Shown one piece after another: positions 1 through 64,000 of a DNA stretch of 64,000 nucleotides. The stretch's first letter is position 1. Every line of letters starts with the position of its first letter. This DNA comes from [Clostridium] aerotolerans DSM 5434 (GTDB lineage: Bacteria; Bacillota; Clostridia; Lachnospirales; Lachnospiraceae), in contig NZ_JHWJ01000019.1 of assembly GCF_000687555.1 (NCBI RefSeq), forward strand, positions 1 to 64,000, written 5' to 3'. The notes beneath the pieces are model-generated. The model searched no databases. It was not told the DNA's origin and saw only the letters and a list, made by a program, of their open reading frames with translations. Both the position numbers and the translations under genes were made by a program.

Positions 1-1864
<1,864 letters not shown>

Positions 1865-2812
1865 TTAATTAGCAGCCTGCGCTTTTGCAGAAGAAACCTT
1901 AATCTGCAATAAGAACATGCAGTATCGCAAAAGAGTGTAGCAGACGAGTAACACAGCAATTATTGTCTGAATCAATATTACTGGCTGCAGGAAAGCAGCT
2001 TCAATCCCATTTTTGATCAGATAGCCTGCAGTCTGCTTTGATGCAATCGCGCTGATGACAAATGGAAACGTAAAGGCAGAGTAACTTGGGTAAAATGGAA
2101 GTTGTAAAAGTGGAATTAACTTAACTAGTACAATTGCATAGATTACAAGTGATAGGAAAGCAAGTCCTATCACCATAACCAGATTTTTTTCTTCTACCGA
2201 TTGCAGATAAGCTGCCAGACACAGGCTTCCAGGCGCTGTAAAAATGCAAAATAGTGCCTGTGCTGGTTCCGGTATCTCAGAATATTTAATATGGCGATAC
2301 CCAACCAGCCCCAGCAAAGCAATAAAACTGATGAGTCCAAACCAGAAGGCAATTGTGCCGATTAAATTCATATGGTAAGCCGGAGCTGTGATTCCGGCAG
2401 CAGCTATCCCCACATACACAATGAAATAACTGGCGAATACATTTTTAATATTCACCTTTCTCATGAATCGATAAGTAAAGATAAGAATGAGAAGAAGATG
2501 AAGCGCAACCGCCAAAAACCAAATGAAAACTGCCAATGTACTCCAAATTGGTTTTATGTAAACAGATAACAACATAGCACCCATAGGAAATGTAGCCGAC
2601 ACACTCATCATGATTGGATTTTTAAAATCCTCATGAACAACAGTCGGATACATTGCTGCTTTCAGCACAAGGAGAATAAACAATAGGAGGGAAATGGCGC
2701 CAAACACATAGCGTATGCCCTCAGAATAACTCTGAAGCAAATTTCCCAGGGCGGCACAACCCAGCATAACACCAGACATAGGCACTGGTACACGCTTTAT
2801 GAAAGAAGTCAT
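1865..2812 (-). CDS. TDT-family membrane transporter (TehA/SLAC1-like)
   Basis: A 315-aa hydrophobic protein with about ten predicted membrane helices, matching the ten-helix tellurite-resistance/dicarboxylate transporter family. It opens with the family-like VPMSGVMLGCAALGNLL segment in the first helix. Family members are anion channels or exporters (TehA, Mae1, SLAC1); the substrate cannot be read from sequence. The gene starts 4 bases after the stop of the C_GCAxxG_C_C gene with GAGGTG as ribosome site, so the two are very likely co-transcribed and translationally coupled. Length is normal for the family. Confidence 0.8.
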   Translation of the reverse strand: MTSFIKRVPVPMSGVMLGCAALGNLLQSYSEGIRYVFGAISLLLFILLVLKAAMYPTVVHEDFKNPIMMSVSATFPMGAMLLSVYIKPIWSTLAVFIWFLAVALHLLLILIFTYRFMRKVNIKNVFASYFIVYVGIAAAGITAPAYHMNLIGTIAFWFGLISFIALLGLVGYRHIKYSEIPEPAQALFCIFTAPGSLCLAAYLQSVEEKNLVMVIGLAFLSLVIYAIVLVKLIPLLQLPFYPSYSAFTFPFVISAIASKQTAGYLIKNGIEAAFLQPVILIQTIIAVLLVCYTLLRYCMFLLQIKVSSAKAQAAN

Positions 2813-2816
2813 AGGA

Positions 2817-3305
2817 TCACCTCACTGCCGCAAGCTCATCCGTATTCACAAGATTGAATTCCCGAATGACAATCTGGGCCACCTTTTCGGCAACCAGTCC
2901 GGTAAATGCAATGCATTGTTCCTTGTGAGCGCCGCTCGCCATATCGAATTCCTTTGTGAGAACACGGCAGCACAGAGAGTTCTTTCCATTGGCTGATTTA
3001 AAATAGTCATGAAGCTCATTGGCTAACGTAAGGTTTTTTTCTACTTTTGGGTCCCCCTGCCTGGTGCGTCCAAAGAAAAGTCCAAGAGTCATAACACCTC
3101 CGGATACTGCGCCGCATACGCACTTGGAACGTCCGATTCCAACTGGAAATCCAGAGGCCATAGAAACCACCATATCTGGAACATCAAGTTCAAAGTTGTC
3201 CCGGATGGAAGATATAACGGCTTCCGAACAAAAAAATCCACCCCGAAATAGCTCCTCTGCGTCCTTTTTCACTTTCTGTGCACTGACTTCTTTTTTCATT
3301 TCCAT
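2817..3305 (-). CDS. C_GCAxxG_C_C family putative redox protein
   Basis: 162 aa with the features of the C_GCAxxG_C_C family: an N-terminal helix with GGFFCSEAV, then the central KCVCGAVSGGVMTLG segment, and further cysteines (LCCRVLTKEFD; EQCIAFTG). The family is thought to be redox-active or metal-binding but has no defined reaction. The ATG at 3305 follows AAGGGGTG at good spacing. It is first in a two-gene unit with the TDT transporter, which may hint at a linked role in anion or metalloid handling, though that is inference. Confidence 0.75.
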   Translation of the reverse strand: MEMKKEVSAQKVKKDAEELFRGGFFCSEAVISSIRDNFELDVPDMVVSMASGFPVGIGRSKCVCGAVSGGVMTLGLFFGRTRQGDPKVEKNLTLANELHDYFKSANGKNSLCCRVLTKEFDMASGAHKEQCIAFTGLVAEKVAQIVIREFNLVNTDELAAVR

Positions 3306-3469
3306 TATAAAACACCCCTTTGTAAAATTTTATAAATTAATAGTATCATACCTGTTACATATCCTCCAATTGTGTTTCTCAATGTGTGTGAAATCAGTGA
3401 TTGTTTTTATCAATAAAGCAACAGTTTGTAGAGCAATCATAGGATAAATTTCAAAGACTGATATCATAA

Positions 3470-3498
3470 TTGATACAATGGGCAAAAATATGTATAAT
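3470..3498 (+). promoter_or_regulatory. Sigma-A promoter for the receiver-domain gene
   Basis: TTGATA (3470-3475) and TATAAT (3493-3498) are separated by exactly 17 bases and lie about 55 bases upstream of the receiver-domain start. This is a near-consensus vegetative promoter. Confidence 0.7.
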
Positions 3499-3552
3499 AT
3501 ATATTATTCCTAATTACAAATAGAAAACTTTCAAAGGAACCTGGGAGGCATT

Positions 3553-3945
3553 ATGGGCATCAAGACGGTAGTGGTAGATAATTCCGAGGAATTGTTGGAT
3601 AAAATAACCCGTATTTTAAAGGATATGAAGGAGATTGAGCTATTGGGCAGCTTTAACAATGCAGTGGAAGCCATGCAATATATAAAAGAAAATCATGTGG
3701 ATCTGGTATTTTCCGATGTGGTCATGCCAGAAATCAGCGGTATCACCCTTGCAGCTAAGCTTTATGAGCTGCCAAACCCGCCGGAAGTAGTTCTTCTTTC
3801 CGGTATTCCAGGATTTTCACTGGAGGCATGGAAAATCAGAGCTTACGGATTTATCATTAAACCATATAAAAAGAACCAAATCAAAGAAATCGTAGATCAG
3901 TATATTCTGGAATATGGAGTAAGAGAATCATGCAGTTCTTTCTGA
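3553..3945 (+). CDS. Stand-alone response-regulator receiver domain
   Basis: 130 aa made only of a CheY-like receiver domain. Visible key residues are the acidic N-terminal region, the phospho-acceptor Asp in VFSDVVMPEISG (about residue 55), the switch Ser in VVLLSG and the conserved Lys in IIKPYKK. No output domain follows and no frameshifted continuation was found downstream, so it is a single-domain regulator like Spo0F or CheY. No histidine kinase is adjacent. It sits directly upstream of gdpP, but gdpP has its own promoter, so shared function is only suggested. Ribosome site is GGGAGG before the ATG. Confidence 0.85.
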   Translation: MGIKTVVVDNSEELLDKITRILKDMKEIELLGSFNNAVEAMQYIKENHVDLVFSDVVMPEISGITLAAKLYELPNPPEVVLLSGIPGFSLEAWKIRAYGFIIKPYKKNQIKEIVDQYILEYGVRESCSSF

Positions 3946-3976
3946 CAGCAAAGAAAATAGGCGTGTTTTTCTTTTA

Positions 3977-4005
3977 TGGACGAACCCATTTTCCTATGTT
4001 ATAAT
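3977..4005 (+). promoter_or_regulatory. Promoter of the gdpP-rplI-dnaB operon
   Basis: TGGACG (3977-3982), 17 bases, TATAAT (4000-4005), about 45 bases before the gdpP ATG at 4051. Its position inside a longer open frame beginning at 3976 argues that the longer start is not used. Confidence 0.6.
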
Positions 4006-4050
4006 AAGGAAATAGTGAAAAAAGACCCTTTTTTCCATAAGGAGAAAGAT

Positions 4051-6111
4051 ATGAAAGAGAAGTTTAAAATAAAGGGGCAGCTGAGAGTTTATGTGCAGTG
4101 GCCGCTTTATCTGAGTGCGCTTTGGATCGTGGCAAATATGATCATAGGTGCGGTCAGCGCAAAGGCAGGAATCATCATGGCCTTGTTTACACTTTTGTAT
4201 ACCGGGCTTGCAGTCTGGCTTTACGCATACAGAAGGCAGCGTCTGCTTGGAGGCCTTGTGGAATTTTCAGCAGAATATTCCTGGATGCAGAAGAATTTTC
4301 TTACCGATCTGGAGCTTCCCTATGGGATCGCAGATGAGAGTGGACGTGTCTTATGGGGGAACGCGGCGCTTTCAGAAGTCCTGGGAGAGGAAAAGCCTCT
4401 TAAGATAACAAGAAAGAACATAACAACCATTTTTCCAGAAATAACAAAAGAAGCTCTTAAGCTGAGTAACGGGACAGCGGAACTTCATGCTACCTTAAAT
4501 GACCGCAAATATAAGATTCATTTAAAGACAGTGACCATGGAAGGCTCGTCCCAGGGCATTGGTCAAGCAGTAGATATGGATGCCGCCGGAGAGACCCTTG
4601 TAGCGGTCTATCTTTTTGATGAGACTGAGATTCTTACTTATAAGCAGATGGTTGACGACCAGAAGATGGTCGCAGGCCTTATTTATCTGGATAATTATGA
4701 TGAAGCCTTAGAGAGTGTGGAAGAGGTCCGCCGCTCCCTTCTTACGGCGCTCATTGACCGTAAGATTACAAAGTACATTACCAACATGAATGGAATTGTG
4801 AAGAAGCTGGAAAAGGATAAGTATTTTATCGCAATAAAGCAGTCCTATATTCCGGAGCTGAAAGAAGGCCGCTTTTCCATTTTAGAAGAAGTAAAAGGCG
4901 TGAATATCGGCAACGAGATGGCAGTGACCTTAAGCATTGGCCTTGGTATGAACGGGGATACGTATTACCGCAACTATGATTTTGCCAGAATCGCCATAGA
5001 TATGGCTCTTGGCCGCGGCGGTGATCAGGCTGTAGTAAAGGATGGGGAACGGATCCAGTTCTTTGGAGGCAAAGCACCTCAGGTAGAAAAGACCACCCGT
5101 GTCAAAGCCCGTGTCAAGGCTCATGCCTTAAGAGAGCTTATGGAAACCAAAGACCGGCTCCTAATCATGGGACACCGGCTCACAGACGTAGATTCCTTTG
5201 GAGCCGCAGTTGGTATCTACCGTATTGCAACTGCCTTAAATAAAAAGGCCCACATTATAATTAATGAAGTGACCACTTCTGTTCGTCCCTTGCAGGACCG
5301 GTTTATTGGAAATCCCGATTATCCCGATGATTTGTTCCTTACAGGAGCAAAGGCAGCAGAGCTTGTGGACGCCAACACCATTTTGGTGGTTGTGGATGTA
5401 AACCGTCCAAGTATTACCGATGCACCTGAGCTTTTGCGTATGGTAAAGACCATTGTGGTTCTAGATCATCACAGACAAAGCAGTGAGATCATCGAGAATG
5501 CGGTATTATCCTATGTGGAGCCATACGCTTCCTCAGCCTGTGAGATGGTTGCGGAGGTGCTTCAGTATATTGCGGACGGAATTAAGATTAAGTCTGCAGA
5601 GGCAGACGCCCTGTATGCGGGAATCGTCATTGATACTCATAATTTCACCAATCAGACTGGGGTCAGGACCTTTGAAGCAGCGGCATTTCTTAAGCGGAAC
5701 GGAGCTGATGTGGTCCGTGTGAGAAAGCTGTTTCGGGATGACCTTGATGATTACAAGGCAAAAGCAGAAGCAGTCCGTGAGGCAGAGATTTTTGAAAAAT
5801 ATTTTGCAATCAGTGTCTGCCCATCGGAAGGAATCGGAAGCCCTACGGTCATTGGGGCTCAGGCAGCCAATGAGCTACTTGATATAGCAGGCATTAAGGC
5901 ATCCGTCGTAATGTCACATTATAACAATACGGTGTTCATGAGCGCTCGTTCTATTGACGAGGTTAATGTCCAGGTCATGATGGAAAAACTGGGAGGCGGA
6001 GGCCACCGTACCATAGCAGGCGCACAGCTTGCAGATGTGACCATTGAAGAAGCAAAAACCCGCTTAAAAGCGGTTATCAAAGAGATGTTAGAGAAGGGAG
6101 ACATATCATAA
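4051..6111 (+). CDS. gdpP: GdpP-type cyclic-di-AMP phosphodiesterase (DHH/DHHA1)
   Basis: A 686-aa membrane protein with the full GdpP layout: two N-terminal helices (about residues 15-60), a PAS-like region (about 70-160), a degenerate GGDEF domain (about 165-300), then DHH and DHHA1 phosphoesterase domains. Catalytic motifs are visible: [12 protein letters not shown] (Asp-x-Asp), VVLDHHRQ (DHH), VIDTHNF and, near the end, [13 protein letters not shown]. The family hydrolyses c-di-AMP to pApA, controlling potassium and osmolyte balance and wall stress. Start 4051 is chosen because AAGGAG lies just upstream and a promoter lies in the extra codons of the longer frame. The stop overlaps the rplI ATG by one base (TAATG), indicating coupling. 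Confidence 0.95.
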
Positions 6112-6557
6112 TGGATATTGTATTATTAGAAGACGTAAAGGCATTAGGAAAAAAGGGACAAATCGTTAAGGTGAACGATGGATATGCAAGAAATTTCATT
6201 CTCCCCAAAAAACTTGGAATGGAAGCAACTTCAAAGAACTTAAATGACTTAAAGCTTCAGAAGGCAAACGAAGCTAAAATTCAAGCAGAGCAGTTAGAGG
6301 CAGCGAAAGAACTTGCAGCTAAATTAGGAGAGCTTTCCATCACACTGTCTATCCGGGCAGGAGAGGGCGGAAGAGCGTTTGGTTCCGTATCAGGCAAGGA
6401 GATTTCCCAGGCCATTCAAACTCAGCTGGGTCTGGATATTGATAAGAAGAAGCTGGTCCTTCCTGAGCCTCTTAAGACCTTTGGCTCTCACGAAGTACCC
6501 ATTAAGCTTCATAAAGAAGTAACTGCAAAACTGATTGTTAAGGTAGTAGAAAGCTAG
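6111..6557 (+). CDS. rplI: 50S ribosomal protein L9
   Basis: 148 aa, the normal length for bacterial L9. The N-terminal domain carries the signature [22 protein letters not shown], followed by the long connecting helix and the C-terminal domain ([21 protein letters not shown]). L9 binds 23S rRNA near the L1 stalk and supports reading-frame fidelity. The gene overlaps gdpP by one base and is followed after 11 bases by dnaB, a conserved order in Firmicutes. Confidence 0.97.
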
Positions 6558-6568
6558 GAGGCAAAACC

Positions 6569-7903
6569 ATGGATGACGCCCTGATCAAGCGGGTGCTCCC
6601 CCACAGCATAGAGGCAGAACAGTCTGTCATTGGTTCCATGTTAATGGACCGGGATGCCATTATTTCAGCTTCCGAGATCGTAACCGCAGGAGACTTTTAT
6701 CAGCACCAGTATGGCATCATGTTTGAGGCCATGCTGGAGCTTTTTAATGAGAACCTGCCCGTGGATTTAGTAACCCTTCAGAACCGGTTAAAGGAAAAGG
6801 ATGTACCACCTGAGGTATCCAGCCTGGAGTTCGTCCGGGAGATCATTACCACAGTGCCTACCTCCGCCAATGTAAAGTCCTATGCCAATATTGTAAGGGA
6901 TAAGGCGGTATTAAGGCGTCTCATTAAGGTCAATGAAGAGATTGCCAATACATGTTACGTAGGAAAAGAGCCACTGGAAACTATAATGGCTTATACGGAA
7001 AAGACCATTTTCAATCTGTTACAGAACCGTAATTCCGGGGAGTTTGTTCCAATCCGGCAGGTTGCCATGAATGTACTGGAAAAGATCGAGGAAGCTTCGA
7101 AAAACCAGGGGACCGTTACAGGTATTCCTACTGGATTCATTGATTTAGATTATAAGACCTCTGGCCTGCAGCCCTCTGATTTCATCTTAATTGCGGCCCG
7201 TCCCTCCATGGGTAAGACTGCCTTCGTTTTGAACCTGGTAGACCATGTAGCGGTTAAGAAAGGCCTTCCAGCCATGGTATTCAGTCTGGAGATGTCAAAG
7301 GAGCAGCTGGTAAACCGTATGCTCGCCATGGAATCCAACGTAGACTCCCAGAAGCTTAGAACTGGAACCCTATCCGATACGGACTGGGACGCTGTAGTAG
7401 AGGGAATCGGAGTCATTGGTAATTCCAAGCTGATCATCGACGATACCCCTGGAATCTCCATTATGGAGCTTCGTTCCAAGTGTAGGAAGATGAAGCTGGA
7501 ATACGGTCTTAGCGTAGTCATCATCGACTACCTACAGCTTATGAGCGGAAGCGGAAAAGGCGGAGATAACAGACAGCAGGAGATTTCAGAGATTTCCAGA
7601 TCCTTAAAGGCCCTGGCAAGAGAGATGAACGCGCCGGTTATCGCATTATCCCAGCTCAGCCGTGCCTGTGAGACCAGACAGGATCACAGGCCCATGCTTT
7701 CTGACCTTCGAGAGTCAGGAGCCATCGAGCAGGATGCCGACGTTGTTATGTTCTTATATCGAGATGATTATTATAATAAGGATACGGATATGCCTAATAT
7801 TGCAGAAGTCATCATTGCAAAACAGAGAAACGGTCCTATAGGAACGGTAAATCTGGTCTGGAGACCAGAGTATACAAAGTTTGCAAATATGGCAAGACAA
7901 TAA
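6569..7903 (+). CDS. dnaB: Replicative DNA helicase DnaB
   Basis: 444 aa, full length. N-terminal helical domain begins PHSIEAEQSVIGSML; the RecA-like motor domain carries Walker A ARPSMGKTAF, Walker B VVIIDYLQLM and the SQLSR and DLRESGAIEQDADVV motifs. The protein is the hexameric helicase that unwinds DNA at the fork and recruits primase. The ribosome site AGGAGG overlaps the end of rplI. A strong bidirectional terminator follows immediately, closing the gdpP-rplI-dnaB unit. Confidence 0.97.
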   Translation: MDDALIKRVLPHSIEAEQSVIGSMLMDRDAIISASEIVTAGDFYQHQYGIMFEAMLELFNENLPVDLVTLQNRLKEKDVPPEVSSLEFVREIITTVPTSANVKSYANIVRDKAVLRRLIKVNEEIANTCYVGKEPLETIMAYTEKTIFNLLQNRNSGEFVPIRQVAMNVLEKIEEASKNQGTVTGIPTGFIDLDYKTSGLQPSDFILIAARPSMGKTAFVLNLVDHVAVKKGLPAMVFSLEMSKEQLVNRMLAMESNVDSQKLRTGTLSDTDWDAVVEGIGVIGNSKLIIDDTPGISIMELRSKCRKMKLEYGLSVVIIDYLQLMSGSGKGGDNRQQEISEISRSLKALAREMNAPVIALSQLSRACETRQDHRPMLSDLRESGAIEQDADVVMFLYRDDYYNKDTDMPNIAEVIIAKQRNGPIGTVNLVWRPEYTKFANMARQ

Positions 7904-7913
7904 GAGGAATAGA

Positions 7914-7968
7914 AAAAAGGAGTGGAGGAAAATCACCAGGTTTCAGTGATTTTCCTCCACTCCTTTTT
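7914..7968. terminator. Bidirectional rho-independent terminator
   Basis: A perfect 23-base stem (arms 7914-7936 and 7946-7968) with a 9-base loop, A-run on the left and T-run on the right. It serves dnaB on the plus strand and the convergent hydrolase gene on the minus strand. Confidence 0.9.
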
Positions 7969-8004
7969 GAGTCTTGAAGCTGAGACTCATGGCTCTTTTG
8001 GCTT

Positions 8005-9009
8005 CTATTCTGAGGGAAGGGCACCTTCCTGTGATACTTCCTTCATGTAAGCTTTAAATTCCTGGGCTATTTCCTTGTATTTTGTATGGTGAAGATAATG
8101 AGTGCCCTCCATGGGAATCACCTTACCATATTTAGATTGCTTTGCCTGTTCCTCATGGAGGGGGAGCCACCAGGAATTATTCTCGTTATTGGACAGTACA
8201 AAAAGGAGCATTGGTAGATCGTGAGGATAGGTAAGGTTTTCTCCGTTTTTAAAATTGGAACCAAGGTGTTTTAATTCGTTGATCATCGTAGGATTGGTGC
8301 TTACCTGATTGGATATCAGATTCATCTGCTCCCGGGAGTGCTCATCCGGCGGAAAGGATTCATAACGATTGGCCTCCAGCTTTTTGACCAATCGCATCAG
8401 ACCGGAACGCTTCAGAAAATCAAAGGTCTTTAAAGGCAGCTTAGCGTCCATTCCTGGCTGATTGGGAACACTGCTGTCAATTCCTATAAAAGCCTGGACT
8501 TCATCCCGGTAGTTGTTTACATAGGTGGCGCCATAGAGACCTGTGATGGAATGGCCCATTAAGATGTAATGATCCAGCTTTAGCTGCTGTACGGCCTGAT
8601 GAATCTCGCTAACGATATTCTCTGTTGTTCTTTCTTTGTCGGTTCTGTCGCTGAGTCCATAACCAAAGGGTTCTATGGCTACTACCCTGTAATCCGTCGA
8701 CAATTCGTCAATGAGTGGTTTAAAGTCCAAAACAGGAGATGGAGTGCCTTGTCCGGGGAGAAGGACGATGGTCTGATCTCCATTTCCCTGTATGAAAACA
8801 TTCATCTTTTTTCCATCAACCTCTACAGACTGACCATAAGGTTCGATTTTTTTCTTTTCCATGCGGTTGCAGATTGCATTCACCACATAAGTGATAGCCA
8901 GAAACAGTATGAGAACGATTACGATTCCTGCGATTATTCTTAATAACAGGCGCATCAACTTACCGGGCCTATTTTCCATACTATCTTTCGTTTCTAATGT
9001 CTTTGCCAT
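8005..9009 (-). CDS. Membrane-anchored alpha/beta hydrolase
   Basis: 334 aa. Residues about 20-45 form one hydrophobic helix (RLLLRIIAGIVIVLILFLAI) with a short charged cytoplasmic tail, placing the hydrolase domain outside the membrane. The fold is recognisable from VLLPGQGTPSP (oxyanion region), the nucleophile elbow MGHSITG and the late His in MEGTHYLHH. The family covers esterases, lipases and proline iminopeptidase-like enzymes; the substrate is unknown. Start 9009 is preferred over the ATG at 9015 because AGGAG lies only about two bases from the latter but at proper distance from the former. Monocistronic, ended by a bidirectional terminator shared with dnaB. Confidence 0.8.
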   Translation of the reverse strand: MAKTLETKDSMENRPGKLMRLLLRIIAGIVIVLILFLAITYVVNAICNRMEKKKIEPYGQSVEVDGKKMNVFIQGNGDQTIVLLPGQGTPSPVLDFKPLIDELSTDYRVVAIEPFGYGLSDRTDKERTTENIVSEIHQAVQQLKLDHYILMGHSITGLYGATYVNNYRDEVQAFIGIDSSVPNQPGMDAKLPLKTFDFLKRSGLMRLVKKLEANRYESFPPDEHSREQMNLISNQVSTNPTMINELKHLGSNFKNGENLTYPHDLPMLLFVLSNNENNSWWLPLHEEQAKQSKYGKVIPMEGTHYLHHTKYKEIAQEFKAYMKEVSQEGALPSE

Positions 9010-9315
9010 GGTCATTTCTCCTGTCTATCTAAGGTTAAAGCTATTTTATCACATATTTCAATTCGTATAAAATAATATGTCCTCTTTACACTGGTATTAT
9101 GTAGCCCATAGAAGTAAGTATCAAAGAGAGAAGTATCATAGTGTCAATATGAGGGAAAGAATGAACGTCATAAGCAATTTCAATGGTTTTTCATTAAAAT
9201 ATCTCCCAATATCCTAAAAAAATTTCATTCTATATTCATAATCCGTATGAAACCAGCATATGATATAAATAGTAAGGTTATGAAAACTTAGTGAACCAAA
9301 GGAGAGGATATAGCT
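9010..9315. other. Divergent intergenic region, no gene
   Basis: About 300 AT-rich bases between the divergent hydrolase and MerR-like genes. It must contain both promoters; a TATAAA-like -10 lies near 9263-9270 for the plus-strand gene. No strong repeat or hairpin was seen. Confidence 0.3.
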
Positions 9316-9975
9316 ATGGCTGAGATACATTACTTAATATCGGATGCATCGCGGAAAGTCGATGTGGAATCCCATGTCCTTCGATACTGGGAGGACGAGC
9401 TTCAATTAGACATTCCCAGAAATGAGATGGGGCACCGGTATTACACCGAGACCCACATCCGTTTATTCAGGCAGATCAAAGACTTGAAAGAAAAGGGATA
9501 CCAGTTAAAAGCCATCAAAACAGCGCTTGATAAGGTCATTGAGGGAAGCGAAGATCCCATCATCCCCGATGATTTATTGGAGGGCCAGATCACTCAGGAA
9601 TTAAAAGAGGGAAGCTTATCTGGTCAAGAGGGCGGGACAGTCCTGGACATACATAATACAGCGCCGGTTTCCATTGCCTCAGAGAAAATGGAGCAGTTCC
9701 AGGAGATCATGAACCACATTATTGGACGAGCCTTAGAAGTCAATAATGAGCAGCTGAGCCAAGATGTAAGCTGTCTGGTCAATGACAAGGTCATTAAGGA
9801 AATGCAGTATTTAATGAGTTTAAAAGAAGAAAAAGAAGAAGAGCGTTACAAGCAATTGGACGAGCTTTTAAGAACGTATCAAAAAGACAACAAAGGCCGT
9901 GCCGAAGCAGCCGCTTCCAAGATTCCCTTTTTCAACCGCAAAAAAAAGTTCGGGAGAAACGGGAAAAAACTGTAA
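9316..9975 (+). CDS. MerR-family transcriptional regulator
   Basis: 219 aa. The first 70 residues form a MerR-type winged helix: ISDASRKVDVESHVLRYWEDE, then NEMGHRYYTETHIRLFRQIKDLKEKGYQLKAIK. The middle is variable and the C-terminal part is charged and coiled-coil-like, ending in a very basic tail (FFNRKKKFGRNGKK). There is no cysteine cluster for metal sensing, so it resembles the Clostridial/Bacillus MerR-like proteins of unknown ligand rather than metal sensors. GGAGAGG is the ribosome site. It stands alone between its promoter region and a terminator. Confidence 0.8.
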   Translation: MAEIHYLISDASRKVDVESHVLRYWEDELQLDIPRNEMGHRYYTETHIRLFRQIKDLKEKGYQLKAIKTALDKVIEGSEDPIIPDDLLEGQITQELKEGSLSGQEGGTVLDIHNTAPVSIASEKMEQFQEIMNHIIGRALEVNNEQLSQDVSCLVNDKVIKEMQYLMSLKEEKEEERYKQLDELLRTYQKDNKGRAEAAASKIPFFNRKKKFGRNGKKL

Positions 9976-10020
9976 CACCACACTACTTTCAGATAAAACA
10001 ACAGGGGAACCTGTTCAGGC

Positions 10021-10062
10021 AAAAATCCGCAGTTGCCACTGAAAGTGAGACTGCGGATTTTT
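10021..10062. terminator. Bidirectional terminator
   Basis: Arms 10021-10032 and 10051-10062 are a perfect 12-base inverted repeat (AAAAATCCGCAG) with an 18-base loop, A-rich on one side and T-rich on the other. It separates the convergent MerR-like and glutamine-amidotransferase-like genes. Confidence 0.85.
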
Positions 10063-10070
10063 CTATAAAC

Positions 10071-10787
10071 TTATTCTTTTCTACATGCATCAACAAACGT
10101 CTGAAACATTCGTAACGCCACATCATCTTTTTCCCATAAATATTCCGGATGCCACTGAACACCTAAAAAGAAGGGGTAACCAGGCATTTCTATGGCCTCC
10201 ACCAGCTGATCCGGGGACCATGCCGTTGCAACAAGACCAGGTGCCACCTCTCTGACTGCCTGATGGTGCATGCTGTTCACCTTTAATTCTGATTTCCCTG
10301 CAATGGAAGAAAGAAGGCTGTCATCTGATAACGTGACCGTATGGCTTGGCATGTTGTAATAAAATGGCTGGGAATGGGCGATGGGGAAGTCACGTTTCAC
10401 CTGAGAAGGGATATCCTGCCAGATATCACCGCCAAGCCCGATGTTTAAAATCTGGATTCCCCGGCAGATGCCAAGCACCGGTTTTCCAAGGGCTAAAATC
10501 AGGGGAAGGAGAGTCAGCTCCATCTGATCCCGTTCCTTAGAAACATTACCACAGCCTTCTCTTGTTTCTTCTCCAAATAAAAAAGGATGGACATCAGGTC
10601 CTCCTGCAAACAGGAAGCCGTCTAGTTCATCGGTAAGCTGCTTTAGATCATCTTCGGAAGCTTCTAAGGGCATGACAACAGGAATGGCTCCTGCGGCCTT
10701 TAAGGCCCTTAAATAGGTGGGACGCATCTTAATATCGTGATTATCCGTATCGTGATAAGGCGTGAGACCAATCAGAGGTTTTCTCAT
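10071..10787 (-). CDS. Class-I glutamine amidotransferase-like hydrolase (peptidase C26, PuuD-like)
   Basis: 238 aa. The nucleophile Cys is in PVLGICRGIQILNIGLGGDIWQD and the His/Glu pair in GVQWHPEYLW, the catalytic set of gamma-glutamyl-gamma-aminobutyrate hydrolase and related C26 peptidases. N-terminal PLIGLTPYHDTDNH and GFLFAGGPDVHPFLFGE match the family. Enzymes of this group release glutamate from gamma-glutamyl compounds in polyamine or other amine degradation. No polyamine genes are nearby, so the substrate is open. Length is typical. Confidence 0.85.
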   Translation of the reverse strand: MRKPLIGLTPYHDTDNHDIKMRPTYLRALKAAGAIPVVMPLEASEDDLKQLTDELDGFLFAGGPDVHPFLFGEETREGCGNVSKERDQMELTLLPLILALGKPVLGICRGIQILNIGLGGDIWQDIPSQVKRDFPIAHSQPFYYNMPSHTVTLSDDSLLSSIAGKSELKVNSMHHQAVREVAPGLVATAWSPDQLVEAIEMPGYPFFLGVQWHPEYLWEKDDVALRMFQTFVDACRKE

Positions 10788-10836
10788 ATAGAAACATCCT
10801 TTCTCTCATCATAGAAGGAGATAAAAAGAAATAACA

Positions 10837-10866
10837 AAATGCCCCTTCCTTACGGAAGAGGCATTT
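10837..10866 (-). terminator. Terminator of the ferredoxin gene
   Basis: A 13-base perfect stem (10837-10849 with 10854-10866) closed by a 4-base loop, just downstream of the ferredoxin stop on the minus strand. The following U content is moderate. Confidence 0.7.
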
Positions 10867-10879
10867 ATGTATTCATAAA

Positions 10880-11050
10880 TTAAGCTTCGGAAATAGCTCC
10901 AGTTGGGCATACACCTTCACAAGCGCCGCAATCGATACAGGAATCAGCATCAATAACGAACATAGAATCGCCCTGGCTGATAGCGCTTACTGGGCACTCG
11001 CCTTCACAGGTTCCGCAACTAACACAAGCATCACTAATAACACGTGCCAT
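10880..11050 (-). CDS. 2[4Fe-4S] ferredoxin
   Basis: A 56-aa protein with two classic clostridial ferredoxin motifs: CVSCGTCEGECP and CIDCGACEGVCP, separated by about 18 residues. Such proteins carry single electrons for pyruvate:ferredoxin oxidoreductase, hydrogenase and radical-SAM activation. The ribosome site AAGGAGG lies at ideal spacing before ATG 11048-11050. It lies just downstream of the pyruvate formate-lyase operon on the same strand, so it may serve as electron donor for the activating enzyme; that link is inference. Confidence 0.95.
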   Translation of the reverse strand: MARVISDACVSCGTCEGECPVSAISQGDSMFVIDADSCIDCGACEGVCPTGAISEA

Positions 11051-11157
11051 TATAAATTACCTCCTTATATTCTATACATTTTTCTATATTTTATACTATT
11101 AATAAAAATTAATCAAGTAGTAAACTATGCATTTCATGTATAATTTTAGGAGCAAAG

Positions 11158-11913
11158 TCAGTTAGTTTTGTCTAATCTTGCTGCTTTAATACCGCTGAGA
11201 ATAATCTTCTTCGCTGCAACGGCATTCTCCTTAGACATAGGGGGAACATCCTTTAACGGATACTCCATTCCAAGGCTTTCATACTTCACCTTACCCATGT
11301 CGTGATAAGGAAGAACATCAAGAGCTTTGACATTAGTCAGTTCTCCGATAAAACGGCCCAGACGGTATAAATCCTCTTCTTGGTCCGTCAGACCCGGCAC
11401 GACTACGTGCCGGACCCAAACGGGAACCTCTAACTCATCTAAGTACCGGGCAAAATCCAAAATATTGTTGTTAGAATGTCCGGTTAATGGCTTATGCTTT
11501 TCGTTATCGATGTGTTTGATGTCAAGCATGACAAGACTGGTGGATTTTAAGAGCCGTTCGATTTTAGAAAGAAGCTCTTTGTCATCCCGCCTGAAGGTTA
11601 CCCCTGAGGTATCCAGACAGGTATGAATGTCTTTCTTTCTGGCAGCTTCAAACAGCTCTGTTACGAACTCAAGCTGCATCATCGGCTCGCCACCGGTGGC
11701 AGTGATGCCGCCGCCCCGGTAAAAGTTCCGGGACGACTCATACTGCCTTAAAATTTCGTCTACTGTCATCTCAGTACCACCAGCCATCTTCCAGGTATCC
11801 GGATTGTGGCAGTACTGACAACGCATAGGACAGCCCTGTAAAAAGACTACTAAGCGTACGCCTGGCCCGTCAACGGTACCGAAGCTTTCAATGGAATGAA
11901 TATGACCTGTCAT
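11158..11913 (-). CDS. pflA: Pyruvate formate-lyase activating enzyme (radical SAM)
   Basis: 251 aa, typical for PflA. The radical-SAM cluster motif is CPMRCQYCHNPDTW and the glycine-rich SAM-binding region is GGGITATGGEPMMQ. The N-terminal HSIESFGTVDGPGVRLVVFLQGC is diagnostic for PFL activases. The enzyme abstracts hydrogen from the glycine of pyruvate formate-lyase, making the catalytic radical. Here its target glycine is on a separate small protein (11939-12184), encoded immediately upstream, so it must dock on that 81-aa polypeptide, alone or in complex with PflB. Confidence 0.95.
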   Translation of the reverse strand: MTGHIHSIESFGTVDGPGVRLVVFLQGCPMRCQYCHNPDTWKMAGGTEMTVDEILRQYESSRNFYRGGGITATGGEPMMQLEFVTELFEAARKKDIHTCLDTSGVTFRRDDKELLSKIERLLKSTSLVMLDIKHIDNEKHKPLTGHSNNNILDFARYLDELEVPVWVRHVVVPGLTDQEEDLYRLGRFIGELTNVKALDVLPYHDMGKVKYESLGMEYPLKDVPPMSKENAVAAKKIILSGIKAARLDKTN

Positions 11914-11938
11914 GATTGATTCGCCTTCTTTACTTTAA

Positions 11939-12184
11939 TTAGATATTGTCGTGGAATGTACGGGAGATAACTTCATCCTGCTGCTCTTTTGTCAGTTTGA
12001 TAAAGTTTACTGCGTAACCGGAAACACGAACAGTAAGCTGTGGATAATTCTCTGGATGCTGCTGAGCATCTAAAAGAGTTTCACGGGTAAAAACGTTAAC
12101 ATTTAAGTGATGACCGCCTTCTTCTACGTAGCCATCTAATAAATTCACAAGATTGTCGATCTGGGATGTGCTGATATTTGCCAT
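11939..12184 (-). CDS. Separate glycyl-radical domain of pyruvate formate-lyase (GrcA/YfiD-like)
   Basis: 81 aa that align end to end with the C-terminal domain of pyruvate formate-lyase: [17 protein letters not shown], then [19 protein letters not shown] and [21 protein letters not shown]. Gly56 in RVSGYA is the radical glycine. It has its own strong ribosome site (AAGGAGG) and ATG. The large subunit gene (12464-14524) lacks this domain, so the radical must be provided in trans. E. coli GrcA/YfiD is a similar spare domain, but there PflB keeps its own. Gene order pflB, small paralogue, this gene, pflA on one strand supports one operon. Confidence 0.9.
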
Positions 12185-12223
12185 AGTGTTATCCTCCTTA
12201 TGTGTTTGTACAAATGTGTTTGA

Positions 12224-12451
12224 TTAGTCTTCCTGGTCCAGACCGAAGAAGAGAGTTGGCACTTTACATGCCTGATCGCCTTCTGCACAGTCTGAGGAAC
12301 TTGTTGTAGTAATTGTTTTTGCCATAGTCTTATCGGCATTTACGGTACCGTCTTTGTCGACACGGATGTTCATGTGTCCGCCATTACCTGTCATGAATTC
12401 ATCAAGCATGGAGACGATATCGTCGATTTGTTTGCTTTTCGGATCTGCCAT
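12224..12451 (-). CDS. Small paralogue of the glycyl-radical domain lacking the radical loop
   Basis: 75 aa from ATG 12451 (AAGGAG eight bases upstream; a GTG at 12460 is in frame but has no ribosome site). Residues about 8-32 (QIDDIVSMLDEFMTGNGGHMNIRV) clearly parallel the start of the neighbouring 81-aa domain ([24 protein letters not shown]). After that it diverges: no RVSGYA loop, instead a Ser/Thr stretch, two cysteines (DCAEGDQAC) and an acidic tail (FFGLDQED). It cannot carry the radical. It may be a structural or regulatory partner of the split enzyme or a decayed duplicate; maintained ribosome site and frame argue for expression. Function unknown. Confidence 0.75.
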   Translation of the reverse strand: MADPKSKQIDDIVSMLDEFMTGNGGHMNIRVDKDGTVNADKTMAKTITTTSSSDCAEGDQACKVPTLFFGLDQED

Positions 12452-12463
12452 AGCAGTCACTCC

Positions 12464-14524
12464 TTATTTCTGGTTTTCGCTAAGTTCCAGTTCAAGATCC
12501 AACTCTAAATCGCCGTGGAAGATCTGATCTTCCTTACCAAGAGCACCTGGAATGATGGAGAAGGTATTGGAGATACCATCCTGAGCATCTTTAAATGGAA
12601 GCTTTGCTACAGATGCAAGGGAAGCGACAGCACCGTGAGTATCTCTGTGGTGCATTGGGTTAGCACCTGGTGCGAATGCGTCACCTTTCTTACGTCCATC
12701 AGGAGTTGCTCCTGTGTTCTTACCATAAACTACGTTAGAGGTAATTGTCAAGATAGAGGTTGTAGGAATACCATTTCTGTAAGTGTGGTTTTCCTTAATA
12801 TAGGACATAAATGTGTGAACCAGATCATGAGCGATTAAGTCAACGCGGTCATCGTTGTTGCCGTATTTCGGGAAGTCACCTTCAATTTCATAATCAGTAA
12901 CAACACCGTTCTCGTCGCGGATTGTTTTAACCTTTGCATACTTAATAGCAGAAAGGGAATCAGCCACTACGGAAAGTCCAGCGATACCGGTTGCGAACCA
13001 ACGGGTTACTTCTCTATCATGAAGAGCCATCTGAATGCGCTCATAGCTGTATTTGTCATGCATGAAGTGAATGATGTTAAGTGTATTTACATAAACAGAA
13101 GCCAGCCACTTCATCATCTGCTTGTAGGATTCTAATACTTCGTCGTACTCTAAATATTCAGAGGTAATCGGACGGTATTTTGGTCCTATCTGCTTTTTGG
13201 AGATCTCATCTACACCGCCGTTGATTGCGTATAAGAGACATTTTGCAAGGTTGGCACGAGCGCCGAAGAACTGCATCTCTTTACCAACTCTCATGGAAGA
13301 TACGCAGCAAGCGATGGCATAGTCATCACCGTGAGTAACTCTCATTAAGTCGTCGTTCTCATACTGGATAGAAGAGGACTCGATGGAAGACTTAGCACAG
13401 AAGCGTTTGAAGCCTTCTGGAAGTCTTGTAGACCAGAGAACGGTTAAGTTTGGCTCTGGAGCGGTTCCTAATGTATTTAATGTGTGCAGATAACGGAAGG
13501 ACATCTTTGTAACAAGGTGACGACCGTCAATACCTACACCACCGATAGACTCAGTTACCCAGGTAGGATCTCCTGAGAATAACTCGTTGTATTCTGGTGT
13601 ACGAGCAAATTTTACAAGACGAAGCTTCATAACGAAGTGGTCTACGAATTCCTGAATCTGCTCCTCAGTGAAGGTACCTTCCTCTAAGTCTCTCTGAGCG
13701 TATACATCGATGAATGTGGAGGTACGTCCAAGGGACATAGCAGCACCGTTCTGATCTTTAACAGCAGCCAGATATGCCATGTAGGTCCACTGGATTGCTT
13801 CCTGTACGTTCTCAGCTGGTCTTGAAAGGTCAATACCGTAGATCTGACCAAGTTTCTTTAAATCTTTCAGAGCGCGGATCTGCTCGGATAATTCCTCGCG
13901 GTCGCGGATAACATCAGCGTACATAACAGAGCTGGTGGTATCTTTCTGATCTTCTTTATCCTGAATCAGGAAATCGATTCCGTAAAGAGCCACACGACGG
14001 TAGTCACCGATGATACGTCCACGGCCGTAAGCATCTGGAAGTCCAGTGATGATATGGCTGGAACGGCAGTCACGCATTTCCTGTGTGTAAGCATCGAAAA
14101 CACCTGCGTTGTGTGTTTTTCTATGTGTGGAGAAGAATTCCTTAACTTCTGGGTCAAGGGTATAACCATTGTCTGCACAAGCCTTCTCTGCCATACGAAT
14201 ACCGCCGTAAGGCTGTAAGGAACGCTTAAATGGCTTATCTGTCTGGAATCCAACGATTTTCTCTTTGTCTTTGTTTAAATATCCTGGTCCATGGGAAGTA
14301 AGGGAAGAAATAACCTTTGTGTCCATATCAAGAACGCCGCCGGCTTCTCTTTCTTTTTTAGATAATTCAAGAACCTGCTCCCAAAGCTCTTTGGTAGCGG
14401 CAGTCGCTCCAACAAGGAAAGAGTCGTCGCCGTCGTAAGGGGTATAGTTCTTCTGGATAAAGTCCCGGACGTTAACTTCACGTTCCCAAGCGCCGCCTTT
14501 AAAGGCTCTCCATTCTGGTCTCAT
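12464..14524 (-). CDS. pflB: Pyruvate formate-lyase large part, without its glycyl-radical domain
   Basis: 686 aa from ATG 14522-14524 (TGGAGGT upstream; start [11 protein letters not shown] as in other PFLs). It has the active-site cysteine pair in [12 protein letters not shown] (near residue 412) and the surrounding [14 protein letters not shown]. The protein follows PFL up to [26 protein letters not shown] and then stops after an acidic tail, about 60 residues short of usual enzymes; the missing part is exactly the glycyl-radical domain, which is encoded separately at 11939-12184. PFL converts pyruvate and CoA to acetyl-CoA and formate. The cut falls at a domain boundary, and the next gene has its own start and ribosome site, so this looks like a fixed split, not a frameshift. 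Confidence 0.92.
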
Positions 14525-14588
14525 AGTGTTGTACCTCCAAAATTCTTTATAAGTAATGTCAATAGTTAAGTGCAATCAAAGATAATAT

Positions 14589-14609
14589 TTCATACAATCT
14601 TTGTATGAA
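14589..14609. promoter_or_regulatory. Perfect inverted repeat at the pfl transcription start (candidate operator)
   Basis: Arms TTCATACAA and TTGTATGAA around the spacer TCT, positioned on the expected +1 of the pfl promoter. A repressor bound here would block initiation. It does not match the Rex consensus (TTGTGA-n6-TCACAA). Confidence 0.55.
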
Positions 14610-14612
14610 TAT

Positions 14613-14642
14613 ATTATATATGAATACTGTATACAATGTCAA
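14613..14642 (-). promoter_or_regulatory. Sigma-A promoter of the pfl operon
   Basis: On the minus strand TTGACA (14642-14637) and TATAAT (14618-14613), both perfect consensus, separated by 18 bases. The expected transcript start is near 14606, about 80 bases ahead of the pflB ATG. Confidence 0.8.
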
Positions 14643-14766
14643 GCATATCCTCATTATTGATAAAAATTTTTATAAATTGATAAAAGTGATTTTTATCTTG
14701 CTTATTATAGGAAAAAGTATTATATTATAATGACAATATGTACATTTTTAAAAGGAGGTATACGAG

Positions 14767-14967
14767 ATGCAGATCGATAAAGATATGGTAATCGGCAATT
14801 TGCTTCAGATTGATGAATGCATAGCACCAATTTTAATGCGTGCAGGCATGCATTGCCTTGGATGCCCATCCTCTCAGGGAGAGTCATTAGAGGAAGCTTG
14901 CATGGTTCATGGATTAGACTGTGACGTTTTAGTTTCCCAGATTAATGAAGTTCTGGCAGACAGATAA
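14767..14967 (+). CDS. DUF1858 / hybrid-cluster-associated redox-disulfide domain protein
   Basis: 66 aa. It matches the short domain also found at the N-terminus of ScdA/RIC-type proteins: [43 protein letters not shown]. The CLGC pair is the expected redox-active disulfide. Ribosome site AAAGGAGG. It is divergent from the pfl operon and ends in a terminator. Proposed role is thiol redox chemistry or Fe-S/NO stress handling; no direct partner is adjacent. Confidence 0.85.
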
Positions 14968-14975
14968 ATATATAT

Positions 14976-15013
14976 AAGGAGGCAGGTCGTTTTGATCTGT
15001 CTCCTTATTTTTT
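14976..15013 (+). terminator. Terminator of the DUF1858 gene
   Basis: A 13-base stem with G-U pairs (14976-14988 with 14994-15006), a 5-base loop and a run of seven T. Confidence 0.8.
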
Positions 15014-15017
15014 TGTT

Positions 15018-15893
15018 TTATATTGATATCTTTTTTTCTTCCCGGTAATGTCTGGGGCTGATTCCGTATTCCTGTTTGAAAATTTTTGAAAAGGTAAGGG
15101 GATTGTCATATCCGATGCCGGTGGCGATCTCCTGAATGGACATAGAAGTGTCAGTAAGCTGCTTTGCGGCGATATTAAGCTTAAACCTCATCAGATATTC
15201 TTTCGGTGAAACGTGAAGCTGTTTTTTAAATATAGATGTCAGATAGGAACGGTTGATTCCAATATAATCTGCAATGTCCTGTACGGTAATATGTTCGTAA
15301 TGAAGCTTTATATATTGAAGTGCATAATCCACATAGGTGTCGATGGAATAATCGTACTGCTTTTTGCGGCTTGTCTTTAAAGAACTCTGCATCTCGATCA
15401 GAGAAGAAAGTATCTCATATAAATATCCCACTCGCCGGATTTCATTATAAAAAGTAAGCTGGTTTAAATCCAGAATCTTCTGAATCATGGGAAGATAGAC
15501 CTGGCTTGGAATTTGGGAGTGAATGGCTGGTGAATCAGCAGATAGTCCGGCATAGCTTAAGTAAGCCTCTGCCATCTCTCCGTCAAAGGTGATCCACATA
15601 TATTCCCAGGGATTTTCATAGTTCGCGTGATAACGGATGGGGATTCCCTTGGGAATTAAGAAAATATCGTCGGTCTTTAAATCATACTGCTTTTCCCCAA
15701 TAATAAGAGCACCTGTGCCTTCCAGCACAAAATGAAGATGATACTCATTAGGAATCTTATGATCGTAGGTATAGCCTGGGGGACACTTCTGGATTCCGCA
15801 GTGGACCAGGTATAAGTCATTGGTCTGCCGCTTGATATTTCTTAAACAGCGAAAACCGGCTACGTTATTGTATGTGGTTTGTTTTTCCATCAA
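15018..15893 (-). CDS. AraC-family transcriptional regulator
   Basis: About 290 aa: an N-terminal cupin-like sensor domain (HCGIQKCPPGYTYDHKIPNEYHLHFVLEG) and a C-terminal double helix-turn-helix (VQDIADYIGINRSYLTSIFKKQLHVSPKEYL, IQEIATGIGYDNPLTFSKIFKQEYGISPRHYR). Such regulators activate sugar-utilisation genes. The start is either TTG 15893 (nine bases after GGAGG) or ATG 15890; both give nearly the same protein. It lies downstream of the GH4 gene on the same strand but behind a terminator, so it can be partly uncoupled. Confidence 0.88.
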   Translation of the reverse strand: MMEKQTTYNNVAGFRCLRNIKRQTNDLYLVHCGIQKCPPGYTYDHKIPNEYHLHFVLEGTGALIIGEKQYDLKTDDIFLIPKGIPIRYHANYENPWEYMWITFDGEMAEAYLSYAGLSADSPAIHSQIPSQVYLPMIQKILDLNQLTFYNEIRRVGYLYEILSSLIEMQSSLKTSRKKQYDYSIDTYVDYALQYIKLHYEHITVQDIADYIGINRSYLTSIFKKQLHVSPKEYLMRFKLNIAAKQLTDTSMSIQEIATGIGYDNPLTFSKIFKQEYGISPRHYREEKKISI

Positions 15894-15917
15894 TGAAATC
15901 CACCTCCATATAGAAAA

Positions 15918-15963
15918 AGACCCGTCCAGACAGCAGCTTTAAAACTGATATCTGATGGGTCTA
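15918..15963 (-). terminator. Terminator after the GH4 gene
   Basis: On the minus strand AGACCC-AUC pairs with GAC-GGGUCU around an internal weak stem, followed by UUUUCU. It lies between the GH4 gene and the downstream AraC-type gene. Confidence 0.65.
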
Positions 15964-16014
15964 TTATACAGGAAGCCAATATGACATGCAAATATTATTT
16001 AACGCAAATGACCC

Positions 16015-17337
16015 TTAACGGTACATTTTCATGTATTCTCCATGAGCTTCGATCAGCTCATCTACCATTGCCCGTATGTCCCTTATGTTAAGCTCGGCAC
16101 TGGTATGAGGATCCAGCATGGCTGCCTGATAGATCATGGAGACATCTCTGTTATGAGCGGCCTCTATGGTAAGAAGCTGAGGATTTATATTTGTCATATT
16201 CATGGCAGCCAGCTGGGTAGGAAGGCGGCCAACCCGGCATGGAGTGATTCCGCTTCCGTCTACCAGACATGGAACTTCCACACAGGCATCGGAGGGAAGA
16301 TTCTCAATGAGGCCGTGATTTAATACACTTGCGCCGATCTTATAAGGCTGATTGGTTACAATTGCTTCCATAATATAAGAAGCGTATTCCAGGGACCGGG
16401 TGTGAGTGATTTCTCCGTTATTTAATATAGAAGCTTTTTCCTCTTCCCAGCCTTTGATCTGTTTGATGCAGCGGCGGGGGTATTCATCAAGAGGAATCTG
16501 GAAATCTTCAATCATCTCCGGATACTTTGATTTAATAAATAATGGGTTATATTCCGCGTTGTGCTCGCTGGATTCGGTGCAGTAATATCCAAGATGTTGT
16601 ATGTATTCAAAACGAACCATATCTTTATGCTTCTCTGTCTGATTCTTATAAAGTGCTTTTTCACGAATGACCGGATAAAGATCGTTGCCGTCTCTATCAT
16701 TTAACTTCAACAGCCAGGCCATGTGATTGATTCCGGCAATCAGCTCGGTACGGCCCTCAAGCTTATCCTCCATATCAAGCTCCTTTAATAAGGTCTCTGA
16801 GCATACCTGAACGCTGTGGCAGAGTCCGATGGTCTTGATGGAAGTATACTTCTGCATATAGCCAGTGAGAATGGCCATTGGATTGGTGTAGTTTAAGAAA
16901 TAGGCATTGGGACATACCTCTTCCATATCCTTTGCAAACTCTTCAAGAACCGGTATGGTTCTAAGTCCTCTCATAATTCCCCCGATTCCCAGGGTATCGG
17001 CTATGGTCTGCTTTAAGCCGTACTTCTTAGGAATATCAAAGTCAATGATGGTACAGGGATCGTACCCGCCCACCTGGATGGCATTTACTACAAAGGTGGC
17101 ATCACGAAGCGCTTCTTTTCTGTTTTCCACTCCAAGATATCCTTTGATTTTAGCACGGCCCTGGTTTATGTTTTTGTTGATTGCATTAAGAATCAGTTCG
17201 GAATCAGAAAGACGCTCCGAATCGATGTCATAGAGGGCAATTTGTGCATCCCAAAGCACAGGAGTGCACATGCAGTCACCCAGGACATTTCTTGCAAAAA
17301 TGGTGCTTCCAGCCCCCATAAACGTTATTTTTACCAT
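16015..17337 (-). CDS. GH4 family glycosidase, probable alpha-galactosidase/alpha-glucosidase
   Basis: 440 aa, full length for glycoside hydrolase family 4. The N-terminal NAD-binding motif is ITFMGAGSTIFARNVL; family motifs include ATFVVNAIQVGG, FLNYTNPMAILTGYM and GLCHSVQV (catalytic-site Cys-His that holds Mn2+), and GINHMAW. GH4 enzymes cleave by an NAD- and Mn-dependent oxidation/elimination route. The overall sequence is most like MelA/AglA-type alpha-galactosidases that act on non-phosphorylated sugars. It lacks a signal peptide. It is divergent from the AraC gene at 17457 and the GH36/ABC operon, so it probably belongs to the same alpha-galactoside regulon. Confidence 0.85.
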   Translation of the reverse strand: MVKITFMGAGSTIFARNVLGDCMCTPVLWDAQIALYDIDSERLSDSELILNAINKNINQGRAKIKGYLGVENRKEALRDATFVVNAIQVGGYDPCTIIDFDIPKKYGLKQTIADTLGIGGIMRGLRTIPVLEEFAKDMEEVCPNAYFLNYTNPMAILTGYMQKYTSIKTIGLCHSVQVCSETLLKELDMEDKLEGRTELIAGINHMAWLLKLNDRDGNDLYPVIREKALYKNQTEKHKDMVRFEYIQHLGYYCTESSEHNAEYNPLFIKSKYPEMIEDFQIPLDEYPRRCIKQIKGWEEEKASILNNGEITHTRSLEYASYIMEAIVTNQPYKIGASVLNHGLIENLPSDACVEVPCLVDGSGITPCRVGRLPTQLAAMNMTNINPQLLTIEAAHNRDVSMIYQAAMLDPHTSAELNIRDIRAMVDELIEAHGEYMKMYR

Positions 17338-17456
17338 ATGAATTCCTCCTTATTTTTCATTGCAGCCCTGATGATGCTATTGTATAATTGCCATAGATAA
17401 AAAGATAGGAAGATTGTTTCCTATAATTGTTATTTTGTTGCATGGAGGTATGCTTA

Positions 17457-18269
17457 ATGAACCAGACAGCCAGAGGAATTACCATCTATTTCTGCGGCCA
17501 TGAATCCTGTGCACCAGGGCATTTTTTCGGTCCTGCCATACGGACCCATTATCTGCTGCATGTGATTCTTAAGGGGAAGGGAATTTACCGGACAGGAAGT
17601 AAAGAGTATTCTTTAAAGGAAGGAGAGGGATTTTTAATTAAGCCTCAGGAGGTGACTTATTATGAAGCAGATCCGCTGGAACCCTGGGAATATGCCTGGG
17701 TATCTTTTGCTGGTGGGGATGGGGAGCGCCTTTTAAGGGAGCATAAACAGGAAGAAACCGGATATATTTATGGGTTTGAGGAAGGAAATGAGTGGAAACG
17801 CTGCATGTCTAAGCTGGTAGAGTTATTTTTGGAAGGAGGGGATAGACAGGATGCCATGACAGGGTATTTTTATCTCCTGTTTTCCATGCTTCCAAAAAGA
17901 AAGGAGGAGGGCGAGTTTGAAGCCAGCTACTTATTAAGTGCAGAGTCCTACATCCATCATAATTTCAGCTATTCCATACGGATCGAGGATGTGGCCCGAC
18001 ATGTGGGCATCGACAGAACCTACCTATATAAGCTTTTCATGAAGCATAAAAAGATTTCTCCCAAGCAGTATTTAACGGCTTATCGAATTATGGAGGCAAA
18101 AAGACTGCTGGAGGATACGGAGCTATCCATGACAGAAACCGGATTATCCTGCGGCTTTCATGATGCTTCTGTATTCTGCAGATGCTTTCAACAGGCAGAG
18201 GGGCAGTCCCCCCTTCAATATCGGAAAGGAATTCGGTCTGGCAGCCTGGGATATAACAAAATACCATAA
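17457..18269 (+). CDS. AraC-family regulator of the alpha-galactoside locus
   Basis: 270 aa from ATG 17457, which follows GGAGGT; upstream in-frame codons overlap a TATAAT at 17422-17427 and are not likely translated. N-terminal cupin-like domain (FFGPAIRTHYLLHVILKGKGIYRTG) and two C-terminal helix-turn-helix units (IRIEDVARHVGIDRTYLYKLFMKHKKISPKQYL and MTETGLSCGFHDASVFCRCFQQAEGQSPLQYR). Divergent from the GH4 gene and directly upstream of the sugar ABC operon, so it is the likely activator of both. The downstream operon promoter has a good -10 and a poor -35, as expected for activator dependence. Confidence 0.88.
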   Translation: MNQTARGITIYFCGHESCAPGHFFGPAIRTHYLLHVILKGKGIYRTGSKEYSLKEGEGFLIKPQEVTYYEADPLEPWEYAWVSFAGGDGERLLREHKQEETGYIYGFEEGNEWKRCMSKLVELFLEGGDRQDAMTGYFYLLFSMLPKRKEEGEFEASYLLSAESYIHHNFSYSIRIEDVARHVGIDRTYLYKLFMKHKKISPKQYLTAYRIMEAKRLLEDTELSMTETGLSCGFHDASVFCRCFQQAEGQSPLQYRKGIRSGSLGYNKIP

Positions 18270-18294
18270 TTCAATCACAAAAATCCATGTTATT

Positions 18295-18325
18295 TATGCA
18301 AACTATATATTATAATGATTGCATA
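18295..18325 (+). promoter_or_regulatory. Activator-type promoter with flanking inverted repeat
   Basis: TATAAT at 18311-18316 has no recognisable -35 at 17 bases. The -10 is enclosed by TATGCAA (18295-18301) and TTGCATA (18319-18325), a perfect 7-base inverted repeat that could be a regulator site. Confidence 0.45.
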
Positions 18326-18401
18326 CAAAAGAAAAGTGCACAAAAAGTATTGGCATTATTTAAAGAAAACATGTAAAATAGTCAAACAGGGAGGTAGCGT
18401 A

Positions 18402-19742
18402 ATGAGACGTAAATGGGGATTTACAGCGGCATTTGCAGCAATTGCTGCAGCAGCACTTGTGGGATGTGCGAGCCAGCAGACAGGAAAAGAAGCTACGTCA
18501 GCCGGCAAAGAGGAGACAAAGCAGGCGGCGGAAACCACCAAGGCAGCAGAGAATACTGGTGGAGGCAAGACACTGACGGTTGCTATCTGGGATAAGAACC
18601 AGGAGCCGGGGTTAACAGAGATCATGAAGGACTTTACCCAGGCAACAGGAATTAAGACCCAGATACAGGTTACCCCATGGGAGCAGTACTGGACCATGTT
18701 GGAGGCAGGGGCTACCGGTGGTTCTCTTCCTGATGTATTCTGGATGCATTCCAATGAGATTGCCAAGTATGCTCAGTATGACATGCTTCTTGACTTGACA
18801 GACCGGATCAAGGACAGCAAGACCCTTGAGATGGATAAATTCCCAAAAGAAATCGTAGATATTTATAATTGGGAAGGGAAAAAGCAGTTTGCAGTTCCTA
18901 AGGACATTGATACCATCGCACTTTGGTATAACAAGACCATGTTTGATGAGGCTGGACTTTCCTATCCAGACGCCAGCTGGACCTGGGATACTTTTGCAGA
19001 TGCAGCGAAAAAGCTGACAAAGTCAGATGGAAGCCAGTACGGCTTTGCCATTAACCCAACCAATGATCAGGCAGGCTGGTGTAATATTGTTTATGATATG
19101 GGCGGTTACGTCATCAGTGACGATAAGAAGTCCTCCGGCTTTGGCCAGGAAGGAACCATTAAAGGACTTACCTTCCTTACCGATTTAATGAAGGCAGGAT
19201 ACGCACCGCCATATGAAGTAATTGCTGAGAATAAAGAAGAAGCGTTGTTTGAAGCTGGTAAAGTGGCTATGATCACACAGGGCTCCTGGATGCTTCCAGA
19301 GCTTTGCAACAATGATTATGTAAAATCAAACTGTGACATTGCAGTTCTTCCAAAGGATGCCACATCCGGAAGAAGAGCAACGATCTATAATGGTCTTGGC
19401 TGGGCAGCATCAGGCAATACCTCCATGCCGGAAGAAGCATGGAAGCTGATTGAATACATGGGCTCCAAAGACGCACAGCAGAAGCAGTCTGACCTTGGAA
19501 TCGTTATGTCTGCTTATGCAGGAACCACAGACAACTGGGTGAAATCCTATCCTTCCTTTAACTTAAAGGCTTATCTTGACATGATGGATGACCTTGTAAT
19601 CCGTCCATATTCCAAATCAACCATGGCATGGACCAACATGATCCATGAAAAGCTGATTGATGCCTGGAACGGAAACAAGAGCACAGAGGAAGTATGTAAG
19701 GATATTGAAAAGGAAATGAATTCCATGCTGGCAAACGAATAA
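18402..19742 (+). CDS. Sugar ABC transporter substrate-binding lipoprotein (family 1)
   Basis: 446 aa from ATG 18402 behind GGGAGGT; earlier in-frame codons lack a ribosome site. A lipoprotein signal peptide ends at LVGC with Cys22, followed by a low-complexity Thr/Lys/Glu linker. The mature part is a MalE/MsmE-type binding protein (LTVAIWDKNQEPGLTEIM; YNKTMFDEAGLSYPD; GKVAMITQGSWMLPEL). It delivers an oligosaccharide to the two permeases that follow. With the GH36 enzyme in the operon the ligand is likely raffinose, melibiose or a related alpha-galactoside. A leaky terminator follows and probably makes this gene more highly expressed than the permeases. No ATPase is present in the operon, so a shared MsmK-type ATPase must be used. 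Confidence 0.92.
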   Translation: MRRKWGFTAAFAAIAAAALVGCASQQTGKEATSAGKEETKQAAETTKAAENTGGGKTLTVAIWDKNQEPGLTEIMKDFTQATGIKTQIQVTPWEQYWTMLEAGATGGSLPDVFWMHSNEIAKYAQYDMLLDLTDRIKDSKTLEMDKFPKEIVDIYNWEGKKQFAVPKDIDTIALWYNKTMFDEAGLSYPDASWTWDTFADAAKKLTKSDGSQYGFAINPTNDQAGWCNIVYDMGGYVISDDKKSSGFGQEGTIKGLTFLTDLMKAGYAPPYEVIAENKEEALFEAGKVAMITQGSWMLPELCNNDYVKSNCDIAVLPKDATSGRRATIYNGLGWAASGNTSMPEEAWKLIEYMGSKDAQQKQSDLGIVMSAYAGTTDNWVKSYPSFNLKAYLDMMDDLVIRPYSKSTMAWTNMIHEKLIDAWNGNKSTEEVCKDIEKEMNSMLANE

Positions 19743-19750
19743 GTAAGGCA

Positions 19751-19780
19751 GGGGAGGCGATAAGGATTGCCTCCCCCTTT
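19751..19780 (+). terminator. Intra-operon attenuating terminator
   Basis: GGGGAGGC (19751-19758) pairs with GCCTCCCC (19769-19776) and is followed by CTTTT. It sits between the binding-protein and permease genes. Confidence 0.7.
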
Positions 19781-19803
19781 TAATCAGAGATGGGAGGGGC
19801 TAC

Positions 19804-20712
19804 ATGAACACAAAAAGAAAAGGATCCAGACGGGAGAGAAGTGAGTTTCTATGGGGGTGGATGTTTCTTCTGCCTACCATGGCGGGTCTGATGATTCTAA
19901 ACATCATCCCGATTTTCCAAACCATTTATCAAAGCTTTTTTAAGACAGGGGCTTTTGGAAAGGGCAATATTTTTGTAGGCTTTCAAAATTATGAAAAGCT
20001 GTTCGGCGATCAAATGGTATGGCAGGCTCTGATCAATACTTGTAAATATGCTTTGGTGGAAGTGCCTTTTTCCATTGCAATTGCCCTCTTACTGGCCGTC
20101 TTAATGGATGGAAAGATCCGGGGAAAGTCTGCATGGAGAACCATTTACTTTCTACCAATGGTAGCAGCTCCGGCAGCGGTTGCCATGGTGTGGAGATGGC
20201 TTTATAATTCAGAATTCGGTCTCTTTAATCATTTGTTAAACAGCATGGGCTTATCCTCTGTCAACTGGATCTCAAATCCAAGCACTGCCTACATCTCAGT
20301 GGCTGTGGTCGGCATCTGGTCCATTCTCGGCTACAATATGGTACTCTTTATTGCTGGTTTAAAAGAAATTCCAAGGGATTATTATGAGGCAGCCCAGATT
20401 GACGGTGCAGGAGGCGTAAAACAGTTTTTCTACGTTACCCTTCCTCTCATATCACCGACCATGTTCTTTGTAGCGGTGACAAGAATCATCGGTGCCATGC
20501 AGGTGTTTGACAGTATCTATATGATGATGGAAAAAAGCAATCCTGCTCTAGTAAAAACCCAGTCCCTGGTGTATCTCTTCTATAAATATTCCTTCATTGA
20601 GGGAAATAAGGGATATGGTTCTTCCATTGTCATGCTTCTTTTAGTGGTCATCTTATTGATTACGGTCATTCAGATGTTCTGCCAGAAGAAGTGGGTCAAT
20701 TACAGCTCGTAG
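19804..20712 (+). CDS. Sugar ABC transporter permease, MalF type
   Basis: 302 aa with six predicted helices. The EAA loop, which contacts the ATPase, is YYEAAQIDGAGGVKQFFYVTLPLISP. The N-terminus (FLWGWMFLLPTMAGLMILNIIPIFQTIYQSF) is typical of MalF/MsmF family members. It is the first of two permeases and follows a leaky terminator after the binding protein. Ribosome site GGGAGGGG. Confidence 0.93.
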   Translation: MNTKRKGSRRERSEFLWGWMFLLPTMAGLMILNIIPIFQTIYQSFFKTGAFGKGNIFVGFQNYEKLFGDQMVWQALINTCKYALVEVPFSIAIALLLAVLMDGKIRGKSAWRTIYFLPMVAAPAAVAMVWRWLYNSEFGLFNHLLNSMGLSSVNWISNPSTAYISVAVVGIWSILGYNMVLFIAGLKEIPRDYYEAAQIDGAGGVKQFFYVTLPLISPTMFFVAVTRIIGAMQVFDSIYMMMEKSNPALVKTQSLVYLFYKYSFIEGNKGYGSSIVMLLLVVILLITVIQMFCQKKWVNYSS

Positions 20713-20726
20713 GAGGAGGGAAAAAC

Positions 20727-21557
20727 ATGGATAAGAGCAGAAAAGTAAGGGAAGGCCTTATTTACGTGATCCTCTTTATTGGGTCTGTGGTTATGCTGGT
20801 ACCCTTTATATGGATGATATTAACCGCCTTTAAATCGGCATCTGAGGCAACTCAGATGAATCCGTTCATCATCTTTCCCAGTACCTGGAGAAAGGATGCC
20901 TTTTTGGCGGTCATGAGCAAGATGAATTTTTTACGTCTCTACTGGAATACCCTTGTTCTCATAGTAGGCAGAGTCGTATGTGCGGTGCTGACGGCTACCA
21001 TGGCTGGATATGCCTTTGGACGCCTTCATTTTAAGGGAAAGAACCTGGCATTTTCTCTGGTTCTCTTTCAGATGATGGTGCCGACTCAGATTTTTATCAT
21101 TCCTCAGTATCTTATGGTAAGCCGTATTGGCGCCCTTAATACCTGGTTTGGACTTCTCTTTCCAGGACTTGTCACTGCCTTTGGCACCTTCCTTCTCCGT
21201 CAGGCCTATATGGGGCTTCCGGCATCCTTAGAGGAAGCTGCCAGATTAGACGGCTGCAACATCGGTCAGACCTTCCTTCATGTGATGGCGCCCCTGACCA
21301 AGTCCTCCATGGTGGCTCTCGGTATCTTTACTGCCTTGTTTGCATTTAAAGATCTGATGTGGCCCCTGGTGGTCAATACGGAGCAGAATACCATGCCTTT
21401 ATCTGCGGCACTGGCAAAGCTCCAGGGCCAGTTTGTAACAAACTATCCGGAATTGATGGCAGCGTCGTTATTAGCCTGTATTCCCATGATTGTAATCTAC
21501 CTCATATTTCAGAAGCAGTTCATTGATGGAATTGCAACATCCGGAGGAAAATTGTAA
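20727..21557 (+). CDS. Sugar ABC transporter permease, MalG type
   Basis: 276 aa from ATG 20727 (AGGAGGAGG upstream; the in-frame start at 20691 would overlap the previous gene and has no ribosome site). Six helices, MalG/MsmG family, EAA loop LEEAARLDGCNIGQTFLHVMAPL. The C-terminus ends with the usual FIDGIATSGGKL-like tail of this family. It pairs with the MalF-type subunit upstream. Confidence 0.93.
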   Translation: MDKSRKVREGLIYVILFIGSVVMLVPFIWMILTAFKSASEATQMNPFIIFPSTWRKDAFLAVMSKMNFLRLYWNTLVLIVGRVVCAVLTATMAGYAFGRLHFKGKNLAFSLVLFQMMVPTQIFIIPQYLMVSRIGALNTWFGLLFPGLVTAFGTFLLRQAYMGLPASLEEAARLDGCNIGQTFLHVMAPLTKSSMVALGIFTALFAFKDLMWPLVVNTEQNTMPLSAALAKLQGQFVTNYPELMAASLLACIPMIVIYLIFQKQFIDGIATSGGKL

Positions 21558-21571
21558 AAGGAGTATATACT

Positions 21572-23788
21572 ATGTCAATCATTTACCACGAAGAAGCCAG
21601 AGAGTTTCACCTTTGCAACGGATCTTTCAGCTATATCATGCAGGTTATGGGAAATGGCCAGCTGGGAAACTTATACTACGGAAAACGCATTGCAGACAGG
21701 GAATCATTTTCCTATCTCTTTGAAACCGGGGAGCGTCCCCATGCAGCCATCAGCTGTTCCGATCCGGTGGATTTATGCCTTGAGTATACAAAGCAGGAAT
21801 ATCCGGCCTATGGAACGGGAGATTACCGGTACGGCGCGTGTGTCATAAAGCAGGAAAATGGTAGCAGGACCATTGGATTTACCTATCAGTCTCACTCCAT
21901 CGAGAAAGGAAAGCCTTCCATATTACCCCTTCCCTCTACTTATGTGGAGGATGAGGAGGAAGCAGAGACCTTAATTATCAGGCTTCATGATGAGGTCATG
22001 GATACGGATCTTATCCTGACCTATACCATTTATAAGGAACTTCCGGTCCTTACAAGAAGCGCCAGATTTGAGCATCACGGGCAGGAGGAAATCGCCCTTA
22101 CCACTGCCATGAGCGGTGCCGTTGATTTACCTGACAGTAATTACGAGATGATTCAGTTATCCGGTGCGTGGTCCAGGGAGCGGTATGTGAGAAGGCGTCC
22201 CCTGGAGCAGGGAATTCAGGCTGTGTACAGTATGAGAGGAATTAGCAGTGCCGAGCACAATCCGTTCCTTGCCCTTGCCAGAAAAGAAACCACAGAGTGG
22301 AGCGGGGAAGTATACGGCTTCAGCCTGGTATACAGCGGCAGCTTCCTGGCAAAGGCAGAGGTCTGTTCTCATGAAACCACAAGAGTGCTCATGGGAATTC
22401 ATCCAGATACCCTTGAATGGCCCTTAAAGACAGGAGAATCATTCCAGACACCGGAGCTTGTTATGGTGTATTCTACGGAGGGGCTTTCCCATATGAGCCA
22501 GGTCTACCATAAGCTTTACCGGACACGTCTGGCAAGAGGCTACTGGAGAGACCGGGAGCGTCCTGTTTTATTAAACAACTGGGAAGCTACCTACATGGAT
22601 TTTAATGAAGAGAAGATTTTATCCATTGCAAAGAAGGCAAAGGAAACCGGGGTAGAGCTGTTTGTCCTTGATGATGGCTGGTTTGGAGAGCGCAATGACG
22701 ATGACAGAAGCCTGGGGGACTGGTTCGTCAACAAGGATAAGCTTCCAGGCGGAATCAAGGGTCTGTCCGAAAAGATTGAAGAGCTGGGATTACGCTTTGG
22801 CCTTTGGATCGAGCCGGAGATGGTCAATAAAAACAGTCGTTTTTATGAAGCCCATCCCGATTGGATCATATCCACGCCGGGACGGTATGAGACTCCAAGC
22901 AGACGTCAGCACGTTCTTGACTTTTCAAGGCAAGAAGTCATTGATGCAGTCTATACCATGTTAAAGGATGTCATAGGCAATGCAAAGATTTCCTATATCA
23001 AATGGGATATGAACCGATATCTGACCGAGTGCTTTTCCAGAGGCGCTGACCATAAGAGCCAGGGAATGGTCATGCATAAATACATTCTTGGTGTATATGA
23101 ATTATACTCAAGGCTTATTAAGGACTTCCCTGAAATTCTCTTTGAGTCCTGTGCAAGCGGTGGTGCCAGATTTGATCCAGGAATGCTTTATTTTGCGCCA
23201 CAGGCATGGTGCAGTGACAATACGGATGCCATAGACCGCTTAAAGATTCAGTACGGAACCACGTTTGTTTATCCCATTTCAAGCATTGGGGCCCATATTT
23301 CCGCGGTACCGAACCATCAGATTCACCGTATCACGGATTTAAAGACGAGAGGCCATGCAGCCCTTTTTGGAGCTTTTGGATATGAGCTAGACTTAAACAG
23401 CCTGACTCCAGATGAAATTGAGACGGTTAAGGAGCAGATTGCATTCTACAAGCAAAACAGAAAGCTTCTCCATCAGGGAACCTTCTATCGGCTGAAAAGC
23501 CCCTTTGAAGGAAATGATACTGCCTGGATGGTGGTTTCGGAAGATAAGGAACGTGCCATTGTTTCCTATTATCAGGTATTAAATCCCGCCAATGCAGGCT
23601 GGCTCAGATTAAAGCTTAATGGACTTTCCGAGGAGACAGCATATAAAGTCACTCTATGGGATCAGGAAGAAGTTTTCTATGGAAGCCAGCTGATGTATGC
23701 AGGGATTCCTATTGACAGAGTCCGGTTCTCAAAGGAGACGGGAGACTTTGCATCTCTTATGATCATGATTGAAAAAACAGAAAGATAG
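21572..23788 (+). CDS. Alpha-galactosidase, glycoside hydrolase family 36
   Basis: 738 aa, the usual length of intracellular bacterial GH36 enzymes. The N-terminal beta-sandwich is followed by the catalytic barrel. Catalytic nucleophile Asp479 is in YIKWDMNR and acid/base Asp549 in WCSDNTDAIDRL; substrate motifs LFVLDDGWFGERNDD and FESCASGGARFD are present. It removes terminal alpha-1,6-galactose from melibiose, raffinose and stachyose. No signal peptide, so it acts on sugar imported by the ABC system encoded just upstream (14-base gap). A strong terminator follows. Confidence 0.95.
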   Translation: MSIIYHEEAREFHLCNGSFSYIMQVMGNGQLGNLYYGKRIADRESFSYLFETGERPHAAISCSDPVDLCLEYTKQEYPAYGTGDYRYGACVIKQENGSRTIGFTYQSHSIEKGKPSILPLPSTYVEDEEEAETLIIRLHDEVMDTDLILTYTIYKELPVLTRSARFEHHGQEEIALTTAMSGAVDLPDSNYEMIQLSGAWSRERYVRRRPLEQGIQAVYSMRGISSAEHNPFLALARKETTEWSGEVYGFSLVYSGSFLAKAEVCSHETTRVLMGIHPDTLEWPLKTGESFQTPELVMVYSTEGLSHMSQVYHKLYRTRLARGYWRDRERPVLLNNWEATYMDFNEEKILSIAKKAKETGVELFVLDDGWFGERNDDDRSLGDWFVNKDKLPGGIKGLSEKIEELGLRFGLWIEPEMVNKNSRFYEAHPDWIISTPGRYETPSRRQHVLDFSRQEVIDAVYTMLKDVIGNAKISYIKWDMNRYLTECFSRGADHKSQGMVMHKYILGVYELYSRLIKDFPEILFESCASGGARFDPGMLYFAPQAWCSDNTDAIDRLKIQYGTTFVYPISSIGAHISAVPNHQIHRITDLKTRGHAALFGAFGYELDLNSLTPDEIETVKEQIAFYKQNRKLLHQGTFYRLKSPFEGNDTAWMVVSEDKERAIVSYYQVLNPANAGWLRLKLNGLSEETAYKVTLWDQEEVFYGSQLMYAGIPIDRVRFSKETGDFASLMIMIEKTER

Positions 23789-23794
23789 GGAATT

Positions 23795-23841
23795 TTACTA
23801 GGAGCATGCCGTATTTGTGACGGCATGCTCCTAGTAATTTT
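23795..23841 (+). terminator. Terminator of the alpha-galactoside operon
   Basis: Perfect 18-base stem (23795-23812 with 23820-23837), 7-base loop, then TTTT. Confidence 0.9.
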
Positions 23842-23857
23842 GATGGTCTGATACCTT

Positions 23858-24184
23858 TTATTTGGGATTTATGTGTCTTTCTCCCCATTCGGACATCAAT
23901 TCAAGAATTGGTGTGAGAGTTTCTCCGTCTTCGGTGAGAGAGTATTCTACTTTCGGGGGAACTTCGTTGTATTGTTCTCTATGAACTAATCCATCTGCCT
24001 CCAACTCTTTTAGCTGCTTGCTTAAGGTCCTATGGGCAATTGGCTGCAGTTCGTCCCATAATCGATTATATCGGATTACTTTACATTTATAGAGTTTGTA
24101 TAAGATGACCCACTTCCATTTACCTTCTATTTTAGAGATCGTATAATAGATAGGACAATTACCAAATTTAAGATTAAAATCCAT
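23858..24184 (-). CDS. HxlR-family transcriptional regulator
   Basis: 108 aa from ATG 24184, seven bases after AGGAG; the ATG two codons earlier is too close. A single winged-helix domain of the HxlR type: GNCPIYYTISKIEGKWKWVILY, then LWDELQPIAHRTLSKQLKELEADGLVHREQYNEVPPKVEYSLTEDG. Cys10 in NCP sits where YodB/HypR-type members carry their redox- or quinone-sensing cysteine. It is divergent from an MDR oxidoreductase gene, the standard arrangement for electrophile-sensing HxlR repressors. Confidence 0.9.
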   Translation of the reverse strand: MDFNLKFGNCPIYYTISKIEGKWKWVILYKLYKCKVIRYNRLWDELQPIAHRTLSKQLKELEADGLVHREQYNEVPPKVEYSLTEDGETLTPILELMSEWGERHINPK

Positions 24185-24195
24185 GCTCATACTCC

Positions 24196-24219
24196 TATAC
24201 TTACAAATAGTTTAGTATA
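24196..24219. promoter_or_regulatory. Inverted repeat in the HxlR/oxidoreductase intergenic region
   Basis: TATACT (24196-24201) and AGTATA (24214-24219) form a 6-base inverted repeat 12 bases apart, immediately upstream of the regulator start. HxlR dimers bind such spaced palindromes; this is a candidate operator. Confidence 0.4.
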
Positions 24220-24359
24220 TAACATAAATGTTCATACTTGTAACTTGTAACACTATCATATAAACTTTAAGTGACTTTGTCAAACGGATAAAAATCAAAT
24301 GGCAGGTTATCTTGATATTTTCATATGGAATGGATTAAATGAAAGGCAGGAGGTTTATC

Positions 24360-25355
24360 ATGAGAGCGATCATACATGCAGGAGCGAGGGGAATACATGG
24401 ATTACAATATACACAGCAAGCAAACAGATATCCCGGAAAGGGCGAGGTTAAGGTAAGGTTAAAGACAGCAGGATTGAATCACCGGGATTTGTTTCTTATG
24501 AATTCACCAGTGGATTTAGAGGCTTCCTTTATTCCTGGATCTGATGGGGCAGGCATCGTTGAAGCTGTTGGAGAAGGAGTTACGAGTGTCAGGATAGGGG
24601 CAGAGGTTATAATTAATCCCTGTTTGGGCTGGGAGAATGTGAATCAGGTCCCGATCGTCCCTGAAATTTTAGGAGGGCCAACAGATGGTACATTAGCTGA
24701 ATCCGTAATCATTCCTCAGGAAAATGTGGTTGAAAAGCCATCTTATTTATCCTGGGAAGAAGCGGGTGTTTTATCTTTATCCGCGATGACCGCCTATCGC
24801 GCTCTATTTACAAAAGGGAATCTACAGCCAGGTGAGCATGTTCTTATTCCCGGGATTGGTGGAGGTGTTGCAACTTATGCTGCACTGATGGCAGCTGCAA
24901 TTGGTGCAAAGGTGAGTGTGACTTCAAGGAGCGAAGAAAAATTGAAAATGGCCAGGAAAATGCCCATAAATCTGGCCTTTGACAGCAATAGTGACTGGAA
25001 AGAAAATATGGGGAGTGGTTCTGTAGACCTTATATTAGACAGCATCGGACCAGCGACCTTCCAAAAATATTTTGATGTAATAAAACCCAATGGAAGAATC
25101 GTAATGTTTGGAAGCAGCTCAGGAGATGATATTAAAATCCCCACAAGAGCCATATTTTTTCCTCAAATTACAATTACCGGAGCTTCCATGGCAAGCGGTC
25201 AGGAATATAAAGATATGGTGGATTTCATGGAAAAGCACTCCATTCACCCCATGGTAGATTCCACCTATTTCCTAAAAGATACTGCTTCGGCATATGAACG
25301 AATGGAGAAAGGCGAACAGCTGGGTAATATTTCCATCTTAATGCATGAAGAATAA
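24360..25355 (+). CDS. Zinc-independent MDR oxidoreductase (quinone-reductase-like)
   Basis: 331 aa from ATG 24360 (AGGAGG upstream; seven earlier in-frame codons lack a site). Medium-chain dehydrogenase layout: GroES-like N-terminal domain (GLNHRDLFLMNSP, PGSDGAGIVEAVGEGV) and Rossmann domain (GEHVLIPGIGGGVATYAALMAAAIGAKV). The cysteine cluster for the structural zinc of alcohol dehydrogenases is absent. Related enzymes reduce quinones or enones with NAD(P)H. Divergent from an HxlR repressor, so it is probably induced by electrophile or diamide stress. Confidence 0.85.
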   Translation: MRAIIHAGARGIHGLQYTQQANRYPGKGEVKVRLKTAGLNHRDLFLMNSPVDLEASFIPGSDGAGIVEAVGEGVTSVRIGAEVIINPCLGWENVNQVPIVPEILGGPTDGTLAESVIIPQENVVEKPSYLSWEEAGVLSLSAMTAYRALFTKGNLQPGEHVLIPGIGGGVATYAALMAAAIGAKVSVTSRSEEKLKMARKMPINLAFDSNSDWKENMGSGSVDLILDSIGPATFQKYFDVIKPNGRIVMFGSSSGDDIKIPTRAIFFPQITITGASMASGQEYKDMVDFMEKHSIHPMVDSTYFLKDTASAYERMEKGEQLGNISILMHEE

Positions 25356-25692
25356 AGTCAAATATTTTGAAAATGGCTAATTTATTATGAGAAAGCACAT
25401 AGCGTAATGGCTAGGCTGCTTTCTCGTAATGCGTTTAAAATAATTACTTAAGACTTAAAAAAAACTAATTTTTAAAATGCAGTTGCACATGGAAATAACT
25501 TATGATATGCTTTTTTTATCTACTAATAAATCCCTGAGAAAGGATTCATGGACCACAAAAAAGAAATAATTCTTGATTAAACAAGCTGTGGAAACAGTTT
25601 TTTTTATTGCAGAATTTTATGATTTATGACATGAATCAGAAAGAACTAAGGTTCTTTGTCGCAGAGCGCAAAGGAAAGGAATCACACATTAT
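25356..25692. other. Intergenic region, no gene
   Basis: Contains a hairpin of 9-base perfect arms GAGAAAGCA / TGCTTTCTC (25389-25397 and 25417-25425) with no U-run, and a weak 7-base hairpin followed by eight T near 25585-25608. Either could end the oxidoreductase transcript. The right part holds the MATE gene leader. Confidence 0.4.
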
Positions 25693-27081
25693 ATGGAACA
25701 AAAAGTAATGACACACGAAGCCAATCCCCTTGGCTACCAGCCGGTTGGAAAGCTACTCGCCCAGTTTGCCATGCCGGCGATTATCTCCATGCTGGTAAAC
25801 TCAATCTATAACATCGTTGACCAGATATTTATTGGACAAGGAATCGGATATCTGGGAAATGCCGCAACAACCATTGCATTTCCAGTTGTGACCATTGTAC
25901 TGGCCATGTCCACCCTTCTTGGTGCAGGAGGAAGTGCTTATGCAGCCATTAAGCTGGGGGAGAAAAAAGAGGAAGAAGCAGAAAAAACTCTGGGAACCGT
26001 GACCGTTTTAACGATTCTTTCAAGCATTGTTTTAATGATTGCATGTTTTCTGTTTTTAGATCCCATGTTAAGGCTCTTTGGAGCAACGGATAACACTATG
26101 GTATATGCAAGACAGTATACGGCTGTTATGTTAATCGGTACTCCCTTTAATATGATCGGTGTGGTGCTGAGCAACATGGCAAGAACCGATGGAAGTCCTA
26201 CTCTGTCCATGTACGCCATTTTAGTGGGTGCGGTTATTAATACAATCCTGAATCCAATCTATATCTTTGTCTTTCACTGGGGTGTAAGCGGCTCCGCCTT
26301 TGCTACCATTACCTCTCAGTTTATTTCAGCGGTATTCTTAACCTCTTACTTTGTAACAAGAGGTAAACATATGAGATTCCGCAAATGCTATATGAAGATT
26401 GATCCTCAGATTTTTCGATCAGCCTTATCTCTTGGAATGTCAAGCGGTATCACACAGATTGCTTCTACGATTTTACAGATCGTTTTAAATAATTCTCTGG
26501 TCTTTTACGGAAATCATTCCGAGGTTGGAGGAGATGTAGCCTTAAGTGCTATGGGTATTGTAAGCAAGATCAGTATGACCCTGGTTTCCATCTGTATTGG
26601 AATTGGTATTGGTTCTCAGCCGATTTTAGGATTTAATAAGGGAGCCGGGCAGCCAAAGAGAGTAAAGAGAACGTTCCTCTTAGCAGCAGCGGCTTCAACC
26701 TCAATATCCTTTGTGGGCTGGCTTTCCTGTCAGATATTCCCAGGTCCCATTTTGAGTATCTTTGGCACACAGGATGCGGAGTTTTCTTATTTTGCAATCC
26801 GATGCTTAAAGGTATTTATGTTAGGAATTTTTACTGCCGGATTCCAGGTGGTAGTGACCAGCTACTTCCAGTCTACCGGACAGCCCCTAAAGGCTTCCAT
26901 ATTGTCCATGCTTCGTCAGCTTTTGCTCCTGATTCCTCTGGTGCTCATTCTGCCGCTGCATTTTGGGCTTGACGGAATTTTGTATGCGGGTCCATTGGCA
27001 GATATTTTATCTGCGGTCATTGTCAGCCAGTTTGTCATTCGGGAGATGAAGAAGCTGGACAAAGTCTGCAAGGAGGCTTAA
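25693..27081 (+). CDS. MATE-family multidrug efflux transporter
   Basis: 462 aa with twelve predicted helices in two related halves. It starts with NPLGYQPVGKLLAQFAMPAIISMLVNSIYNIVDQIFIGQGIGYLGNAA and carries ASTILQIVLNNSL and GIGIGSQPILGFNKGAG, typical of the DinF/NorM-like MATE branch common in Clostridia. MATE proteins expel cationic compounds using a Na+ or H+ gradient. It is followed 30 bases later by an esterase-like gene and both end at one terminator. Confidence 0.92.
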   Translation: MEQKVMTHEANPLGYQPVGKLLAQFAMPAIISMLVNSIYNIVDQIFIGQGIGYLGNAATTIAFPVVTIVLAMSTLLGAGGSAYAAIKLGEKKEEEAEKTLGTVTVLTILSSIVLMIACFLFLDPMLRLFGATDNTMVYARQYTAVMLIGTPFNMIGVVLSNMARTDGSPTLSMYAILVGAVINTILNPIYIFVFHWGVSGSAFATITSQFISAVFLTSYFVTRGKHMRFRKCYMKIDPQIFRSALSLGMSSGITQIASTILQIVLNNSLVFYGNHSEVGGDVALSAMGIVSKISMTLVSICIGIGIGSQPILGFNKGAGQPKRVKRTFLLAAAASTSISFVGWLSCQIFPGPILSIFGTQDAEFSYFAIRCLKVFMLGIFTAGFQVVVTSYFQSTGQPLKASILSMLRQLLLLIPLVLILPLHFGLDGILYAGPLADILSAVIVSQFVIREMKKLDKVCKEA

Positions 27082-27111
27082 TTCTGCCAGCAGGGAAAGG
27101 GGAGATTAATC

Positions 27112-27999
27112 ATGAGTTTAAAAGCAGAGAAAGTAAAGCTTTTTGCAAAATGGGGAAAAGCAAATCGGAAAATGGCACTTGAGTTAGAGCATCCAACTCG
27201 TGGAAGCTTTGAACTGGACCCTTTAAAGTTCACAAAAAGGGTTCGGGTCAAGACCTTTGATGTCAACGGCTTTTATGGAGTCACCATCAATGGAAGCTAC
27301 CCTAAGAATGCCCATATTCTCATGCTTCCGGGAGGAGCTTATACCTTAGAACCCACAGAACGAACCAGGGAAATCGGGGAATACCTTGCCGTAAATGAAG
27401 GCTTTAAGGTATCCATTTTCCAGTATCCCCTTTCCCCGGAATATACGGCACTGAACGCTCATGAGTGTCTGATGGAAGCGTATTCCAGCTTAAGAAAGGA
27501 ATATCCAGAGGACGATTTTTTCCTTTTTGGAGATTTTTCCGGAGGTGGACTTGCCTTATCCTTTTTGCAGGAGTTAAGAGATAAGGGAGAGCTTCCTATG
27601 CCGGTCAAGACGGCAGTGGTATCTCCGTGGCTTGATATCGCGCTGGAAAACCCAAAGATTAAGCTATTTCAGAAAACAGATGATATCTTGCCTTTAGAAG
27701 CGTTAAGAGAGGTCGGCAGGAAATACTGCGGGCCGCTGGAAAAAGACCATCCTATGGTTTCTCCCTTATACGGAGACTGGAATGGTCTGGGTCCTATCCT
27801 GATATTCTCAGGAACAGAGGAGATATTGACACCGGATTGTGAGCTTTTGGCAGAAAAGGCCGGCAAATTAGAAGGAACAGAAATCATCTATAAAAAAGGG
27901 GCAGGCATGTTCCACGACTGGATTAAAGTCCCCAGTAAGGAGACAGACCGGACGTTTAAACTGATTTGTTCTTTTTTAAAGGATGAGGAATGGGAATAA
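27112..27999 (+). CDS. Alpha/beta hydrolase, esterase/acetylhydrolase-like (HSL group)
   Basis: 295 aa cytoplasmic protein. The oxyanion motif is MLPGGAYTLEP (in place of HGGG), the nucleophile serine is in LFGDFSGGGLALS, the acid is in GTEEILTPDCE and the histidine in GMFHDWIKVP. This is the arrangement of the hormone-sensitive-lipase/steryl-acetylhydrolase group of carboxylesterases. The substrate is unknown. Co-directional with the MATE gene. Confidence 0.85.
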   Translation: MSLKAEKVKLFAKWGKANRKMALELEHPTRGSFELDPLKFTKRVRVKTFDVNGFYGVTINGSYPKNAHILMLPGGAYTLEPTERTREIGEYLAVNEGFKVSIFQYPLSPEYTALNAHECLMEAYSSLRKEYPEDDFFLFGDFSGGGLALSFLQELRDKGELPMPVKTAVVSPWLDIALENPKIKLFQKTDDILPLEALREVGRKYCGPLEKDHPMVSPLYGDWNGLGPILIFSGTEEILTPDCELLAEKAGKLEGTEIIYKKGAGMFHDWIKVPSKETDRTFKLICSFLKDEEWE

Positions 28000-28025
28000 A
28001 AAGGGAAGATACGTTTTAAATCATG

Positions 28026-28074
28026 AAACACCCCCTTGTGGGACAGGCTGGAACCTGTGCCACAAGGGGGTGTT
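28026..28074. terminator. Strong hairpin terminator
   Basis: A 15-base perfect stem (28026-28041 with 28060-28074, core ACACCCCCTTGTGG) carrying an inner small stem, followed by TTTTT. It ends the MATE-esterase unit. Confidence 0.9.
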
Positions 28075-28090
28075 TTTGTCATTATTATAA

Positions 28091-28125
28091 CGACGCCTTA
28101 GCGCCAGACTCTGGCAAGCCAGACT
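28091..28125. repeat. Intergenic hairpin repeat, copy A
   Basis: This 35-base stretch matches 61526-61560 at 28 of 35 positions, with a paired change (G-C here, A-T there) inside a shared stem. See the second copy. Confidence 0.55.
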
Positions 28126-28126
28126 T

Positions 28127-29407
28127 TTATTTTTGTGGTGTCAACAAGATAAGAACATCATCCTGAAAACTGTGCATGGAGACTTTTGTGCTGCTTTCTT
28201 TTTCCTCAATCCCAACCCTGGCAATGCGCCGATCGGATAAGTTAATGGCTTTCGCCTGGTATCCATGAAGTCCTTTCTTAATTAGAAGCTCCGTAGGATA
28301 TGGCATATAGATCAGATATTGCCCCTGGGCTGTCATGGCCATGCGGATATCAGAGGATTTCTCCTCCAGAAGGTCTGACGCCGGAATCAGCTCATCAACA
28401 ATGGTTCTCTCCATAAAATCAGCCAGATATCCATAATCCCAGGCACCTGGAAAGAGTAAGGCTTCCTGCATGGAAAAGGATTTGTCAAAGCCTTCTCCCA
28501 TAACAGGATTGGGCTGTTTGCCACTCTTTTTCCAGTTCCACACCCCATGGGCTCCGTAGGTGATTCCGGCACAGGCTCCGGATAAAAGGCTGCTAAAGGC
28601 TGCCCTTCGGATATCAAAGGGCTGGAATCTGCCGTACATATTTCGGCTGTAGCCCATCTGCTCGTAACAGGGCTCTGCATTGATGATAGGTTTTTTCGGA
28701 TAATCCCGGTAGAACTTTTCTGCCAGAATATATGCCATCTGCTGTCCGTCTGCATTGTGTCCGGACTGGTACATATAAAAGCTGATCCGATCTAAAAAGG
28801 ATTCCGGTATATAATCATATCCACGTTTGATATGCATTGCTTTTAAGGAATCCGGTGACATCTGGCAAACTACAGAAAGGGCTGCTTCGTAATAGTCCAC
28901 AGACTCCGGGGTATCAAAATCGGTGTCACCGCTTACCATGTAGATTGGTTCAAATTCCTCAAATGCTTCCACGACGTTTCTGGTATAAGGCTCTACAAGC
29001 TCTCTTGGCATGATGTAATCGCTCTTCATCCTGCTTCCCCAGGTGCCGGGAACAAAATTCAGCCATAGGACCACAAGGGCCAGCTGAAAGCCTTTTTCCC
29101 TTGCCATTTTACACATGGTCCTTGCTCGTTCAAAATAGGCGTCATTCCATTTGGTATAATCAAATATAATACCGTCTGGAGTTTCAAATGGGTACACGCC
29201 TACATCGGACATGCAGCGGTCCCATTGTGGCAGAACATTGATCTGCAGTACGGTAAAGCCCTGTGCCCAGCGTTTCTCCAAATAAAACTCCCACTCATCC
29301 ATTGTGGCAGAAGTAAAGGCACTCCAAACGGTGTCTGCAAGATAAAAGAATCTTTGCCCGTCCAGTGAAAAAGTCCTGCCATTCTCATTTATCTTTAGCC
29401 TGCTCAT
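28127..29407 (-). CDS. GH140/DUF4038-type glycoside hydrolase (apiosidase-like)
   Basis: 426 aa from ATG 29407, seven bases after GGAGG. The opening MSRLKINENGRTFSLDGQRFFYLADTVW and the barrel segments WAQGFTVLQINVLPQWD, LVVLWLNFVPGTWG, PIYMVSGDTDF and NAEPCYEQMG are characteristic of the DUF4038/apiosidase-like family that includes GH140. A C-terminal beta domain follows (LIYMPYPTELLIKKGL). GH140 founders release D-apiose from rhamnogalacturonan II. No signal peptide, so it acts inside the cell on an imported glycoside. Last gene of the sugar island on this strand, 17 bases after the PTS gene. Confidence 0.8.
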   Translation of the reverse strand: MSRLKINENGRTFSLDGQRFFYLADTVWSAFTSATMDEWEFYLEKRWAQGFTVLQINVLPQWDRCMSDVGVYPFETPDGIIFDYTKWNDAYFERARTMCKMAREKGFQLALVVLWLNFVPGTWGSRMKSDYIMPRELVEPYTRNVVEAFEEFEPIYMVSGDTDFDTPESVDYYEAALSVVCQMSPDSLKAMHIKRGYDYIPESFLDRISFYMYQSGHNADGQQMAYILAEKFYRDYPKKPIINAEPCYEQMGYSRNMYGRFQPFDIRRAAFSSLLSGACAGITYGAHGVWNWKKSGKQPNPVMGEGFDKSFSMQEALLFPGAWDYGYLADFMERTIVDELIPASDLLEEKSSDIRMAMTAQGQYLIYMPYPTELLIKKGLHGYQAKAINLSDRRIARVGIEEKESSTKVSMHSFQDDVLILLTPQK

Positions 29408-29423
29408 TGGCGCCTCCATTTCT

Positions 29424-31346
<1,923 letters not shown>

Positions 31347-31450
31347 TTATACTAGCATCACCAAAATGGAGGTTCAATCCCCACCGGATTTTTCTCTATC
31401 TGTGTTAAAATATCACATGAAAATAACATTAAAATTGATTTTTTTGTGCA

Positions 31451-31493
31451 CATCACCCATGGATTTAAATTTTCTTTAAATCCATGGGTGATG
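31451..31493. terminator. Long perfect stem-loop directly after the LacI gene
   Basis: 19-base perfect arms (31451-31469 and 31475-31493) with a 5-base loop begin two bases past the LacI stop. The minus strand continues with A rather than U residues, so simple intrinsic termination on that strand is doubtful; mRNA 3' protection is an alternative. Confidence 0.6.
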
Positions 31494-31494
31494 G

Positions 31495-32541
31495 CTAATG
31501 GTAAATATATTTCTTTTTATCAAATACACTGTCTCCTTCTATCAGCCGGGTTCTGTAATAGACCCTGACGATTTCATCTTCCTTATCTGTCAGGCGGCGG
31601 ATCAGATGCTTCATGCCGGCCAGGTGCCTGTTTGTATGGGTTCCTTTGATAAGAGTCAGATTAAGGCCGGGAATGCTCTGTATGGGAAGAGCGTCAAAAC
31701 CAATCAGAGAGATTTCTCTGGGTATTTTCATATTCCGCTCCAGGAGAGCCTTTGTGGCACCCAGGGTAATGACAGAGCTTTCCAGTACAAAGGCAGTCGT
31801 TTTTAAAATCCCCCGGTCAAGGTACTGATTCATGGCATCATAAACGTCATCAACTGTATCTCCCAGGCGGAGAATCCGGTTGGTGCCATCCCCGCACTGG
31901 CGTACTTCCATTTCTTCTATAAAAGCCTTTCTTCGCTCTGAAAAATTAAATATATCAATGGACTGTGCCAGGTAAACAATGTGGCTGTGCCCTTTGTCCA
32001 CCAGATAATCCACTCCCCGCCGGATGCCTTCTCTGTTATCCACCAGGTAGCTGTCAGCCTCCAACTCATAGAACAGATTGTCTCCGATTACAATGGGGAT
32101 GTTTAATCTTAAAAAGGGATAAACATCACTCCCCGTCATTTCCGCAGCCATGAAATAGATTCCTTTGATGTTCTTTTCTCTGATTTTCGTTAACAGTTCT
32201 TCCAGCTTGCCGGTTTTTTCATAAAATACTTCGTATGAAAAACGGTATCCGCTAAGTGCGCAGAGAGATTCCATGTCTTCAAACAAGCGGGAAACGGGCT
32301 GGTTTGCAATTTGTTTCAGTATGAGTCCGTGCTTAATGTAAGTTAAAAACAATATGGTCCCCTTGTTATCGGCTTCCATAAGCCTGTTTTTTCTTTGCTC
32401 TGCCCGTTCCATTTCTTCTATATAATTAAAAACCCGTTTTCTGGTCTCTTCATTAACTCCAGGCTTATGATTTAAAACTAGGGATACGGTTGCAGGCGAC
32501 AGCTTAAGTGCTGACGCAATATCCTTGGATTTGATTCTCAT
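31495..32541 (-). CDS. LacI-family transcriptional regulator
   Basis: 348 aa from ATG 32541; the in-frame GTG four codons earlier is part of the ribosome site. Helix-turn-helix IKSKDIASALKLSPATVSLVLNHKPGVNEETRKRVFNYI, followed by a periplasmic-binding-protein-like effector domain (IYFMAAEMTGSDVYPFLRLNIPIVIGDN; REISLIGFDALP). It lies between the FGGY kinase and the PTS gene on the same strand. It probably controls the PTS/glycosidase or the whole island. A second LacI protein is divergent at 37361. Confidence 0.9.
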   Translation of the reverse strand: MRIKSKDIASALKLSPATVSLVLNHKPGVNEETRKRVFNYIEEMERAEQRKNRLMEADNKGTILFLTYIKHGLILKQIANQPVSRLFEDMESLCALSGYRFSYEVFYEKTGKLEELLTKIREKNIKGIYFMAAEMTGSDVYPFLRLNIPIVIGDNLFYELEADSYLVDNREGIRRGVDYLVDKGHSHIVYLAQSIDIFNFSERRKAFIEEMEVRQCGDGTNRILRLGDTVDDVYDAMNQYLDRGILKTTAFVLESSVITLGATKALLERNMKIPREISLIGFDALPIQSIPGLNLTLIKGTHTNRHLAGMKHLIRRLTDKEDEIVRVYYRTRLIEGDSVFDKKKYIYH

Positions 32542-32588
32542 GATGTTTATCACCTCACTTTATTATTTACCAGATATTCTTTAGAAAT

Positions 32589-34034
32589 TTATAAAATTGC
32601 AGAAAGAGCCTCATTCCATTGGTTCACACGTCTGATTCTTGTCTGGGAATCCATCGTTGGGGTATAGATATCATACTCTATTTGCCCAAATATTTCTTCT
32701 TCTTTTGAAATTCCGGCTGCCATGCCTGTCAGATAGGCAACACCAATGGCAGAAAGCTCCTCCTGTTTGGAGGCCCGAAGTGTTTGTTTTGCAATATCAC
32801 TTTGAAACTGCATCAATCGGCTGTTTTTTGCAGGTCCTCCGTCTACGCACAATTCTTTTAAGCTGCAGGCACTATCCCGTTCCATGGCATTTAGAACATC
32901 CATGACCTGAAAGGCGATGCTGTCTAAGGCGGCTTTCGCAATTTCCGCTCTTCCCGTGGTACGGCTCATTCCCCATAGAACTGCCTTCGCATCCTCCTTC
33001 CAGTAAGGCGCGGAAAGACCGGTAAAGGCTGGAACAAGAACGGTGCCATCCTCAGGATTAGAAATGGCGGCCAGCTCCTCCGCCTCTTTGGCGGAGGAAA
33101 TCAGCTTTAAGTCATTTTGAAGCCAGGATATGACTGCCCCGGCATAATGGATATTTCCCTCTAATACATACGCTACCTTTCCGTCAATTTTCCAGGCAAG
33201 AGAAGTGGCAAGTCCTGCATGGCTGGCGGCAAAGGTACTTCCTATGTTCATCATAATGGAAGAGCCAGTTCCATATGTGGCCTTTGCCATGCCCTTACAA
33301 TGGCATCTCTGGCCGTAGAGTGCACTATGGGAATCGCCCATGACTCCATGAATGGGTATTTTTTTATTCAAGAATCCCCTAAAATCCGTATAACCAAAGC
33401 AGGCGTTGCTGTCCATCACCTCAGGCAGAGATGTCATCGGAATGCCAAAAAGATGGCACAGCTCCTGGTCCCAGCAAAGTGAATGGAGGTTAAAGAGCTG
33501 AGTGCGGGAAGCGTTGGAGTAATCGGTATAAAAACTCATTCCATCTGTCAGCTTATAGATGAGCCAGCTATCCATGGTTCCAAGGCAAAAGGGCTCCTTA
33601 GGCTGGATGTGAGTAAGGAGCCAGGCCATTTTTGAAGCCGGATAATAAGGGGATAGGGAAAGCCCGGTCTTTTCCCGGACCATCTCCTTTTCTTCCTGAA
33701 AGCGTTCTGTGATTTCTTTTGCCCTGGCGCACTGCCACACCACAGCATGTGCCAGAGGATTGCCCGATTTATCCCATAAAGCAGTGGTTTCTCTCTGATT
33801 ACTGATACCAACAGCCGCAATGCTTGCAGCATCAATTCCTGTTTTATCTACTACTTCCCGGACGGATTGGAGAGTGTTTTCATAGATTTCAGTCAGGTCG
33901 TGGGATACCCAGCCACGTTCCGTTATGATCTGCTTATGCCTGCGATCGGCTCTGCCCACAAAACGTCCCTTTTCATCAAACAGGACAGCCTTTGTTGCCT
34001 GGGTACTCTGGTCAATTGCAATTATATATTTCAT
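32589..34034 (-). CDS. FGGY-family carbohydrate kinase (candidate apulose kinase)
   Basis: 481 aa. N-terminal ATP-binding motif YIIAIDQSTQATKAVLFD, mid-protein GVMGDSHSALYGQ and VDGGPAKNSRLMQFQSDI of the C-terminal signature, all FGGY-type. It is nearest in look to the glycerol kinase branch but lacks the usual DQGTTSSR sequence, and its neighbours argue against glycerol. Placed 2 bases after the transketolase subunit gene and in a run with an isomerase, it most likely phosphorylates a ketose. In the known non-oxidative apiose route an FGGY kinase makes D-apulose 4-phosphate; that assignment here is inference. Confidence 0.78.
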   Translation of the reverse strand: MKYIIAIDQSTQATKAVLFDEKGRFVGRADRRHKQIITERGWVSHDLTEIYENTLQSVREVVDKTGIDAASIAAVGISNQRETTALWDKSGNPLAHAVVWQCARAKEITERFQEEKEMVREKTGLSLSPYYPASKMAWLLTHIQPKEPFCLGTMDSWLIYKLTDGMSFYTDYSNASRTQLFNLHSLCWDQELCHLFGIPMTSLPEVMDSNACFGYTDFRGFLNKKIPIHGVMGDSHSALYGQRCHCKGMAKATYGTGSSIMMNIGSTFAASHAGLATSLAWKIDGKVAYVLEGNIHYAGAVISWLQNDLKLISSAKEAEELAAISNPEDGTVLVPAFTGLSAPYWKEDAKAVLWGMSRTTGRAEIAKAALDSIAFQVMDVLNAMERDSACSLKELCVDGGPAKNSRLMQFQSDIAKQTLRASKQEELSAIGVAYLTGMAAGISKEEEIFGQIEYDIYTPTMDSQTRIRRVNQWNEALSAIL

Positions 34035-34036
34035 TG

Positions 34037-34972
34037 CTATCCCTCGCTTCTTGCCTTTTTCACAGCAGCTACCATACCTAGGTCATCCAGGCCGTAATAA
34101 TGGAATATCTCATGATTGGAACCGGAAATCAGATGACCGTCTGGAAGAGCTAAGTTCACCACCATTTTTTTTGTTTCCCTAGAAATGATTTGAGCTACCA
34201 TACTTCCCAGTCCCCCAAATGGTGAGTGCTCCTCTGCGGTGATAATGACATCTGCCTGACTGGCCGCCCTTCTCACGGCTTCTTCGTCTATGGGTTTTAA
34301 GCAGTACATATCTATGAGCCCTACATGATATCCCTGTTTTTCCAGTTCTTTCTGTGCCTTTACACCATAAGGAACCAGCTCGCCGCAGGTAATGATAACG
34401 GCATCTTTTCCTTCTGCCAGAACATGGGCGTGGTTTAATGTAAAATCCATTTCCTCCCCGTAGATGTCTTCGGTAGCAGAGCGGCTGACTCTTACGTATG
34501 CAGGTTTTTCATCCTTTAACAGTTCCCTGATTAAACAGGCTGTCTGAAACCGGTCGCTTGGAACATAGACCCTCATATCAGGAAGACAGGCCATGGCCCC
34601 AATATCCTGAAGGGAGTGGTGTGTCATTCCAAGAGCCCCGTAACTGACGCCGCCGCTGATGCCAATCAGAGTCACATTGGTACCGGAATAGGCAACGTCC
34701 ACTTTTACCTGTTCATAGCTTCTGGTGGAAAGAAAGCTGGCAGGAGAGGCCGCAAAGACTTTTTTTCCGCAGGAAGCCAGACCAGCGGATACGGAAACAA
34801 GATTCTGCTCTGCAATACCAAGCTCAATAAACTGCCCTGGAAATGCCTGGGCAAATGGGGCAAGAGAGGCAGAGCCTCTGGAGTCCGAGCATGCCACAAC
34901 AATAGTTCGGTCATTTTCCGCAGCTTCCATAAGGGTTTCACAAATTGCCTGGCGGTTTGTTATGTGGTTCAT
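34037..34972 (-). CDS. Split transketolase, C-terminal subunit
   Basis: 311 aa containing the pyrimidine-binding and C-terminal transketolase domains (FIELGIAEQNLVSVSAGLASCGKKVFAASPASFL with the catalytic Glu, then IITAEEHSPFGGLGSMVAQII). It overlaps the N-terminal subunit gene by 4 bases (ATGA). Split transketolases of this size occur in many Clostridia; those dedicated to side pathways sit in sugar operons as here. In D-apiose catabolism a two-subunit transketolase splits apulose 4-phosphate to dihydroxyacetone phosphate and xylulose 5-phosphate; substrate here is unproven. Confidence 0.85.
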   Translation of the reverse strand: MNHITNRQAICETLMEAAENDRTIVVACSDSRGSASLAPFAQAFPGQFIELGIAEQNLVSVSAGLASCGKKVFAASPASFLSTRSYEQVKVDVAYSGTNVTLIGISGGVSYGALGMTHHSLQDIGAMACLPDMRVYVPSDRFQTACLIRELLKDEKPAYVRVSRSATEDIYGEEMDFTLNHAHVLAEGKDAVIITCGELVPYGVKAQKELEKQGYHVGLIDMYCLKPIDEEAVRRAASQADVIITAEEHSPFGGLGSMVAQIISRETKKMVVNLALPDGHLISGSNHEIFHYYGLDDLGMVAAVKKARSEG

Positions 34973-35787
34973 GAAAGCACCTCCTCTAATTCTCTGACAG
35001 CCGTCTGATACTGTTCTTCGTTCATCACTCCGTGATGCCAGCCCTTTTGATTCTCCATAAAGGAAACTCCTTTTCCTTTTACCGTGTGGGCGATTACAGC
35101 CGTGGGCCGCCCCTTACACAAAGCCGCTTGTTGGTAGGCGGAGAGAAGACTGCCACAGTCGTTGCCTTCTTTCACATCGATGACATTCCAGCCAAAGGCC
35201 CGGAACTTTTCTCCAAGGTCACTGGTGCACATGACTTCATTGGTAGTTCCACTGATCTGAAGTCCATTTAAGTCCACCGTGGCACATAGATTATCAAGCT
35301 TATAGTGGGCGGCGGACATCATGGCCTCATAGTTGGAGCCTTCTGCCATTTCACCGTCTCCAAGAACCACATAGGTGCGGTAGGTCTTTTCATCCATTTT
35401 TGAGGCAAGAGCCATTCCCACACCTAAGGAAAGTCCGTGCCCCAAAGACCCTGAGTTAATCTCGATTCCTGGTACACTGGTATTTGGATGACCGATGTAA
35501 GGGGAATTAAAGGCGCAAAAAGAGTGAATGGCCTCTTCCTTATCAAAAAATCCCAGGTCGCCAAGAACCATGTAAAGGGCATCCACACAATGTCCCTTGC
35601 TTAGAAGGAACCGGTCTCTGTTCTCATCCTTCATGTTCTTTGGACTTATATTCATGACCTCATAATAAAGTACGGTCAAAATATCCACAACGCTTAAATC
35701 TCCGCCTACATGGCCTGCTTTGGAATTGTATATTTCCTCAATAATATCCCGGCGCAGTTCATAGGCCTTTTTTTTCAATCGTTCCAT
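34969..35787 (-). CDS. Split transketolase, N-terminal (thiamine diphosphate) subunit
   Basis: 272 aa from ATG 35787 (GGAG six bases upstream; TTG 35799 would overlap the site). The thiamine-diphosphate motif is VVLGDGEMAEGSNYEAMMSAAHYKLDNLCATVDLNGLQISG, and KAGHVGGDLSVVDILTVLYYEVM and GSLGHGLSLGVGMAL match the N-terminal transketolase half. It is stoichiometrically coupled to the second subunit by a 4-base overlap. Confidence 0.87.
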   Translation of the reverse strand: MERLKKKAYELRRDIIEEIYNSKAGHVGGDLSVVDILTVLYYEVMNISPKNMKDENRDRFLLSKGHCVDALYMVLGDLGFFDKEEAIHSFCAFNSPYIGHPNTSVPGIEINSGSLGHGLSLGVGMALASKMDEKTYRTYVVLGDGEMAEGSNYEAMMSAAHYKLDNLCATVDLNGLQISGTTNEVMCTSDLGEKFRAFGWNVIDVKEGNDCGSLLSAYQQAALCKGRPTAVIAHTVKGKGVSFMENQKGWHHGVMNEEQYQTAVRELEEVLS

Positions 35788-35805
35788 AATTTTCTCCAAT
35801 CCAGT

Positions 35806-37206
35806 TTATTCTCCGCGGATATATGCCTTTATTTCTTCCTCGTTGTTGTCATATAAGTCCGGGGTAATGCCAAGATATTTGCAGGCTTCATAAAGAACCG
35901 GGACTACATCCTTATGGATGCCCACACAGTGATGAATATAAGGGCCTTCCACAATCTTAGCTTCCAGACGTTTTAAATTCTGTACCTCCACCCACACATA
36001 GGTGCCCTTGGTGTATGGGCCTTCAATCCCTTTGGCGTTTCCAAGGAGCAGAGAGTACTCTCCATTGTCTCCGTCAAACCGGCACAGAGTCATGTCTCCA
36101 AGCTTCGCCTGTGCTTCCACAGCGCCAGGGTGGGAAAATGCCAGAGGGTATCCTATGGTTGGCTTACAGGCTGCGCAGGATAAGGGCCAGGGGCCGCAGT
36201 GCTGGAGAAGCTCTCCATTTTCATTGTCCGGGTGTCGCACGGTCCAATCCGCAAAAAAGGTTCTGGCCTCATCCATACCTGCCGCTTCACACATAATAGC
36301 GGTAATGGCTCCGTGAATATCGGTTTCACATACAACGGGAAGCCCTTCTTCGTTTAACAGGCTGTTGGCGGCACAGGGCATGATTCCGATTTCTGACTGA
36401 AGGGCATTCCAGCACTGAATCGCCACTGCATTACAGCCATAGCGTTTAGCCAGAGATTTCATGGCTGCTTTTAAAGCTGCCACCATCTGAAGTTCCTCTT
36501 CCTTAATAGCCACATTGAAATTTTCCCTGCAGTATGTCATGATTTCTTGAATCGTTTCCTTATCCCCCCGTACCTTCTTTATCTCTGCTGTCAGTTCCGG
36601 CATGGGAATCGGGGCCAGCTGTATCTGAAATCGTTCTAAAAGTTCACCTTCATTACACATGGTGGACCAGAAATCAAAGGGCCTTGGTCCGATTTGCAAA
36701 ATTCTTGTTTTCCGAAATGTTTTCACCACGTTACAGACAGCAAGAAAGTTACGGATTCCCCGCTCAAATTCTTCATCCTCCAGACGGCAATTGCATAAAT
36801 AGGTAAATGGAATCCGAAATCTTCTAAGTACCTTACCAGTGGCAAACAGACCGCACTGACTGTCCCGAAGACGGATCCCATTTTCATCAGGACGTTCATC
36901 CCTTGGTCCCCAGAGAAGTACCGGTACATTAAGTCCTTTTGCCAGTCTGGCCACTTCATATTCCGTGCCGAAATTACCATGGGGTACAAATAAGCCATCC
37001 ACCCCATGTTCTTTAAATTTCTCTTCAATTCTGATCCGGTCTTCTTCCCGGTGGAGCAGTCCATCCTCTGAAATATCCTTGATATCCACAAAGGATATTC
37101 CCAGCTCTTCCAACCGTGCTCTTGTTAAATCCGCATATTTTACTGCATCTGGAGCAGAAAATATACTCCTTCTGGTAGGGGCGACCCCCAATACTACATT
37201 TGCCAT
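35806..37206 (-). CDS. L-fucose/L-arabinose isomerase-like enzyme (candidate apiose isomerase)
   Basis: 466 aa from ATG 37206 (AGGAGG upstream). The C-terminal half shows the metal- and substrate-binding pattern of fucose/arabinose isomerases (IQCWNALQSEIGIMPCAANSLLNEEGLPVVCETDIHGAITAIM, then IEGPYTKG). The N-terminal half (LGVAPTRRSIFSAPDA, GLFVPHGNFGTEYEVARLAKGLNVPVLLWGPRDE) is also family-like. Such enzymes interconvert aldoses and ketoses with Mn2+. First gene of the minus-strand island: isomerase, split transketolase, FGGY kinase. The order fits aldose to ketose to ketose phosphate to C-C cleavage. Confidence 0.8.
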   Translation of the reverse strand: MANVVLGVAPTRRSIFSAPDAVKYADLTRARLEELGISFVDIKDISEDGLLHREEDRIRIEEKFKEHGVDGLFVPHGNFGTEYEVARLAKGLNVPVLLWGPRDERPDENGIRLRDSQCGLFATGKVLRRFRIPFTYLCNCRLEDEEFERGIRNFLAVCNVVKTFRKTRILQIGPRPFDFWSTMCNEGELLERFQIQLAPIPMPELTAEIKKVRGDKETIQEIMTYCRENFNVAIKEEELQMVAALKAAMKSLAKRYGCNAVAIQCWNALQSEIGIMPCAANSLLNEEGLPVVCETDIHGAITAIMCEAAGMDEARTFFADWTVRHPDNENGELLQHCGPWPLSCAACKPTIGYPLAFSHPGAVEAQAKLGDMTLCRFDGDNGEYSLLLGNAKGIEGPYTKGTYVWVEVQNLKRLEAKIVEGPYIHHCVGIHKDVVPVLYEACKYLGITPDLYDNNEEEIKAYIRGE

Positions 37207-37256
37207 TGCATGACCTCCTGCCACTCATTTGATACCCCTATTATTTGCTTATATCT

Positions 37257-37316
37257 ACTTAATATCAATCAATAATTAAGTGAAATTCAGTAATTAATTG
37301 ACTTAATTTACTTAAT
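37257..37316. promoter_or_regulatory. Cluster of ACTTAAT half-sites between divergent isomerase operon and LacI gene
   Basis: ACTTAAT occurs at 37257-37263, 37301-37307 and 37310-37316, and its complement ATTAAGT at 37275-37281. Inverted pairs of these fit binding of a dimeric or tetrameric LacI-type repressor. Confidence 0.5.
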
Positions 37317-37360
37317 CTGATACAGTGTTTTCAAATGATAAGCTGAAAGGAGTATTTGGG

Positions 37361-38374
37361 ATGTCCATAACGGCAAAAGAGCTTGCTAAACTACTTAATC
37401 TTTCCGAGGCCGCCATTTCCATGGCCCTTCATAATAAGCCAGGAGTCAGTACCGGAACACGGAAAAAAGTGCTTGAGGCGGCGAAAACCCACGGATATGA
37501 TTTTTCCAGAATTGGGGAACCAACCTTTCGGACAGGGTATCAGGGCACCGTACATTTTATTATTTATAAAAGAAGCGGGGCAGTGGTAGGGGATACTCCT
37601 TTTTTCTCCCAGCTTTCGGAGGGGGTAGGTCTGGGTCTAAAGGAATCGCCCTATCATCTGAATGTGACTTACCTTTATGGCAATGACCGGGTGGAAGAAC
37701 AGCTTTCTGATGTGGTTCGCTCCGGAAGCAAAGGTATTCTTTTGCTGGGAACGGAAATGCAGGAGCATGATTTCAAGCCATTTTTAAAGCTTCCCATACC
37801 CCTTGTGGTCCTGGATACCAGTTTTGAAAATATCAGTGGAAACTACGTCCTCATCGACAATGTACAAGGGGCTTATTTTGCAACTCATTATCTGATCAAA
37901 AAATTAAAGGTCCAGCCAGGATACTTACACTCATCCTATCCCATAACCAATTTTTTGGAGCGGTCCGATGGTTTTTACAAAGCCGTGCGGCAAAATGGAA
38001 TGTCTGCCTCAAAAACTCAGGTGCACCGGCTGACTCCTTCCATGGAAGGAGCCTATGCTGATATGACTGCGCTTCTAACCCAGGGGGAAGTCCCAGCCAG
38101 ATGTTATTTTGCGGACAATGATTTCATTGCCGCGGGAGCCATGAAGGCCTTTCGTGATTTTGGCTACCGGATTCCCCAGGATGTAGCCATTGCTGGTTTT
38201 GATAATTTACCAATCAGTACGATGATCGAGCCGCCGCTCACTACCATACACGTACCAAAGCAAAGCATTGGGATACTGGCGGCCAAAAGGCTGGTGGAGT
38301 TAATTGGGGATAAAAGTAAAGACCCCGTGAAAATACTGGCAGGCACAACTCTGATAAAGCGAAAATCTGTATAA
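37361..38374 (+). CDS. LacI-family transcriptional regulator, divergent
   Basis: 337 aa from ATG 37361 (AAAGGAG eight bases upstream; 12 earlier in-frame codons lack a site). Helix-turn-helix ITAKELAKLLNLSEAAISMALHNKPGVSTGTRKKVLEAAKTHGYD, then the effector-binding domain (IPLVVLDTSFENISGNYVLIDN; VAIAGFDNLPIST; TTIHVPKQSIGILAAKRL). Divergent from the isomerase operon and flanked by repeated ACTTAAT sites, it is the probable local repressor of the island and of itself. Confidence 0.9.
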   Translation: MSITAKELAKLLNLSEAAISMALHNKPGVSTGTRKKVLEAAKTHGYDFSRIGEPTFRTGYQGTVHFIIYKRSGAVVGDTPFFSQLSEGVGLGLKESPYHLNVTYLYGNDRVEEQLSDVVRSGSKGILLLGTEMQEHDFKPFLKLPIPLVVLDTSFENISGNYVLIDNVQGAYFATHYLIKKLKVQPGYLHSSYPITNFLERSDGFYKAVRQNGMSASKTQVHRLTPSMEGAYADMTALLTQGEVPARCYFADNDFIAAGAMKAFRDFGYRIPQDVAIAGFDNLPISTMIEPPLTTIHVPKQSIGILAAKRLVELIGDKSKDPVKILAGTTLIKRKSV

Positions 38375-38378
38375 AAAA

Positions 38379-38426
38379 AGAAAGGTGTCATGAAGCAACG
38401 ATGAAGCTGCTTTATGACACCTTTCT
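38379..38426. terminator. Bidirectional terminator
   Basis: Perfect 19-base stem (38379-38397 with 38408-38426), A-rich on the left, between the convergent LacI and mecA genes. Confidence 0.8.
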
Positions 38427-38463
38427 CTGATTTGTGATGAAGTACTATGAACAAAGGAACGGA

Positions 38464-39183
38464 TTAAAGTCTGGCTAATGACTGAAGGGCGTGGCCTTCA
38501 ATCAGGACCTCGTAATGTTCCTTGTAGTACGCCTCGGAAGCGTAATCCTGACGAATCTTGGAGCCATATTCTGCAAGCAGGTTGCAGATACGGTTAAACT
38601 CTGTTGTCTTGTCAGGAGAATTGCGCAGTACCAGGAAATACTGTCTGGTAGATGGCTTTTTATATAATGTATTCTCTCCGTCATAAACCTGTCCGATTGC
38701 CCTCGCGGCGTCGGAAATCTGATCCAAACTTTGAAAACTATAGATTCGTATGGAGGAAGCACCAGTAGATTCTTTTGGCTTTTCGGCTTCCGGTTCGTTC
38801 TTCTTATCGATTCCCAGCAGATTTAACAAGCCGTCAGCACCTTCTAATAGTTCGCTGGCCAGATCTCCTGGCATGGAATCCAAGTCTTCGTCAGTAGATG
38901 GTGAAAATTTTGCAAATCTTGTATCTAATTCTTCCGGATCTTCAATCTTTGTAATAACTAACATTACGCTTTCGTTGGATAACGGGATCGCTTCTACCAT
39001 GAGAGGAATGTCTTCTGCTTCGAATCCCACTTCGTTAGAGGCTTTCTGAATCATCTCGCGGAACAGGTTGCGGGCTTTTTCACTGCCGTAAGCAAGCTCG
39101 CCTAAATTTAGGTTTCGGACACTTAAATCAAAGCTGGTAAGCGTACAACGGATCTGATTTTCATTGATACGTTCTATCTTCAT
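38464..39183 (-). CDS. mecA: Adaptor protein MecA
   Basis: 239 aa from ATG 39183 (AGGAAGTGAT upstream; earlier in-frame start lacks a site). MecA has an N-terminal substrate-binding domain (MKIERINENQIRCTLTSFDLSVRNLNLGELAYGSEKARNLFREMIQKAS), an acidic linker and a C-terminal ClpC-binding domain (IRIYSFQSLDQISDAARAI and the YLVLRNSPDKTTEF region). It recruits proteins such as ComK to ClpCP for degradation. Single gene with its own terminator. Confidence 0.93.
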   Translation of the reverse strand: MKIERINENQIRCTLTSFDLSVRNLNLGELAYGSEKARNLFREMIQKASNEVGFEAEDIPLMVEAIPLSNESVMLVITKIEDPEELDTRFAKFSPSTDEDLDSMPGDLASELLEGADGLLNLLGIDKKNEPEAEKPKESTGASSIRIYSFQSLDQISDAARAIGQVYDGENTLYKKPSTRQYFLVLRNSPDKTTEFNRICNLLAEYGSKIRQDYASEAYYKEHYEVLIEGHALQSLARL

Positions 39184-39243
39184 AGGATCACTTCCTGTTC
39201 TATTTAAAAATGGTATATGAATATTTACATACTTCCTCAACAT

Positions 39244-39548
39244 AACTATACTATATAATATAGCAAAAAGGCAATTACTATGTGAAAAAATTTATATAAA
39301 TTTAAGGTTTATATGCAAAAAACCGGGTATCCTATTTAATTACTGGGATTTATCGGTTTTGTTTTTGATGTGATTTTTTTGGATTTCATATCCTGTAGTT
39401 TACCTTTTATAGATAGATTAGAGTCTGGTTATAAATGGTCACATATGTATTTTATAGATGCATTATTATGAATTATTTTAATGTATTATATGAAAAATAA
39501 AAGCATTAAGACACGCTTATTTTTCATGTGAATTAAGGATAACAAATA
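39244..39548. other. AT-rich intergenic region, no gene seen
   Basis: About 300 bases upstream of the toxin promoter. A possible hairpin with AAAACCG/CGGTTTT arms near 39317-39360 and a following T-run exists but no plus-strand gene precedes it. Nothing else supported. Confidence 0.3.
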
Positions 39549-39577
39549 TTGTAGTTAATGGTAATATATGGTAGTAT
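39549..39577 (+). promoter_or_regulatory. Promoter of the toxin mRNA
   Basis: TTGTAG (39549-39554), 17 bases, TAGTAT (39572-39577). Moderate match to consensus, about 80 bases ahead of the toxin start. Confidence 0.5.
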
Positions 39578-39607
39578 TGTATCAGGAGTAATCGAATACA
39601 GGGTGGA

Positions 39608-39651
39608 ACCTCCCGGCTTTTATGCCTTTATGTCATAGTAAGAGGGGAGGT
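39608..39651 (+). promoter_or_regulatory. Anti-Shine-Dalgarno stem in the toxin leader
   Basis: ACCTCCC (39608-39614) is perfectly complementary to GGGAGGT (39645-39651), which is the toxin ribosome site. Folding would hide the site in full-length mRNA, a known trait of type I toxin messages. Confidence 0.6.
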
Positions 39652-39661
39652 GGTGCTGGAT

Positions 39662-39742
39662 ATGTTTTCATTTGCAGATGTGCTATTATTTGCAACATTT
39701 ATCTTGGCATTGCTGACTTACATAGATAAGTTAAAAAAATAG
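39662..39742 (+). CDS. Small hydrophobic holin-like toxin of a type I toxin-antitoxin system
   Basis: A 26-residue peptide with a short N-terminus, one membrane helix (FADVLLFATFILALL) and a basic tail ending TYIDKLKK, the pattern of the putative holin-like toxin (Hol_Tox) family seen in Firmicutes. GGGGAGG lies 11 bases upstream. A convergent antisense RNA gene with near-consensus promoter overlaps its 3' end. These toxins depolarise the membrane when expressed without antitoxin. Alternative start GTG 39653 is too close to the ribosome site. Confidence 0.8.
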   Translation: MFSFADVLLFATFILALLTYIDKLKK

Positions 39743-39767
39743 CCTACCCTGACGCAAACAGGATAGG
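39733..39767 (-). terminator. Terminator of the antisense RNA
   Basis: On the minus strand CCTATCCTG and CAGGGTAGG (39767-39759 with 39751-39743, one mismatch) around TTTGCGT, followed by CTATTTTTTT. Confidence 0.8.
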
Positions 39768-39832
39768 CGGTGTCCGTTAGGACATTTGCATTCACTGGGA
39801 GCTTCCACCTTGTGTGGCGGTTACTCTTTTAT
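39733..39832 (-). ncRNA. Predicted antisense antitoxin RNA
   Basis: About 100 bases transcribed from the minus-strand promoter at 39867-39839 and ended by a terminator at 39767-39733. It covers the last codons and the 3' untranslated region of the toxin mRNA, as in txpA/RatA-like pairs. Its hairpins include CCAC/GTGG near 39806-39817. Transcript ends are inferred from promoter and terminator positions. Confidence 0.7.
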
Positions 39833-39838
39833 ATTTCT

Positions 39839-39867
39839 AATATATCATCTATATATCATCATGTCAA
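39839..39867 (-). promoter_or_regulatory. Promoter of the antisense RNA
   Basis: Perfect TTGACA (39867-39862), exactly 17 bases, TATATT (39844-39839). Stronger than the toxin promoter, as expected for an antitoxin RNA made in excess. Confidence 0.8.
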
Positions 39868-40053
39868 CTTGTTAAAAGCACAATTAATGATATATATAAT
39901 ATTTTCCAAGCAAACGGTAATACGTGCTTGTTTTTTTATTAATGAAAACATAGATAATCTTACAACCCAAAATGATAATAAAGATATTCTTCAGACCACC
40001 AAAAAAATTAACAAAAAATTAATTGCTAAAAATCAAAAAATGGAATAAAATGG

Positions 40054-41547
40054 ATGCCAAGAGATGATATTGGACAGGTAATTAAGGAGGTGGCTGCAAT
40101 AAGCGCCGTTCTGTTTGGCAAATATCAGCTACGTGGTATCTTGGGAACCGGTCGGGCAGGAACAGTATTTCTGGCGGTTCATCTTGGGCTTGAGGAATAC
40201 CGTGCGATCAAGCGGGTACCCAAAAGCATTCTCAATTACGATCGTTTCAGACGAGAAGCACTTGTTCTAAAGGAGCTTCGCCATCCCGGAGTCCCCATTG
40301 TTTATGACGTAGAAGAAGACGAATTTTATAGTTATTTAATCGAAGAGTATCTGGAAGGAGAATCTTTATATGACCTTGTAAAAAAGCAGGGCCATCTGTC
40401 TAGGGAACTGGCCATATTTTATGGGATCCAGTTGACCAACATCATTCATTACCTGCATTCCGCAGGACCAAACCCCATTTTACATTTAGATTTACAGCCG
40501 AAGAACCTTTTGTTGTGCCATGATACTGTGAAGCTGATAGACTTTGGACTTGCTGCATCCATGGATGTTGCCAATGAGCCAGGCGAGCGGTACGGAACCG
40601 TAGGATGTGCGGCACCGGAGCAATATAAAAAAGACGGAATCCTGGATGAGAGAACAGATATCTATGCCATTGGTACCATCCTCCATTATTTATACACAGG
40701 AACATTTCCGGAGCTGCCGTACACGCCGGGCCGGACTGTGGATTCTGCTCTGTCAGCCATTATATCCGGTTGCCTCAAGGAAGAAAAAGAAGACCGCTTT
40801 TCAACGGCACAAGCGCTTGGCGAAAGGCTAATACAGCTTAAAAACATGGGAACGGCTGCAAAAGACCGTCTACAATCATCATCTCTTACGATTGCTCTGT
40901 TCGGGAGCAAACCAGGGGCCGGAGCTACTCACATCGGAATCGGCCTGTCAGTCTATCTTAGAAATCTAGGTTACCCCAATTTATTAGAAGAAAAAACAGA
41001 TTCCGGTATGGGAGCTGGTCTGTGCGCCTATGCCGGAGGAGAACGGGACCAATATGGCCTTTTGCGTCATCACGGATTTGTCTGGAAGCCCTACTACGGT
41101 CCTGGAGTAAAGCTTAAGGAACCTCCCATTCACGTGAAGATTCTGGATTACGGTGCTGGTGAAGAAGCCGTTTTTTCCGGAGAAATTGACGCCATCCTCA
41201 TGGTTTGTGATGGAAGCCAGTGGAGCAGTGAAACGTCGTGGCAGGCGGCAAGCAGGGCAGTGAAAAAAGGATTGCCCTATGGAATTATATATAATCATAC
41301 GGTTCCAGGGGCCAGAATCCGGCTGCCGGAAGGTGGCGAAGCCGCCCGGTGTTTTCGTGCGCCTTATTTTCCTGACCCTTTTTCTATTGAAAAGGGAGAA
41401 TTACAGTTTTATAAGGCACTTCTTTCCAGGCTGCTAAAAGATAAGAATATGAAACAAAGATGGTTAGCTGGAATTAGAGGCAGGCTGGTGTCCTGGGTTA
41501 CAGGGCTTCTTAATCCAATCGTTTCAGGAAAAGGAAAGAGCATCTGA
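40054..41547 (+). CDS. Serine/threonine protein kinase fused to a degenerate MinD/ParA-like domain
   Basis: Up to 497 aa. Residues about 22-270 are a Hanks-type kinase: glycine loop GILGTGRAGTVFLA, Lys in YRAIKRVPK, catalytic loop HLDLQPKNLLL, DFGLA, APEQY and DERTDIYAIGTILHYL. The usual Lys of the catalytic loop is Gln. Residues about 278-480 resemble a MinD/CpaE-like P-loop fold (LTIALFGSKPGAGATHIGIGLSVYLRNLG), but the Walker lysine is replaced (GAGATH), so ATP hydrolysis is doubtful. No membrane helix and no PASTA repeats. The ATG at 40054 has no clear ribosome site; AAGGAGG (40084-40090) points instead to ATA 40099, which would remove 15 residues. Next gene also encodes a degenerate MinD-like protein. 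Target unknown. Confidence 0.82.
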   Translation: MPRDDIGQVIKEVAAISAVLFGKYQLRGILGTGRAGTVFLAVHLGLEEYRAIKRVPKSILNYDRFRREALVLKELRHPGVPIVYDVEEDEFYSYLIEEYLEGESLYDLVKKQGHLSRELAIFYGIQLTNIIHYLHSAGPNPILHLDLQPKNLLLCHDTVKLIDFGLAASMDVANEPGERYGTVGCAAPEQYKKDGILDERTDIYAIGTILHYLYTGTFPELPYTPGRTVDSALSAIISGCLKEEKEDRFSTAQALGERLIQLKNMGTAAKDRLQSSSLTIALFGSKPGAGATHIGIGLSVYLRNLGYPNLLEEKTDSGMGAGLCAYAGGERDQYGLLRHHGFVWKPYYGPGVKLKEPPIHVKILDYGAGEEAVFSGEIDAILMVCDGSQWSSETSWQAASRAVKKGLPYGIIYNHTVPGARIRLPEGGEAARCFRAPYFPDPFSIEKGELQFYKALLSRLLKDKNMKQRWLAGIRGRLVSWVTGLLNPIVSGKGKSI

Positions 41548-41552
41548 AAGGA

Positions 41553-42179
41553 ATGGTAATTATAAAAGGAAAGAAAAGGTTGTTCCGGCGATTTTTTAGA
41601 AATGGAAAGAAAGAGACGGGACAGGAGATCATCGGCATCATTGGTACAGGAAATAGCGTAGGCGTGACTCATTTTGCAGTCATGACAGCAGGGTTTTTAA
41701 GCGGTATTTTAAGGCGCAGATGTGCAGTTTTAGAATGGAATAGCCATGGTGATTTTGCCAGGATGAGAGAGGTGTGCGCAAAAGAACCGTTTCAGAAAGG
41801 AAGCTTTAAGCTTCTGGAGACCCAGTACTATGAGAATGCGGGGATCAATACACTTTTGGTGTGCAAAAAGTCAGGATTCCAGACCGTAATTGTGGATTAC
41901 GGCACGGTGGGGGAAGACGGTTTTAAGGAATTTTTAAGATGTGACAGACAGTTTCTCCTGGGAAGCCTCAGCGAGTGGCAGATGAAGGCGTTTCTGGAGT
42001 TTGAAAGTAAAGGGAACAAGGCGGAGAGAAGCTGGGAGACCTTCCTGACATTTGGCAGTGAAGAAGCCAGAAAAAACATGGAAAAGAGGCTGAAGCGCCC
42101 GGTACGAAGAATTCCAGTTTCAGTAGACGCATTTGCTGTCACTGGAGAAATGATTAAATTTTACCAACAGATATTTTAA
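41553..42179 (+). CDS. Degenerate MinD-like protein, partner of the kinase
   Basis: 208 aa. After a very basic N-terminus (KGKKRLFRRFFRNGKK) comes a P-loop-like start, IIGIIGTGNSVGVTHFAVMTAGFL, that mirrors the second domain of the kinase protein but lacks the Walker lysine. VIVDYGTVGEDGFKEFLRCDRQFLLG corresponds to the switch region and following strand of MinD-like folds. It starts 6 bases after the kinase stop, with only a weak AAAGGA site, so translation is probably coupled. It resembles the CpaE/TadZ type of scaffolding pseudo-ATPases by appearance only. Function unknown. Confidence 0.65.
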   Translation: MVIIKGKKRLFRRFFRNGKKETGQEIIGIIGTGNSVGVTHFAVMTAGFLSGILRRRCAVLEWNSHGDFARMREVCAKEPFQKGSFKLLETQYYENAGINTLLVCKKSGFQTVIVDYGTVGEDGFKEFLRCDRQFLLGSLSEWQMKAFLEFESKGNKAERSWETFLTFGSEEARKNMEKRLKRPVRRIPVSVDAFAVTGEMIKFYQQIF

Positions 42180-42266
42180 GACCGCAGAGAGGATTGTGTC
42201 ACGAAATTGTCCTTGTGGTCCTCTCACATGCGGTTCTTTACAAATGAAGTTACAGGGGAGATGCAT

Positions 42267-42512
42267 ATGAAAAAAAGAAAAGCCAGAAAACGGGTGGAAG
42301 ATACCAAAGAATCCCAGTATCTGGAGGGGCTTAAGAAATACCGGGATCAGGGGATTCCCATTATTATAGATGGAAAAGAATCTCATGAAGAAGACTGGAA
42401 CAAGATATTTGAGGTAAAGGAGGAGGATTGCTTTTACATGGCGGACTATGTTCCGAATGAAACAACCGGAAAACTTAAGGAAATAAGATTTGATAAAATT
42501 TATAACCGGTAG
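42267..42512 (+). CDS. Small hypothetical protein after the kinase pair
   Basis: 81 aa from ATG 42267 (AGGGGAG seven bases upstream; an earlier in-frame ATG at 42207 lacks a site). Highly charged N-terminus (MKKRKARKRVEDTKESQYLEGL) and an alpha/beta C-terminal part (GIPIIIDGKESHEEDWNKIFEVKEEDCFYMADYV). No membrane helix or known motif. It lies 87 bases after the MinD-like gene on the same strand and may belong to that unit. Not recognised. Confidence 0.6.
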   Translation: MKKRKARKRVEDTKESQYLEGLKKYRDQGIPIIIDGKESHEEDWNKIFEVKEEDCFYMADYVPNETTGKLKEIRFDKIYNR

Positions 42513-42710
42513 TTTTCCGTCAGCATAAGGGGTGCGCATTGGGATGCCATCTTCAGCCTAAAGTTGGCTTAGCGTGTGCATCAGGGTGGGATAGGGGAAG
42601 ATTAACGTAATGAAAATGTAAATTCCAAAAATCAGGAAATATGATATAATCGTAAAGAAAAATGTAGAACTAAGTACAGACAACACGATCCAATAGCAGG
42701 AGGAAAGCAG

Positions 42711-44372
42711 ATGAATAGGAAAGCCGTCCCGGTTCTCGTGGCGCTGGGATTGATTTTAATCATAATTGCCGGTTTCTTTGGAACCCGGATTATAGAGCGG
42801 TATATCCCCACCAATCAAAAAGCAGATATGATAGAACTGCTGGGAGTAAAAGATGACGAAGTAGCCCTGTATCTCAATGAAGAATTGCAGGAAGAGAAGG
42901 GGATATTTGTTGAAGGCCAGACGTATCTCCCCATTGATTGGGTCAACCGCACGTTAAATGAGCGTTTTTACTGGGATACCAATGAAAAGCTTCTCGTATA
43001 TGCTCTGCCGGACTCCATTGTCTATGCGGATCATTCTACCGTGGGAAGTACTGGTAAACCCCTGATCTGGGTGGATAAAGATGCAGTATATCTTTCTGCC
43101 GGTCTGGTGGCCAACTATACGGACATCCGGGTAGCTGCCTATGACAGCGCACAGAATAAACGGGTTTTTATCAATAACACATGGGATGCCTTAAATAAAG
43201 CAGTCGTAAAGAGTGACAGCAATATCCGTGTAAAGGGAGGGGTTAAAAGCCCCATTGTGACCTGGACTGCCAAAGGGAGCCATGTCACAGTCCTTGAATC
43301 CATGAAGCGGTGGGACAAGGTAAGGACGGAAGATGGATTTGTTGGGTATGTGGAGCACAGACGTCTTGGCGAAAGAACAAGTGAAGCTTTAAAAAGCACC
43401 TTTGAAGCGCCGGTCTATAAAAACATAACCATGGATGAGCCAGTGAATCTGGCCTGGCATCAGCTGACCAGTCTCGATGGAAATGCTTCCTTTGACAGCC
43501 TGATTGCCAATACAAAAGGAGTCAATGTCATATCCCCTACCTGGTATGAGCTTACTGATAACGAAGGAAATTTTAAGTCCCTGGCAGACGCGGGATATGT
43601 AAAGAAAGCCCATGATAAGGGATTAAAGGTTTGGGCTCTTATTAATAATTTTAGTAAGGATGTTAATACGGAGATACTGTTATCCAAAACCTCCACAAGG
43701 CGGAAGCTCATTGAATCCCTGATGGCGGAGGCCAAAAAGTATGGTTATGATGGGATTAATCTGGATTTTGAAGGGATTAAGGAAGAAGCCGGAGTTCACT
43801 ACATACAATTTATCCGGGAGCTGTCCATATTCTGCCGGAAAGACGGACTTGTATTATCTGTGGACAACTATGTGCCAATGGCGGGGAATAAGTTCTATAA
43901 CCGGAAGGAGCAGGGCATTGTAGCAGATTACGTCATTATCATGGGATATGACGAACATTATGCCGGAGGAGATGCCGGTTCCGTTGCCTCTATTGGATAT
44001 GTAGAAAATGGAGTCAAGGACACTCTGCTAGAGGTTCCAAAGGAAAAGGTTGTCCTTGCCATTCCATTATACACCAGAATCTGGACAGAAGACGAGAGTG
44101 GAAAAACCACTTCATCCTCCATTGGAATTGCGAAGGCAAAGGATTGGGTGACTGAAAATAAAGTAGAGCTTAGCTGGCTGGAGGAATCAGGCCAATATTA
44201 CGGAGAGCTTAAGTCCGCGGATGGCATGAAAAAGCTTTGGCTGGAAGAAGAGCGTTCCATAGAACTAAAGATGAATGTAATCAAACAGTATGATCTTGCA
44301 GGAGTTGCCTGCTGGAAGCTTGGATTTGAGCCGGCTGATTTATGGGATGTTATAAAGCTGGATAAAAAATAA
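42711..44372 (+). CDS. Membrane-anchored GH18 glycosyl hydrolase with SH3-like domain
   Basis: 553 aa. One N-terminal membrane helix (VPVLVALGLILIIIAGFFG), then a region like the copper-amine-oxidase N-terminal/stalk domain (VALYLNEELQEEKGIFVEGQTYLPIDWVN), a bacterial SH3 domain (about 195-225; TVLESMKRWDKVRTEDGFVGYVE) and a GH18 barrel (about 240-550) with the catalytic motif YDGINLDFEGIKEE. GH18 proteins of this build, such as YaaH/SleL, cut peptidoglycan glycan strands during spore germination or growth. Ribosome site AGGAGG; a TATAAT near 42642 supports a separate promoter. Confidence 0.88.
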   Translation: MNRKAVPVLVALGLILIIIAGFFGTRIIERYIPTNQKADMIELLGVKDDEVALYLNEELQEEKGIFVEGQTYLPIDWVNRTLNERFYWDTNEKLLVYALPDSIVYADHSTVGSTGKPLIWVDKDAVYLSAGLVANYTDIRVAAYDSAQNKRVFINNTWDALNKAVVKSDSNIRVKGGVKSPIVTWTAKGSHVTVLESMKRWDKVRTEDGFVGYVEHRRLGERTSEALKSTFEAPVYKNITMDEPVNLAWHQLTSLDGNASFDSLIANTKGVNVISPTWYELTDNEGNFKSLADAGYVKKAHDKGLKVWALINNFSKDVNTEILLSKTSTRRKLIESLMAEAKKYGYDGINLDFEGIKEEAGVHYIQFIRELSIFCRKDGLVLSVDNYVPMAGNKFYNRKEQGIVADYVIIMGYDEHYAGGDAGSVASIGYVENGVKDTLLEVPKEKVVLAIPLYTRIWTEDESGKTTSSSIGIAKAKDWVTENKVELSWLEESGQYYGELKSADGMKKLWLEEERSIELKMNVIKQYDLAGVACWKLGFEPADLWDVIKLDKK

Positions 44373-44405
44373 ACGAATGAGAGTTAGAGACAGGAAGGTC
44401 ATGTC

Positions 44406-45824
44406 ATGAAAAAGAGGTTCATATTGGCAGCAGTCATAGCGGCTGTATGTGTGACAGCGGGATGTTCCCTTAAGGAGCAGGTGCCGGAAAACACGAAAGA
44501 GAGTGAGGAGAGTACGAGGGGAACAGAAGCTCCCACCACAGAAATCCCCACAACAAAGGACACCCAGCAGACCACAGAAGCCGAATCACCGGAAGCAGAA
44601 GAGAAACCAGGTGTGAAAATTGTGATTGCTACCGATATGCATTATCTTGCTAGAGATTTGACGGATTTTCAAAAAAGCTTTCAGTATACCGTAGATCACG
44701 GAGACGGAAAGGTGATGCAGTATGTATGGGAAATCACGGATGCCTTTATTGAGGAAGTAAAGGAAGAAAGGCCGGATCTGGTCATTTTAAGCGGTGACTT
44801 AACCTATAACGGAGAAAAAGAAAGTCATGAGGAATTTGCATCTAAGCTGTATGAGATAGAGGAAGCAGGCATTCCTGTCATCGTCATTCCTGGAAATCAC
44901 GATATCAATAATCCTTTAGCGGCCAGATTTTCCGAAGATACCGTAGAGAAAACAGAATCCATTACTTCTCAGGAATTTGAAGAGATTTATGAGGATTTTG
45001 GCTACAATGAGGCAGTCAGCCGGGATACCGCTTCTCTTAGCTATGTTTATCAGATCAACGATACCACCAGGGCATTCATGCTTGACAGCTGCCAGTATGA
45101 GCCCAAAAACCTGGTTGGAGGCATGATAAAGGACGATACCTATGACTGGATCGAAGAGCAGATGGAGGAGGCCCATGAGCTTGGGATGCAGGTGCTTCCT
45201 GTAAGCCACCACAATCTTCTTGATGAAAGTGAGGTATATTTACAGGATTGTACCATTGAACACAGCGAGCAGCTGATTGATCAGCTGGAAAGCTGGGAGG
45301 TCCCTCTTTATTTAAGTGGTCACCTTCATGTCCAGCATTATATGAAGTCAGCCAAAGATTCCGGGATCGATGAAATCGTCACCAGCTCCCTCGCCACCCC
45401 ACCCTGTCAGTATGGAGTGCTGGAGTATAAAGAAGATGGGGGCTTCCGTTACCATACAAAAGCCCTGGATATGAAAGCATGGGCGGAGAAAACAGGGAAC
45501 GGAGACAAAAATCTTTTAAATTTCGATACATATGGAAAGCAGTTTTTAAGTAAGGTATTCTATAATCAGGCCCAGGATGAATTTGACCGCCGGGATGCTT
45601 TAAAGAATCTTACCAAGTACCAAAGAGATCAGATGGCGAAGGTTTATGCAGAGCTTAATGTGGCATGTACGTCGGGAAAGGTCTATTCCATACGGGATAA
45701 GGTGATGAAAAAGGCAGGCTATCAAATGTGGCAGGAAGAGGGCTATCAGAGCATTCTATCAGAGTATGTGCAATGGATTACCTCTGATGGGACAAAGGAC
45801 TATAATCTGCTGGACAAAGAATGA
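44406..45824 (+). CDS. Metallophosphoesterase lipoprotein
   Basis: 472 aa. Lipoprotein signal with Cys20 in TAGC and a Thr/Glu-rich linker to about residue 65. The calcineurin-like metal motifs are all present: IATDMHYLARD, LVILSGDLTYNGE, IPGNHDIN, VSHHN and SGHLHVQHY. The enzyme is surface-anchored and probably hydrolyses an extracellular phosphodiester; substrate unknown. It follows the GH18 gene by 34 bases and precedes an amidase, in a wall-enzyme cluster. Confidence 0.9.
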   Translation: MKKRFILAAVIAAVCVTAGCSLKEQVPENTKESEESTRGTEAPTTEIPTTKDTQQTTEAESPEAEEKPGVKIVIATDMHYLARDLTDFQKSFQYTVDHGDGKVMQYVWEITDAFIEEVKEERPDLVILSGDLTYNGEKESHEEFASKLYEIEEAGIPVIVIPGNHDINNPLAARFSEDTVEKTESITSQEFEEIYEDFGYNEAVSRDTASLSYVYQINDTTRAFMLDSCQYEPKNLVGGMIKDDTYDWIEEQMEEAHELGMQVLPVSHHNLLDESEVYLQDCTIEHSEQLIDQLESWEVPLYLSGHLHVQHYMKSAKDSGIDEIVTSSLATPPCQYGVLEYKEDGGFRYHTKALDMKAWAEKTGNGDKNLLNFDTYGKQFLSKVFYNQAQDEFDRRDALKNLTKYQRDQMAKVYAELNVACTSGKVYSIRDKVMKKAGYQMWQEEGYQSILSEYVQWITSDGTKDYNLLDKE

Positions 45825-45884
45825 CGGAAAGTCGTCTTAACTGGTTCTTTTTTATTTCACAGGAAGATATAATTCATTAAGAAT

Positions 45885-46598
45885 GTGTATCAGGTAGAAA
45901 ATGTGAAATTAAAAAAATGGGAACCGTTTATGGCGGTGATTTTGCTTGTATTAGTATATGTCATATCAAGTCAGGCCGGAAAAATGACGGCAGGAGTCAG
46001 TGTGAAGGCTGGAAAGGAAAAGCCAGTGGTTGTCATCGATGCCGGACACGGAGGAAACGATCCGGGTAAAATCGGAGTTGATGGGACTCTGGAAAAGGAT
46101 ATCAATCTTCAGATCGCATATCGTCTGAAAAAATATCTGGAAGCCTCGGACGTTGATGTGGTTCTAACCAGAAAGAATGACAATGGTCTATATACGGAAC
46201 GGGACAGCAAAAAGAAGATGGCGGATATGACCAAGCGATGTGACATTATTAATGATACGAGTCCGGACCTTACCGTCAGCATTCATCAAAACAGTTATCA
46301 CCAGGAAGAGATTTCCGGAGGCCAGGTGTTTTATTATAAGCGGTCAGATAAGGGAAAACGGCTGGCCGAGATCTTGCAGGAACGGTTTGATTACGTTCTG
46401 GGAGATAAAAATACCAGACTTGCCAAACCCAATGATAACTACTATCTACTGCTTCATGTAAAAACTCCCATTGTTATTGTGGAATGCGGATTTTTGACCA
46501 ACTGGAAGGAAGCCGGTCTGTTAAATTCAGACGAATACCAGGACCGTCTGGCCTGGACGATACATATGGGAATCATGGAATATTTAAATGCAAGATAA
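45885..46598 (+). CDS. N-acetylmuramoyl-L-alanine amidase (Amidase_3, CwlD-like)
   Basis: About 237 aa. N-terminal membrane anchor (FMAVILLVLVYVISSQAG) followed by the zinc amidase: VVVIDAGHGGNDPGKIG (His), EKDINLQIAYRLKKYLE (Glu), LTVSIHQNSYH (His) and IVIVECGFLTN (catalytic Glu). It removes stem peptides from muramic acid; CwlD homologues do so in spore cortex. The start is uncertain: GTG 45885 is 18 bases from AGGAAG; GTG 45903 or an ATT at 45876 are alternatives. Terminator follows. Confidence 0.88.
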   Translation: MYQVENVKLKKWEPFMAVILLVLVYVISSQAGKMTAGVSVKAGKEKPVVVIDAGHGGNDPGKIGVDGTLEKDINLQIAYRLKKYLEASDVDVVLTRKNDNGLYTERDSKKKMADMTKRCDIINDTSPDLTVSIHQNSYHQEEISGGQVFYYKRSDKGKRLAEILQERFDYVLGDKNTRLAKPNDNYYLLLHVKTPIVIVECGFLTNWKEAGLLNSDEYQDRLAWTIHMGIMEYLNAR

Positions 46599-46605
46599 AC
46601 AATAC

Positions 46606-46648
46606 CCTGATGGTCATTCGCAGAAAAAATCTGTGTCTGACCATCAGG
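46606..46648. terminator. Bidirectional hairpin terminator
   Basis: CCTGATGGTCA (46606-46616) with TGACCATCAGG (46638-46648), extended by an inner CGCAGA/TCTGTG stem. It lies between the convergent amidase and coiled-coil genes. Confidence 0.75.
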
Positions 46649-46656
46649 ATATTTTA

Positions 46657-47400
46657 TTAAGCTTGGGAATCATTCGATTCCAGCTGTTCCTGGGTATCAG
46701 CAGTTAATAATGAATCCTTCTCTTCTGTACGAACTTCGACTTCCGGTTTCGCGATTTCTTCATTTCTGCTGGATATAGAGTCTAAGGAATCTCCTAGTTT
46801 TTCTGCGATATCTGAAGATATTTTTTGGGAACGGCTCTTTAGCTCACTGATTTTTTCTATTTTAGATTCCGTGCTACCGTTCATGGAGTGGACTTCAGCA
46901 TTCATTACCGTTATCTGTCCATCCAACTTGCCTTTTACGGAAGAGAGTACCTCAGTCTGGTCTGTTCCATTGGATAATGCGGTTAAGCCATTTAGCTGAT
47001 CTGTCTGGACTTCTTCTTTTGTTTTTGGTTTATCATAAATCATGCCAGTAGTGTCATCAGATTCTTTCTTTTCCTTGTCCTCTGTTTGAAGCTTTGTAAT
47101 CTGTTCATCAATGTCCTTTATCTGCTGTTCGTATTCTTTCAGCTGCTGTTCCAGGTCGGTTGATCCATTTTCTGCAGCAGAATCAATTATGGACTGTTTT
47201 CGTTCCTGCAAATATTCCTTTTGTTTCATCAACTGTTCGATCATGCTTTGCTTTTTCCCGGCGGGAGAAATTGTGGCCACATCGGTTCCTGTCTTTTCTG
47301 CTTTAATCCCATTTAAGGTCTCGTTCTTCGTTGCAGCCGAACGGTTTATGGACTGGATATTAAGTCCACCAGCGTTCGAACTGAGCGTACTGATATTCAT
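46657..47400 (-). CDS. Uncharacterised coiled-coil protein
   Basis: 247 aa, no signal peptide or membrane helix. The N-terminus (MNISTLSSNAGGLNIQSI) is followed by a basic stretch and a long heptad-like region (QLMKQKEYLQERKQSIID through EQQIKDIDEQITKLQTEDKEKKE), a Gln/Thr-rich middle and a second helix (STESKIEKISELKSRSQKISSDIAEKL). The composition is acidic and low in aromatics. It resembles small flagellar- or secretion-associated coiled-coil proteins in style only. Transcribed in the same direction as the two-component genes upstream. Confidence 0.6.
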   Translation of the reverse strand: MNISTLSSNAGGLNIQSINRSAATKNETLNGIKAEKTGTDVATISPAGKKQSMIEQLMKQKEYLQERKQSIIDSAAENGSTDLEQQLKEYEQQIKDIDEQITKLQTEDKEKKESDDTTGMIYDKPKTKEEVQTDQLNGLTALSNGTDQTEVLSSVKGKLDGQITVMNAEVHSMNGSTESKIEKISELKSRSQKISSDIAEKLGDSLDSISSRNEEIAKPEVEVRTEEKDSLLTADTQEQLESNDSQA

Positions 47401-47516
47401 AACATGCCCTCCTGACTTTATTTTCTATGTAATTTGTCGGATATAGGTCCATCAATATAAGAGGCATGTTGTAAACGGTACATTTACAGAAGTAAACGGG
47501 TCATAATTCCCCGGTT

Positions 47517-48785
47517 TTAAAGAGTTAAAGGGATCATGAGGGAAAAATGAAAGATATTATCCTGGGCAGATAATGACAGCGTTCCGTGGCAGCGTTCTAC
47601 GGCCTGATGGATATTTGTGAGACCAATGCCGTGAAGTCTGGAATCTTCCTTAGTGGATACAAAAATATCGGCTCTATCCGATTTTGGGGAGGGGAGAGGG
47701 TTTTTAATTTCAATCATCAGGCAGGAATGACGGACGTAGGAGACTGCTTGTATAGCTTTTGTTTCCCCTTCTGACAGCTTTGAGCAGGCTTCCAGGGCAT
47801 TGTCCAGAGCATTGCTTAAGATGATGCATAAGTCCATGGGAGACATCATCTCAGTGGGTGGGAAGATCAGATCGGTTTCCAGTTGAATTCCCTCCGCCTG
47901 TGCCAGGACCAGCTTTTCTCTTAATATGGCATCTGCGTAAACATTTCCGGTGGAAATATGAGGAGATAAGGAATTGACTGTGTGAGTCATGGAATTAAGA
48001 TACTCCAGTGCTTCTGTCTCTTTTCCGTCGCTTATGAGATTTTTAATACAAAGCATATGGTTCTTAAAATCATGACGAAATGAGGACAACTGCTTTTCTT
48101 CTTCCTTCCAGGCCGTCATCTGCCGTTCAAGAAAGAGGTTTTGCTGTTTTTCCAGAGCCAAAACCAGTCTGCGGTCTACGTAATAGAGAGAGAACAGTAG
48201 GAGAATTACTCCGGCTATGGCGGCAAGTGTAATGAGAATGTTTGTCCGAAGACTGTTATCAGAGGCCATACCGGTGGTTCCGTAATAAATCACAGAGTAT
48301 TTGATAAAGCAGGACAGTAAAAGGAGATAAATATTTCCTTCCAAGGAGATTTCTCCTTTCAAATTCCTATATTTTCTTGCCACCCATTCCAGGACCAAAG
48401 CGTAGAATAGAATGGTCAAAGCATCGCAGAGACCATAGAGGAGGTCATACCATAACAGATGACCGGCCACTCGTTTTGCTGTATATTGAATCAGCGGAAG
48501 AAAAATAAAGTTGGAGGTGTATCCAAGCCCGTCCATAAAGATGGCGATCATGATCTTCTTACCAGTTTGATTCTCAAACAGAACCAGTATCATAGCGGTG
48601 GTCGTGAGAAGAAAGAATACCTCCTGTGGAAAAACCTTATATAATCCTAAGTTTATGTTGATAAAGCTTACCAGTCCCTGAGTGAGTGCGATTCCAAGAA
48701 GGGTGAGAGCATGACTGAATCTTGCTTTTAAAATCCTGTTTAAAAAATGATACTCAATGAGTACAGAAAATAATGTATAAATTAT
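47517..48785 (-). CDS. AgrC-like sensor histidine kinase (GHKL), probable AUA start
   Basis: Up to 422 aa. About six membrane helices, then the kinase core: SSFRHDFKNHMLCIKNLI (phospho-His), LCIILSNALDNALEACSKL (N box) and SRLHGIGLTNIHQAVE (G box), the GHKL type of AgrC-like peptide sensors. The first ATG is at 48593, but the frame continues 64 codons upstream without a stop, encodes further membrane helices, and begins at ATA 48785-48783 with AAAGGAGGGG seven bases before it. That ATA overlaps the stop of the response-regulator gene as ATAA, exactly like the usual ATGA coupling. No ATG, GTG or TTG lies between. I therefore place the start at 48785. Confidence 0.8.
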   Translation of the reverse strand: MIYTLFSVLIEYHFLNRILKARFSHALTLLGIALTQGLVSFININLGLYKVFPQEVFFLLTTTAMILVLFENQTGKKIMIAIFMDGLGYTSNFIFLPLIQYTAKRVAGHLLWYDLLYGLCDALTILFYALVLEWVARKYRNLKGEISLEGNIYLLLLSCFIKYSVIYYGTTGMASDNSLRTNILITLAAIAGVILLLFSLYYVDRRLVLALEKQQNLFLERQMTAWKEEEKQLSSFRHDFKNHMLCIKNLISDGKETEALEYLNSMTHTVNSLSPHISTGNVYADAILREKLVLAQAEGIQLETDLIFPPTEMMSPMDLCIILSNALDNALEACSKLSEGETKAIQAVSYVRHSCLMIEIKNPLPSPKSDRADIFVSTKEDSRLHGIGLTNIHQAVERCHGTLSLSAQDNIFHFSLMIPLTL

Positions 48786-49489
48786 GTCAACCCCTCCTTT
48801 TGCATCTGCTTCATAAATGCCATGGAGAAGTCATAGTATTTCCGCTTGCTGATAGGAATGCATTCCCCGTTTGTCAGAAAAAGGTCTGTTTTGCTAAGGC
48901 GCATGACAGAGTCCATGTTTACGATAAAGCTGCGGTGGCACCTGAAAAATTGAGTTGGGAGAGTTTTTTCCAGAGTATCCAGCTGCTCGTAAAATTCAAG
49001 GTTTGTATTCCCTGTATGGATTGTCACCTTTCGGTTCCTCACTTCCATATAAAGAATTTCAGAATGAGAAAAACGTTGAATGGAGGAACCTGATTGAATC
49101 GTGAGATACTCCTCATTTGAAGCGCGAAGCTGCCCGATTACATGATCGAGAACTGCCTCCAGTTTATCTGTATTCACAGGCTTTATCAGGTAATGAGACG
49201 CGTCCACATCAAAGGCTTCAAATACATATTCCTTATAGGCTGTCAGAAATATTATTTTGGAGCGAATAAGATTTTTTCTTAAAACTCTGGCTGTCTCTAT
49301 GCCGGAAAGTCCACCCATCTTAATATCCAGAAAAATAATATCCGGAGTAATGTCAGTATTTAATAAGTCTTCTCCGCTTGAGAACACAGTTAACTGGAAG
49401 GGCACTTTTTTAAGTAAAAAGTACCCTTCCAGCTGTTTGGAAAATTTATTCGTAAATTCGGTTTGATCATCGCAAAGGAATAGATTCAT
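48782..49489 (-). CDS. AgrA-like LytTR response regulator
   Basis: 235 aa. Receiver domain with phospho-Asp in DIIFLDIKMGGLSGIE and Lys in LIKPVNTDK; C-terminal LytTR DNA-binding domain (ILYMEVRNRKVTIHTGN, FFRCHRSFIVNMDSVMRLSKTDLFLTNGECIPISKRKY). It pairs with the GHKL kinase gene, which it overlaps by 4 bases. LytTR regulators of this type bind direct repeats about 12 bases apart and control bacteriocin, virulence or biofilm genes. No agrB or agrD gene is in the window. It begins 21 bases after asnA ends. Confidence 0.93.
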   Translation of the reverse strand: MNLFLCDDQTEFTNKFSKQLEGYFLLKKVPFQLTVFSSGEDLLNTDITPDIIFLDIKMGGLSGIETARVLRKNLIRSKIIFLTAYKEYVFEAFDVDASHYLIKPVNTDKLEAVLDHVIGQLRASNEEYLTIQSGSSIQRFSHSEILYMEVRNRKVTIHTGNTNLEFYEQLDTLEKTLPTQFFRCHRSFIVNMDSVMRLSKTDLFLTNGECIPISKRKYYDFSMAFMKQMQKEGLT

Positions 49490-49510
49490 GGCATTTTTTC
49501 CTATTTTATC

Positions 49511-50518
49511 TTACAGAAGAAATATTTTATGCTCTCTGCAGGTATCCCGCATATCTTCCGGCCAGATGCTCGCCTGTACTTCACCGATATGAGCCCGGTC
49601 TAAAAGGAGCATGCAAAGGCGTGACTGTCCGATTCCACCTCCGATGGTGCAGGGAAGTTCACTGTTTAACAGCATTTTGTGGTAAAGAAGCTCTTTTCTG
49701 TCCTCACAGCCTGCCTTCTTTAACTGCTCTGCCAAAGAGGTCTCATCCACTCGGATTCCCATGCTGGATATCTCAAGGGCACAGTTTAAGTGGTCGAACC
49801 AGAATAAGATATCGCCGTTTAACTGCCAGTCATCATAGTCAGGAGCTCTTCCGTCATGAGGTTCTCCCCCTTTTAACTTGTCTCCGATTTTCATAAGGAA
49901 GACACAGCCGAGCTCCTTTGTAATGAGATTTTCCCGTTCCTTTGGTGTCTTGTCAGGATACTTATCCTCCAGCTCCTGAGAGGTAATAAAGGTAATATCA
50001 TCTGGAAGCTTTTTTACTGCCTGAGGGTATTTGTACCATACCTCATGCTCCATATGCTTAATGATCTTAAAAATATTTCGAACGGTATCCTTTAAGGTGT
50101 CCAGGGTACGCTCTTCTCTGGTAATCACCTTTTCCCAGTCCCACTGGTCCACATAGCAGGAGTGGAGATTGTCAAATTCTTCATCTCTTCGAATGGCGTT
50201 CATGTTGGTATAGAGACCTTCACCTGGCTGAAAGCCGTATTCGTGAAGGGCCATACGCTTCCACTTGGCAAGAGAGTGAACCACTTCCATGGTCTGTCCT
50301 GGAATTCCAAGAAGGTCGAACTGAACGGGGCGTTCCACACCGTTTAAGTTGTCATTCAGTCCGCTGTCCTTGTCTACGAACAGAGGAGCAGAGATACGTT
50401 CCAGGTTCATTTCCTTTCCAAGCTCCTTTTGAAAGGTATCTCTTATGTATTTGATTGCTTCCTGTGTTTCGCGGACAGAAAGCTTTGGGTCATAATGTTC
50501 TGGTATGATGAGTTTCAA
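49511..50518 (-). CDS. asnA: Aspartate-ammonia ligase (asparagine synthetase A)
   Basis: 335 aa. Class-II synthetase fold with AsnA motifs: [72 protein letters not shown] and [16 protein letters not shown]. It makes asparagine from aspartate, ammonia and ATP. The start is TTG 50518, seven bases after GGGAGG; the in-frame TTG at 50533 is the ribosome site itself. Same strand and close to the two-component pair. Confidence 0.95.
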
Positions 50519-50687
50519 ATTTCTTCCTCCCAATTCAATGTTTTTTTCATGGTATCATTTTTACAGGGAACCTGCAACTATTGTTTTTTGCATCCATGCT
50601 CCTTGGAGCCTTTGTATATCAGCAAAGAAGTTGCACGGTTACATGGCCTGTGATATGATAAATGGAAGTGAAAAGGAGCAATACGAT

Positions 50688-51767
50688 ATGGAAACAGAAC
50701 GAATTTATATAGAAGATAAAGAGCACCCGGAAGAAGCGGAATTAAAGCGTGCCGCCCAGATTTTAAAGGATGGAGGTCTGGTTGCATTTCCTACAGAGAC
50801 GGTTTACGGTCTGGGAGCCAATGCCTTAGAGGAAGAGGCAGCAAAGAAAATTTATGAAGCAAAAGGAAGACCATCGGATAATCCGCTGATTGCCCACATT
50901 GCGGATAAAGAGGATTTAAAGCCATTGGTCAAACAGATACCGGAAGCAGGCGTAAAGCTTATGGAGGCCTTCTGGCCGGGACCCCTTACTCTCATATTTC
51001 CAAAGAGTGACCTGGTTCCATACGGGACTACGGGAGGTCTTGATACCGTAGCAGTCAGAATGCCAAATGACCCCATAGCCAGCGCCCTGATTCGTCTTTC
51101 TGGAGTCCCCATCGCAGCACCCAGTGCCAACACCTCTGGTCGTCCAAGCCCTACCACCGCAGATCATGTATGGCAGGACATGAACGGAAAAATAGAAATG
51201 ATCGTAGATGGAGGCGCCGTTGGAATCGGCGTGGAATCCACCATTATAGATGTGTCCGGTGAGGAGCCCATGATCTTAAGGCCGGGAGCTATTACTCAGG
51301 AGATGGCATCTAAGGTACTGGGACAAGAGGTCTGCCTTGATCCGGCCATTGTATCCGGTCCCTTAAACGAGAATGTAAAGCCAAAGGCACCTGGAATGAA
51401 ATACAGACATTACGCCCCAAAAGCATCCCTTACCCTGGTAGAGGGTGATCCAAAGGAGGTCATTGTGACCATTAACCAGCTGGCAGAAGAAAAGCTGAAA
51501 GAGGGCTTTCAAGTGGGAATTATCTGTACGGAAGAAAGCAGGGAAAGCTACAGGAACGGAATCGTAAAAAGCATGGGAGTCCGTGCAAGGGAAGAAACCA
51601 TTGCACATAACCTTTATGGAGTGCTGAGAGAATTTGATGATCTGGAGGCAGATTTTATCTATTCCGAAAGCTTTTCCAAGGACCATCTGGGACAGGCCAT
51701 TATGAACCGGCTGACAAAAGCAGCAGGCTATCACATTGTAAAGATACAAAAGGAGGAGACATTATGA
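50688..51767 (+). CDS. L-threonylcarbamoyladenylate synthase (Sua5/YrdC)
   Basis: 359 aa from ATG 50688 (AAAAGGAG upstream; 61 earlier in-frame codons have no ribosome site and overlap the asnA leader). YrdC domain with LVAFPTETVYGLGANA and KGRPSDNPLIAHI, SANTSGRPSPTTADHVW and a C-terminal Sua5 domain linked by APGMKYRHYAP. The enzyme makes TC-AMP for the t6A modification at position 37 of ANN-decoding tRNAs. Its stop overlaps the next start (ATGA). Confidence 0.94.
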   Translation: METERIYIEDKEHPEEAELKRAAQILKDGGLVAFPTETVYGLGANALEEEAAKKIYEAKGRPSDNPLIAHIADKEDLKPLVKQIPEAGVKLMEAFWPGPLTLIFPKSDLVPYGTTGGLDTVAVRMPNDPIASALIRLSGVPIAAPSANTSGRPSPTTADHVWQDMNGKIEMIVDGGAVGIGVESTIIDVSGEEPMILRPGAITQEMASKVLGQEVCLDPAIVSGPLNENVKPKAPGMKYRHYAPKASLTLVEGDPKEVIVTINQLAEEKLKEGFQVGIICTEESRESYRNGIVKSMGVRAREETIAHNLYGVLREFDDLEADFIYSESFSKDHLGQAIMNRLTKAAGYHIVKIQKEETL

Positions 51768-52258
51768 CCGGAAAGCGTGAAGATTATATTACCTGGGACG
51801 AATATTTTATGGGAGTTGCCCTCCTTTCAGGGAAGCGCTCTAAGGACCCAAGCACACAGGTGGGAGCCTGTATCGTAAGTGAGGACAACAAGATTTTATC
51901 CATGGGCTATAACGGATTTCCCATGGGCTGCTCTGACGATGAATTTCCATGGAACAGAGAGAGTGAGGACAACGATCCCTACAATGCCAAATATTACTAC
52001 TCCACCCATAGTGAATTAAATGCTATCCTTAACTACAGAGGGGGAAGTCTGGAAGGCTCCAAACTCTATGTAACCTTATTCCCCTGCAATGAATGCGCAA
52101 AAGCCATCATTCAGTCAGGCATTAAGACCATTGTCTATGGATCAGATAAGTATGCAGATACTCCTGAGGTCAATGCCTCCAAGCGTATGCTAAATGCAGC
52201 AGGAGTCCGGTATTACCAGTATCAGCCTACCGGAAGAAAAATAGAGATAGAGGTTTAA
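51764..52258 (+). CDS. Deoxycytidylate deaminase
   Basis: 164 aa. Zinc deaminase motifs THSELNAIL (His and catalytic Glu) and LFPCNECAKAII (two Cys), plus GYNGFPMGCSDDEFPW typical of dCMP deaminases (ComEB-like). It makes dUMP for thymidylate synthesis. Overlaps the Sua5 gene by 4 bases and is followed by the radical-SAM gene one base after its stop. Confidence 0.93.
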   Translation: MTGKREDYITWDEYFMGVALLSGKRSKDPSTQVGACIVSEDNKILSMGYNGFPMGCSDDEFPWNRESEDNDPYNAKYYYSTHSELNAILNYRGGSLEGSKLYVTLFPCNECAKAIIQSGIKTIVYGSDKYADTPEVNASKRMLNAAGVRYYQYQPTGRKIEIEV

Positions 52259-52259
52259 C

Positions 52260-54029
52260 ATGAAATTTTTACTGGCGGCAATGAATGCCAAATACATCCA
52301 TTCCAATCCCGGAATCTACAGCTTAAAGGCGTATGCAGAAAAGTTTGTAAACCGACCTGAGCTAAAAGACGGAAGCTTCCAGATTGAGATTGGAGAATAT
52401 ACCATCAACAGCCAGCTTGATGATATTTTAAAAGACATATATCTAAAAAAGCCGGATGCAGTAGGGTTTTCCTGCTACATCTGGAACATGTCTTACGTTT
52501 TGGAACTTGTCCGGGACCTTCCGAAGGTTCTCCCTCAAGTGGAGATCTGGCTGGGAGGTCCTGAAGTGTCTTACGATGCTGCCCAGATTCTTTTAAAAGA
52601 ACCTGGGGTATTTGGTATCATGATGGGCGAGGGAGAAGAAACCTTTTCTAAGGTAGTGGAATGTTATCTGGATAAGGAAAATGGTGATTTTACAGCCATA
52701 GACGGTGCTGCCGTGAGGGATAAAAACGGAACTCCAGTGGAACGGCCCTTAAAAAGAGCCGTGGATCTAAGTAAAATTCCCTTCCTTTATAAGGATATAT
52801 CCGGCTTTGAAAACAGGATTATTTATTACGAAAGCAGCAGGGGATGTCCATTTTCCTGCAGCTACTGTCTTTCCTCTATTGATAAATCCGTCCGGTTTCG
52901 GGATACGGAGCTGGTAAAGAAGGAGCTTGATTTTTTCCTTGAGAGAAAGGTTCCGCAGGTAAAGTTTGTAGACAGGACCTTTAACTGCAACCATGCCCAT
53001 ACCATGGGGATATGGAAGCATCTGCTGGAGCATGACAATGGGGTGACCAATTTTCATTTTGAAATCTCCGCAGACCTTTTGACTGAGGAGGAGCTTGACT
53101 TAATCTCCCGCATGAGGCCGGGACTGATTCAGCTGGAAATCGGCGTACAAAGTACTAACCAGGATACCATAAAGGAAATTAAGCGGACCATGGATCTGGT
53201 AAGCTTAAAGGAGACCGTTGAAAAGATCAACAGCTTTGGAAATATCCATCAGCATCTGGATTTGATTGCGGGACTTCCTTATGAAAATTATGAGAGTTTT
53301 CGACGGTCCTTTAACCAGGTCTATGAGATGAAGCCGGAACAGCTTCAGCTTGGATTTTTAAAGGTGTTAAAAGGCTCTTACATGTCTCAGAAAGCAAAAG
53401 AGTATGAGGTAAAGTATAAGGAGCAGGCTCCCTATGAGGTGCTTTCCACCAGATGGCTGGATTATGGTGAGGTGCTGAAGCTTAAGAACTTGGAAGAGAT
53501 GCTTGAGGTGTACGGAAACAGCGGACAGTTCAATACCACCATTCATGAACTTTTAACGGAGTTTCCTTCTCCATTTGATATGTTTGAGGCTCTTGCTGAA
53601 TACTATGATAAACAGGAGCTGACAGGAATCAGTCACAGCCGTATGGCACGCTATGAGATCTTGTCGCAGTTTATTGAAGGGCTGGCACCAAAGCGATTGC
53701 CCCTTTATCAGGACCTTTTGGTGTATGACTTATATCTGAGAGAAAATTTAAAAAGCCGGCCTTCCTTTGCCCCTAATCAGGAGCCGTATAAAGATAAGGT
53801 GAAAGCCTTTTTCGCAGAGGAAGCAAAAACGTTTCAGTATTTAAATGAAGGATATGAAGGCTATGAGGCCAGACAGTTAATTAAAATGGCCCATGTAGAA
53901 GTGTTTGGAGGAAAACGGGCGGTTCTTTTTGATTATAAGAAAAGAGATCCCTTAACCCATAACGCAGCGGTATATGAAGTTGACATTTGGAGGAAGGAAT
54001 GGCAAAACGAGAAACAAAAGCAGAGCTGA
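52260..54029 (+). CDS. B12-binding-type radical SAM protein with DUF4080
   Basis: 589 aa. N-terminal cobalamin-binding-like Rossmann domain (VGFSCYIWNMSYVLELVRDLPKVLPQVEIWLGGPEVS), then a radical SAM domain with cluster motif YYESSRGCPFSCSYCLSSID and VKFVDRTFNCN, and a C-terminal DUF4080 region. The His of the base-off B12 motif is not evident, so cobalamin binding is uncertain. The reaction is unknown; members are common in Clostridia in housekeeping runs. It overlaps nth by 31 bases. Confidence 0.88.
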   Translation: MKFLLAAMNAKYIHSNPGIYSLKAYAEKFVNRPELKDGSFQIEIGEYTINSQLDDILKDIYLKKPDAVGFSCYIWNMSYVLELVRDLPKVLPQVEIWLGGPEVSYDAAQILLKEPGVFGIMMGEGEETFSKVVECYLDKENGDFTAIDGAAVRDKNGTPVERPLKRAVDLSKIPFLYKDISGFENRIIYYESSRGCPFSCSYCLSSIDKSVRFRDTELVKKELDFFLERKVPQVKFVDRTFNCNHAHTMGIWKHLLEHDNGVTNFHFEISADLLTEEELDLISRMRPGLIQLEIGVQSTNQDTIKEIKRTMDLVSLKETVEKINSFGNIHQHLDLIAGLPYENYESFRRSFNQVYEMKPEQLQLGFLKVLKGSYMSQKAKEYEVKYKEQAPYEVLSTRWLDYGEVLKLKNLEEMLEVYGNSGQFNTTIHELLTEFPSPFDMFEALAEYYDKQELTGISHSRMARYEILSQFIEGLAPKRLPLYQDLLVYDLYLRENLKSRPSFAPNQEPYKDKVKAFFAEEAKTFQYLNEGYEGYEARQLIKMAHVEVFGGKRAVLFDYKKRDPLTHNAAVYEVDIWRKEWQNEKQKQS

Positions 54030-54661
54030 AAGAACGGGTAGAAAAGGTTCTTAATGCCCTTGACCAGGAATATGGAACAGAATATATCTGTTATTTGAAT
54101 CATGAGACACCCTGGCAGCTGTTGATAGCCGTTATTTTAAGTGCTCAATGTACGGATGCCAGAGTAAATATGGTTACAGTGGATCTGTTTCAGAAATACA
54201 AATCACCCAAGGATTTTGCTGAGGCAGATTTAAGGGAGCTTGAAAAGGATATCCACTCCCTTGGCTTTTACCACATGAAGGCCAAGAATATCATTTCCTG
54301 CTGTCAGGACTTAATGAGCCGGTTTGGAGGAAATGTTCCTGATACCATGGAGGAGCTTCTGTCCCTTGCAGGAGTAGGAAGAAAAACAGCCAATGTAATT
54401 CTTGGAAATATCTACGACCAGCCAAGTATTGTTGTGGATACTCATGTAAAACGAATTTCTAAAAAACTGGGATTTGCAAAATCAGAAGATCCGGAAAAAA
54501 TAGAGTATGAACTGATGAAGGTGCTTCCAAAGGAACACTGGATACTCTGGAACATACAGATTATAACACTGGGCAGGTCCATCTGCGTAGCCAGAAGTCC
54601 CAAATGCGTGGAATGCTTTTTAAGGGAATTATGCCCAAGTGCCCAGATTCAGCCATCCTAG
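53999..54661 (+). CDS. nth: Endonuclease III
   Basis: 220 aa from ATG 53999, five bases after GGAGG. Helix-hairpin-helix LLSLAGVGRKTANVILGN with the catalytic Lys, catalytic Asp in IVVDTHVKRISKKLG, and the [4Fe-4S] ligands in CVARSPKCVECFLRELC. It removes oxidised pyrimidines from DNA in base-excision repair. The overlap with the upstream radical SAM gene indicates coupling. Confidence 0.95.
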   Translation: MAKRETKAELKERVEKVLNALDQEYGTEYICYLNHETPWQLLIAVILSAQCTDARVNMVTVDLFQKYKSPKDFAEADLRELEKDIHSLGFYHMKAKNIISCCQDLMSRFGGNVPDTMEELLSLAGVGRKTANVILGNIYDQPSIVVDTHVKRISKKLGFAKSEDPEKIEYELMKVLPKEHWILWNIQIITLGRSICVARSPKCVECFLRELCPSAQIQPS

Positions 54662-54678
54662 GAGAGGGGAAGGAACAC

Positions 54679-55386
54679 ATGGTTTCATCTTATATTGCGG
54701 TAGATTTAGAAACAACAGGTCTTGATCCCAAGGCGGATAAGATCATTGAAATCGGTGCGGTGCGAGTGATTGACGGCAAGGTAGCAGCCCGCTATGAAAC
54801 CTTTGTAAATCCCTACAGAAAGCTGGAAGAACGGGTCATAGCCCTGACTGGAATTACGGATGGAGAGATCGAATCAGCACCGGGAATTCAAACCGTTATC
54901 GGAGAATTTTTAGAGTTTGCAGACCATCTTCCCATTTTAGGGCATCACGTTATTTTTGATTTTAGTTTTTTAAAACGGGCGGCAGTCAATGAAGGAAAAG
55001 AATTTGAACGTCAGGGGATCGATACTTTGAAGCTGGCAAGACGATTTATGCCCCCAGATGAAAAAAAGAATTTAAAGGATGCCTGTGTATATTTTGGTAT
55101 CAAACAGGAAAAAAGTCATCGTGCCTTATCAGACAGCATGGCTGCTCATGACTTATATCAGGAAATAAAAAAGCAATATGGAAGTCAGGAGCCGGAAGCA
55201 TTTGAACCACAGGCTTTGATTTACAAGGTAAAAAGGGAACAGCCTGCCTCAAAAAGGCAAAAAGAACACTTGCAGGATTTATTAAAATATCATAAAATAG
55301 TTTTATCTGTGCAAACGGATCATTTATCCAGAAATGAAATATCAAGAATCACGGATAAAATCATAGCACAGTATGGAAGAATATAA
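54679..55386 (+). CDS. DnaQ-like 3'-5' exonuclease (DEDDh)
   Basis: 235 aa from ATG 54679; the longer in-frame start overlaps nth and lacks a site. Exonuclease motifs: Exo I VDLETTGLDPKADKIIEIGAV, Exo II GHHVIFDFSFLKR, Exo III KSHRALSDSMAAHDLY. The C-terminal extension (about 170-235, basic, KRQKEHLQDLLKYHKIV) is not assigned. It is a stand-alone PolC/epsilon-type proofreading or repair nuclease. Confidence 0.9.
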   Translation: MVSSYIAVDLETTGLDPKADKIIEIGAVRVIDGKVAARYETFVNPYRKLEERVIALTGITDGEIESAPGIQTVIGEFLEFADHLPILGHHVIFDFSFLKRAAVNEGKEFERQGIDTLKLARRFMPPDEKKNLKDACVYFGIKQEKSHRALSDSMAAHDLYQEIKKQYGSQEPEAFEPQALIYKVKREQPASKRQKEHLQDLLKYHKIVLSVQTDHLSRNEISRITDKIIAQYGRI

Positions 55387-55402
55387 GAGAGGTGATAGCA
55401 AT

Positions 55403-55513
55403 ATGATAAATTTTAACAATAAAAACAACAGAAAGTTTATGTCAGTCGTTTTAATTGGAGTTGTAGTATTATTAATCGTTTCCATGATACTTCCTATTAT
55501 GCTTAGATTCTAG
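55403..55513 (+). CDS. Small single-span membrane protein
   Basis: 36 aa: short basic N-terminus (MINFNNKNNRKFM) and one hydrophobic helix (VVLIGVVVLLIVSMILPIML). GAGAGGTGAT precedes the ATG at proper spacing. It sits 16 bases after the exonuclease and before the VanW gene, so it is likely part of the operon. Function unknown; small proteins like this often modulate membrane partners. Confidence 0.7.
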   Translation: MINFNNKNNRKFMSVVLIGVVVLLIVSMILPIMLRF

Positions 55514-55560
55514 GCATTGGGGGCATCGCCACATCATACAGACACAGTAGAGCATGAGGA

Positions 55561-57063
55561 ATGAATATGAAAAAGAAGACTTTATCCATTAGCCTGGCAG
55601 CAGTCCTGCTGGCTGCAGGAATTGGATTTCTCTCTCCGGTATATGTTATGGCTGACACACTTCCGGACGGAATTTATGTCGGAGAGTATAACTTAGGAGG
55701 TATGACGGAAGAAGAGGCCAACAAAAAGATACAAGATCTGGTAGGTGAGATGGAAAACCAGAAGATTACCCTGACCGTAGACGGGCAGCCCATGGAAACA
55801 ACAGCAAAAGAGCTGGGATTTCACTGGAGCAACCCAGAAGCAGTGAATCAGGCAGCATCTGCCTGGCAGGGCGGTAATTTAATCAAACGTTATCTGAACA
55901 AAAAAGATATTGAGAAAAATCATGTAATCATTCCGTTGGAAACAGCTCTTGACGATGGAAGACTGGAAGCCTTCATCAATGAAAAGTGTGCGGCTGCTAT
56001 CGTGGCACCACAGAACGCTTCCATTACCCGCGCGAACGGCGCGTTTACAGTCACTCCATCGGTAACTGGTAAGAATGTTGACATTCAGGCAACCAAGGAA
56101 GCCTTAAATGCTGCATTGGCAAATGGACTTTCTAAACCGGTTTCAGCGACTGCAGTGGTTGCAGAAGTCAAGCCTGCCATTACCACAGAGGATTTATCCA
56201 CCATTAATGATACGCTTGGAACCTTTTCCACCAGCTTTTCATCCAGTGGTGCCTCAAGATCAAAAAATCTTCAGGTGGGATCTTCCAAAATAAACGGACG
56301 CGTCCTTATGCCGGGAGAGACCTTATCCGGATATGAATGCATGCACCCATTTACCGTATCCAATGGTTATGCCACAGCAGCCGCTTATGAAAACGGCCAG
56401 GTGGTGGATAGTGTAGGTGGCGGTGTCTGCCAGATTTCCACAACTCTTTATAATGCTGTATTAAGGGCAGAGCTTCAAGTCGCCCAGAGACAGAACCATT
56501 CCATGGTTGTCGCCTATGTAAAGCCTTCCCAGGATGCTGCCATTGCAGGAACTTATAAAGATTTAAAGTTCACAAACAATTACAGCACTCCTATTTATAT
56601 AGAGGGATATACCTCTGGAAAGACTATTACCTTTACCGTTTATGGCAAAGAGACAAGACCGGCGAACCGTACCTTTGATTTCGTATCCGAGACGCTGAGC
56701 GTAACAGATCCAGGTGCTCCAAAAGAAGTGGTGGATCCGGCCATGCCTCCCGGAAGCAGAAAGCAGGTACAGTCTGCTCATACAGGAATTAAATCAAGAC
56801 TGTGGAAGGTTGTCTATGTAGATGGCGTGGAACAGAGCCGTGAGATTCTCCATACCGACACTTATAATCCTTCCAAGGCAATTATAAAGGTAGGGCCGGC
56901 AGCTCCGGCATCGGTAACTCCGGTACAACCTCAGCCACAGGAAAATCCTCCGGTAGTGGAACCAGCGACTCAGCCAGCAACCCAGCCGGCAGAGACTCCG
57001 GCTGCTGCTCAGCCAGAGGTATTTCCTGGAGATGATGTGGTTCCTCAGGGACCGGGAATGTAG
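55561..57063 (+). CDS. VanW-family exported protein with peptidoglycan-binding-like domain
   Basis: About 500 aa. Signal peptide (SLAAVLLAAGIGFLSPVYVMA), a repeated PG_binding_4-type region (residues about 30-220; GGMTEEEANKKIQDLV), and the VanW domain (about 240-400; LMPGETLSGYECMHPFTVSNGYATAAAYENGQVVDSVGGGVCQISTTLYNAVLRAEL). The tail is rich in Pro and Gln (about 440-500). VanW proteins are linked to the cell wall but their reaction is unknown. ATG 55567 has a better distance to AGGA than 55561. Confidence 0.9.
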   Translation: MNMKKKTLSISLAAVLLAAGIGFLSPVYVMADTLPDGIYVGEYNLGGMTEEEANKKIQDLVGEMENQKITLTVDGQPMETTAKELGFHWSNPEAVNQAASAWQGGNLIKRYLNKKDIEKNHVIIPLETALDDGRLEAFINEKCAAAIVAPQNASITRANGAFTVTPSVTGKNVDIQATKEALNAALANGLSKPVSATAVVAEVKPAITTEDLSTINDTLGTFSTSFSSSGASRSKNLQVGSSKINGRVLMPGETLSGYECMHPFTVSNGYATAAAYENGQVVDSVGGGVCQISTTLYNAVLRAELQVAQRQNHSMVVAYVKPSQDAAIAGTYKDLKFTNNYSTPIYIEGYTSGKTITFTVYGKETRPANRTFDFVSETLSVTDPGAPKEVVDPAMPPGSRKQVQSAHTGIKSRLWKVVYVDGVEQSREILHTDTYNPSKAIIKVGPAAPASVTPVQPQPQENPPVVEPATQPATQPAETPAAAQPEVFPGDDVVPQGPGM

Positions 57064-57072
57064 GCAATAGGA

Positions 57073-57642
57073 ATGATGAGACGCATTGAACGAGACAATA
57101 CAGGACAAATAAAGCCCGGTCAGGATCTGGTGGTTGCAGGATACGCCGGGCTTTCCGGCACCATAAAGATTGCCGGACATAAAAAAGAAGAGCTTTCTCA
57201 GTGGTTTTCCAAAGATTACGTGGACCGGATTTTAAGTCAGGAAGGAAAAGAACCAGTCTTTGACTTTGCTGATTTTAAAAAATGGGGCGCCACGGAATGG
57301 GAGCCTTCCGGAGAAGGCGGCATCTTAAAGACCCTTTGGGATTTATCCGGCGCCTATATGACAGGAATCCGCTTTTCTCTTCGACGGATACCCGTAAAGC
57401 AGGAAACCATTGAGTTATGTGAGCGGTACGATTTAAACCCATACCGCCTATACTCAGCCGGATGTTTTCTTATGACAGCAGATAACGGGGCAGATCTTTT
57501 GGAGGCCCTGAAAGAACATGGCATAGAGGGAGCTGTCATCGGTAAGGTAACAGAAGGGATCGGAAGAATCCTGGATCATGGAGATGGTGTCGGATATCTG
57601 GACCGTCCCACAAAGGATGAGTTATATAAAATTATGGAATAA
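57073..57642 (+). CDS. AIR-synthase-related protein, C-terminal domain only
   Basis: 189 aa that resemble the C-terminal half of PurM/HypE/ThiL-type ATP-binding proteins: PGQDLVVAGYAGLSGTIKIA at the start and YRLYSAGCFLMTADNGADLLEALKEHGIEGAVIGKVTEG near the end. The N-terminal catalytic half is missing. Similar half-proteins are annotated as AIR synthase-related in Clostridia, with no known reaction. It lies 9 bases after the VanW gene and 32 before an Lrp-type regulator. Confidence 0.75.
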   Translation: MMRRIERDNTGQIKPGQDLVVAGYAGLSGTIKIAGHKKEELSQWFSKDYVDRILSQEGKEPVFDFADFKKWGATEWEPSGEGGILKTLWDLSGAYMTGIRFSLRRIPVKQETIELCERYDLNPYRLYSAGCFLMTADNGADLLEALKEHGIEGAVIGKVTEGIGRILDHGDGVGYLDRPTKDELYKIME

Positions 57643-57674
57643 TTATTTGACGAAACATCACCGGAGGTAAGGAT

Positions 57675-58157
57675 ATGAGGGAAAAGATATTAGCGATTAT
57701 TGAAAAGAACAGCAGAATCGACGTAAAAGACCTGGCTATACTGTTGGGAGAAAGCGAAATTGCCATTGCCAATGAAATTGCGGAAATGGAAAAAGAACAT
57801 ATCATCTGCGGATACCATACCTTAATCAATTGGGACAATACCAGCGATGAAAAGGTAGTAGCCTTAATTGAGGTAAAGGTAACACCTCAAAGAGGTATGG
57901 GATTTGATAAAATCGCTGAAAGAATCTATCAGTATAATGAAGTAAACGCAGTATACCTTATGTCCGGTGCCTTTGATTTTACCGTATTCATTGAAGGAAA
58001 GACCATGAGACAGGTAGCTCAGTTTGTTTCCGAGAAATTATCTCCCATGGAATCCGTGCTCAGCACAGCTACTCATTTTGTCCTTAAAAAATATAAGGAC
58101 CACGGAACCGTCCTCTCAGAAGAGACACCGGATGAAAGGATGTTGATTACACCGTGA
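57675..58157 (+). CDS. Lrp/AsnC-family transcriptional regulator
   Basis: 160 aa. N-terminal helix-turn-helix (ILAIIEKNSRIDVKDLAILLGESEIAIANEIAEMEKEHIICGYHTLINW) and a C-terminal ligand-sensing (RAM) domain (VALIEVKVTPQRGMGFDKIAERIYQYNEVNAVYLMSGAFDFTVFIEG). Lrp proteins sense amino acids. It overlaps the aminotransferase gene by 4 bases (GTGA), so it probably responds to that enzyme's substrate or product. GGAGGTAAGG is the ribosome site. Confidence 0.93.
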   Translation: MREKILAIIEKNSRIDVKDLAILLGESEIAIANEIAEMEKEHIICGYHTLINWDNTSDEKVVALIEVKVTPQRGMGFDKIAERIYQYNEVNAVYLMSGAFDFTVFIEGKTMRQVAQFVSEKLSPMESVLSTATHFVLKKYKDHGTVLSEETPDERMLITP

Positions 58158-59323
58158 GAAACCCATTATCAGACAGAATCGTGGAGATTCCATCATCCGG
58201 AATCCGGAAGTTTTTTGATATCGTAAGCGAGATGAAGGATGCCATTTCCCTTGGAGTGGGAGAGCCTGACTTTGATACGCCCTGGCATATCAGAGAGGAA
58301 GGAATCTATTCCCTTGAAAAAGGCCGTACCTTCTATACATCCAATGCAGGATTAAAAGAATTAAAAGTTGAGATTTCCAGCTATCTAAGCAGACGCTTTG
58401 AAGTTACTTACGACCCTGACCATGAGGTCATGGTCACCGTAGGCGGAAGTGAAGCCATTGACATCGCACTTCGTGCCATGTTAAATCCTGGAGATGAAGT
58501 GCTCATTCCCCAGCCAAGCTACGTTTCCTACGTGCCCTGTACCATTCTGGCCAATGGAGTTCCAGTTACCATTTGCTTAGAGGAAAAGGATCAGTTTAAG
58601 CTGACAAAGGAAAAGCTTTTAGAAAAAATAACAGATAAGACAAAGGTTCTTATCCTTCCTTTCCCCAATAACCCAACAGGTGCGGTTATGACGAAGGAAG
58701 AATTAAAAGATATTGTAGAAGTAGTCATTGAAAAGGATTTATTCGTATTATCCGATGAAATCTATGCAGAGCTTACTTACGGCGGAGACCATACCACCAT
58801 TGCCTCCTTCCCTGGAATGAGGGACCGAACCATCCTGATCAATGGATTTTCCAAATCCTATGCCATGACCGGCTGGCGTCTTGGCTATGCAGCCGCGCCC
58901 AGAGTGATCTTAGAGCAGATGCTTAAAATTCATCAGTTTGCCATCATGTGCGCCCCAACCACCAGCCAGTATGCGGCAGTAGCGGCACTACGGGACGGGG
59001 ATAAGGATGTTCAGGCAATGCGGGAATCCTATGACCAGAGAAGACGTTATCTCATCCATGCATTTAACGAAATGGGCTTAGAGTGCTTTGAACCCCACGG
59101 CGCCTTTTATATGTTCCCAAGCATCAAGCGTTTTAACATGACCTCAGATGAGTTTGCCACCAGACTCTTACGGGAAGAAAAGGTAGCGGTCGTTCCTGGC
59201 ACTGCATTTGGCGACTGCGGAGAAGGCTTTCTTCGTATCTCCTATGCTTACTCCTTAAAGAACTTAAAGGAGGCTTTAAGCCGCATGGACCGCTTTATAA
59301 AGAATCTTGACAGGAAGGCGTAA
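58154..59323 (+). CDS. Class I/II PLP-dependent aminotransferase (aspartate-aminotransferase fold)
   Basis: 389 aa with GTG start overlapping the regulator stop. PLP lysine in LINGFSKSYAMTGWRLGYAA; AISLGVGEPDFDTPWHIREEG, PNNPTGAVMTKEEL and SDEIYAELTYGG are typical of the PatA/AspC-like subgroup. Substrate may be aspartate, aromatic amino acids or N-acetyl-diaminopimelate; sequence alone does not decide. Coupled to an Lrp-type regulator. Confidence 0.9.
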   Translation: MRNPLSDRIVEIPSSGIRKFFDIVSEMKDAISLGVGEPDFDTPWHIREEGIYSLEKGRTFYTSNAGLKELKVEISSYLSRRFEVTYDPDHEVMVTVGGSEAIDIALRAMLNPGDEVLIPQPSYVSYVPCTILANGVPVTICLEEKDQFKLTKEKLLEKITDKTKVLILPFPNNPTGAVMTKEELKDIVEVVIEKDLFVLSDEIYAELTYGGDHTTIASFPGMRDRTILINGFSKSYAMTGWRLGYAAAPRVILEQMLKIHQFAIMCAPTTSQYAAVAALRDGDKDVQAMRESYDQRRRYLIHAFNEMGLECFEPHGAFYMFPSIKRFNMTSDEFATRLLREEKVAVVPGTAFGDCGEGFLRISYAYSLKNLKEALSRMDRFIKNLDRKA

Positions 59324-59329
59324 AGAACC

Positions 59330-59827
59330 ATGAATATCGTACTATTAGAGCCGGAAATGCCGGCAAACACAGGCAACATCGGAAGGACCTGTGTGGCCAC
59401 AGGCACCAAGCTTCACTTAATCGAGCCTCTGGGCTTTAAGCTTACCGATAAGCTGATTAAGCGGGCAGGACTGGATTACTGGGATAAGCTTGATGTCACG
59501 GTGTACAGTGATTTTCAGGACTTTCTTGATAAAAATCCCGGCGCAAAAATTTACATGGCAACAACAAAGGGGCTTCATGTTTATTCTGATGTAACCTATG
59601 AGCCCGATGATTACCTGATGTTTGGAAAAGAGAGTGCCGGTATCCCGGAAGAAATCCTCTTAGGCAATCAGGACCGGTGCGTGAGAATTCCCATGTGGGG
59701 AGATATCCGCTCCTTAAATCTCTCAAACTCTGTTTCCATTATGCTTTATGAGGCATTAAGACAGAATGGATTTGAACATATGACCATGCAGGGAGAGCTT
59801 CATCATCTGCATTGGGAGGAATCATAA
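59330..59827 (+). CDS. trmL: tRNA (cytidine/uridine-34 2'-O)-methyltransferase
   Basis: 165 aa SPOUT methyltransferase. Start MNIVLLEPEMPANTGNIGRTC and GFKLTDKLIKRAGLDYWDKL, knot segments FGKESAGIPEEIL and RIPMWGDIRSLNLSNSVSIMLYEALRQ are diagnostic of TrmL (YibK). It methylates the wobble ribose of leucine tRNAs. Last gene of the housekeeping run; a terminator follows. Confidence 0.94.
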   Translation: MNIVLLEPEMPANTGNIGRTCVATGTKLHLIEPLGFKLTDKLIKRAGLDYWDKLDVTVYSDFQDFLDKNPGAKIYMATTKGLHVYSDVTYEPDDYLMFGKESAGIPEEILLGNQDRCVRIPMWGDIRSLNLSNSVSIMLYEALRQNGFEHMTMQGELHHLHWEES

Positions 59828-60204
59828 GAATATAAAGATATCATATTATAATGCGTTTTTTACTGGCTCAGCGTTGGCAGCTGACCGGTAAAAGGCGCAT
59901 TTTTTATGTAATTATTCCTCTCTGAAAGGTTCATACGGATTATCCGGCAGAAGGATTTTTGTATATACAACTTACCCTCAAACCAAAAAGCAAGTGATAC
60001 AAGCAATATGATGAGAGAGCGAAAAAAATACAAAATAAAATCATACAAATGCAACAAAATAAATAAAAAAATCCAGGTATAAATGAAAAATCGCTATCAT
60101 AATATAACGTGGGTAGTGACAAGATGTATGGAATCCAATCAATAGCAATTTTACGAAGAACGTAAATTGTATATACAAAAAAGCCATAGGAGGGGTAAAT
60201 TGTT
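59828..60204. promoter_or_regulatory. Regulatory region of the chvE-mmsAB operon with two TTGTATATACAA palindromes
   Basis: The perfect 12-base palindrome TTGTATATACAA occurs at 59959-59970 and again at 60167-60178, the second about 30 bases before the chvE ATG. Such paired sites suit a dimeric (for example GntR-type) repressor with looping. No coding frame is seen here. Confidence 0.6.
59850..59906. terminator. Terminator after trmL
   Basis: AATGCG(T)n and the complementary AAAAGGCGCATT enclose an inner TACTGG/CCGGTA stem, followed by a T-run. Confidence 0.7.
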
Positions 60205-61383
60205 ATGAAACGAAGAATTTTAAGTGTGATCCTGGGAGCCATGTTGGCGGTATCTTCCTTGTCAGGGTGCGGAGGTTCCAAAGCAGCCGCAACCACTGCA
60301 GCAGTTAATGAGGGCACCACCACAGCCGCCAAATCAGAGGAAGCCACACAAAATGCAGTCACAGAAGCAACAAAGGCAGCAGGAAAGGGAGGAAAGGTTG
60401 GAGTCGCCATGCCCACCCAGTCTTCCGAGCGCTGGATCAATGACGGCGCGAACATGAAGAAACAGCTGGAAGCACTTGGCTATGAAGTGGATCTCCAATA
60501 TGCCGAAGATGATGTGCAGATGCAGGTATCCCAGATCGAGAACATGATTGCTTCCGGTGTAGAATGTCTGGTCATCGCCTCCATTGATTCCTCCGCTCTT
60601 GTCAATGTAGAAGAGCAGGCAAAGAATGCCGGCATTCCCATCATTGCCTACGACCGTCTCCTCATGGACACCGATGCCGTTTCCTATTATGCGACCTTTG
60701 ATAACAAGGGCGTAGGAACAGTCATCGGTCAATACATAAAAGACACAAAGCAGCTGGATAAGGCAAAAGCAGAAGGAAAATCCTACACCATAGAATTCTT
60801 CATGGGTTCCCCGGATGATAACAATGCCTTATTCCTTTACAACGGTTTAATGGAAGTCTTAAAACCATATCTGGATGACGGCACACTGGTATGCGAGTCC
60901 GGCCGTACCTCCTTTGAAGATACCTGCATTCTCCGCTGGTCCCAGGAAACAGCCCAGCAGAACTGTGAAAACTACTTAACCGGCTTTTATGCAGATAAGA
61001 AGCTGGATATTGCAGCTACCGCCTTTGACGGATTTGCTTATGGCTGTAAGGCAGCCTTAGAGGGAGCTGGCTATAAGGTTGGAGTTGACTGGCCATTAGT
61101 TACCGGTCAGGACGCAGAGCTTATGGCAACCAAAAATATCATTTCCGGCTATCAGACCATGTCTATCTACAAGGATACAAGGCTTCTGGCAGAGAAATGC
61201 GTAAAGATGGTTCAGGCCGTATTAGAAGGTGCAGAACCGGAAATCAACGATACCAAGCAGTATAACAATGGGAAAATCGTCGTACCTTCTTATCTTTGCA
61301 CACCGGTAGCGGTTGATAAAGATAACTATAAGAAGATTATTATTGACGGCGGCTATTACACCGAAGATCAGCTGTCTAAATAA
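60205..61383 (+). CDS. chvE: Multiple-monosaccharide ABC transporter binding protein (ChvE-like)
   Basis: 392 aa. Lipoprotein signal with Cys22 in LSGC and an Ala/Thr-rich linker. The mature fold is the periplasmic-binding-protein type of the ribose/xylose/ChvE group (VGVAMPTQSSERWINDGANMKKQLEALGYEVDLQYAEDDVQMQVSQIENMIASGVECLVIASID; GIPIIAYDRLLMDTDAVSYYATFDN). ChvE-like proteins bind several aldoses, including xylose, glucose, galactose and arabinose. Operon with ATPase and permease follows after a structured spacer. Confidence 0.9.
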   Translation: MKRRILSVILGAMLAVSSLSGCGGSKAAATTAAVNEGTTTAAKSEEATQNAVTEATKAAGKGGKVGVAMPTQSSERWINDGANMKKQLEALGYEVDLQYAEDDVQMQVSQIENMIASGVECLVIASIDSSALVNVEEQAKNAGIPIIAYDRLLMDTDAVSYYATFDNKGVGTVIGQYIKDTKQLDKAKAEGKSYTIEFFMGSPDDNNALFLYNGLMEVLKPYLDDGTLVCESGRTSFEDTCILRWSQETAQQNCENYLTGFYADKKLDIAATAFDGFAYGCKAALEGAGYKVGVDWPLVTGQDAELMATKNIISGYQTMSIYKDTRLLAEKCVKMVQAVLEGAEPEINDTKQYNNGKIVVPSYLCTPVAVDKDNYKKIIIDGGYYTEDQLSK

Positions 61384-61390
61384 CAGGGAA

Positions 61391-61430
61391 GAAAAAACAG
61401 GCGGCGGCGGGAGAGCAGCCGTCTGTTTTT
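61391..61430 (+). terminator. Leaky terminator between chvE and the ATPase gene
   Basis: ACAGGCGGC... pairs with ...GCCGTCTGT in a GC-rich stem preceded by A and followed by TTTTTT. Together with the hairpins to the right it probably lowers expression of the ATPase and permease relative to the binding protein. Confidence 0.75.
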
Positions 61431-61469
61431 TATGATATAGGAGAGTTCTACGAACTCCCCTATATCATA
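61431..61469. repeat. Long inverted repeat in the operon spacer
   Basis: TATGATATAGG-A-GAGTTC (61431-61448), loop TAC, GAACTC-C-CCTATATCATA (61452-61469): 17 of 18 positions pair. Confidence 0.7.
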
Positions 61470-61513
61470 AAAAGCACTCCCTGCAGGATGCACATGACGC
61501 TTAAGAGGAAGAT

Positions 61514-61563
61514 GTCACTAAAGTGACGGCGCGTCAGCGCCAGAGTCTGATAAGTCAGACTCT
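61514..61563. repeat. Three consecutive hairpins including repeat copy B
   Basis: GTCACT/AGTGAC (61514-61527), GGCGC/GCGCC (61528-61541) and AGAGTCTGA/TCAGACTCT (61542-61563) are all perfect and directly adjacent. The stretch 61526-61560 matches 28091-28125 at 28 of 35 bases with a covarying pair in the last stem. Confidence 0.65.
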
Positions 61564-61596
61564 TGTATCGGCCAAGAAGGAAAAGGAGCTGGGAAG

Positions 61597-63144
61597 ATGT
61601 CCGATTATATATTGGAGATGAATCACATCACCAAAGAATTTTATGGAGTGAAGGCCTTAGATGACGTAAACATCAAGGTGAAAAGGGGAGAGATCCATGC
61701 GCTGTGCGGGGAAAATGGCGCTGGAAAATCCACACTCATGAATGTACTGTCAGGAGTCTATCCCTACGGCTCCTACAGCGGAGATGTTACATACAATGGA
61801 ACCGTATGCCAGTTTCACAACATCAGGCAGAGCGAAGCAAAGGGAATCGTTATTATCCATCAGGAGCTGGCGCTCAGTCCCTATTTATCCATTGCAGAAA
61901 ATGTATTTCTGGGAAATGAGCAACGAAAAGTAAAAGGCGTGGTGGACTGGACAAAGACCAATAAAAAGGCCCAGGAGATGTTAGAAAAGGTAGGCCTTGA
62001 AAATGAGAACTTAAACGCCCCGGTAAACACCCTTGGCGTAGGAAAGCAGCAGCTGATTGAGATCGCAAGAGCCATGGCAAAAGAGGTAGAGCTTTTAATC
62101 CTCGATGAGCCTACGGCAGCCCTTAACGATGAGGAGAGCAAACGCCTTCTATCCATTATGAAGGAGCTTCAAAAACAGGGAATCACCTGTATCATGATTT
62201 CTCATAAGCTGAATGAAATCAGTGCCATCGCAGATTCCATAACGGTAATCCGGGATGGAAAGACCATAGAGACTTTGGTAAAGGGAACCGATGACATCAG
62301 CGAGGACCGGATTATAAAAGGAATGGTAGGAAGAGAACTGACCAACCGCTATCCAATCAGAAGCAGCAGTATTGGTGAAAAGATGTTTGAAGTAGAAAAC
62401 TGGAATGTGTTCCACCCCGAAGATCCGGGAAGACAGGTGATTAAGGATGTCTCCTTTCATGTAAAAGCCGGGGAAGTGGTAGGATTTGCAGGATTGATGG
62501 GAGCCGGACGAACAGAGCTTGCCATGAGCGTATTTGGCAGATCCTACGGCCAGAAGATAAGCGGAACCATAAAGATTAATGGAAAACAGGTCATCATCCG
62601 GAACGTTCAGGATGCCATTAATAACCGGCTGGCCTATGTCTCTGAGGACAGGAAAAGCTTTGGACTCATCCTCATTGACAGCGTCAGAGGCAATATGACT
62701 CTGGCTGCCCTCCGTAACTTCTTTTCCAAACGTGGGATTGTTAATAAAAACAGTGAGATTCTTGCTGCAGAAGAATATAAAAAACGAATCAACGTAAAGG
62801 CTTCCTCCATCAACCAGACGGTCAGCTCCCTTTCCGGAGGAAACCAGCAAAAGGTAGTCCTTGCAAAATGGATGCTCACCCAGCCAGATGTCCTCATCTT
62901 AGATGAGCCGACCAGAGGCATTGACATCGGAGCAAAGTACGAGATTTACTGCGTCATCAATGATCTGGCAAAGGCAGGAAAAGCGATCATAGTGATTTCA
63001 TCGGAGCTTGAAGAGGTCATAGGAACCTGTGACCGGATCTATGTCATCAATGAAGGCCGCATCTCCGGTGAGATGTCAAAGGACGATGTATCCCAGGAAA
63101 AGATCATGAAATGCATCATGGCAGATAGCGGAAAGGAAGCGTAG
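61597..63144 (+). CDS. mmsA: Multiple-monosaccharide ABC transporter ATPase
   Basis: 515 aa, two ABC domains in tandem as in MglA/RbsA/MmsA. First domain: Walker A CGENGAGKSTLMNVLSG, signature VGKQQLIEIARAM, Walker B LLILDEPTAAL. Second domain: GFAGLMGAGRTELAMSVFG (degenerate Walker A), SLSGGNQQKVVLAKWM, VLILDEPTRGIDIGAKYEIY. It powers import of monosaccharides. Separated from chvE by 213 bases with a terminator and hairpins; AAGGAG is the ribosome site. Confidence 0.94.
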   Translation: MSDYILEMNHITKEFYGVKALDDVNIKVKRGEIHALCGENGAGKSTLMNVLSGVYPYGSYSGDVTYNGTVCQFHNIRQSEAKGIVIIHQELALSPYLSIAENVFLGNEQRKVKGVVDWTKTNKKAQEMLEKVGLENENLNAPVNTLGVGKQQLIEIARAMAKEVELLILDEPTAALNDEESKRLLSIMKELQKQGITCIMISHKLNEISAIADSITVIRDGKTIETLVKGTDDISEDRIIKGMVGRELTNRYPIRSSSIGEKMFEVENWNVFHPEDPGRQVIKDVSFHVKAGEVVGFAGLMGAGRTELAMSVFGRSYGQKISGTIKINGKQVIIRNVQDAINNRLAYVSEDRKSFGLILIDSVRGNMTLAALRNFFSKRGIVNKNSEILAAEEYKKRINVKASSINQTVSSLSGGNQQKVVLAKWMLTQPDVLILDEPTRGIDIGAKYEIYCVINDLAKAGKAIIVISSELEEVIGTCDRIYVINEGRISGEMSKDDVSQEKIMKCIMADSGKEA

Positions 63145-63146
63145 AG

Positions 63147-64000
63147 ATGGATAAGAAGAAAACAGTAAATATCAATATGAAAGAATATGGAATGATACTG
63201 GCTCTCATTGCAGTATTTCTCATCTTTTCGGTGATGACAGGCGGGAAAAATATGTCACCTGCCAACATCAATAACTTAATCATGCAGAACAGCTATATTG
63301 TCATTCTTGCAGTGGGAATGCTTCTGTGCGTATTAACAGGAAACATCGACCTTGGAGTCGGTTCCATCGTAGCCTTATGTGGTGCTTCTGTAGGAATCAT
63401 GATCGTGGATTACAAGACCAGCATGTGGGTGGCAATCCTGGCTGCCATTGTCATAGGAGCCCTTTCCGGTATGTTCGTAGGCTTCTTTGTTTCCAAGCTG
63501 TCCATTCCGCCCTTTATCGTCACCCTGGCAACCATGCTTATGGGCAGAGGGCTTACCTACACTCTTTTAAAAGCCCAGACAAAAGGTCCCCTTCCTGCGG
63601 ATTATACCTTTATTGGTGCCGGATTCCTTCCTACACTTAAGGTCAATATAGGGAAAGGTACCGTTGACTTAGTATCCATCGGGGTGGCCCTCATCGCCTT
63701 TGCCCTTATTATCTTCTTTGAGATGAAGAGTATAAAGACCAAGAAGAAATACGGATTTCCCGTGAATCCTCTTTGGCAGACAGCCTTAAAAATCGGTGTT
63801 ATTTTCCTCATTGTCTGGTTCTTCTTTTACAAACTTTCCAGATACAATGGAATTCCTTTCGTCCTGGTCATTATGGGAGTCCTTGTTGCCCTTTATCATT
63901 TCATCACCAGCCGGACCGTGGCAGGACGCCAGATTTACGCCTTAGGAGGCAATGCAAAAGCAGCAAAGCTATCCGGTATCAATACGGATAAGGTTTATTT
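63147..64000 (+). CDS. mmsB: Multiple-monosaccharide ABC transporter permease, partial
   Basis: 284 codons visible from ATG 63147, three bases after the ATPase stop; the 3' end lies outside. Hydrophobic throughout with segments MLLCVLTGNIDLGVGSIVAL, SGMFVGFFVSKLSIPPFIVTLATM and GRQIYALGGNAKAAKLSGI, typical of RbsC/XylH/MmsB permeases. The ATPase stop and this start are close, consistent with coupling. It forms the channel for the sugars bound by the ChvE-like protein. Confidence 0.93.
   Translation, partial: MDKKKTVNINMKEYGMILALIAVFLIFSVMTGGKNMSPANINNLIMQNSYIVILAVGMLLCVLTGNIDLGVGSIVALCGASVGIMIVDYKTSMWVAILAAIVIGALSGMFVGFFVSKLSIPPFIVTLATMLMGRGLTYTLLKAQTKGPLPADYTFIGAGFLPTLKVNIGKGTVDLVSIGVALIAFALIIFFEMKSIKTKKKYGFPVNPLWQTALKIGVIFLIVWFFFYKLSRYNGIPFVLVIMGVLVALYHFITSRTVAGRQIYALGGNAKAAKLSGINTDKVY

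Follow-up and report, generated by a model that had tools for sequence, protein, structure and literature searches.

The only pyruvate formate-lyase (PFL) that we found in Clostridium aerotolerans DSM 5434 appears, with a probability of about 0.8, to be assembled from separately made parts. The sequence basis for this explanation is that (i) the radical domain is split cleanly, (ii) the genome yielded no further PFL with a Cys-Cys site, (iii) the arrangement is conserved in other bacteria and (iv) selection acts on all three pieces, namely the large catalytic chain, a small glycyl-radical subunit (SMALL) and a protein encoded between the two (MID). Anaerobes use PFL as a main route to formate, and the enzyme is destroyed by oxygen, which cleaves its chain at the glycine that bears the radical; in several bacterial lineages this weak point sits on a small subunit of its own, and four named species showed no other PFL-like gene. 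The split itself is already in the databases, where the large chain falls under TIGR01255 (formate C-acetyltransferase) and the small one under NF038360 (GrcA3), but annotation conceals it: the large chain is read as an ordinary formate C-acetyltransferase, SMALL as a repair cofactor, and MID has no family.

The operon and the split point

The window, i.e. the whole 64,000-nucleotide stretch analysed (positions 1 to 64,000 of contig NZ_JHWJ01000019.1), carries on its minus strand the genes for the large PFL chain, MID, SMALL, the activating enzyme PflA and a ferredoxin, in that order (Table 1). SMALL had been predicted to lie two genes downstream of the catalytic chain, which is correct, the single gene in between being that of MID. 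All five genes are preceded by a ribosome-site-like sequence (judged by eye), that of PflA being the weakest. Promoter-like sites number 11 across the region, against 8.9 expected. Relatives of the ferredoxin are present at 29 of the 138 loci examined, many of which stop too early to tell. No Rfam family reached its gathering score in the operon, and the MID–SMALL spacer folds no better than shuffled sequences.

Table 1. Features of the split PFL operon, numbered along the window
Feature	Position	Strand	Remarks
Promoter-like TTGACA-18-TATAAT, 5' of large chain	14613..14642	minus	consensus match only
PFL catalytic chain, 686 aa	12464..14524	minus	ATG start, GGAGG upstream
MID, 75 aa	12224..12451	minus	AAGGAG upstream, overlapping large-chain stop codon
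SMALL, glycyl-radical subunit, 81 aa, GrcA3-type	11939..12184	minus	AAGGAGG upstream
PflA, PFL-activating enzyme, radical SAM, 251 aa	11158..11913	minus	TIGR02493 310 bits, cut-off 231.75
Two-[4Fe-4S] ferredoxin, 56 aa	10880..11050	minus	final gene ahead of terminator-like hairpin
Terminator-like hairpin, 3' of ferredoxin gene	10837..10866	minus	

The large chain matches PF02901 with 725.8 bits and TIGR01255 with 1107.8 bits (cut-off 994.2; profile positions 2–665 of 744), and its residues 4–670 align to residues 10–682 of E. coli PFL. It contains the vicinal cysteines of the PFL catalytic domain (Cys406-Cys407, codons 13309–13304), lacks the radical domain of a canonical chain and ends in an acidic tail devoid of cysteine; neither an RVxGY nor an RIxGY motif is present, so that there is no glycyl-radical loop. 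The remainder of the domain is found in SMALL, whose residues 10–79 align to E. coli PFL 683–757 and whose Gly56, within RVSGYAV (codon 12019–12017), corresponds to E. coli G734. More specifically, the Gly_radical family PF01228 is matched over profile positions 1–50 by the large chain and 51–106 by SMALL, indicating that the radical domain is cut once and cleanly. The original prediction of a PflB with a Cys-Cys site that ends before the radical domain, this domain being a complete gene with its own ribosome site, is thus borne out on both counts. Compared to canonical PFL (E. coli PflB, PDB 1h16; TIGR01255), the Cys-Cys site is the same and the pieces align along its chain, but what is one gene there is here two genes plus either MID or a cysteine-bearing tail on the large chain (Cys tail). 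Note that the residues separating split from fused chains form no clear docking patch.

SMALL scores 167.7 bits with NF038360 (GrcA3; cut-off 158), and like GrcA/YfiD (6owr; NF038360 GrcA3, TIGR04365 GrcA) it is a stand-alone glycyl-radical domain; E. coli GrcA (6owr) is the one short protein among the 34 distinct PDB chains that match it. One solitary radical-subunit gene (L088) adjoins thioredoxin-like and rubrerythrin-like genes. The solved chains closest to the large chain are PDB 38la and 38lb, both entitled 'Formate acetyltransferase', with 687 and 739 residues and 1146 and 1138 bits, respectively. The first ends at LGKED, and the second extends about 41 residues beyond the aligned part, which ends FGECDMCE; as SMALL matches neither, both look like split catalytic chains. 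We recognised no paper on a split PFL or on 38la/38lb among open-access PMC papers.

An error of sequencing or assembly might also have split one gene, and the large chain, MID and SMALL do share one reading frame in the window. We regard this explanation as hardly credible, since a complete extra gene intervenes, each gene has a ribosome-site-like sequence, the frames mostly differ in relatives and the same split recurs in independent assemblies. The order large chain–MID–SMALL is found in 50 of the 53 MID-bearing genomes of the order (30 + 20 loci, many of them covering the large gene incompletely), indicating that the split is due neither to chance nor to a frameshift. In addition, the large chain ends 2–52 residues past one LGK-type motif in 146 parsed split loci. 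Ratios of dN/dS are 0.06–0.07 for the large chain and 0.08–0.09 for SMALL against two relatives, L014 (only a partial sequence in the case of the large chain) and L099; for MID they are 0.25 (L014), 0.10 (L099) and 0.12 against three relatives, so that MID is under constraint, but a weaker one than the large chain or SMALL. A frameshift or a relic was rejected on account of the order conserved in 50/53 genomes, the low dN/dS and the independent assemblies.

Occurrence of split and fused PFLs

The C. aerotolerans genome (99.97% complete) contains six Gly_radical and four PFL-like matches. Besides the split enzyme, its glycyl-radical proteins are two GCVEP-type enzymes (857 and 855 aa), NrdD and a 676-aa PflD-like protein with an ACWEP motif, all these names being assigned by motif. 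A second, full-length PFL had been suggested as something to look for; none turned up, nor did any of the PFL-like matches other than the large chain show a Cys-Cys site.

These data bear on whether SMALL could be a spare part of the GrcA/YfiD type, in which case a full-length PFL elsewhere would do the work and the 686-aa gene would be a truncated relic. The NCBIfam name of SMALL, 'autonomous glycyl radical cofactor GrcA3', hints in this direction, and Claveliimonas bilis does have a fused PFL beside a split one. However, GrcA substitutes for the damaged domain of a full-length PFL present alongside it, and no such PFL was found here; four named species likewise have a single PFL-like gene, the low dN/dS of the large chain does not fit a relic, and its end lies in the same motif region across the 146 split loci. 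The spare-part explanation therefore appears very improbable: since its partner lacks the radical domain from the start, SMALL would be a standing part of the enzyme, unlike the repair part GrcA.

Eight named genomes with a split PFL were searched for PF02901 members. Four of them (Ruminococcus albus KH2T6, R. bicirculans 80/3, Catonella morbi and Collinsella aerofaciens) yielded the split gene as their sole match. The other four hold eight further family members in all, of which six lack the PFL-type Cys-Cys pair, one (L246) was left out of the motif reading and one is the fused 756-aa PFL-like enzyme of C. bilis (L244; motifs DDYSICCCVS and RVSGYAV), encoded in the same genome as a split PFL (L151). 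A genome with a split PFL can hence contain a fused one as well. Formate production is known from R. albus, and where the split gene is the sole PFL, as in this species, the split enzyme very probably works.

Named loci were surveyed by taking the best 80 of a longer list, fetched with the large chain, metagenome bins being titled as in their records. Split PFLs were found in organisms that we take to belong to the Lachnospiraceae, Ruminococcus, Erysipelotrichaceae, Coriobacteriia, spirochaetes and Gastranaerophilales, the closest one among these best 80 loci being that of Lacrimispora amygdalina (87%). Within the order, 258 of 294 genomes contain some match to SMALL, many of these matches being radical domains of fused enzymes; SMALL stands alone in at least 72 genomes, 53 with MID and at least 19 without. 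In a draw of 299 genomes from the phylum, the GrcA3 model was matched in 162 and its cut-off passed in 2, and the better matches lay mostly in frames of more than 740 aa, which suggests that fused enzymes are the rule there. PflB homologues lacking the radical domain and co-occurring with a separate radical subunit, as the original prediction would have it, are therefore found across several lineages, and the notion of a natively two-piece PFL is upheld by an architecture conserved in many genomes and by the lack of any other intact PFL found in this one.

MID, a probable relative of the radical domain

The initial account of the parts was right about the two-piece split and overlooked both MID and the cysteine element described below. 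The N-terminal half of MID looks like the first half of a radical domain: it is identical to SMALL at 12 of 31 positions (E 5e-8, single comparison) and, mapped by way of SMALL, is equivalent to about residues 681–709 of E. coli PFL. The GrcA3 model weakly matches 16 of 17 MIDs (best E 4e-6), and conversely, in whole-genome searches, positions 1–34 of the MID profile match the radical domains of fused enzymes. The MID of the window is not a GrcA3 member (20.6 bits against a cut-off of 158, profile positions 3–39 of 78), and MID has neither the glycine loop nor the final helix of a radical domain. Its C-terminal half, DCAEGDQACKVPTLFFGLD in the window with Cys55 (12289–12287) and Cys62 (12268–12266), follows a spacer of variable length and obeys a simple pattern: an acidic residue, Cys, a few residues, Cys, two residues, Pro. 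The two-Cys motif before Pro is present in all 17 aligned MIDs, with an inter-Cys gap of 5 or 6, and a Cys pair before xxP[TN] in 40/40 MIDs of named loci. In 19 of the latter the gap is 4–8; in the remaining 21, it is by eye 6 from the nearer Cys and 9 when counted from an additional upstream Cys. Both the spacer between the halves and the inter-Cys distance vary among distant members, which argues against the cysteines occupying one fixed place as the glycine does. No Pfam match to any of the 17 members was better than E 0.064; the PDB gave no match to the single MID sequence up to E 10 and four to the MID profile, all at E 0.2 or worse.

MID is present in 53 of the 294 genomes of the order, all of which have a split PFL. 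In three genomes of one genus (L059, L061 and L063) it is unlinked to the PFL genes, which are arranged there as large chain–PflA–SMALL (L090–L092); in L059 and L061 the unlinked gene lies near the same neighbours. As MID has been kept although unlinked, an action in trans is the most likely. In a draw of 393 genomes from the class, the MID profile was matched in 45, with most of its length covered in only 10; eight of these had already been seen, and the two new ones (L187 and L188) are both beside a split PFL, in L187 with the order large chain–SMALL–MID. No full MID was found genome-wide in six genomes, Collinsella included, whose split PFL lacks a nearby MID. Searches of phage records (E limit 0.01) and of viral contigs gave no MID either.

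E. coli PFL offers a precedent, described in a study of its two-piece form (PMC8683613). When the chain was cut at 695 and supplemented with a free 67-residue YfiD radical domain, the enzyme, once activated, turned over at least as well as intact PFL, but binding of the YfiD domain to the cut chain was undetectable and activation poor; residues 696–733, including barrel strand β10, constitute a YfiD recognition element for good binding and activation. In the same work, the cleaved chain was prone to proteolysis, and free YfiD was a poor substrate of PflA, showed no detectable activation alone and needed PFL (PMC8683613). This biochemistry indicates that a natural two-piece PFL is workable, and by analogy we infer that the large chain and the free radical subunit form an active enzyme, in which the former would contribute the Cys-Cys active site and the latter the glycine turned into a radical by PflA, SMALL presumably having to dock in the barrel of the large chain for catalysis. 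The exchange of oxygen-damaged radical subunits, which the original prediction had put forward as a benefit of two pieces, may be the purpose of the split.

A natural split PFL would then have to cope with a docking step that is weak, an activation step that is unsafe and a barrel left open. The N-terminal half of MID is equivalent to a segment (about 681–709) that overlaps the E. coli element 696–733 and includes β10; taken together with these difficulties, this overlap leads us to think that MID may complete the barrel. MID would have kept the docking half of the radical domain, i.e. a helix and the GGHMNIRV strand, the putative counterpart of barrel-completing β10, its two-cysteine peptide replacing the glycine loop and the last helix. 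It might dock at the site of the radical subunit as a placeholder or loader, completing the barrel for as long as the active site stays empty, with the cysteines near the mouth, and would give way once SMALL binds. That MID docks at this site, and holds or loads it, is a tentative reading of the sequences to which we give a little less than even odds. We would extend the same guarded confidence, short of one half, to the broader proposal of a three-part enzyme, where MID, a retired copy of the radical domain, would shield or prime the empty site and govern the loading and swapping of SMALL, the cysteine device also existing in cis. The retention of MID with the split design in many bacteria points to a role in handling the fragile radical-carrying piece. 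If MID does occupy the radical site, the safe loading of a free radical subunit becomes directly testable with four genes.

The need of free E. coli YfiD, a poor PflA substrate, for PFL as a partner in activation (PMC8683613) would also fit MID being an activation adapter, bringing free SMALL to PflA or to the PflA–large chain complex and leaving the active site alone. Consistent with this, position 196 of PflA is K, V or R in about 94% of 82 split rows, as against E in 92% of 12 fused rows, but these 12 are mostly from one clade, and the split set pools loci with and without MID, so that the difference is not tied to MID. An adapter role seems distinctly unlikely to us.

A cysteine element in trans or in cis

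If MID is a placeholder or loader, then in split PFLs that lack it part of this work would fall to a Cys tail, in cis. Tails were counted in the 146 split loci with a readable tail, whose rows are related and overlap between sources: no tail cysteine occurs in any of the 92 loci with an adjacent MID, two or more occur in 48 of the 51 without MID nearby, and at most one occurs in each of the three loci whose MID is elsewhere in the genome. In this count, L100, L053 and L026 were assigned by hand to the MID class and L090–L092 form a class of their own; chains running off the locus or lacking the end motif were left out, as were L132 and L172, where no small gene was recognised. The absence of MID was tested genome-wide for the genomes of the order and class and for 6 of the 27 named MID-less loci. 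After removal of rows more than 95% alike, 84 split rows remained (46 MID, 36 Cys, 2 neither), with two tail cysteines in 0/46 MID rows and two or more in 36/38 rows without MID. Neither MID nor a Cys tail is present in L079, L159 (Collinsella) and L205, nor within the 6-kb locus of a phage copy (L254), which indicates that the cysteine element is not strictly needed.

The profile of the MID C-terminal half reaches at least 8 bits in 19 of the 44 distinct Cys tails, in none of the 74 tails from MID loci and in 4 of 4400 Cys tails after shuffling; the 25 Cys tails below 8 bits may share only cysteines with MID. Judged from these matches, homology between MID and tail has good support in tails of the ACxxPTLFEGLD type; in those of the CACCEPN and GCC types it is unproven. 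In a tree of the 96 chains (out of 118 rows) that were long enough, built by a quick method without a mixture model, the MID and Cys labels interleave, and MID needs 12 changes, at least four of them forced by well-supported branches. In independent pairs, nine on the best tree, MID and the Cys tail never change the same way; only three of the pairs (median p 0.25) involve branches with strong support. A tail motif, FxGD[LI], is found in 107/146 split chains as against 0/12 fused ones.

As to the role of the cysteines, a redox guard, a thiol quenching a stray radical and a grip are guesses. Alternatively, MID and the Cys tail could mainly be a redox or metal module (disulfide, metal, oxygen sensing or radical quenching) that the half resembling the radical domain merely tethers to the complex. 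The two cysteines and the proline are invariant across the 17-row MID alignment and the linker varies, the element occurs in cis or in trans, the fused chain L094 has a TCGCEEVTC linker, and the solitary SMALL gene L088 has the redox-type neighbours mentioned above, all of which speak for such a module. Yet the aligned MIDs share just two cysteines, and the tails differ in their pattern (CxC, CC, C-x4-C), unlike a fixed metal site, and we consider this alternative possible but on the unlikely side. 4-Hydroxyphenylacetate decarboxylase and benzylsuccinate synthase have small Cys-bearing accessory subunits that bind Fe-S clusters through more ligands. MID also bears cysteines, but with two invariant ones in the 17-row alignment it falls short of the Cys/His ligands for a [4Fe-4S] cluster, and it differs from these subunits by its half resembling the radical domain. 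MID is perhaps new as far as could be searched: no mention of it or of the cis/trans cysteine element was found in the open-access literature, where searches could not name either. Returning to the fused chain L094, it branches near split chains on the tree, at a weak fork, and this position together with its cysteine linker suggests that it may be a re-fusion.

Upstream region of the operon

The promoter-like site ahead of the large catalytic chain of the window's split pyruvate formate-lyase (PFL), itself a consensus match, is flanked by a divergent gene and overlapped or adjoined by short inverted repeats. The divergent gene encodes a DUF1858 protein with a CxxC motif, relatives of which were found in 34 of 138 loci. 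The inverted repeats, TTCATACAA/TTGTATGAA and GTATGAATATAT/ATATATGAATAC, could be an operator; since the upstream region is A+T-rich and yielded 17 such pairs, chance is likely to account for most of them.

Coordinates of the features discussed
Feature	Location	Coordinates	Remark
PflA (activating enzyme)	window	11158-11913	251 aa
Inverted repeats	window	14589-14627	overlap or adjoin promoter-like site
Promoter-like site	window	14613-14642 (-)	consensus match
DUF1858 protein	window	14767-14967	66 aa; divergent, adjoins promoter-like site
Split PFL	L254	944-3234	PFL chain of 680 aa, then the radical subunit
PFL chain	L251/L263	3267-5276	671 residues aligned in a single frame
MID	L059	3016-3225	outside PFL operon
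MID	L061	2947-3177	outside PFL operon
Stretch with second radical-subunit gene	L088	3025-4240	solitary gene and the genes next to it

Split PFL and radical subunits on viral contigs

On an IMG/VR contig of 109,813 bp (L254), a PFL chain (66% identical) terminates in ...LGKDED, without a tail, and is followed by a gene for a 77-aa radical subunit: a split PFL carried by a phage-like genome. MID, the 75-aa protein encoded in the window between the large chain and the glycyl-radical subunit SMALL, was not seen in the 6 kb that make up the L254 locus. The PFL open frames of two other viral loci, L251 and L263, are broken by in-frame stop(s), for which stop recoding is a possible explanation.

Altogether, SMALL matches were found on 15 viral contigs. 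Stand-alone radical subunits of 77 aa are present on two large IMG/VR contigs (L253, 332,864 bp; L256, 230,252 bp), where their neighbours are a small radical-SAM activase and a gene that looks NrdD-like by eye.

Solitary radical subunits and displaced MID genes

At L088, the solitary radical-subunit gene lies immediately ahead of thioredoxin-like and rubrerythrin-like genes (named by eye), an arrangement that fits a spare part produced under oxygen stress. Six further solitary copies were observed (L083-L087 and L089). In one genus MID has moved out of the PFL operon but is still retained; at both L059 and L061 it stands close to the same two genes, which, as judged by eye, code for a membrane protein and for a protein resembling glutamate-5-kinase.

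Fused PFLs and their activating enzymes

Claveliimonas bilis encodes, in addition to a split PFL (L151), a fused PFL-like enzyme (L244, 756-aa frame) whose active site contains three consecutive cysteines (SICCCVS). Two fused PFLs with long linkers, L094 (774-aa frame) and L177 (803-aa frame), lie near split PFLs on the tree and may be re-fusions; the linker of one of them contains TCGCEEVTC. Finally, position 196 of PflA is K, V or R in most split systems and E in 92% of the 12 fused ones, a small set drawn mostly from a single clade, and position 197 also differs between split and fused systems.
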